Virus record (IMG/VR): IMGVR_UViG_3300017752_000161
Span: 1-24,122 of that record
Strand: one strand, 5' to 3'
Source of the DNA: a virus
DNA: 24,122 bases
A program made the position numbers and the translations under genes. Of this stretch, positions 1-24,122 are shown piece after piece. Within the stretch, counting starts at the first letter, position 1. Each line of letters opens with the position of its first letter. Below the pieces are notes generated by a model that saw nothing but the letters and a program-made list of their open reading frames with translations, ran no database searches and was not told where the DNA came from.

Positions 1-15
1 ATTGTCTAGCTCCAT
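1..15 (-). CDS. Possible start of next late gene (terL?), partial
   Basis: Read leftward, an ATG at 15-13 opens five codons (Met-Glu-Leu-Asp-Asn) before the window ends. The gene after a terminase small subunit and its associated nuclease is usually the large terminase (packaging ATPase/nuclease), so terL is the natural guess. No convincing ribosome binding site lies upstream on this strand, and five codons cannot identify a protein. The true start may be further left. Confidence 0.2.
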
Positions 16-25
16 GACAACTAGG

Positions 26-72
26 GCGCAGGCCGCAGGGTTTTTTGTTTGTTTTTTTCCCCGCGCCTGCGC
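26..72. terminator. Long-loop inverted repeat with T-rich loop
   Basis: GCGCAGGC at 26-33 is the exact reverse complement of GCCTGCGC at 65-72. The 31-base loop contains two T tracts separated by a G. On the + strand a short T run (75-79) follows the right arm. On the leftward strand the hairpin lies just after the nuclease stop codon at 83, so it could end or attenuate leftward transcription, or protect a 3' end. The left arm overlaps one copy of the local CGCAGG repeat, so part of the symmetry may come from that repeat. Confidence 0.4.
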
Positions 73-190
73 TCTTTTTATATCAAGTCGCAGGACGCAG
101 GACGCAGAGCCACGCATCTATAGCCTTGGCGCGCAGGACGCAGGGCAATCCCTTCAAGTCACCATCATACAAAGCCGCAGGACGCAGGAC
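27..190. repeat. Clustered CGCAGGN heptamer repeats
   Basis: Four blocks of a heptamer close to CGCAGGA occur here: 27-40 (two units), 89-107 (two and a half perfect units), 132-145 (two units) and 176-190 (two units). The last three blocks start 43 and 44 bases apart. Three blocks lie inside the 3' end of the leftward nuclease gene, where they are read as repeated Val-Leu-Arg-Pro/Ala segments. One lies beyond its stop codon. Related units recur at 5315-5321 and 5352-5365. Function is unknown; a packaging signal or a simple slippage repeat are both possible. Confidence 0.7.
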
Positions 191-508
191 ATCGATCCCC
201 GAACCTTGGAACTTGAACGCAAAACCTCCGTCAAACAAAAGTACATCACCCTTCGAGGGGTCGTGTAACAAGAAAAAACTCACTCCATTACAGCGAGAAT
301 GCCCGAGATGCCACGCAATCTGTGACTTGTTAACCGTAACTCGGTTACTTTTAATTATTTTTAACTCGAGCCAGATCGGGACACCATCGAGGCACATATA
401 AACGTCCGGCATCCCTTCGCCAGCGCGGTTTTCAATCCGTTGGTAATGACTCTTTTTCGGTAACTTCTGCTTCAATGAGGTCGATAGTGCTTTCTCTGTC
501 TTTGGCAT
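83..508 (-). CDS. VRR-NUC-type PD-(D/E)XK nuclease
   Basis: 141-residue predicted nuclease. Residues 22-50 carry the VRR-NUC signature: Arg-Ile-Glu-Asn (E26), Gly-Met-Pro-Asp (D35) and Glu-Leu-Lys (E48, K50), which together form a metal-binding PD-(D/E)XK active site. A Gln in the following helix (Asn-Lys-Ser-Gln) also fits the family. Small stand-alone VRR-NUC proteins are common in phages, where Holliday-junction or flap cleavage is proposed but rarely shown. The ATG at 508 has an AAGG upstream; a TTG nine bases earlier is the alternative. The first 77 bases overlap the end of terS, and the nuclease motif begins early enough that the overlap must be real. The last 40 residues contain the repeated Val-Leu-Arg-Pro/Ala segments made by the CGCAGGA repeats, so the C-terminus looks expanded. 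The family call is firm; the substrate is unknown. Confidence 0.82.
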   Translation of the reverse strand: MPKTEKALSTSLKQKLPKKSHYQRIENRAGEGMPDVYMCLDGVPIWLELKIIKSNRVTVNKSQIAWHLGHSRCNGVSFFLLHDPSKGDVLLFDGGFAFKFQGSGIDVLRPAALYDGDLKGLPCVLRAKAIDAWLCVLRPAT

Positions 509-977
509 CTTTAACAACCTTCATATCATCTAGGCTTGGGTGCTGTTTTCTTATGTCTGCTAGTCGTGCGACAATCTCTTCACGCGACAGCTTGTCAAGC
601 TGGTGGACGTGCTGTTGCTCTCGCCTGTCGATAGTCAATCCACCCAAAGCGGATCGTATCTTCTCGGCGTTGATAGCGGCAGAGAATTGCCCTTCGGTCT
701 CAGCGTTGCGTGACAGTTCATCCAATCGCTTTAACTGTCCAAGCAGGGTGACACCATACTTGCGCTCTCGATCCTGTCGTAGTTCTTTTATCAACTCGAC
801 AACAAGCGGATATGACTTTCCGTTTAACAGCTTTGATGCGTGTTGTGCGGCAGAGTCTTCGGCATACCCAGCCAACCTCGCGCACTCTGCATTACTATGT
901 CTGCCATCGACATAGTATCTAGCAAATTCTCTTTGTCTGTTTGTCAGCCCAGATGGGCGTCCGGCAGGGTTAGGCAA
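432..977 (-). CDS. terS: Terminase small subunit
   Basis: 181-residue protein that in this family recognises phage DNA and recruits the large terminase to start packaging. The N-terminus (about residues 10-55) has the helix-turn-helix layout of Terminase_2-type small subunits: Leu-Thr-x-Arg-Gln-x-Glu-Phe-Ala-Arg-Tyr-Tyr, then Asn-Ala-x-x-Ala-Arg-x-Ala-Gly-Tyr, then a Ser-Ala-Ala-Gln-x-Ala-Ser-Lys-Leu-Leu helix. The middle is helical and suited to oligomer formation; the C-terminus is acidic. The start is a TTG at 977-975 preceded eight bases upstream by AGGAGA, a strong ribosome site with no good ATG nearby. It is the first gene of the leftward late unit and faces the divergent control region. 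The family assignment rests on overall pattern. Confidence 0.8.
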   Translation of the reverse strand: MPNPAGRPSGLTNRQREFARYYVDGRHSNAECARLAGYAEDSAAQHASKLLNGKSYPLVVELIKELRQDRERKYGVTLLGQLKRLDELSRNAETEGQFSAAINAEKIRSALGGLTIDRREQQHVHQLDKLSREEIVARLADIRKQHPSLDDMKVVKDAKDRESTIDLIEAEVTEKESLPTD

Positions 978-1059
978 AACAAAATCTCCTATAGGTTTTT
1001 CTGTGGGTTTTCATTTTCAAAAACAAAAAAGTGTTCGCGGTCTCATTTATGACCCTATG

Positions 1060-1139
1060 AAGTGTACCAAACGTAACCAAGTGTACCGAGAATAATGTAA
1101 TAAAAACAACACTGGTTACACTGGTTACACTGGTTACAC
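1060..1139. repeat. Two opposed triplet arrays of GTGTAMCC repeats
   Basis: Left array, on the + strand: GTGTACC at 1062-1068, CGTAACC at 1072-1078 and GTGTACC at 1081-1087, spaced 9-10 bases. Right array, on the - strand: GTGTAACC, read as GGTTACAC at 1114-1121, 1123-1130 and 1132-1139. The right array is a perfect 9-base tandem repeat (CTGGTTACA three times, 1112-1138). The arrays point at each other across an AT-rich spacer of 26 bases. The 9-10 base period places copies on about the same helix face, as expected for cooperative protein binding, either operator or iteron. No binding protein can be assigned. Confidence 0.7.
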
Positions 1140-1286
1140 CATATTTCAAAAATTTTTTATAAAAACTTTTTCCTGTAGAAAACACTATATGCACGTCACT
1201 TTCTTAAAAATAATCCTTGCATCTATGGGATAAGCTAGGATAGGGTATCTTATATCACAGTGTACCGCATGGGATTCACCGTAACA

Positions 1287-1323
1287 AGTACCAAGGTTCG
1301 AGGTTCGGGAATCGAGTACCAAG
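1287..1323. repeat. 9-base direct repeat around a GGTTCG-rich insert
   Basis: AGTACCAAG occurs at 1287-1295 and again at 1315-1323, a 28-base period. Between them lies a doubled GGTTCG core. The segment from 1285 matches, at 15 of 16 bases, the - strand sequence ending near 201 (CAAGTTCCAAGGTTCG), and a related copy occurs at 15882-15896. It sits just upstream of the first early gene's ribosome site. It may be a degenerate short dispersed element or part of an operator. Confidence 0.5.
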
Positions 1324-1361
1324 CAACACTAAACATGAACCGAGTCAAAAGGAGTAATGAC

Positions 1362-1736
1362 ATGGCGTTCAATAAACAAGTAGTGAATAAAGTTCGTGAT
1401 GATTTGAATGAGCATCTATCTACATTCTTCAAAGCAGGGTTACCTGATCTTGAGTTTCACGTAGGCAATGCATCCTATCGTGATGATCGTATTACCTTCA
1501 AGCTTGAGGTTAAGATTGCTGGTTCTGAGTCAACTGAGATGCAGGACTTACGTGCTTGTGCTGATCTGTATCAGCTTGATCTTGATAAGGTGCAAGGCAC
1601 CTACACGTTGGGTGGTTATCGCAAACGTGCTCGTAAGAATCCATTCATTGTAAAATGTTCAAAGACTGAGAAGAACTATGTCATTACGCATGACGTGGCT
1701 GTTCGTTGGTTTGGTAAGGAGTCTGCTGATGTCTAG
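1362..1736 (+). CDS. Early phage protein, unknown function
   Basis: 124-residue soluble protein and first gene of the rightward early cluster. I do not recognise a domain. The sequence has a mixed-charge N-terminal helix (about residues 4-20), a middle with alternating hydrophobic positions that suggests strands (Phe-Lys-Leu-Glu-Val-Lys-Ile), and a basic Lys-Arg-Ala-Arg-Lys patch near residue 90 that could contact nucleic acid. The start at 1362 is chosen because AAAAGGAG ends seven bases upstream. In-frame ATGs at 1269 and 1335 lack such a site and lie in the repeat region. The last codons overlap the next gene's start (ATGTCTAG), which points to translational coupling. Confidence 0.7.
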   Translation: MAFNKQVVNKVRDDLNEHLSTFFKAGLPDLEFHVGNASYRDDRITFKLEVKIAGSESTEMQDLRACADLYQLDLDKVQGTYTLGGYRKRARKNPFIVKCSKTEKNYVITHDVAVRWFGKESADV

Positions 1737-1929
1737 GCACAACGTACAGGATGAGTATTACGAGCAACTTGTAGGCTCGAAGATCACCAAGTTTTGGACG
1801 AGTGACGATGGCTTTCCGACATTTGGTTTGGTTCACCCCAAGCTTGGTGCGATGGTCATCGAGGTCAGTTGTGATCCCGAGGGCAACAACGAGGGTTTTC
1901 TGTTTATTGCTGATGGGAGCGAGTCATGA
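1729..1929 (+). CDS. Small early phage protein, unknown
   Basis: 66-residue acidic protein with no recognised domain. It has a Tyr-Tyr-Glu-Gln-Leu-Val-Gly-Ser-Lys-Ile opening, a Gly-Phe-Pro-Thr-Phe-Gly-Leu turn and a hydrophobic strand (Met-Val-Ile-Glu-Val), so a small beta-rich fold is likely. The ATG at 1729 overlaps the previous stop and has AAGGAG seven bases upstream; upstream in-frame ATGs lie inside the previous gene. The stop overlaps the next ATG in an ATGA arrangement, so it belongs to the same transcript. Confidence 0.65.
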   Translation: MSRHNVQDEYYEQLVGSKITKFWTSDDGFPTFGLVHPKLGAMVIEVSCDPEGNNEGFLFIADGSES

Positions 1930-2198
1930 AAAGTTATTTTATCACGAGCAAGGGCGTCAGGCTTATAGCTCATGACCTGTTTGTCATAGCTGATAAGTAT
2001 GGGCTAAACGAAGTCAATCTATGGTGTGCTGATGCGGTCGCAAATGACATTGTAAGCAAAGCTGACTTTGACCATGACATGCAACGCAATGGTCATTTTG
2101 TGCATGAGTTAGGCATAAGGTCACCACAAGGTCACCCTCTGACTATCAGCATAGATCGCGCCCATTGTGAGGCGTTGAGCGTAAGGAGCGAGTCATGA
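1926..2198 (+). CDS. Small early phage protein, unknown
   Basis: 90-residue protein, start overlapping the previous stop by four bases. No recognised family. It is mixed alpha/beta with one hydrophobic helix-like stretch (Leu-Phe-Val-Ile-Ala) and several His, Asp and Cys residues without a metal-binding spacing I can name. Its last four bases form an ATGA overlap with the next gene. Confidence 0.6.
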   Translation: MKSYFITSKGVRLIAHDLFVIADKYGLNEVNLWCADAVANDIVSKADFDHDMQRNGHFVHELGIRSPQGHPLTISIDRAHCEALSVRSES

Positions 2199-2368
2199 AC
2201 GAGTACGAGGTTGAGATCAGGGCGACTGTCACCAAGACAGTTCGCGTGTTTGCCACCAACAAGGCTGATGCCATTGAGGTTGCGAACAATGAGTTCACAG
2301 TTCTGCATACAGGCGATCCTGAGAAGTATGATCAGGAGACACTAAATATTTCAGAGGTGCCATCATGA
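2195..2368 (+). CDS. Small DpnD/PcfM-like protein
   Basis: 57-residue protein. It begins with a strand Tyr-Glu-Val-Glu-Ile-Arg-Ala-Thr-Val, a second strand Lys-Thr-Val-Arg-Val-Phe-Ala, then Ala-Asp-Ala-Ile-Glu-Val-Ala and a short acidic tail. This pattern resembles the small DpnD/PcfM-type fold (two strands followed by a helix that starts near an Ala-Ile-Glu motif), whose function is not known. Both ends overlap neighbours by four bases (ATGA), and GGAG lies just upstream of the start. Confidence 0.55.
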   Translation: MNEYEVEIRATVTKTVRVFATNKADAIEVANNEFTVLHTGDPEKYDQETLNISEVPS

Positions 2369-2562
2369 AAGACAATACTTTGAAATTATTATCGGTGCCA
2401 TTGACAGCACCACAGTGGAACGTGCTCGAGGTTGCCCTTGATAGGTACATCGATGAGCAGATTGATGACGGTAGCGATGATGCCCTTTTTTACGCTAGGA
2501 AGGCTGGCATCGTGAAGGCTTTGTTAGAGCACGAGTTGATAAGAGCGGGAGCAGGACAATGA
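2365..2562 (+). CDS. Small helical early protein, unknown
   Basis: 65-residue protein with two predicted amphipathic helices (Pro-Gln-Trp-Asn-Val-Leu-Glu-Val-Ala-Leu, and Ile-Val-Lys-Ala-Leu-Leu-Glu-His) joined by an acidic linker. No family recognised. It is coupled upstream and downstream by four-base ATGA overlaps and lies directly before the DNA methyltransferase. Nothing beyond position links it to methylation. Confidence 0.55.
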   Translation: MKDNTLKLLSVPLTAPQWNVLEVALDRYIDEQIDDGSDDALFYARKAGIVKALLEHELIRAGAGQ

Positions 2563-3545
2563 AAGTTCTTTCTATGTTTGACGGTATGTCATGTGGGCGG
2601 CTAGCACTAGAACGTGCTGGCATCCCTGTCACCAAGTATTATGCATGCGAGATTGACAAGTATGCAAAGAAGGTCAGTCAGGCCAACTACCCTGACATCG
2701 TGCAACTTGGCGACGTCACCGGATCAGGGTTCAACAACTGGGTGAATGCTGTTGCCTTTACAGGCAAGATCGATCTGTTGATTGGCGGCTCACCTTGTCA
2801 GGGATTTTCGTTTGCAGGGGCAGGGTTAAATTTCGATGACCCTCGAAGCAAACTATTCTTTGAGTTCGCCAAAGTATTTAAAAGACTCAAGCCAAAGTAT
2901 TTCCTGCTTGAGAACGTGCGTATGAAAAAGGAAAGTCAGGACATCATATCGCGGATCATGGGTGTCGAGCCTATCGTCATGAATAGTAATTTGGTTTCGG
3001 CGCAGAACCGTCACCGCCTATACTGGACGAACATTCCCTTTGATGGCTTGCCCGAAGATCGGGGGATCAAGTTGCGTGACATCCTCGAGCATGGGTGCAC
3101 TGACAGAGAGAAGTCGCATTGCATTGATGCGAACTACTTCAAGGGTGGTAACCTGAGAACCTACTTCCAGAAGAACCGCCGACAGTTGGTGTTCAGCAAG
3201 GATGGCTTATGCCACATCGCTGATGCTGATCTGAAGGGTCATGGCTACAATCGCAGAGTCTATCATCCCGATGGCAAGGCACCGTCTCTGGCGGCGGCAT
3301 CAGGTGGTAACCTAGAGCCGAAGGTTCTATGGCCAGCGTCCGAGGGTCGTTATCCCGAGGCTTACAGCCCTGACATGAAGCTTGCATGGCGCAAGCTAAC
3401 GCCGACAGAATGTGAGCGGTTGCAGACTGTGCCTGATGGTTACACTGATCATGTGTCGAACACCCAGCGTTACAAAATGCTTGGCAATGGCTGGACTATC
3501 GATGCGGTGGCTCACTTGTTTAAGGGGATGCGTAATGAGGATTAA
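2559..3545 (+). CDS. DNA cytosine-5 methyltransferase
   Basis: 328-residue enzyme that transfers a methyl group from S-adenosylmethionine to C5 of cytosine in duplex DNA. All key motifs are visible in order: motif I near residues 6-13 (Phe-Asp-Gly-Met-Ser-Cys-Gly), the catalytic Pro-Cys-Gln of motif IV with nucleophile C80 in Gly-Gly-Ser-Pro-Cys-Gln-Gly-Phe-Ser, motif VI Glu-Asn-Val with E118, motif VIII Gln-Asn-Arg-His-Arg at 149-153, motif IX Leu-Thr-Pro-Thr-Glu-Cys-Glu-Arg-Leu-Gln and motif X Gly-Asn-Gly-Trp-Thr near the end. Residues about 155-280 form the target-recognition region, so specificity cannot be read here. No cognate restriction endonuclease is adjacent, which fits an orphan phage enzyme that protects its genome from host restriction. 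Length is normal for the family. Confidence 0.95.
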   Translation: MKVLSMFDGMSCGRLALERAGIPVTKYYACEIDKYAKKVSQANYPDIVQLGDVTGSGFNNWVNAVAFTGKIDLLIGGSPCQGFSFAGAGLNFDDPRSKLFFEFAKVFKRLKPKYFLLENVRMKKESQDIISRIMGVEPIVMNSNLVSAQNRHRLYWTNIPFDGLPEDRGIKLRDILEHGCTDREKSHCIDANYFKGGNLRTYFQKNRRQLVFSKDGLCHIADADLKGHGYNRRVYHPDGKAPSLAAASGGNLEPKVLWPASEGRYPEAYSPDMKLAWRKLTPTECERLQTVPDGYTDHVSNTQRYKMLGNGWTIDAVAHLFKGMRNED

Positions 3546-3660
3546 GCTTCACACCATAACCTTGAAGAAGCCGATAATAAGTCGGGTTCTTCATCTCCGG
3601 ATTAACCACAGGGCATGGTTGAAGGATGCCCTATCCAAACCAATGAGGAAAATAAAATGA
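3535..3660 (+). CDS. Very small basic protein, tentative
   Basis: 41-residue strongly basic reading frame (many Lys and Arg) overlapping the methyltransferase stop by 11 bases and the next start by three. A GGGG stretch lies upstream of the ATG. No family recognised. An imperfect stem-loop lies inside it, so the stretch may instead be a structured spacer. I keep it because it fills the gap with the same overlap style as its neighbours. Confidence 0.4.
   Translation: MRIKLHTITLKKPIISRVLHLRINHRAWLKDALSKPMRKIK
3564..3592 (+). other. Imperfect 11-bp stem-loop
   Basis: GAAGAAGCCGA at 3564-3574 pairs with TCGGGTTCTTC at 3582-3592 with one mismatch, leaving a 7-base loop (TAATAAG). No T run follows, so it is not a standard terminator. 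It might act as an RNA processing or mRNA-stability hairpin downstream of the methyltransferase gene. Confidence 0.4.
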
Positions 3661-3887
3661 TAAAACGTTTAGTTCTAATGAAGGTTGATGAAACCACGCT
3701 ACACCCTGATCACGATGAACTTCTTTATCTGGTCGGTTCTAGCTTCTCGATGTACGAGCGCACTCTTACACGCGGTGATAAGCACCGCAAGGTCACGCAT
3801 ATAACTGATGTGACTAATCAGTATGGCTGGTTTGTGGCAGAGCCTATGGAAGAAATCATGGACATAATGTGGGGTAGAAATGGGTAA
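3657..3887 (+). CDS. Small early phage protein, unknown
   Basis: 76-residue protein with no recognised domain. It shows a strand-rich N-terminus (Lys-Arg-Leu-Val-Leu-Met-Lys-Val), a polar middle and an acidic C-terminal helix (Pro-Met-Glu-Glu-Ile-Met-Asp-Ile-Met-Trp). The ATG at 3657 overlaps the preceding stop, with GAGG about nine bases upstream. An upstream ATG at 3615 lies inside the preceding frame and lacks support. Its end overlaps the next start. Confidence 0.6.
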   Translation: MIKRLVLMKVDETTLHPDHDELLYLVGSSFSMYERTLTRGDKHRKVTHITDVTNQYGWFVAEPMEEIMDIMWGRNG

Positions 3888-4038
3888 GGTAAAAGCGTGG
3901 GTCATGGACATGGAAGAAGATGCCATCGACATGACCGTTGAAGAATGGACGGACAAGCATGGCGAAAGCCTGATCGAAGTCTATCACGAGGCTCGTAGAA
4001 AATATGCGGATTTGATAGAGGGCAAGGACGATGATTAA
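3880..4038 (+). CDS. Small acidic helical protein, unknown
   Basis: 52-residue acidic protein ending in Asp-Asp-Asp. It is predicted mostly helical: a Met-Thr-Val-Glu-Glu-Trp-Thr-Asp-Lys helix start, then Glu-Val-Tyr-His-Glu-Ala-Arg-Arg-Lys-Tyr-Ala. No family recognised. It overlaps the genes on both sides. Small acidic early phage proteins are sometimes DNA mimics that block host enzymes, but nothing specific shows that here. Confidence 0.5.
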   Translation: MGKVKAWVMDMEEDAIDMTVEEWTDKHGESLIEVYHEARRKYADLIEGKDDD

Positions 4039-4312
4039 ATTATATAAACTAATCATGGACAGTAAGCGTAACCCATTGTCCTACATTCCGGATAACAATA
4101 CTCGGCATCTAGTCATGCAAATACTGGCATGGATGTGGTGCATAATTTTCGGAATGTCTGTCGGTTCTGTCACTGTGTTCGGTATCAGCGTAATAGCACA
4201 CGCCTTGCTGATAGCAGGTGTGTTCATTACGGCGGGTGTATTTGCAACAGCCCGACGCAAGCCACAGTATTTTGGTGGTCTTGGCAGGGGCAAAGGGGGC
4301 GAGCATGAGTAA
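4031..4312 (+). CDS. Small inner-membrane protein, two TM helices
   Basis: 93-residue membrane protein. After a polar N-terminus of about 28 residues there are two hydrophobic segments (about residues 29-50 and 53-72) joined by a very short turn, then a basic tail Ala-Arg-Arg-Lys-Pro followed by Gly- and charge-rich residues. Positive charge near both ends suggests that both lie in the cytoplasm, with the hairpin spanning the inner membrane. Size and layout are compatible with a class II holin or a superinfection-exclusion protein, but it is not beside the lysozyme, so neither can be asserted. It overlaps neighbours at both ends. Confidence 0.6.
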   Translation: MIKLYKLIMDSKRNPLSYIPDNNTRHLVMQILAWMWCIIFGMSVGSVTVFGISVIAHALLIAGVFITAGVFATARRKPQYFGGLGRGKGGEHE

Positions 4313-4613
4313 TGTACAAAGATACTCGGAAGACATTTTGTTGCGGAATACTAACTACAGGTTGCGCGGCAGAGAAACATGGATCGATGTCAAAAATCTT
4401 TGCGTCAAGTTTACTCGTGAAGATTTGGGTATTTCGATATCGATTTACCCCGAGGTCGATGAAGGTTTCGGCGAAGCACTTGGCTCACTGTATGTGGCCT
4501 TTGCCGATGTTCCTGAAGTGGTTGAGGATGCAGAAAATCCTGAAAAAAATATCAAGCACAAGCGACGGACGGGTAAGAATTTTAGCCTAACTAAATTTAT
4601 GAACAGAAACTAA
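4305..4613 (+). CDS. Early phage protein, unknown
   Basis: 102-residue protein with no recognised family. The N-terminal half contains alternating hydrophobic residues likely to form a sheet (Trp-Ile-Asp-Val-Lys-Asn-Leu-Cys-Val-Lys-Phe, then Ile-Ser-Ile-Ser-Ile-Tyr). The C-terminus switches from acidic (Val-Val-Glu-Asp-Ala-Glu) to basic (Lys-His-Lys-Arg-Arg) and ends Phe-Met-Asn-Arg-Asn. The start at 4305 is chosen for the upstream purine-rich GGGGGCGAG and the eight-base overlap with the membrane protein gene. Confidence 0.6.
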   Translation: MSNVQRYSEDILLRNTNYRLRGRETWIDVKNLCVKFTREDLGISISIYPEVDEGFGEALGSLYVAFADVPEVVEDAENPEKNIKHKRRTGKNFSLTKFMNRN

Positions 4614-4624
4614 GGAGCAAGACT

Positions 4625-4894
4625 ATGGGTAGAACTAAAATGGTTGAGAATATGACTGACGTAGAACGTGCAGAGCATTATCAAAAGATACGCGACGACA
4701 GGGATGAGCAACTGCGTGTGTCGGCTATGCATCTGGATGACGATCAACGCGAGGCGATCAAAGAGGCTCGTGACGTGCTTCAAAGTGTCGTTCAGTGCTG
4801 TCAGGAAATCGGTGATGTGTGGATGTCCGATGTTAATAAGATGGAGTCAGCTTACTTCGCCCTGAAGAATCGGTTCCCGTTGGATGACGACTAA
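4625..4894 (+). CDS. Small charged helical protein, unknown
   Basis: 89-residue, highly charged and probably all-helical protein. It has Glu-Arg-Ala-Glu-His-Tyr-Gln-Lys-Ile-Arg-Asp-Asp-Arg repeats suggestive of a short coiled coil, followed by a second helix with a Cys-Cys pair. The C-terminus is acidic (Pro-Leu-Asp-Asp-Asp). AAGGAG lies seven bases upstream of the ATG. No family recognised. Its stop overlaps the next ATG by one base. Confidence 0.6.
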   Translation: MGRTKMVENMTDVERAEHYQKIRDDRDEQLRVSAMHLDDDQREAIKEARDVLQSVVQCCQEIGDVWMSDVNKMESAYFALKNRFPLDDD

Positions 4895-5064
4895 TGAAGT
4901 GGGTGCTAGTCTTGGTTGTCTCTTTTGGCAGCGGCAACTTTGAAACAAAGATACTGGGCGGCTACGACACTGTCGCCCAGTGCCACGTCGCCATAACTGA
5001 ATTAACTTGGGGTGAGACAATGCCCGTTAATCAAGGTATCATTTGTATGACAGTAGATAAGTGA
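4894..5064 (+). CDS. Small protein with hydrophobic N-terminus
   Basis: 56-residue protein. The first 14 residues (Met-Lys-Trp-Val-Leu-Val-Leu-Val-Val-Ser-Phe-Gly-Ser-Gly) form a Lys-initiated hydrophobic segment like a short signal peptide or a buried strand. Two Cys follow at about residues 32 and 49. I recall similar mini-proteins with a Met-Lys-Trp-hydrophobic start and a Phe-Glu-Thr-Lys motif in marine phages, with no known function. A membrane or periplasmic location is possible. The start overlaps the previous stop (TAATG). Confidence 0.55.
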   Translation: MKWVLVLVVSFGSGNFETKILGGYDTVAQCHVAITELTWGETMPVNQGIICMTVDK

Positions 5065-5072
5065 GGTGCAAC

Positions 5073-5288
5073 ATGAACGCAAACAGACTTTATAGATCCA
5101 TACGATATGAACCAGATCCGAGGATCGAGGAAGTAGAAGCGACAATCGAGTTCGTCAGAGGCATGGGTCAGGTGTTGGTTGAAGAGCCGTACCAAAGTCC
5201 CCACGTCAAGGAAGACCTTGTTGGTTACAGTTATTACACGGATAGCTGGAGAAAAGTCTCGGCCATTCCGCCGAGGAAAAAACAATGA
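5073..5288 (+). CDS. Small early phage protein, unknown
   Basis: 71-residue protein with no recognised family. It has a basic N-terminus (Asn-Arg-Leu-Tyr-Arg-Ser-Ile-Arg-Tyr), an acidic helix (Glu-Glu-Val-Glu-Ala-Thr-Ile-Glu-Phe-Val) and a basic Pro-Pro-Arg-Lys-Lys end. GAGG six bases before the ATG supports this start over a GTG at 5061 that would overlap the previous gene. The stop overlaps a tiny following frame. Confidence 0.55.
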   Translation: MNANRLYRSIRYEPDPRIEEVEATIEFVRGMGQVLVEEPYQSPHVKEDLVGYSYYTDSWRKVSAIPPRKKQ

Positions 5289-5368
5289 CTGAATTCCCGG
5301 TAAATCTATTGAGGCGCAGGATTAATGGTAGCTTGAAACGTGATGAGGAGACGCAGGATGCAGGATGA
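5285..5368 (+). CDS. Tiny 27-residue frame, tentative
   Basis: A 27-codon frame between two better genes, starting in an ATGA overlap and preceded by GAGG. The product is basic, then ends Glu-Glu-Thr-Gln-Asp-Ala-Gly where the CGCAGGA-type repeats are read. No function can be inferred. It may simply be the leader that couples translation of the following zinc-ribbon protein. Confidence 0.3.
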   Translation: MTEFPVNLLRRRINGSLKRDEETQDAG

Positions 5369-5543
5369 TCTTGCAAGATCCCACACCATAATCTATCATA
5401 ACAAAAAATGTCAGCGATGCGATGCGCGAGCGGACGTTTATCATGGTGCTGAGTTGTTATGCACACCTTGTTACTTTGAGGAGATTAAAAATGAGTCCGG
5501 AAAAGAAAGACTGGAAAGATACGGTGTCACCCTCATTCGTTAA
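5358..5543 (+). CDS. Small zinc-ribbon protein
   Basis: 61-residue protein with two Cys-x-x-Cys knuckles (Cys-Gln-Arg-Cys near residue 18 and Cys-Thr-Pro-Cys near residue 36) about 18 residues apart, the usual layout of a zinc ribbon. Such domains bind DNA, RNA or protein; phage examples can contact RNA polymerase, but no target is visible here. GAGGAG upstream supports the ATG at 5358, which lies inside a CGCAGGATGCAGGA repeat. The GTG at 5340 is the alternative start. It overlaps the next gene by 53 bases. Confidence 0.6.
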   Translation: MQDDLARSHTIIYHNKKCQRCDARADVYHGAELLCTPCYFEEIKNESGKERLERYGVTLIR

Positions 5544-5691
5544 TGCGACGTCACCTAGTTCTGAGCCTATAGAATGGGCAGAGGCAGTGGCAATTATCGA
5601 TAGCTGTGTTCATGATGTCATTGCAAATTCACCCGATGATGATGAGCAGGGTCGGTTGATGATCGCATGGTCGAGAATGCTGCGGGGATAA
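5491..5691 (+). CDS. Small early phage protein, unknown
   Basis: 66-residue protein. A Ser/Thr/Pro-rich N-terminus (about 25 residues) precedes an amphipathic helical region (Glu-Trp-Ala-Glu-Ala-Val-Ala-Ile-Ile-Asp-Ser-Cys). No family recognised. Its start is offset within the zinc-ribbon gene, with GGAG about eight bases upstream. Upstream in-frame ATGs would lie deep inside that gene. Confidence 0.5.
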   Translation: MSPEKKDWKDTVSPSFVNATSPSSEPIEWAEAVAIIDSCVHDVIANSPDDDEQGRLMIAWSRMLRG

Positions 5692-5692
5692 A

Positions 5693-5938
5693 ATGAAACA
5701 AAGAAATCCAAACTGGCGAAGCATTCGCCAGCATCATGTTGTGCCTGACAAACGGTACAAGACAAACAACGAGATAGAATTAAAGTTGTGTAGGTCTGAG
5801 TTAAGCTTAGAGATGTCGCTCAAGGACGTATGTCCGAGGTGCGGGAATTCTGGTCGGGTGGAAGTGCATGGACATATTCAGTGCACACGCTGTAAAAGTG
5901 TAATAGATGATTGCTGTCAAGGAGAATGCGCAACATGA
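5693..5938 (+). CDS. Small zinc-ribbon protein
   Basis: 81-residue protein. The basic N-terminal half (Arg-Asn-Pro-Asn-Trp-Arg-Ser-Ile-Arg) leads into a treble-clef or zinc-ribbon half with Cys-Pro-Arg-Cys-Gly-Asn-Ser-Gly, then Cys-Thr-Arg-Cys, and an extra Asp-Asp-Cys-Cys near the end. I recall similar phage proteins with Cys-Pro-x-Cys-Gly-x-Ser-Gly followed by a Val-Ile-Asp-Asp-Cys-Cys end. Likely a nucleic-acid or protein-binding accessory factor. Confidence 0.65.
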   Translation: MKQRNPNWRSIRQHHVVPDKRYKTNNEIELKLCRSELSLEMSLKDVCPRCGNSGRVEVHGHIQCTRCKSVIDDCCQGECAT

Positions 5939-6165
5939 GTAATGTAATAAGCTTTCCTGCTAACAAGGTAGAGAAAACGCTGGAGCCAGTATCGAAGGTA
6001 TGTGAACTGGCGGCGGACAACTTCAAAGACTTAATTATATTGGGTCAGAACAAGGAAGGCGCAGTGCAGATGGTTACAACCATTCACGACCCGGCCGAGA
6101 TATTTTGGTACATGGAAGCCGCAAGGTTCGGCATCATGTTGGGTGGAGAAGAAGACGAAGAATAA
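5935..6165 (+). CDS. Small acidic-tailed early protein, unknown
   Basis: 76-residue protein ending in Gly-Gly-Glu-Glu-Asp-Glu-Glu. The Met-Ser-Asn-Val-Ile-Ser-Phe-Pro opening resembles that of many small phage proteins. The middle has Val-Thr-Thr-Ile-His-Asp-Pro-Ala-Glu-Ile-Phe-Trp-Tyr-Met-Glu-Ala-Ala-Arg, probably a helix that packs against a sheet. No known function. CAAGGAG lies upstream, and the start overlaps the preceding gene. It is the last of the small-gene cluster before the helicase. Confidence 0.6.
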   Translation: MSNVISFPANKVEKTLEPVSKVCELAADNFKDLIILGQNKEGAVQMVTTIHDPAEIFWYMEAARFGIMLGGEEDEE

Positions 6166-6183
6166 TATAGGTGGAGCTATACA

Positions 6184-7641
6184 ATGAAATTTAATTATAA
6201 GACTGAGCCGTATGCGCATCAGCATGAGGCATTGGTAAAAGGTCACGAGCGCACAAGTTATGCGTACTTTATGGAGATGGGTTGTGGAAAATCCAAGGTA
6301 CTTCTCGACAACATCGTCTGGCTATACGAACAAGGTAAGATCGACACTGCCGTTATCGTCGCTCCGAAGGGGGTGTACCGTAACTGGGAGATTAGCGAAA
6401 TACCGGCTCATTTCCCAGACAACATTCAGTGTGAGATATATGTATGGAGTGCGAGTCCAAACAAGAAGCAAGCCGAAAGACTTAAAGATGGCATGCAGAA
6501 GCGTGGTGTCTTGCGCATCTTTCTGGCGAACGTGGAAGGTTTCGCATCAACTAAGTTGCCGAAATTCGTGGGCGCATTCACAAAGAACAGCACATTCCTT
6601 CTTGCTGTCGATGAGTCAACTACAATCAAGAACCCCAAGGCCAAGAGAACGAAGGCTCTGGTCAAGCTTTCTCAGGACGCCACATACAAGCGCATACTTA
6701 CGGGGTCACCTGTTACAAAGTCACCGCTAGATCTGTACGCACAATGTGGGTTCATGGATAAGAAACTGTTGGGGCATGACTCTTACTATTCTTTCCAAGG
6801 TAGGTTTGCAATCACTCGAACCCAGCGCATGGGCGCCCATTCATTCCAGCAGATAGTCGGGTACAAGAACCTAGAGGAACTGTCTGACAAGCTACGGACA
6901 TTCTCTTATCGTGTGACCAAAGAGGAAGCACTGGATCTGCCGGACAAGATATACACCACCAGAAATGTCGGACTAACTGAGCAACAGCTAGACTATTATG
7001 CGTCCATCAAGTCTGCCGCAGTGGCGATCCTAGAGGACGGTGGCTTGGTTACTGCTCCGGCGGCTATGACACAGCTACTCAGGCTTCAACAGGTACTGTG
7101 TGGGCATGTAATGACCGATGATGGCGAGATGGTTGAGGTGCCTACCAAGCGGCTACAGTCGATGGTTGATTGCATAGATGAGATGACAGGCAAAGTTATT
7201 ATCTGGTCGCGCTTTCGTTACGACATCAAGAAGATCACGGAGACCTTGAAGAAGATCCACGGTTCGAGTTCCACGGTCAGCTATTTCGGGGACACGAGTG
7301 AGCAGGATCGTATTGATGCGGTGCAATCATTCCAGCATGGCGAGGCTAGGTTCTTTGTGGCTAACCCGCAGACCGCAGGGTATGGACTTACGTTAACGGC
7401 GGCAACGAATGTGATCTATTATGCCAATGACTTTAATCTTGAGACTCGGGTTCAGTCTGAGGATCGGGCGCACCGGATTGGTCAGAAGCATTCGGTTCTG
7501 TATGTGGATCTAATGACGAAGAATACGGTGGACGAACACATTGTGAAGACGCTACAGGGGAAGATCGAGTTGTCTGCTCAGACTCTTGGAGAAGAAGTGA
7601 AGAAATGGTTGGAACTTTCCCCCCGCCGAAGTGACGATTAG
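6184..7641 (+). CDS. SNF2-family superfamily 2 helicase
   Basis: 485-residue ATP-dependent DNA translocase. Visible motifs: Walker A Gly-Cys-Gly-Lys-Ser at 33-37 (K36), motif Ia near Val-Ile-Val-Ala-Pro-Lys, motif II Asp-Glu-Ser-Thr at 143-146 (a DEAH-box variant), motif III Leu-Thr-Gly-Ser-Pro near residue 177, and the SNF2-typical motif VI Arg-Ala-His-Arg-Ile-Gly-Gln at 428-434. It lacks extra domains and is short for SNF2 proteins, as in phage versions. It probably remodels or unwinds DNA during phage replication or recombination. AGGTGGAG lies upstream of the ATG. The final 209 bases are overlapped antisense by the leftward nuclease gene. Confidence 0.93.
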   Translation: MKFNYKTEPYAHQHEALVKGHERTSYAYFMEMGCGKSKVLLDNIVWLYEQGKIDTAVIVAPKGVYRNWEISEIPAHFPDNIQCEIYVWSASPNKKQAERLKDGMQKRGVLRIFLANVEGFASTKLPKFVGAFTKNSTFLLAVDESTTIKNPKAKRTKALVKLSQDATYKRILTGSPVTKSPLDLYAQCGFMDKKLLGHDSYYSFQGRFAITRTQRMGAHSFQQIVGYKNLEELSDKLRTFSYRVTKEEALDLPDKIYTTRNVGLTEQQLDYYASIKSAAVAILEDGGLVTAPAAMTQLLRLQQVLCGHVMTDDGEMVEVPTKRLQSMVDCIDEMTGKVIIWSRFRYDIKKITETLKKIHGSSSTVSYFGDTSEQDRIDAVQSFQHGEARFFVANPQTAGYGLTLTAATNVIYYANDFNLETRVQSEDRAHRIGQKHSVLYVDLMTKNTVDEHIVKTLQGKIELSAQTLGEEVKKWLELSPRRSDD

Positions 7642-7993
7642 ATGCATTTTTTTCTGCTACCCTTTGGGCACTCTTCTGAAAGTTTGACTGCGGTGCCTCT
7701 AGCTGATGAGGATACAGGACACACTGGCCTGTCTCGAGGTCAACATACAATAACCGAACGCCCAGCTTTTGCTGCGGTTCTTTAAGGAGACGAGAAATGA
7801 TTGAGCCATTTTTTCTACGGCCAACAGTTTTAACATCGAAGCACAGAAGTTCCCCGGTCGGAGAAAGTGCAATCAAATCTATAGGACCTTGCTCGACGAA
7901 TGGCTGGTACACATAGCAGTTTTGGGACAGCAACCAGTCGGCGGCAATCAGTTCAGATCTTTTACCGTCTCTAATTCTACGATCTGGTCTCAT
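7433..7993 (-). CDS. PD-(D/E)XK endonuclease, antisense to helicase
   Basis: 186-residue predicted nuclease. Residues 10-56 show the catalytic core: Gly-Lys-Arg-Ser-Glu (E14), Gly-Pro-Ile-Asp-Leu-Ile (D39) and Phe-Asp-Val-Lys-Thr (D53, K55), matching the group containing intron-type and archaeal resolvase-like PD-(D/E)XK enzymes. The ATG at 7993 has AGAGGG upstream; a TTG at 8023 is the alternative. The core is complete by about residue 117. The remaining 69 residues are read antisense through the helicase gene and are Ser/Pro/Thr-rich, so they may be an unselected extension after loss of a nearer stop. It is the only leftward gene within the replication block. Nuclease fold likely; role unknown. 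Confidence 0.72.
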   Translation of the reverse strand: MRPDRRIRDGKRSELIAADWLLSQNCYVYQPFVEQGPIDLIALSPTGELLCFDVKTVGRRKNGSIISRLLKEPQQKLGVRLLYVDLETGQCVLYPHQLEAPQSNFQKSAQRVAEKNASNRHFGGGKVPTISSLLLQESEQTTRSSPVASSQCVRPPYSSSLDPHTEPNASDQSGAPDPQTEPESQD

Positions 7994-8000
7994 TTGGTAC

Positions 8001-8029
8001 TTGACCCTCTGGGTTAATCCCAATAGATT
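8001..8029 (+). promoter_or_regulatory. Sigma-70-like promoter candidate
   Basis: TTGACC at 8001-8006 and TAGATT at 8024-8029 are separated by exactly 17 bases, giving five and four consensus matches. It lies 36 bases upstream of the ribbon-helix-helix gene and inside the first codons of the leftward nuclease gene, so activity here would oppose that gene. A separate start for the regulator makes sense because a reverse-strand gene precedes it. Confidence 0.5.
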
Positions 8030-8064
8030 CTACGGAGCAAACAGTTTTTACACAAGGAGAAATC

Positions 8065-8208
8065 ATGGATAGCGCGAAATGGAAATCTATAGCTGTGTCT
8101 ATAGATATTTACACAATACTGCGTCAGTTGGCTGAGAAGAATGACCGAAGTGTCAGCAAGCAGGTGGCGCACATGGTTAAACAGATTGCAGGAAAAGAAG
8201 CTGCATAG
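8065..8208 (+). CDS. Ribbon-helix-helix (Arc/MetJ-type) DNA-binding protein
   Basis: 47-residue protein with the full ribbon-helix-helix pattern: a beta strand at residues 6-13 (Lys-Ser-Ile-Ala-Val-Ser-Ile-Asp), helix A at about 14-27 (Ile-Tyr-Thr-Ile-Leu-Arg-Gln-Leu-Ala-Glu-Lys) and helix B from Ser-Val-Ser-Lys-Gln to the end. Dimers of this fold insert the paired strand into the major groove and act as small repressors. ACAAGGAG lies upstream of the ATG. The perfect inverted repeat 14 bases after its stop is a plausible operator, and a promoter-like pair lies 5' of it. The fold is well supported; the targets are inference. Confidence 0.78.
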   Translation: MDSAKWKSIAVSIDIYTILRQLAEKNDRSVSKQVAHMVKQIAGKEAA

Positions 8209-8221
8209 GGGCTGCGTCCCC

Positions 8222-8253
8222 ACTAGGGAATTTAAGGGGTTTATTTCCCTAGT
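8222..8253. promoter_or_regulatory. Perfect 9-bp inverted repeat, putative operator
   Basis: ACTAGGGAA at 8222-8230 and TTCCCTAGT at 8245-8253 are exact reverse complements around a 14-base spacer. A TATGAT (-10-like, five of six consensus bases) follows at 8259-8264, so a protein bound here would block or control a start point for the downstream ssDNA-binding operon. Just upstream, GGGG and CCCC at 8207-8220 form a smaller hairpin. No T run follows, so a terminator is less likely. Confidence 0.5.
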
Positions 8254-8318
8254 AAAAATATGATACAAACCCCGTTCACTGCCGAAGGGCAAAAACTTTG
8301 TACGAAAGGAGATGTACG

Positions 8319-8888
8319 ATGAGCGATGTGTTTTCGCTATTTGAAGAAGAGGCTGTCAACGCCGATAAGTTTGACGAGATAGGTAAGGAAGGTGCTAGTG
8401 ATCTTTCTAACCTGATCCGCAGATCTATTCAGATCGATGAGGAGATCAAGAATACTGAACAGTATTTAAAAGATCTCAAGTTCAAAAAAAGAAAAGTGAA
8501 CGAGGAAGACATACCTATGCTCATGAATGAGATGGGTATGGATAGCGTGACTGTCGATGATCACAAGGTCAGCGTCCGTCAGTTCGTTCATGCGCGTATA
8601 TCTGAGGACAAGCGCGACGAGGCGTTCGCCTTTCTGCGTTCAATCGGTGAGGCGGACATCATCAAAAACGATGTCATCGTGTCATTCAAAGCAGGTGAGG
8701 ACAACATGGCAGGTGCTGTCGTGGAAGATCTTCGAGGTCAGTATGGCCTTGAGCCTTCGCAGAAGACACACGTCCATCCTTCTACTTTGAAGGCATGGGT
8801 AAAGGGTCGCGTCGAAAGCGGCAAGGAACTAGACTTCGATACGTTCGGAGTATTTGTAGGCAACGAAGCCAAGATCACAAGGAGTTAG
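8319..8888 (+). CDS. Phage replication/recombination accessory protein, unknown
   Basis: 189-residue protein directly before the SSB-like gene. An acidic N-terminus leads into a coiled-coil segment (about residues 30-65, with Glu-Glu-Ile-Lys-Asn-Thr-Glu-Gln-Tyr-Leu-Lys and Lys-Phe-Lys-Lys-Arg-Lys). A compact alpha/beta part follows, with Val-Thr-Val-Asp-Asp-His-Lys-Val-Ser-Val-Arg and a conserved-looking His-Pro-Ser-Thr-Leu-Lys-Ala-Trp-Val motif. I have seen similar proteins beside SSB genes in phages but know of no established function. A Gam-like or other recombination helper is a guess from the coiled coil and location. AAAGGAG lies upstream of the chosen ATG. Confidence 0.65.
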   Translation: MSDVFSLFEEEAVNADKFDEIGKEGASDLSNLIRRSIQIDEEIKNTEQYLKDLKFKKRKVNEEDIPMLMNEMGMDSVTVDDHKVSVRQFVHARISEDKRDEAFAFLRSIGEADIIKNDVIVSFKAGEDNMAGAVVEDLRGQYGLEPSQKTHVHPSTLKAWVKGRVESGKELDFDTFGVFVGNEAKITRS

Positions 8889-8890
8889 AC

Positions 8891-9697
8891 ATGGCTGATA
8901 CAGCAGTAGCAGAAAAGAAAGAAACCCTTCCAACAACAATTATGGCCGACATGGCCGCGTTTGCTGGCGAAGGTATGGACAGCATTGGTACAGAGGACAT
9001 GCAGATCCCGTTCCTACGGGTATTGCAAGCACTGTCGCCGGAGATCCAGAAGAATGACCCTAAGTTTATTAAGGGCGCATCGGCTGGTGACTTGGTCAAT
9101 ACAGTGACAGGTCAGACATGGGACGGTGACGACGGTGTGATTGTTATCCCGTGTGGCTATGCCGTGAAGTACCTTGAGTTTGCATTGCGTGACTCTGGTG
9201 GTGGGTTCCAAGGTGAGATACCAGCCAACCATCCTGACATTGCCAACACTACACGCGAGGGTAATGCGGAGATGTTACCAAGTGGTAATGAGTTGGTGCG
9301 TTCAGCACAACACCTTGTCATGATTGTAGATCCAAAGTCTGGTGCTACCCAGCAAGCAATTTGTGACATGAAGAAGACGCAGTTGAAAGTGTCCAAGCGT
9401 TGGAACACACAGATGCGCATGGTTCAGTACCAAGGTCCTAACGGTTTGTTTAACCCACCTATGTGGGGTACAGCATGGCGTTTGACTGCGGTCACTGAGA
9501 GCAATGATCGTGGTACGTGGTATAACTTCGGGGTAACTCGTGTTGAACCAACGGAGATCCCCGGTTCGGCGTTCGAGGCCGCACGTTCTTTCTTCCAGTC
9601 ATTCAAGTCCGGCGAGGTAAAGACCCAAGCTGGTACGTCTGATGAGATGCAGAACACAACATCTAGCCAGCAGGATACCGACGACATTCCGTTCTAG
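8891..9697 (+). CDS. Single-stranded DNA-binding protein, phage type
   Basis: 268-residue protein proposed to coat single-stranded DNA during replication. The best evidence is the C-terminus: a disordered Gln/Ser/Thr linker ending Asp-Thr-Asp-Asp-Ile-Pro-Phe, which matches the acidic tip of bacterial SSB (Asp-Asp-Asp-Ile-Pro-Phe in E. coli) that recruits partner enzymes. The body has Ile-Pro-Phe-Leu-Arg-Val-Leu-Gln near the start, a Trp-Asp-Gly-Asp-Asp-Gly-Val-Ile-Val-Ile-Pro strand, and Arg-Trp-Asn-Thr-Gln-Met near residue 170, a pattern seen in large phage SSB-like proteins. It does not resemble a plain bacterial OB-fold SSB in length. AAGGAG lies six bases upstream. A strong hairpin follows at once. 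Confidence 0.75.
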   Translation: MADTAVAEKKETLPTTIMADMAAFAGEGMDSIGTEDMQIPFLRVLQALSPEIQKNDPKFIKGASAGDLVNTVTGQTWDGDDGVIVIPCGYAVKYLEFALRDSGGGFQGEIPANHPDIANTTREGNAEMLPSGNELVRSAQHLVMIVDPKSGATQQAICDMKKTQLKVSKRWNTQMRMVQYQGPNGLFNPPMWGTAWRLTAVTESNDRGTWYNFGVTRVEPTEIPGSAFEAARSFFQSFKSGEVKTQAGTSDEMQNTTSSQQDTDDIPF

Positions 9698-9702
9698 CCA
9701 GT

Positions 9703-9738
9703 TTGAGGGGCGCGTTTTTTGGTTTTCGCGCCCCTCAA
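9703..9738 (+). terminator. Strong 12-bp hairpin after SSB-like gene
   Basis: TTGAGGGGCGCG at 9703-9714 pairs perfectly with CGCGCCCCTCAA at 9727-9738. The loop is T-rich (six T, two G, four T). There is no T tract after the stem, so if it terminates it is not a canonical intrinsic terminator. It may be partial, or it may protect the 3' end of the mRNA for the abundant SSB-like protein while letting some polymerase continue to the primase gene. Confidence 0.75.
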
Positions 9739-9766
9739 TATACCTTTAGGCTAGATGGAGATATCA

Positions 9767-11296
9767 ATGGATCAAGCCACAAGGTTCATGGCGGCGTTTA
9801 ACGGCTTCGATGGCGCACATGGACAGACACAAATATCAGAAGAACGCAGAGCCGGGAAACAAAAAGCTAAGTCATTCATTGTAAGACAGCCTCTTACGAT
9901 TGAGTTAGTTCAAGGCCACCTTTCTGGGAAGAAGGGTGTTGGTTCTATACCTATTAAAGCAAACAACAAGTGTAGCTTCGGCGCACTGGACATTGATTTA
10001 TACCCACTGGATTTACCTGCTCTTGATCGTAGACTTCAAGACAATAAGGTTCCTGCCGTGGTGTGTCGGTCAAAGTCTGGCGGAGCGCACATACTTTTTT
10101 TCTTTTCAGAAGAGATCAGCGCTGGTGAGTTCAGGGATAAGGCCGGAGAAATATCCGCGTTCCTTGGGCACGGCGGCTGTGAGATATTCCCCAAGCAAGA
10201 GCAGATCCTAGTTGAGCGTGGTGATGTAGGTAACTTCATCAACCTGCCTTATTTTGACCAAGATCAGACAATGCGCTACGCCATAAAAGAAGATGGCGAG
10301 GAAGCTACGTTCGACGAGTTCCTTCAGATGGTGAAGGATCGAACCTGTACACCAGACGACTTTGTAAACCTGACGCTTGGCAAGAAGATCGATGAGTTTA
10401 ACGAGTGGCCACCCTGCATGCAGAGTCTATTCTCTGACGGTGTGCCAGAGGGCACACGTAACACCGTAATGTTTGGTACTTGCGTGGCTTGTAAGAAAGA
10501 GCAACCGGAAAACTGGAAGGCTCGTCTCGAAGAAATCAACACTAAACACGTTGACCCACCGCTTCCTGCTGCGGAAGTTGTGACAGTTCAGCAACAGCAT
10601 GACAAAAAAGAATATGGCTTTCCCTGCCAGCAGGAGCCGTTTAAGTCTCGTTGCAACAGAACACTGTGTAAGACCCGCAAGTATGGCATTGGCGGGGCAA
10701 GCGCAAGCGTTGACGTGACTGGCCTGTGCGTTGTGAAGTCGGAGCCGCCAGTCTGGTTCTGTGACGTTGATGGCAAACGTGTCGAACTGATTACAGAGGA
10801 ACTACAGACACCGCAAAAGTTTCAGAAAGCTTGTATGGAACAGATCCGCGTCATGCCACCTATGATGAAGATGGCCGACTGGCAGGATCTTGTTTCAATG
10901 ATGATGGCTGATATGAGTGAGATCGAGGTTCCGGAAGAACTTACATACAAAGGTCAGTTCTTGGATCTGGTTGAAGATTACTGTGGTGGCAGGGTGCAAG
11001 CGGCTAGCATAGAAGAACTGTCATTGGGTAAGCCGTGGACAGAGGATGGCCTGACTTTCTTCCGCATCGAGTCTTTGATTAAATTCCTACGTAATGCAAA
11101 GTTTGACACATACAGCAGGGGGCAGATACAGGAACGTCTGAAAGAAATGAACCCTGATGGAAGGGCAAACGGGGTTAAAAAATTTAAAGATTCAAAGGGT
11201 CAGTGGAAGACCATACGTGTGTGGCACGTCCCTGAATTTAAGGGTCAGGTTGATGTGCCTGACGTTTACATAGAAGATAACGAGGTGCCGTTCTAA
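9767..11296 (+). CDS. Archaeo-eukaryotic-type DNA primase
   Basis: 509-residue primase that makes primers for phage replication. Residues about 50-160 form an AEP catalytic domain: Ala-Leu-Asp-Ile-Asp with metal ligands D75 and D77, the Gly-Ala-His motif (H108) in Ser-Gly-Gly-Ala-His-Ile-Leu-Phe-Phe-Phe, then Glu-Ile-Phe-Pro-Lys-Gln and Gly-Asn-Phe-Ile-Asn-Leu-Pro-Tyr. This layout is close to AEP domains of the TOTE type. Around residues 243-302 come Cys-Val-Ala-Cys-Lys-Lys and a four-part Cys pattern (Pro-Cys-x-x-Glu-Pro, Arg-Cys-Asn-x-x-Leu-Cys-Lys-x-Arg) that may bind zinc. The protein ends Glu-Asp-Asn-Glu-Val-Pro-Phe, an SSB-like tip. GGAG lies six bases upstream of the ATG at 9767; an ATG at 9755 is the alternative. 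No helicase domain is fused. Confidence 0.88.
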   Translation: MDQATRFMAAFNGFDGAHGQTQISEERRAGKQKAKSFIVRQPLTIELVQGHLSGKKGVGSIPIKANNKCSFGALDIDLYPLDLPALDRRLQDNKVPAVVCRSKSGGAHILFFFSEEISAGEFRDKAGEISAFLGHGGCEIFPKQEQILVERGDVGNFINLPYFDQDQTMRYAIKEDGEEATFDEFLQMVKDRTCTPDDFVNLTLGKKIDEFNEWPPCMQSLFSDGVPEGTRNTVMFGTCVACKKEQPENWKARLEEINTKHVDPPLPAAEVVTVQQQHDKKEYGFPCQQEPFKSRCNRTLCKTRKYGIGGASASVDVTGLCVVKSEPPVWFCDVDGKRVELITEELQTPQKFQKACMEQIRVMPPMMKMADWQDLVSMMMADMSEIEVPEELTYKGQFLDLVEDYCGGRVQAASIEELSLGKPWTEDGLTFFRIESLIKFLRNAKFDTYSRGQIQERLKEMNPDGRANGVKKFKDSKGQWKTIRVWHVPEFKGQVDVPDVYIEDNEVPF

Positions 11297-11475
11297 TGGA
11301 TTATGCGGCATACTTTTTATGTGACACTTGCGGCCACAAATGGAAAACATACTACAGCCGAGTCAAGATGCTAGAGCATGGCGACATTTGCGAAAATTGT
11401 ATGGATCGTCCAACAAATCAGAAAAACTTTTTGGGCTACGTTGTTGAGCCATATTTCTACGAAAGGGTAGACTAG
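11296..11475 (+). CDS. Small zinc-ribbon protein
   Basis: 59-residue protein with Cys-Asp-Thr-Cys-Gly near residue 9 and Cys-Glu-Asn-Cys-Met near residue 35, a standard zinc-ribbon pair 26 residues apart. The first knuckle is followed by His-Lys-Trp-Lys-Thr, as in many ribbons. It starts in a TAATG overlap with the primase stop and ends one base before the helicase ATG, so it is part of the replication operon. It may be a nucleic-acid-binding partner of the primase or helicase. Confidence 0.65.
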   Translation: MDYAAYFLCDTCGHKWKTYYSRVKMLEHGDICENCMDRPTNQKNFLGYVVEPYFYERVD

Positions 11476-11476
11476 T

Positions 11477-12991
11477 ATGGAAACACTTATCTTTGGACCA
11501 CCGGGCACAGGCAAGACGACCAAGTTACTTGGTATAGTTGATGAGGCACTGAGCAATGGCGTTAACCCTAGCCGGATAGGCTTTGTGTCGTTCAGTAAAA
11601 AGGCGGCGACAGAGGCCAAGGACAGGGCTGTGGAGAAATTTGGTATTGACCCCAAGCATCTAACACATTTTAGAACACTGCACTCGCTGGCGTTTCAGTA
11701 TCTTGGTCTTAGCACCAAGGACGTATTGAAAGGTTCAGACTACAACGAACTAGAGCGTTTGATAGGACTACCGTTTTCCTCCCACGCTTCCCTTCGCGTT
11801 GACGATGGGCCTATCTTCACGGGCGGTAAGCAGGGCGACGCTTACCTAAATGTTATTAACCTTGCTCGGGCAAGGTTAATCAGTGTTGAAAAACAGTTTC
11901 ATGAGTCCAATGACTGGCGGTTAAATCTTAGCCAGTTAAAGGTTATCAACAATGCGCTAGCTAGGTACAAGGACGTCCATGACAAGATGGACTTTGTTGA
12001 CATGATCGAGCAGTTCATAGCTGGAAGCGAAGGACCTGATCTTGATCTTTTGATTGTTGACGAAGCACAGGACTTAGTTCCATTGCAGTGGCGTATGGTA
12101 AAAGAGATCCTAGTACCGAGAGCCAAGCGCGTGTATTACGCTGGTGATGATGATCAATGCATCTATTCTTGGATGGGTGTTAGCGTCGAAGAATTTATGA
12201 ACGCATGTGATGATGTGGTGGTTTTAAATAAATCATACAGACTCCCAAGAGAAGTGTATAACGTCGCGCAACATCTTGTAAAACGTATAGGAATTCGCCA
12301 ACAAAAAGTCTGGGCACCCAACGATCATGATGGAAGTGTTGAGTACCATTATGATATCATGGACTTGGATCTACGTACTGGTGAGTGGTTGATACTTGGA
12401 CGAACAAACTTTATCGTTAACAAGCTTGCACAAGACCTCAAAGAGCAGGGCTACCTGTTCTGGCGTGAGGGCACCGGATGGTCCATTTCCCCGAACACAT
12501 TAAAGGCGTTGGAGGTATGGTTACGGCTATGCAGAGGAGAGACATTTACATCCGAGGAAGTAAAAGAGTTTGGCAAGTTTTTGAGAACGGAGAATATAAC
12601 CCGGGCTGGGAAAAAACTTTTGAACAAGTTAGACCCCGAAGAAGTTTATACTCTCGACGACATTATCGAGAAGTGCAATTTACTCGTTACCAAAGAGACA
12701 CACTGGTCGGACGTAATCAAGGTGTCGGAGAAGGAAGTTCTTTACATATCCTCAGTTCGTCGGGGTGGGGAGAGGATACTCGGGGATGCGAAGCCGAGGA
12801 TCCGTCTATCGACGATTCACAAAGCCAAAGGTGGCGAGGCGGATAACGTCGCGCTACTAACCGAAACCAGCAGAGCATGTGCCGAAAGTCCAGATCAGGA
12901 CTCCGAAGTACGTACCTTCTATGTAGGTGCGACGAGGGCACGACACAACCTACACATTATTGAAAGCGGATGGGAAAGATTCAGGATATGA
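11477..12991 (+). CDS. UvrD/Rep-like superfamily 1 helicase
   Basis: 504-residue ATP-dependent 3'-5' type DNA helicase. Motifs in order: Walker A Gly-Pro-Pro-Gly-Thr-Gly-Lys-Thr-Thr at 7-15, motif Ia Phe-Val-Ser-Phe-Ser-Lys-Lys-Ala-Ala, a Thr-Leu-His-Ser-Leu-Ala motif, Walker B Asp-Glu-Ala-Gln-Asp at 195-199, motif III Gly-Asp-Asp-Asp-Gln-Cys-Ile-Tyr-Ser-Trp, motif V Thr-Ile-His-Lys-Ala-Lys-Gly-Gly-Glu and motif VI Val-Gly-Ala-Thr-Arg-Ala-Arg. It is shorter than bacterial UvrD (about 720), with reduced 1B/2B insertions. No ring-type replicative helicase is seen in the window, so this or the SNF2 protein may unwind the fork, or a host enzyme may be used. Confidence 0.92.
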   Translation: METLIFGPPGTGKTTKLLGIVDEALSNGVNPSRIGFVSFSKKAATEAKDRAVEKFGIDPKHLTHFRTLHSLAFQYLGLSTKDVLKGSDYNELERLIGLPFSSHASLRVDDGPIFTGGKQGDAYLNVINLARARLISVEKQFHESNDWRLNLSQLKVINNALARYKDVHDKMDFVDMIEQFIAGSEGPDLDLLIVDEAQDLVPLQWRMVKEILVPRAKRVYYAGDDDQCIYSWMGVSVEEFMNACDDVVVLNKSYRLPREVYNVAQHLVKRIGIRQQKVWAPNDHDGSVEYHYDIMDLDLRTGEWLILGRTNFIVNKLAQDLKEQGYLFWREGTGWSISPNTLKALEVWLRLCRGETFTSEEVKEFGKFLRTENITRAGKKLLNKLDPEEVYTLDDIIEKCNLLVTKETHWSDVIKVSEKEVLYISSVRRGGERILGDAKPRIRLSTIHKAKGGEADNVALLTETSRACAESPDQDSEVRTFYVGATRARHNLHIIESGWERFRI

Positions 12992-13266
12992 AACGAGCAG
13001 AGATACTAGAGACAGCTATTGGTTACGTCACGCAAGACAGGGCGGCGGATCACGGTGATATGGAAGACAACTTTGCTACTATCGCTGCGTACTGGACTAT
13101 ACATTTGGGTCACCCTGTAACCGCCGCTGATGTAGGTGTGATGATGAACCTGTTAAAAGTTGCTCGTATCAAAAGCAATGCAGGTCACATAGACAATTAT
13201 GTAGATGGTAGCGGCTACTTGGCTTGCGCTGGTGAAATTGTATCGAAGCCCGAAAGCAATGCATAA
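12988..13266 (+). CDS. DUF6378-like phage protein
   Basis: 92-residue protein matching my memory of the DUF6378 pattern: Arg-x-x-Asp-His-Gly-Asp-Met-Glu-Asp-Asn-Phe, then Ile-Ala-Ala-Tyr-Trp, Asp-Val-Gly-Val-Met-Met-Asn-Leu-Leu-Lys-Val-Ala-Arg and His-Ile-Asp-Asn-Tyr-Val-Asp-Gly-Ser-Gly-Tyr. The spaced His, Asp and Glu residues resemble helical metal-dependent nucleotide hydrolases, but activity is not established to my knowledge. It is placed between helicase and polymerase and coupled to both (ATGA with the helicase, TAATG with the polymerase). I chose the ATG at 12988 over 12970. Confidence 0.7.
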   Translation: MKRAEILETAIGYVTQDRAADHGDMEDNFATIAAYWTIHLGHPVTAADVGVMMNLLKVARIKSNAGHIDNYVDGSGYLACAGEIVSKPESNA

Positions 13267-15230
13267 TGAGCCATCAGTACAATTTTATAGATCATCCCGA
13301 TCATCGAGAGGAGTATCCGAAGATGAAGGATAAGAACGACGTAGCAGATGCGGAAGAGATGAAAGAATACTCTATCGCTGGTGTTCGAGAAGACTGGTCT
13401 CCGCCTCAGTCATTCCCTGATTTAACGGCGTACTCTCGCATAGCAATTGACTTGGAAACGCGAGACCCGAATCTAATGCGGTTAGGTCCCGGCTGGTGCC
13501 GAGATGACGGATACGTCATTGGCTACGCCGTGGCGGCTGGTGACTTCATAGGCTACTACCCTGTTAGACATGAGGGTGGTGGCAACTTCCCTGAGTCTAA
13601 GGTTGTCAACTGGCTGAAGAAACAGATGGCTACACCCAAGATCGAAAAGGTTATGCACAATGCAATGTATGATCTTGGCTGGATGCGCTGGGCAGGAATC
13701 GAGGTTCAAGGACCGATTATCGACACTATGATAGCCGCCCCACTTCTGAACGAGAATCGTAGGTACTACAACCTAAACTCATTGGCTGGCGAATATCTTG
13801 GCGAGTACAAAAACGAGCGGCTGTTGAAACAGGCAGCGGACTACTTCGGCGTCAATCCTAAGTCAGAGATGTGGAAGATGCCTTGTAACTTTGTCGGTCC
13901 GTATGCCGAGCAGGATGCAGCGGTAACCTTGAAGCTTTGGGACAGGCTACGTCAAGACATGGTAGCTGATAAGGTCACTGGAATCTTCGACCTTGAATCT
14001 GGGTTACTTCGTCCCCTGTTAGACATGCGTACCAACGGTGTGCGTGTTGATGTGGACAAAGCGCAAGTCGCCCGTAAGGAATTAAAGAAACGCGAGACTC
14101 AGCTACTTGAGGAAATTAAAGGGGAAACAGGGCACTACATTGAGCCGTGGGTCGCCACATCTATAGCAAAGGCGTTCGATTCCGTTGGGTTGCCGTACAA
14201 TAGGACAGAGGGCACGAATGCGCCTTCCTTTACAAAACAGTTTCTTTCTAACCACCATCACCCACTGGCGGCAAAGATAGTAAAGCTTCGTGAATTTAAC
14301 AAAGCCAACACAACATTTATTGAAACCATTCTTGAGCATTCGCATAAGGGTCGTATCCATTGTGAATTTAATCCTCTTCGTTCAGATGATGGCGGTACTG
14401 TGACGGGTCGTTTTTCATCGAGCAACCCGAACCTGCAACAGATCCCTGCCCGTGATCCAGAATTAAAGGCTATGATCCGTGGGTTGTTTATACCAGAGGA
14501 AGGTTGCAAGTGGGGGTCGTTTGACTACGCCTCACAGGAGCCTCGCTGGCTGGCACATTACTGCGCCAGTATAAAGAATCCGCATCCAGCAATCAACGAG
14601 GTTGTTGAACTGTACAAGAACGATGATGCAGACTTTCACCAGATGGTAGCAGATCTTGCAGGCATTACTCGTAAGGAAGCCAAGACTGTTAACCTTGGTA
14701 TCATGTACGGCATGGGCAGGAAGAAACTTGCTGGTGTCATGGACATAACCGAGGAAGAAGCAAAGGTACTACTTGCCAACTACCATGAGAAGGTTCCGTT
14801 CGTTAAGGGCATTGCTGACATGGCTGCGAAACAAGCAGAGAAGTTCGGTCACATCCGCACTATGCTTGGTCGCAAGTGCCGCTTTGATCTATGGGAACCT
14901 AAGTCATATGGATACACCAAGCCACTGCCACTAGAAGCGGCGGCAAAGGAATACGGTGGTGTGGGCAGGATTCGCCCAGCCTTTACATACAAGGCGTTGA
15001 ACAAGCTGATCCAAGGTTCGAGTGCTGACCAGACAAAGAAGGCGATGGTCGATTGCTACGCCGAGGGACTGCTACCGATGCTAACAGTGCATGATGAACT
15101 GTGTTTCAATGTCGAAGATCCGGGGCAAGCCGAACGGATTGTCGAGATCATGGAGACATGTGTCCCTGATCTGAAGGTTCCGTTCAAGGTCGATGCAGAA
15201 ATGGGCGACAACTGGGGTGAGGTCGGATAA
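13266..15230 (+). CDS. Family A DNA polymerase with 3'-5' exonuclease
   Basis: 654-residue replicative polymerase. The proofreading domain is intact: Exo I Asp-Leu-Glu (D62, E64), Exo II Asn-Ala-Met-Tyr-Asp (D136) and Exo III Tyr-x-x-x-Asp (Y213, D217). There is no 5'-3' exonuclease domain. The polymerase domain has motif A in Gly-Ser-Phe-Asp-Tyr-Ala-Ser-Gln-Glu, motif B Arg469-x3-Lys473-x3-Leu477-x3-Tyr481, and motif C Val-His-Asp-Glu at 608-611. Leu477 takes the place of E. coli Pol I Phe762. Start: 13266 overlaps the upstream stop (TAATG). An ATG at 13323 with AGAGGAG nine bases upstream is a good alternative that removes 19 residues outside any motif. It is the last gene of the rightward block. 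Confidence 0.95.
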   Translation: MSHQYNFIDHPDHREEYPKMKDKNDVADAEEMKEYSIAGVREDWSPPQSFPDLTAYSRIAIDLETRDPNLMRLGPGWCRDDGYVIGYAVAAGDFIGYYPVRHEGGGNFPESKVVNWLKKQMATPKIEKVMHNAMYDLGWMRWAGIEVQGPIIDTMIAAPLLNENRRYYNLNSLAGEYLGEYKNERLLKQAADYFGVNPKSEMWKMPCNFVGPYAEQDAAVTLKLWDRLRQDMVADKVTGIFDLESGLLRPLLDMRTNGVRVDVDKAQVARKELKKRETQLLEEIKGETGHYIEPWVATSIAKAFDSVGLPYNRTEGTNAPSFTKQFLSNHHHPLAAKIVKLREFNKANTTFIETILEHSHKGRIHCEFNPLRSDDGGTVTGRFSSSNPNLQQIPARDPELKAMIRGLFIPEEGCKWGSFDYASQEPRWLAHYCASIKNPHPAINEVVELYKNDDADFHQMVADLAGITRKEAKTVNLGIMYGMGRKKLAGVMDITEEEAKVLLANYHEKVPFVKGIADMAAKQAEKFGHIRTMLGRKCRFDLWEPKSYGYTKPLPLEAAAKEYGGVGRIRPAFTYKALNKLIQGSSADQTKKAMVDCYAEGLLPMLTVHDELCFNVEDPGQAERIVEIMETCVPDLKVPFKVDAEMGDNWGEVG

Positions 15231-15264
15231 AACTTCGTCTCTCGTCGAGGTGAAGGTACTACCA

Positions 15265-15292
15265 CACGTCGAGTCTAAACGAACTCGACGTG
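15265..15292. terminator. Bidirectional hairpin between converging genes
   Basis: CACGTCGAGT at 15265-15274 pairs perfectly with ACTCGACGTG at 15283-15292 around an 8-base loop. It lies between the ends of the rightward polymerase gene and the leftward lysozyme gene, where a shared terminator is expected. An AT-rich stretch (TATTATTATTTAAT) follows on the + strand, but there is no long T run. A weaker CTCG/CGAG pairing lies just upstream near 15241. Confidence 0.7.
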
Positions 15293-15316
15293 AGGCCGTA
15301 TTATTATTTAATGATT

Positions 15317-15766
15317 TCAGTCGGTTGCAAGTGCCCGCATACGGTTGACCAAACGCCTTGCGCGGTTAGTTACCTGCGTGTACCACCTCGAATCGACCAT
15401 TTCCTCGCTTGCGCGTTTGAAGTCGCGGGCATCGACTGCCGCTTTCATGCCTTTGAACTTAGACAGGCGGGGTCTACCCATATTGAACATCATGTTCGCA
15501 ATGATATGCTGGCACTCTTCTGACAGATCATCGAAGTCGTCGTACAAAACTTTGCACTCGTCAATCGTGATCGCCATGTCAAGCTTGAATAGCTGGTTGA
15601 CACGATCTTGCTCGACCACTGTACCCACGGGTTTGCCATACTCTGGCTCGCCTTCGAGGATCAGATGGCCAATGCCCGTTGTTTCCAGACCTAGATGGTC
15701 TAAATAAATTTCGTACTTACAGCCTTCGTCTTCGGCTATCTCTTTACGTAATACATCTATGTTCAT
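15317..15766 (-). CDS. T4-type lysozyme (glycoside hydrolase family 24)
   Basis: 149-residue endolysin that hydrolyses the beta-1,4 bond between N-acetylmuramic acid and N-acetylglucosamine at lysis. The catalytic triad spacing equals that of T4 lysozyme: Asp-Glu-Gly with E14, Leu-Asp-His with D23, and Thr29 in Glu-Thr-Thr-Gly-Ile-Gly-His (E11, D20 and T26 in T4). The C-terminal lobe has the Met-Met-Phe-Asn-Met-Gly-Arg-Pro-Arg-Leu and Trp-Tyr-Thr-Gln-Val-x-Asn-Arg-Ala motifs. There is no signal peptide or signal-anchor segment, so a holin is needed, but none is adjacent. AGAGGA precedes the ATG. It is the last gene of the leftward late unit and is coupled to the 1286-residue gene by a TAATG overlap. 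Confidence 0.94.
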   Translation of the reverse strand: MNIDVLRKEIAEDEGCKYEIYLDHLGLETTGIGHLILEGEPEYGKPVGTVVEQDRVNQLFKLDMAITIDECKVLYDDFDDLSEECQHIIANMMFNMGRPRLSKFKGMKAAVDARDFKRASEEMVDSRWYTQVTNRARRLVNRMRALATD

Positions 15767-18700
15767 TATGGATTCCTCTGAGCAATCACTAGATTCTTTA
15801 ATATATCAAGCGGGTTGCCACCACCAAGAAGTGCAGGGTTTGTTCTTGCGGCTGCACTTGACTGGCCTGATGCCGCAGGTAAAGTTCCGAGGTTCGAGGT
15901 CGCACTTGCTGGAGCCTGTGATACAGGTGCTACGACTGGTGCTGTTGTGTCAACGTCCACGACTGGTGCCTCTTGAACCTTTGACTCTGGAACTGGTTCC
16001 CCAAGTCTGCGCTTGCGAAACTCTCTCCTAACTTTTCTAAGGTCGGACATAGGTAGTCTATTGTCGTTGGTTCTTGCCACCTTTTTTATTTCATCGCTTA
16101 TACTCATTGGCACGAATCGACCTCGCATCAAATCTGACACGTTTGCTATCTTATACTTTTTTAAGGCTCTTCTAATATCTGAGCTTGAAAGACCTAATCT
16201 ACGCATGTCCAGCACTGTTTGGTACATCTTGTTCTGAACTCTAAACAAAGCTTCGTTTGCGTTCGTAAATGTTTCGATGGCTTCTTCGTCTGTTAATTCA
16301 CCCTGAGTTCTCGCCGCTGAATTAAAAATACCTCTAGCACTTCTTTGCTTACCGCTGTAGTCGTAAGATGAATACATTACGATGTTGTCCGGCTTAACCT
16401 CTACCTCTGTAATACCAGTTAGTGCTCTTGTTAATTCGCCTGCGGCAGTTCTTTCATTACCTGCGGAATCAACCTCTTGATTGGTAATGCCTCGCCAAAA
16501 CCGACCTAATTCAATCCCGGGCATTTGAGTAGATTTAATTTGTGATTTAACCTGAATGGGACTGACACCGGGGTTAAATGCATCAAGGATATGAGTGAGA
16601 CTTTTTGCCGCTTTAGTTCCTGCTGTATCAACATCACGAAAAACTCTAGCGCCAGTTTCTGTTTTTCCACCTCTAACGGTTGTGTCTAAAAGTTTTTCAG
16701 CAATGATAGACTCGGACAAAAATGGGCTGGCAAGTTCAGAAATAGCTTCACTTACCGCATTATAGGCTATGGCGCTGGTATCCTTACCTATGTCCTGACC
16801 ATCTTTAACAGCGTTAAAGATTCCCTGAATAGGTTTTTGAAGATAGTCATAAGGGTTAGTGTAGCTATAGTCTACATAACCTGTGATATTTCCTTTTTCA
16901 TCAACACTCGTCGGTATAATTCTTCCGTTGCGAGACCACGGCGGGGCGCTTCTACGAACGGCGTCAATTTGTTCTTGAGTGACTCCAGCCAAAGTCATAG
17001 CCATGCTTTGTATGGCGGCAGGCGCAACGATTGTTGTTGCGGTTAGCCCAGTAAGTCGGCGCATGCCTATCTCTCTCAGTTGAGGAGTATCACTTGCTAT
17101 TTCGTCTAGTGCTTGTTTTAGTGTGTTTGCACTCGTCCTCATAATTTCAGCAGGAAAGGCAATGAAGTTTCCAAGTGGTAGCTTACGCATACCTTTAACA
17201 AACTGAGGAACTCTTTCGTAGTTGGGCACTGTGTTCTTTACAATATCCGCCGCATACTCATCTAAGTTTTTGCCTAGTGCTTGTTCCGCCGCCTCTCTAC
17301 TGCCAAACGCGGAAAGTAATTTTCCTTGCTCAAACTCAAAGTTATATATTTTCCAAATGTCGTCACCGCCTTGATAAGCTTCTCGTGCTTTTCCAGACGC
17401 TATTTTTATTAAACGACCCGGTGTGGACTTAGCCCACTTGCTATCCATATTGCCTACGCGAACACCAGCAACTACTTCGTCTCCCTCTCTAGTAACGCCA
17501 AATCCCTCGCGCATCAATCGATCAATTTCTTTAACCTGCGCTTGATTACCAACCACACCAAGACGTTGTAGCTTGTTGTAATATTCTACACGATCAGGAC
17601 GCTTGTTGATGTTTCCTAAAACTGTGCGAGCGGATTCAAGAAGATTGCCGCCTCTTCCAATGTTTCCTTGCGCAGCCGCAAACAATGACGCAGAGGTTAC
17701 GTTCCTAATTTGTGTGATTGGAGAAAGAACAGTTTTTGCAAACTGTGTTGCACCTTTGGCTTTTAAAAAGCCCGAGTATGCAGTCTTTGCAAGATTGCCC
17801 ATAGTTCCGATATCATCTATAACAAAACGAGTTAAATCCTTAAACATATTGCGGGATACAACGGTGTCCATTGCAGCACCCCACTGCTCGCCATCAAGAA
17901 CTTCATACGCTTGCTTGGCCTGTGGGCTTAAAGAATTGTATGCCTCTTTGGTAAGTATATCACCCTGATTTTTTGCCGAGTTAGCAATGAACCCAAGAAA
18001 ATCATCCGTCGCCTTAAACTCTGCAAGGTCGCCAACAGTAGATATGAAAGCCTCTTGAGGGTCCTTAACCTCGCCAAGTAGCCGCCTAATGGTTTCGTTG
18101 TTTACGCTTTTAGCGCGAAACATACCCGTCTTTATCTTATCAACAGCTACACGACTGACTCCAGTAAGCGGGGCTAACGAAGATTTTTTCTTTGCTGAAG
18201 TTTCTAAGAACGCTTCCGTTAAATCTATCGCCGCATTCTCTGTCACCTTTTCAGATTTACCAACACCAGAGAAAATGTTTTCAGGGATAGGGGTGTCTTC
18301 CCCATAAACTCTTGCCCAGAAAGATCTAAAAGCGTCGGGGCTTTCTTGGAACATTTTTATCGTATCTTCTTTGGCTTGAGCAAACTCGTCTGTTTGTTTA
18401 TACCCAGCGTCTTCAAACAGCTTGTATTTTCTGCGAAGATAAGAACCTATGTTGCCTTTGATATCTTCAACTAATTCTTCGGATCCTTCTTTGGTCAAAA
18501 AATTAGAATTAATAACTTTGTCAGACAGGTCATCCACCTGCTGGCGCATTGCTTTTGCACTACCTAAAACAAAATCAGGTAAAGCTTCTTCACCCACTTC
18601 ACCAGTTAGGTATGAGAATAAGTTGTTATTTAGTCCAGCACGATCTAGTGACGAGCCGTTTACCATAACTTCCTCTACACCTTTGTATGCTTTGTCCAGA

Positions 18701-19626
18701 TCTTCTGTAAGTTGCTTTAGAGTTGTTGCCGCTTGAGTTACTTCAGCTTCTATGTTCCCTTGTATCGCCGCCCTTGATTCAAAAACAGGCTGACTGAGGT
18801 TACCTCTGGAACGGAACACAGACAAAACTGCGTCGTAGTTATCAGGGCCAAGAAGAGAACCTATAGTTTTTTCTGATGCAGTGGACAACGCGGTGCCCGC
18901 ATCTAATGCGGCACGAGCAATGGGTGCTGCGGCTGGCTTGGCCACGACACCTAGTCCTCTTAGGACGGGTTCTAAAAGTGCAGTTGCTCCAGCCGCCTCG
19001 AATCCAAGTTTAACTTTGTTGCCTATGCTGGCTAATGCGGCTTCTCTGCCTTCTAAACCAATTAGGTCGGTGGTTTCTGTTGGGCCTCCGCCAAAGAAGT
19101 CACCTATTGTTGTTGTTCCATTAGTGGCTACTACCGCATCGGTGACACCAGCGGCACCCATTTGTGACAGTCCACGAATAATTTTCGGGGCGTTCGACAA
19201 CATTCTGGCTTTACTAACAAGGCTCGCCGCCCCAAGACCGGGGATTGCAAACTGTGTTATAACTTCGGCTATCTCGCCTGCGGCACCCTCTGGGTCTATA
19301 CCTGCGGCGGCTCGTATGGATTCAAAGGTATCCGTAACGTCTTGGGTGTAGTTCGTGTCCAAGGCTACATCAATAGCTGAAGCACCTAGCTCGCCAATGC
19401 CCTGTGGAATTGCAAGCAATCCAGAGGCAATGCCTTCTCTAATTTCCTGAAAGGTGCCCTCATTCTCCGGTTCAGGTTCCTGAACAGGAGCCTCTGGTTG
19501 AGGTTGCGCTTCTTCTTTAGGGCTAGGCTGAGACGACAAAAAAGAAACAATTTTATCTTTTGCCTGCTCTGTCGTGAGACCCTCGGGCAAATCGTAAGTT
19601 TTACCCTGATACTCATACAAAGGCAT
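15766..19626 (-). CDS. Very large internal virion/ejection protein
   Basis: 1286-residue protein, probably carried in the virion and ejected with DNA. It opens Met-Pro-Leu-Tyr-Glu-Tyr-Gln-Gly-Lys-Thr-Tyr-Asp-Leu-Pro-Glu-Gly, an N-terminal tag shared by many marine phage structural proteins. A Pro/Glu/Gln-rich linker follows, then Gly/Ala-rich hydrophobic segments (about residues 65-190, with several Gly-Ala-Ala stretches that could enter membranes), then long helical regions. Near residue 640 a Leu-Ser-Pro-Ile-Thr-Gln-Ile-Arg-Asn-Val-Thr-Ser-Ala segment recalls large polyvalent-protein-associated domains seen in phage internal proteins. I see no clear transglycosylase active site. The tail is basic, then Pro/Val/Ala-rich. 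It stands between lysozyme and another long helical protein, as in podovirus internal-core clusters. Confidence 0.7.
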   Translation of the reverse strand: MPLYEYQGKTYDLPEGLTTEQAKDKIVSFLSSQPSPKEEAQPQPEAPVQEPEPENEGTFQEIREGIASGLLAIPQGIGELGASAIDVALDTNYTQDVTDTFESIRAAAGIDPEGAAGEIAEVITQFAIPGLGAASLVSKARMLSNAPKIIRGLSQMGAAGVTDAVVATNGTTTIGDFFGGGPTETTDLIGLEGREAALASIGNKVKLGFEAAGATALLEPVLRGLGVVAKPAAAPIARAALDAGTALSTASEKTIGSLLGPDNYDAVLSVFRSRGNLSQPVFESRAAIQGNIEAEVTQAATTLKQLTEDLDKAYKGVEEVMVNGSSLDRAGLNNNLFSYLTGEVGEEALPDFVLGSAKAMRQQVDDLSDKVINSNFLTKEGSEELVEDIKGNIGSYLRRKYKLFEDAGYKQTDEFAQAKEDTIKMFQESPDAFRSFWARVYGEDTPIPENIFSGVGKSEKVTENAAIDLTEAFLETSAKKKSSLAPLTGVSRVAVDKIKTGMFRAKSVNNETIRRLLGEVKDPQEAFISTVGDLAEFKATDDFLGFIANSAKNQGDILTKEAYNSLSPQAKQAYEVLDGEQWGAAMDTVVSRNMFKDLTRFVIDDIGTMGNLAKTAYSGFLKAKGATQFAKTVLSPITQIRNVTSASLFAAAQGNIGRGGNLLESARTVLGNINKRPDRVEYYNKLQRLGVVGNQAQVKEIDRLMREGFGVTREGDEVVAGVRVGNMDSKWAKSTPGRLIKIASGKAREAYQGGDDIWKIYNFEFEQGKLLSAFGSREAAEQALGKNLDEYAADIVKNTVPNYERVPQFVKGMRKLPLGNFIAFPAEIMRTSANTLKQALDEIASDTPQLREIGMRRLTGLTATTIVAPAAIQSMAMTLAGVTQEQIDAVRRSAPPWSRNGRIIPTSVDEKGNITGYVDYSYTNPYDYLQKPIQGIFNAVKDGQDIGKDTSAIAYNAVSEAISELASPFLSESIIAEKLLDTTVRGGKTETGARVFRDVDTAGTKAAKSLTHILDAFNPGVSPIQVKSQIKSTQMPGIELGRFWRGITNQEVDSAGNERTAAGELTRALTGITEVEVKPDNIVMYSSYDYSGKQRSARGIFNSAARTQGELTDEEAIETFTNANEALFRVQNKMYQTVLDMRRLGLSSSDIRRALKKYKIANVSDLMRGRFVPMSISDEIKKVARTNDNRLPMSDLRKVRREFRKRRLGEPVPESKVQEAPVVDVDTTAPVVAPVSQAPASATSNLGTLPAASGQSSAAARTNPALLGGGNPLDILKNLVIAQRNP

Positions 19627-19639
19627 ATCGCTACCTACT

Positions 19640-21778
19640 CTAATTTATTTTTTGAACAGAAGTCGCCATTTGATTTGCCATGTTTCTAGCGGCTTCAACC
19701 ACATTTTCTGTTGTAATTTCTTTATTCGCCGCTTCTATTTCATCACGCAGCATTTCAAAAAGACTGTCATCACCAAGTATATTTTCTATCTTAGCATCAA
19801 CTGTGCTTCCTTGCTTTAGCGACGTTTTCGCTAAGTTTTTAGCTTCTAAAAAGGCTTTGACTTCTTCGTTTGAGCCAAACACTGCAAGAAGCCCCTGTAT
19901 TTCTTTGCTTGGAAGTTTAGCAATTGCTTCAGCGTTTTCTCTACCAAGTCGTGCAATAGTTTCTCTGCTCGAGCGATCAAGACCAGCTATTTTTTGTTGC
20001 GCTGTTATAGACTGAGATTTTATCCACCTAGCTGTATCATCGTTCATATCAGCGATATCAAGTCGTGCATCTATTTGAGCCTGTGTTAAACGGCCTTGTT
20101 GAGTGCGGTTAAGTGCTGACTCATCAGCCCTAAATTCTCTTTCCCTCTGAGCTTCTTCAGCGGTTTGAGTGGCTTTTTGAGCGGCGGCGCGTTCAGCACG
20201 AACGTCTTGATAAGCCGCCAACGTAATAGCACGATCCTCTTTATCAGCGGTGGTTGCCTGCTCGCCTTTTGCGTCACCGTATGCTTTAAGACCTTGCGCG
20301 GCACCTCGAGCTATGTTTTGCAAAGCGTCGGGGCTTTCTCCTGCCGCGATCATTAGACCAGTCATCATTAGGTTGTAGCTAGCGTCAGTCCGCACGTCTT
20401 TAGAACGCTCTCCAAGCAACGACTGCAACATAGCTTTTCTAGCTTCTAGATCCTCAATACCGAACAAATCATCAATGTCTTTTGCTTTTTTCTTATTGGA
20501 ACCTTTTCCATTTATAATATTATCAACGCCGCTTTTTAAGTCGGTTCCAGCCTGCTCTGTTATTGCTGTAGCTAGTTGATCGTCTTCACCATTAATAGAG
20601 CCAGAAGAAATAATATCCAACTTGGTAGGAGTAAGAACGGTTTGTTTTTCTGTCTCTGACTTAGAAGTTTGTGTATCCACTTCTTGCGATGACTTCTCGA
20701 CATCTGTATCGATGTCGCTCGGCGTTGTGAGTGCAGGTATGTTAGCTGCTATGTTAGATAGCTGTTCCCCAGCACCCGCAGTCGCACGAGACACGACGTT
20801 GCTGGCAGGCCCAACGGCATTGTCCATAGAATCATTTAGTACATTGCTTGCAACTGGAGCTATGCCGACAGATGCAGTAGGCACCGTGCGAACGTCTTGC
20901 GTTGGCTCTACGGCCTTCCTTCGTTTGCCTGCCTCTGCTTGGGCTAAAGCATCTTTAACTCTAGGAGTAAAGAAATTGGCTATTCCGCTTTCTGCACTGT
21001 TAAAAACATTTGCCAATGCTCCAGAGGCGGTTCTTACACCTTTGTCCGCATCTGCTAAGAGCTTTTGCGCGGGGCTTTGTGTTTCTGCGTTTCCATACAT
21101 TGTTTCTTTTATGGCCACGCCGATTGGGTTTGCTCTGCCCGGGGCGTCTGCGGGAGCGTCAAAACCAAAAACTTCTAAAGGAGAACCAAAGGCACGCTTT
21201 ATTTGATCTACGGTGTCAGACGACGGTGTCATACTTTTACCTATACCAGCAAACAACGGAGTGTCTGAAGCTTTTTGATTCATCGCCGCTTGCATGCTAT
21301 CTACGGTTGAAGTTCCAGCCATTGATGGATCGACATCAATAGATAGGTTCCTGCTTGTTACTGGATCACCCGCACTCATATCAGACTCTAAGATTGGCCC
21401 GCTAATTTGAGGCGCGGCCTTAGACCGTAAAGATGCAAGGTTGCCACGATTAACAGCCATGCGTGTTTCATCAGATGAAGCAAGTGGTATAGAAGTGCTA
21501 GCTTTTTGCGCACCAACTAGAGCGTTAGCCGCCGCCGAACGAACAGCCCTTGAGTTTCTTGTGTCTGCCGCAATTTGATTAAGCGTTCCTGTTTGACCGT
21601 TAGCCGCCAACTGCTGAATCGCTTGAATCATTTTAGTGTCTACGTTGCCACCTGTCTGCATACGTACAGGCTGGCGCTGTTGAACTACATTAGCCAACTG
21701 CGGTGATGACGCAAGAATACCCGACGCCTGACGAGCGGCCATCGGATCTCGGAACATTCTACGATTCATAGGATTCAT
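19640..21778 (-). CDS. Large helical internal virion protein
   Basis: 712-residue protein, probably structural or ejected. The N-terminus is Met- and Arg-rich (Asn-Pro-Met-Asn-Arg-Arg-Met-Phe-Arg). A long low-complexity middle of Ala, Ser, Thr, Asp and Val follows, then from about residue 470 a helical region with Thr-Gly-Leu-Met-Ile-Ala-Ala-Gly and Ala-Arg-Gly-Ala-Ala-Gln-Gly-Leu, and a coiled coil of Ala/Gln/Glu/Arg (about 510-640). No enzyme motif seen. The start overlaps the upstream stop (TAATG) with GGGAG before it. Thirteen bases separate it from the next gene. The role is inferred from context and composition. Confidence 0.65.
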   Translation of the reverse strand: MNPMNRRMFRDPMAARQASGILASSPQLANVVQQRQPVRMQTGGNVDTKMIQAIQQLAANGQTGTLNQIAADTRNSRAVRSAAANALVGAQKASTSIPLASSDETRMAVNRGNLASLRSKAAPQISGPILESDMSAGDPVTSRNLSIDVDPSMAGTSTVDSMQAAMNQKASDTPLFAGIGKSMTPSSDTVDQIKRAFGSPLEVFGFDAPADAPGRANPIGVAIKETMYGNAETQSPAQKLLADADKGVRTASGALANVFNSAESGIANFFTPRVKDALAQAEAGKRRKAVEPTQDVRTVPTASVGIAPVASNVLNDSMDNAVGPASNVVSRATAGAGEQLSNIAANIPALTTPSDIDTDVEKSSQEVDTQTSKSETEKQTVLTPTKLDIISSGSINGEDDQLATAITEQAGTDLKSGVDNIINGKGSNKKKAKDIDDLFGIEDLEARKAMLQSLLGERSKDVRTDASYNLMMTGLMIAAGESPDALQNIARGAAQGLKAYGDAKGEQATTADKEDRAITLAAYQDVRAERAAAQKATQTAEEAQREREFRADESALNRTQQGRLTQAQIDARLDIADMNDDTARWIKSQSITAQQKIAGLDRSSRETIARLGRENAEAIAKLPSKEIQGLLAVFGSNEEVKAFLEAKNLAKTSLKQGSTVDAKIENILGDDSLFEMLRDEIEAANKEITTENVVEAARNMANQMATSVQKIN

Positions 21779-22677
21779 TACGATCTCCCGAAATTAAACA
21801 GATTTCCAAACCCTTGAGCTTGACCTGCCGCACCTAGACCCGCGATCCCAAGTCCTAGCAACTGTGATGTCGAGCTAGGTCCCGGTGTTTGTGTGGTGCT
21901 GTATGTTGACTGCAATGCTGGAACACCTTGGAAGATATCTGACAAGAAGCCAACCTGCTGGAACGGCAACTGCTGTTGTGCAAGGGCATTCTGCTGTGCC
22001 AGATTCAGACCCTGCTGTGTCTGCTGTTGCTGTAGTCCGCCCAATCCTAGCAGTGTGTTGATGTCCTGACCAGCCATCTGCTGACCAAGCTGACCCAGAC
22101 CCGCAATGCCCTGACCCAGAGCACCCTGTAGCTGTGCCTGCTGTAGCTTCTGTTGTGCTTGTTGCTGGGCTAACTGCTGTGCCTGTGCAAAACCTGCGGT
22201 GCGAAGCTGTGAACCTGTGCGAGCTTGTTGCTCTAGCACATCACCAGCTATCTGTCCCTGTGCCACGGCCTGACGAGATCCACCAAAGGCTCCCGCTCCA
22301 ACGGCACTAGCACCGAGTTGATTCTGCTGAACGGCACCCTGCTCTGCAATGTCGGCATATTGTTGCTGAACCACGTCCTCAAGATACGGATCCATAAACT
22401 GCTGGTACGACGTGCCAGTAACTGGAGCACCGCCTGCTGTGGCAATCCCGCCCTCAATAGCCGCCTGACCTTGCTGTAGGAAGGGAGCGAATGCGCCAAC
22501 ACCTTCCGTACCCGCTGTGATAGCCTGTTGCTGGGCGGCAGATAAATCTGCTAGCTGGGCAGGGGCATACGGCATACCTGTTTCAGATACGGTGGTTGCC
22601 TGTTCCAATAAGTCAGCAAGGTACTGTTCCTGAAACTTAGGAAGTCTTGCTATCTGCTCTACGGTTTGAACTGCCAT
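21778..22677 (-). CDS. Gln/Ala/Gly-rich virion or ejection protein
   Basis: 299-residue protein. The N-terminal 60 residues look globular, with Leu-Pro-Lys-Phe-Gln-Glu-Gln-Tyr-Leu-Ala-Asp-Leu-Leu-Glu. Gly-Ala-Gly-Ala-Phe-Gly-Gly-Ser-Arg-Gln-Ala around residue 130 is a motif I recall from phage DNA-ejection or tail-hub proteins. From about 150 to 240 the chain is dominated by Gln and Ala in coiled-coil-like repeats, and the end is Gly-rich with Asn-Leu-Phe-Asn-Phe-Gly-Arg-Ser. The DNA is accordingly rich in CTG/CTGCTG triplets on the + strand. GGAGG precedes the start, which overlaps the upstream stop. Confidence 0.65.
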   Translation of the reverse strand: MAVQTVEQIARLPKFQEQYLADLLEQATTVSETGMPYAPAQLADLSAAQQQAITAGTEGVGAFAPFLQQGQAAIEGGIATAGGAPVTGTSYQQFMDPYLEDVVQQQYADIAEQGAVQQNQLGASAVGAGAFGGSRQAVAQGQIAGDVLEQQARTGSQLRTAGFAQAQQLAQQQAQQKLQQAQLQGALGQGIAGLGQLGQQMAGQDINTLLGLGGLQQQQTQQGLNLAQQNALAQQQLPFQQVGFLSDIFQGVPALQSTYSTTQTPGPSSTSQLLGLGIAGLGAAGQAQGFGNLFNFGRS

Positions 22678-23474
22678 TACGCTTGTGCCTCCAATTCAGC
22701 CATCATATCATACATTCGTGCCGCTCCGATATCCCTATCTCCATCACCTGCACCACGAACAGCTTGGGCTGTCATTACAAATTCTCCGTCAGATAGCATA
22801 GCTTCTACAGAGTCCGAGGTCCCAGTACCGGGACCCGATACCTCACCACCATGATAATAGCGCCTTAGTTCATTTTCGGAATACTCGAACTCCGGATCTA
22901 GGAACTGGGCTTTGTCTTCTTTATACAAGGCAAGATCTTCTGGGTTAGATAGATCAAGGCGTCTGCCATCCCGCGTAGTAACGGGCGTAGAAATAACTTT
23001 ACCCGTAGGAAATGGACGCAATTTCCCTGCCGCTTCTTCCTCGGGTGTTGATCCTAGCATGGCTAACGCGCCGATTCCACCAGCGGTTAGCAACTTGTTG
23101 TCGCCTATGAAACCAAGAGCTTTGTCGAACATCGATGGAGCTTGAGCCGCTCCACCAAAGCTAGCTTCTTGGGCACTTAAACCTGCGGTGGGAGAAATCT
23201 GTGCGGTAGCTGTCGGCAACGCTGCACCCGGCATCTGAGGTAAGAAGCCGCCTTTTGCGGCCTTACTAAAACCTAAACCTTCTGCTCCTAAACCCAGTGC
23301 GCCGCCAATAGCGGCTGTTCTCAAAGCTTCGTTAACCTCTTGACCAGAAGCAAGACCCCCGATCCCAGATCCGATAGCCGCACCGATTGAACCACCCATT
23401 CCAAAACCAACGACACCACCAATAACAGGTGCCGCTTGTTTTACCGCGTCTGTGATTTTGCTAAACAGTCCCAT
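22677..23474 (-). CDS. Virion protein with Gly-rich membrane segment
   Basis: 265-residue protein. Residues about 12-60 form two hydrophobic Gly-rich stretches with small-residue repeats (Val-Ile-Gly-Gly-Val-Val-Gly-Phe-Gly-Met-Gly-Gly, Gly-Ala-Ala-Ile-Gly-Ser-Gly-Ile-Gly), a glycine-zipper-like pattern suited to membrane insertion. A third hydrophobic stretch lies near residue 130. The C-terminal 60 residues carry Gly-Thr-Gly-Thr-Ser-Asp-Ser and Met-Leu-Ser-Asp-Gly-Glu-Phe-Val-Met-Thr, a motif I recall from the ends of many phage tail and virion proteins but whose role I do not know. It could line a channel for DNA ejection; that is inference from composition and neighbours. Confidence 0.6.
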   Translation of the reverse strand: MGLFSKITDAVKQAAPVIGGVVGFGMGGSIGAAIGSGIGGLASGQEVNEALRTAAIGGALGLGAEGLGFSKAAKGGFLPQMPGAALPTATAQISPTAGLSAQEASFGGAAQAPSMFDKALGFIGDNKLLTAGGIGALAMLGSTPEEEAAGKLRPFPTGKVISTPVTTRDGRRLDLSNPEDLALYKEDKAQFLDPEFEYSENELRRYYHGGEVSGPGTGTSDSVEAMLSDGEFVMTAQAVRGAGDGDRDIGAARMYDMMAELEAQA

Positions 23475-23704
23475 TAGGTTACTACCTTTACAGTGCCACT
23501 GTCATTATACAGTGCTCCAGCCTCAAGTCCAGTTGCCGATGTAGGCAACGCCGTTAATGTTATTTTTGTTCCGCGAAGCTCCCCGGGGTTCCGTTCCTGT
23601 GCGATAAACAGTTCTAATGTACGGATTAAGTCTTGCATATACTGGACAGAATAATCTGCGGGTGCTTCCGGTAGTCTAGGCGGTGCTATCTGGTTGCTTG
23701 ACAC
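23474..23704 (-). CDS. Small virion-associated protein
   Basis: 76-residue protein with a helical N-terminal half (Ser-Val-Gln-Tyr-Met-Gln-Asp-Leu-Ile-Arg-Thr-Leu-Glu) and a C-terminal half with the phrase Leu-Pro-Thr-Ser-Ala-Thr-Gly-Leu-Glu-Ala-Gly-Ala-Leu-Tyr-Asn-Asp, followed by a strand ending Val-Lys-Val-Val-Thr. This Gly-Leu-x-x-Gly-x-Leu-Tyr-x-Asp phrase recurs in phage structural proteins in my experience. The start is a GTG at 23704 overlapping the upstream TAG by one base, with GGGAGA a few bases before. Probably a minor tail or neck component. Confidence 0.6.
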   Translation of the reverse strand: MSSNQIAPPRLPEAPADYSVQYMQDLIRTLELFIAQERNPGELRGTKITLTALPTSATGLEAGALYNDSGTVKVVT

Positions 23705-24122
23705 TAGCGTCTCCCGTCTTGGCGAATGTCAATACGTGGGCTACCCAGCTTCCATTTTGCACCCACGGCATCAGCCGACACTCGGAGCGCAAAAGATCTA
23801 CCTCTAGCCCTCAAGAATAACTGATTGGTGTATGTCTCAACAGGAGACGATGCTGTGCGAACTGCATCACCGGACACCGTGTCTGCATCAAACGAAGCAC
23901 CGGGGAAGTTACGTGCTTTGACGGTAAAGGTTGCCTGTGGGCTACTAAGTGCTGTAGATCCAACAAATGTCAGGTCAGGTATTAGCTTGCTTATATATGC
24001 AAACTTATCACCATCACCGATGTCGATCGCCGCAGACTCGATATACGAATTCATTGCTGACCCATCGTCATCGTATCCAAACTCGTGGTTGTATAGGTAC
24101 TGACCACCAGCGGCCACGGGGC
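23704..24122 (-). CDS. Virion structural protein, C-terminal part only
   Basis: At least 138 residues, with no stop before the right edge. A GTG at 24117 is unlikely to be the true start because the frame stays open beyond it and the sequence reads as the end of a larger protein. The visible part is beta-rich: Tyr-Leu-Tyr-Asn-His-Glu-Phe-Gly-Tyr-Asp, then Ile-Pro-Asp-Leu-Thr-Phe, Ala-Arg-Asn-Phe-Pro-Gly, and an ending Gly-Ser-Pro-Arg-Ile-Asp-Ile-Arg-Gln-Asp-Gly-Arg-Arg. I recall this ending from large phage neck or DNA-stabilisation/tail proteins of podovirus-like genomes. It is the first gene of the leftward late block inside the window. The exact role is not established. Confidence 0.65.
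   Translation of the reverse strand, partial: PVAAGGQYLYNHEFGYDDDGSAMNSYIESAAIDIGDGDKFAYISKLIPDLTFVGSTALSSPQATFTVKARNFPGASFDADTVSGDAVRTASSPVETYTNQLFLRARGRSFALRVSADAVGAKWKLGSPRIDIRQDGRR

Follow-up and report, generated by a model that had tools for sequence, protein, structure and literature searches.

Facing iteron arrays that co-vary with the wing of a phage primase mark a probable replication origin in marine phages

What is the role of two facing sets of short repeats in the gap between terS and the first early gene of a marine phage? We addressed this question in the 24,122-base virus record IMGVR_UViG_3300017752_000161 (positions 1 to 24,122), referred to here as the window. The window is a fragment of a tailed marine phage whose distant kin are the pelagiphages HTVC023P and HTVC027P, 023Pt_psg01, and DSL-LC04.

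Two facing arrays in the gap beside terS

The arrays sit between terS on the minus strand and the first early gene (1362-1736) on the plus strand. The features of this region are as follows.

432-977, minus strand: terS (Terminase_2, phrog_51), the neighbour used to locate the element
985-1003, minus strand: left flanking motif CAGAAAAACCTATAGG, mirror of the right flank
1062-1087, plus strand: left iteron array, with GTGTACC (1062-1068), CGTAACC (1072-1078) and GTGTACC (1081-1087)
1089-1112, no strand: A+T-rich spacer between the arrays, 24 bp, 79% A+T by count
1114-1139, minus strand: right iteron array, a perfect triplet of 9-bp repeats (1114, 1123, 1132) that read GTGTAACCA on this strand
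1141-1175, no strand: A/T tract adjoining the right array, candidate DNA unwinding element
1172-1190, plus strand: right flanking motif CCTGTAGAAAACACTATAT, read from the sequence
1217-1246, plus strand: likely early promoter TTGCAT-18-TAGGGT, read from the sequence, with comparable hexamers at the same place in relatives

The top-strand unit of the right array is GGTTACAC, repeated exactly with a period of 9. A scan of the window found this array to be the sole run with at least 17 matches at a lag of 8 to 10, and none of 200 dinucleotide shuffles of the window produced a run as long. The left array is imperfect. The original prediction described three forward copies of GTGTA(A/C)CC facing three reverse copies. 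The reverse copies are indeed exact at their three positions, but the forward copies are off-motif (GTGTACC and CGTAACC), and 0 of 3 match GTGTAMCC. Because GTGTAMCC has no forward-strand match anywhere in the window, the motif is inexact for the left array. Exact GGTTACAC triplets in other viral contigs were mostly collagen-like coding repeats, the exceptions being L035/L037 and L041.

As in an iteron-type origin, three plus three short direct repeats lie in a region without an assigned gene, and an A/T-rich region (86% A+T at 1141-1175) lies beside them. GC skew was uninformative and gave no pointer to an origin.

The likely promoter lies outside the arrays. A GTACC series (1262, 1288, 1316) that had been noted along with the arrays is present, within the early gene's 5' leader. 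Because it is nearly unchanged in relatives with altered arrays, we place it outside the element. T7-like phage promoters were considered and rejected: the flanks resemble ...CACTATAG, yet a Pfam search found no single-subunit RNA polymerase in five related contigs. The same search found none in control genomes either, and therefore it does not establish that the polymerase is absent.

Three other variable or repetitive stretches were seen in the window. Left of the arrays, positions 1030-1055 form a second variable block with two or three alleles (beginning GTGTTCGCGGTCTCA or GCATGCGCGAACGTA), and close relatives carry these alleles in shuffled combinations that do not follow their arrays. 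Near the left end, positions 30-200 hold a repeated GCAGGACGCAGG-type sequence, partly within a VRR-NUC-like reading frame. A 90-aa early gene (1926-2198) is missing in the otherwise very similar L002 phage.

Conserved architecture and replaced units

A terS search yielded 24 clear relatives, and the upstream region was present in 23. All 23 carry two facing arrays upstream of terS, with position and orientation kept. The unit itself reads GTGTAACGA in L002, GTGGAACGA in L003, GTGGGATGA in L006, GTGTTACGA in L007 and GTGTCTTAA in L022, and its replacement is concerted within each genome. Among the six closest phages the flanks are nearly identical and the arrays are swapped; the 1089-1112 spacer is largely kept in the five closest relatives. 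Units differ even between phages with identical TerS. A/T tracts also come after the arrays in the relatives inspected, and CTATAG-type flanks stand at both ends of the element. The original prediction had named relatives lacking GTGTAMCC in this gap as evidence against it, and to the letter several such relatives exist (L003, L006, L020 and L022, among others). However, they keep the same arrays with other units. Therefore, the GTGTAMCC motif is strain-specific and the architecture is conserved.

A search with the distant L037 terS returned at least 600 stretches, and this second, abundant group (group 2) was judged from sampled members. These bear a six-unit form of the element, again upstream of terS. 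Read in a common orientation, all units of such an element usually share the centre base of their core.

Arrays of this kind were also seen in more distant phages. At L134 3690-3800 (023Pt_psg01, about 13690-13800), TGGCACACT arrays face each other, with A/T tracts and CACTATA after them, and the array site in this named, complete phage genome is, from its sequence, a candidate origin. Similar opposed arrays with other units occur at L442 20990-21120, L451 10500-10650 and L458 1330-1420. Like the arrays of 023Pt_psg01, these lie near distant primase relatives, and the L442, L451 and L458 contigs are filed under several bacterial groups. A generic search found no clear arrays in HTVC023P and DSL-LC04.

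Co-variation of the iterons with the primase

To find the protein that follows the repeat, we compared protein columns with array units. In a first scan of 13 long contigs, the larger conserved proteins contained one perfectly separating column, in the C terminus of the primase; three small proteins with few taxa each also had perfectly separating columns. The main dataset comprised 43 distinct array-primase pairs out of 61 contigs. Core labels were assigned by hand, and the mixed-array group-2 genomes L329 and L335 were excluded from the scan. It covered about 1700 (group 1) and 1586 (group 2) variable columns in 10 conserved proteins. The VRR-NUC protein, the ribbon-helix-helix (RHH) protein, the polymerase, the helicases and the first early gene were rejected or not supported as readers. 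The relevant parts of the primase gene are as follows.

9755-11296, plus strand: AEP-family primase, proposed origin-binding protein (AEP-TOTE PF22548, fold match, co-variation)
10913-11245, plus strand: predicted winged-helix domain at the primase C terminus, residues 387-497 approximately (AlphaFold2 models, VIA-align)
11162-11164, plus strand: residue 470 in the predicted turn before the wing strand, which also changes (co-variation, model)
11174-11182, plus strand: codons 474 (Val) and 476 (Lys), putative specificity residues on the predicted first wing strand (co-variation, model)

In group 1, primase residue 474 ranked top, with a normalised MI of 0.81 against 0.57 for the next column. 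This residue is the X of an NG-X-K motif. V or H goes with the core GTTAC, L with GTAAC, Q with GTATC, K with RAGAC, R with GTTCC and F with GTCAC. The single exception is L192, which pairs Q with GTAAC. In group 2, the column aligned to 476 ranked first and matched the first core base perfectly (K-G, R-T, A-A). For the centre base, the 474-aligned column came second, with V or A for T and L, Q or T for A, so that several residues (L, Q, T) share GTAAC; a VRR-NUC column with only 10 taxa outscored it.

Primase trees were built without the last 110 residues. On these trees, core, residue and joint changes numbered 11, 11 and 12 in group 1. The corresponding counts in group 2 were 6, 6 and 6 for the first core base and 5, 8 and 8 for the centre base. 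None of 2000 shuffles was equally concordant, where the shuffles ignore relatedness and the trees address it only partly. Close pairs show the same switch. The window and L002 have about 97% identity where their early regions overlap, and 5 of the 513 primase residues are different, 470 and 476 among them. L247 and L257 are 92-94% identical over 14 kb, yet both array and residue have switched.

The primase matches PF22548 (E 1.6e-14, 54.5 bits, cut-off 27) and thus has a catalytic AEP domain; its fold matches CAPP Prim-Pol (E 5e-10). AlphaFold2 predicts C-terminal helices and wing strands, with 474 and 476 alternating on the first wing strand (472-478). The co-varying residues fall on this predicted strand. 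The best VIA-align match of the winged helix was TcpK of pCW3 (5vfy, Z 7.0), and further matches include SCCmec Cch (Z 6.3) and SaPIbov1 Rep (Z 5.2); these scores are below 8, may reflect nothing beyond a common arrangement of the fold, and are not proof of kinship. Together with the co-variation, the model and the TcpK analogy suggest that the primase wing may lie in the major groove, in the TcpK mode.

A probable origin and its known counterparts

We suggest, with a probability of about 0.8, that positions 985-1190 are the replication origin of the phage, and that its iterons are bound by the winged-helix C terminus of the phage's own AEP primase. The co-variation would match the iterons to the genome's own initiator. 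In this scenario, the first wing strand would read the iteron bases through residues 474 and 476, assisted by 470. Occupation of the two opposed 9-bp arrays beside the A/T-rich tract would melt the DNA, and melting and the opposed arrays would together place the primase on both strands. The primers could then be extended, with the phage helicases, by the following protein, a possible role drawn from the ColE2 analogy.

13266-15230, plus strand: phage DNA polymerase A (PF00476, E 1.6e-61), possible extender of origin primers

The analysis shows the arrays, their conservation and their co-variation with the primase wing; that the primase physically binds, melts and primes at the arrays, and that the region acts as an origin, we infer. 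The iteron-type origin put forward as one of two readings in the original prediction is thus well supported, though indirectly, because the repeats co-vary with the putative DNA-binding wing of the phage primase.

Alternatively, the primase might bind the arrays as a decoy or to regulate its own operon. Function does not follow from co-variation alone, and the primase gene lies about 8.6 kb away from the arrays, which are close to the early promoter-like site. However, the protein is a primase, the opposed iterons adjoin an A/T tract, and such domains on AEP primases are known or proposed to bind origins (PMC5862659, PMC4538821). We therefore regard this reading as unlikely.

If the small terminase recognised the arrays as a packaging site (pac or cos), the position of the element directly upstream of terS in both groups would be accounted for, and TerS is a DNA-binding protein. 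The P1 pac site consists of repeated hexamers. In a site of the P1 type the small terminase would read the repeats, but here TerS does not track the repeats. The window and L002 have an identical TerS, and from the window through L002 to L007 the helix-turn-helix part stays identical despite five unit alleles. No TerS column was among the top associations in the co-variation scans, and the array of 023Pt_psg01 does not adjoin terS. TerS was rejected as the reader because it fails to follow the repeat changes, which makes a packaging site highly improbable.

The same kind of evidence bears on the other reading in the original prediction, an early/late switch with one array per direction. The arrays could be operators of such a switch, for example for the RHH protein at 8065-8208, since they sit between the divergent terS and early transcription units and the RHH protein is present in 17 of 18 array-bearing contigs. 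RHH operators should match the reading strand of the protein. That strand is highly conserved, being the same in the window and L002 and in group-2 phages with differing units, and no RHH column tracks the unit. Because neither the neighbouring genes nor the RHH regulator follow the repeat sequence, the switch found no support, and we give it very little credence. In the L002 phage the RHH gene (L046/G001, about 45419-45560) is frameshifted against the window copy by an inserted base, which may be a sequencing error.

Finally, the arrays are mutually complementary with strong folding by secondary-structure prediction, and some left and right units in group 2 have flanking bases in common, but a role solely as a hairpin or cruciform of free sequence, with copies homogenised by template switching, is scarcely credible: the outer pairs of the fold are disrupted in L006 and L007, and free sequence is not expected to track the residues of a protein whose gene is about 9 kb distant. 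On the group-2 alignment, RNAalifold returned no structure.

We return to the primase-bound origin. Tentatively, antagonists that attack origins or take advantage of them, such as co-infecting phages, satellites or origin-directed nucleases, may drive a rapid diversification of the primase-origin pairing into many specificities that are incompatible with one another, and the beta-wing may follow a simple code, with one or two bases set by one or two residues. We consider this conceivable rather than probable. The natural variants do suggest strong diversifying pressure on origin recognition in these phages. To our knowledge, the origins of most tailed phages are unmapped, and the element would allow an origin to be placed from sequence in an abundant marine phage group. 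The paired variants, spread across dozens of viruses, are also material for working out a winged-helix DNA-recognition code.

Parts of the proposed system have precedents. TcpK, a winged-helix protein, places its beta-wing in the major groove to read the tandem 9-nt boxes of the pCW3 oriT (PMC6137059). The phage shares the 9-nt tandem repeats, and both the winged helix and the reading by its wing are predicted; TcpK, in contrast, is a separate small dimer without a catalytic domain and serves conjugation. SCCmec Cch and SaPIbov1 Rep are mobile-element initiators, and the C-terminal region of SaPI Rep binds iterons (PMC7581432). The C-terminal regions of both resemble the phage winged helix with middling strength, but these proteins are helicases, not primases.

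In PLE, the RepA_N domain co-varies with the ori iterons, and the origin-directed nuclease Odn of ICP1 selects changed iterons (PMC8263062). The likeness is an initiator DNA-binding domain that co-varies with origin iterons. However, PLE RepA is not a primase, and it has few alleles and domain swaps where the phage has many single-residue switches. Odn is a known antagonist for PLE; none is known for this phage. ORF904 of pRN1 is an AEP primase that carries a winged helix at its C terminus, and its putative origin is conserved in structure, not sequence (PMC4234260), as in the phage. It differs in having a fused helicase and one large stem-loop without iterons.

RSF1010 RepB' is likewise an AEP primase with two recognition sites, ssiA and ssiB, at the origin. 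These sites are oppositely oriented. RepB' reads the single-stranded ssi sites via its catalytic core, and separate proteins initiate and unwind (PMC4538821), whereas the phage co-variation maps to the C-terminal winged helix. Origin-binding winged helices on AEP primases were proposed earlier (PMC5862659). ColE2 Rep is an origin-specific AEP primase that makes the first primer, which DNA polymerase I extends (PMC4538821). The phage would resemble it in using an AEP primase at its own origin, and it encodes a polymerase A. The phage, a tailed one of lytic type, differs in that its proposed sites are 9-bp iterons set out as two opposed arrays. What appears to be new is a probable origin of a tailed phage that has its iterons in two facing arrays, probably read by a primase wing, and that is represented by many natural allele pairs.
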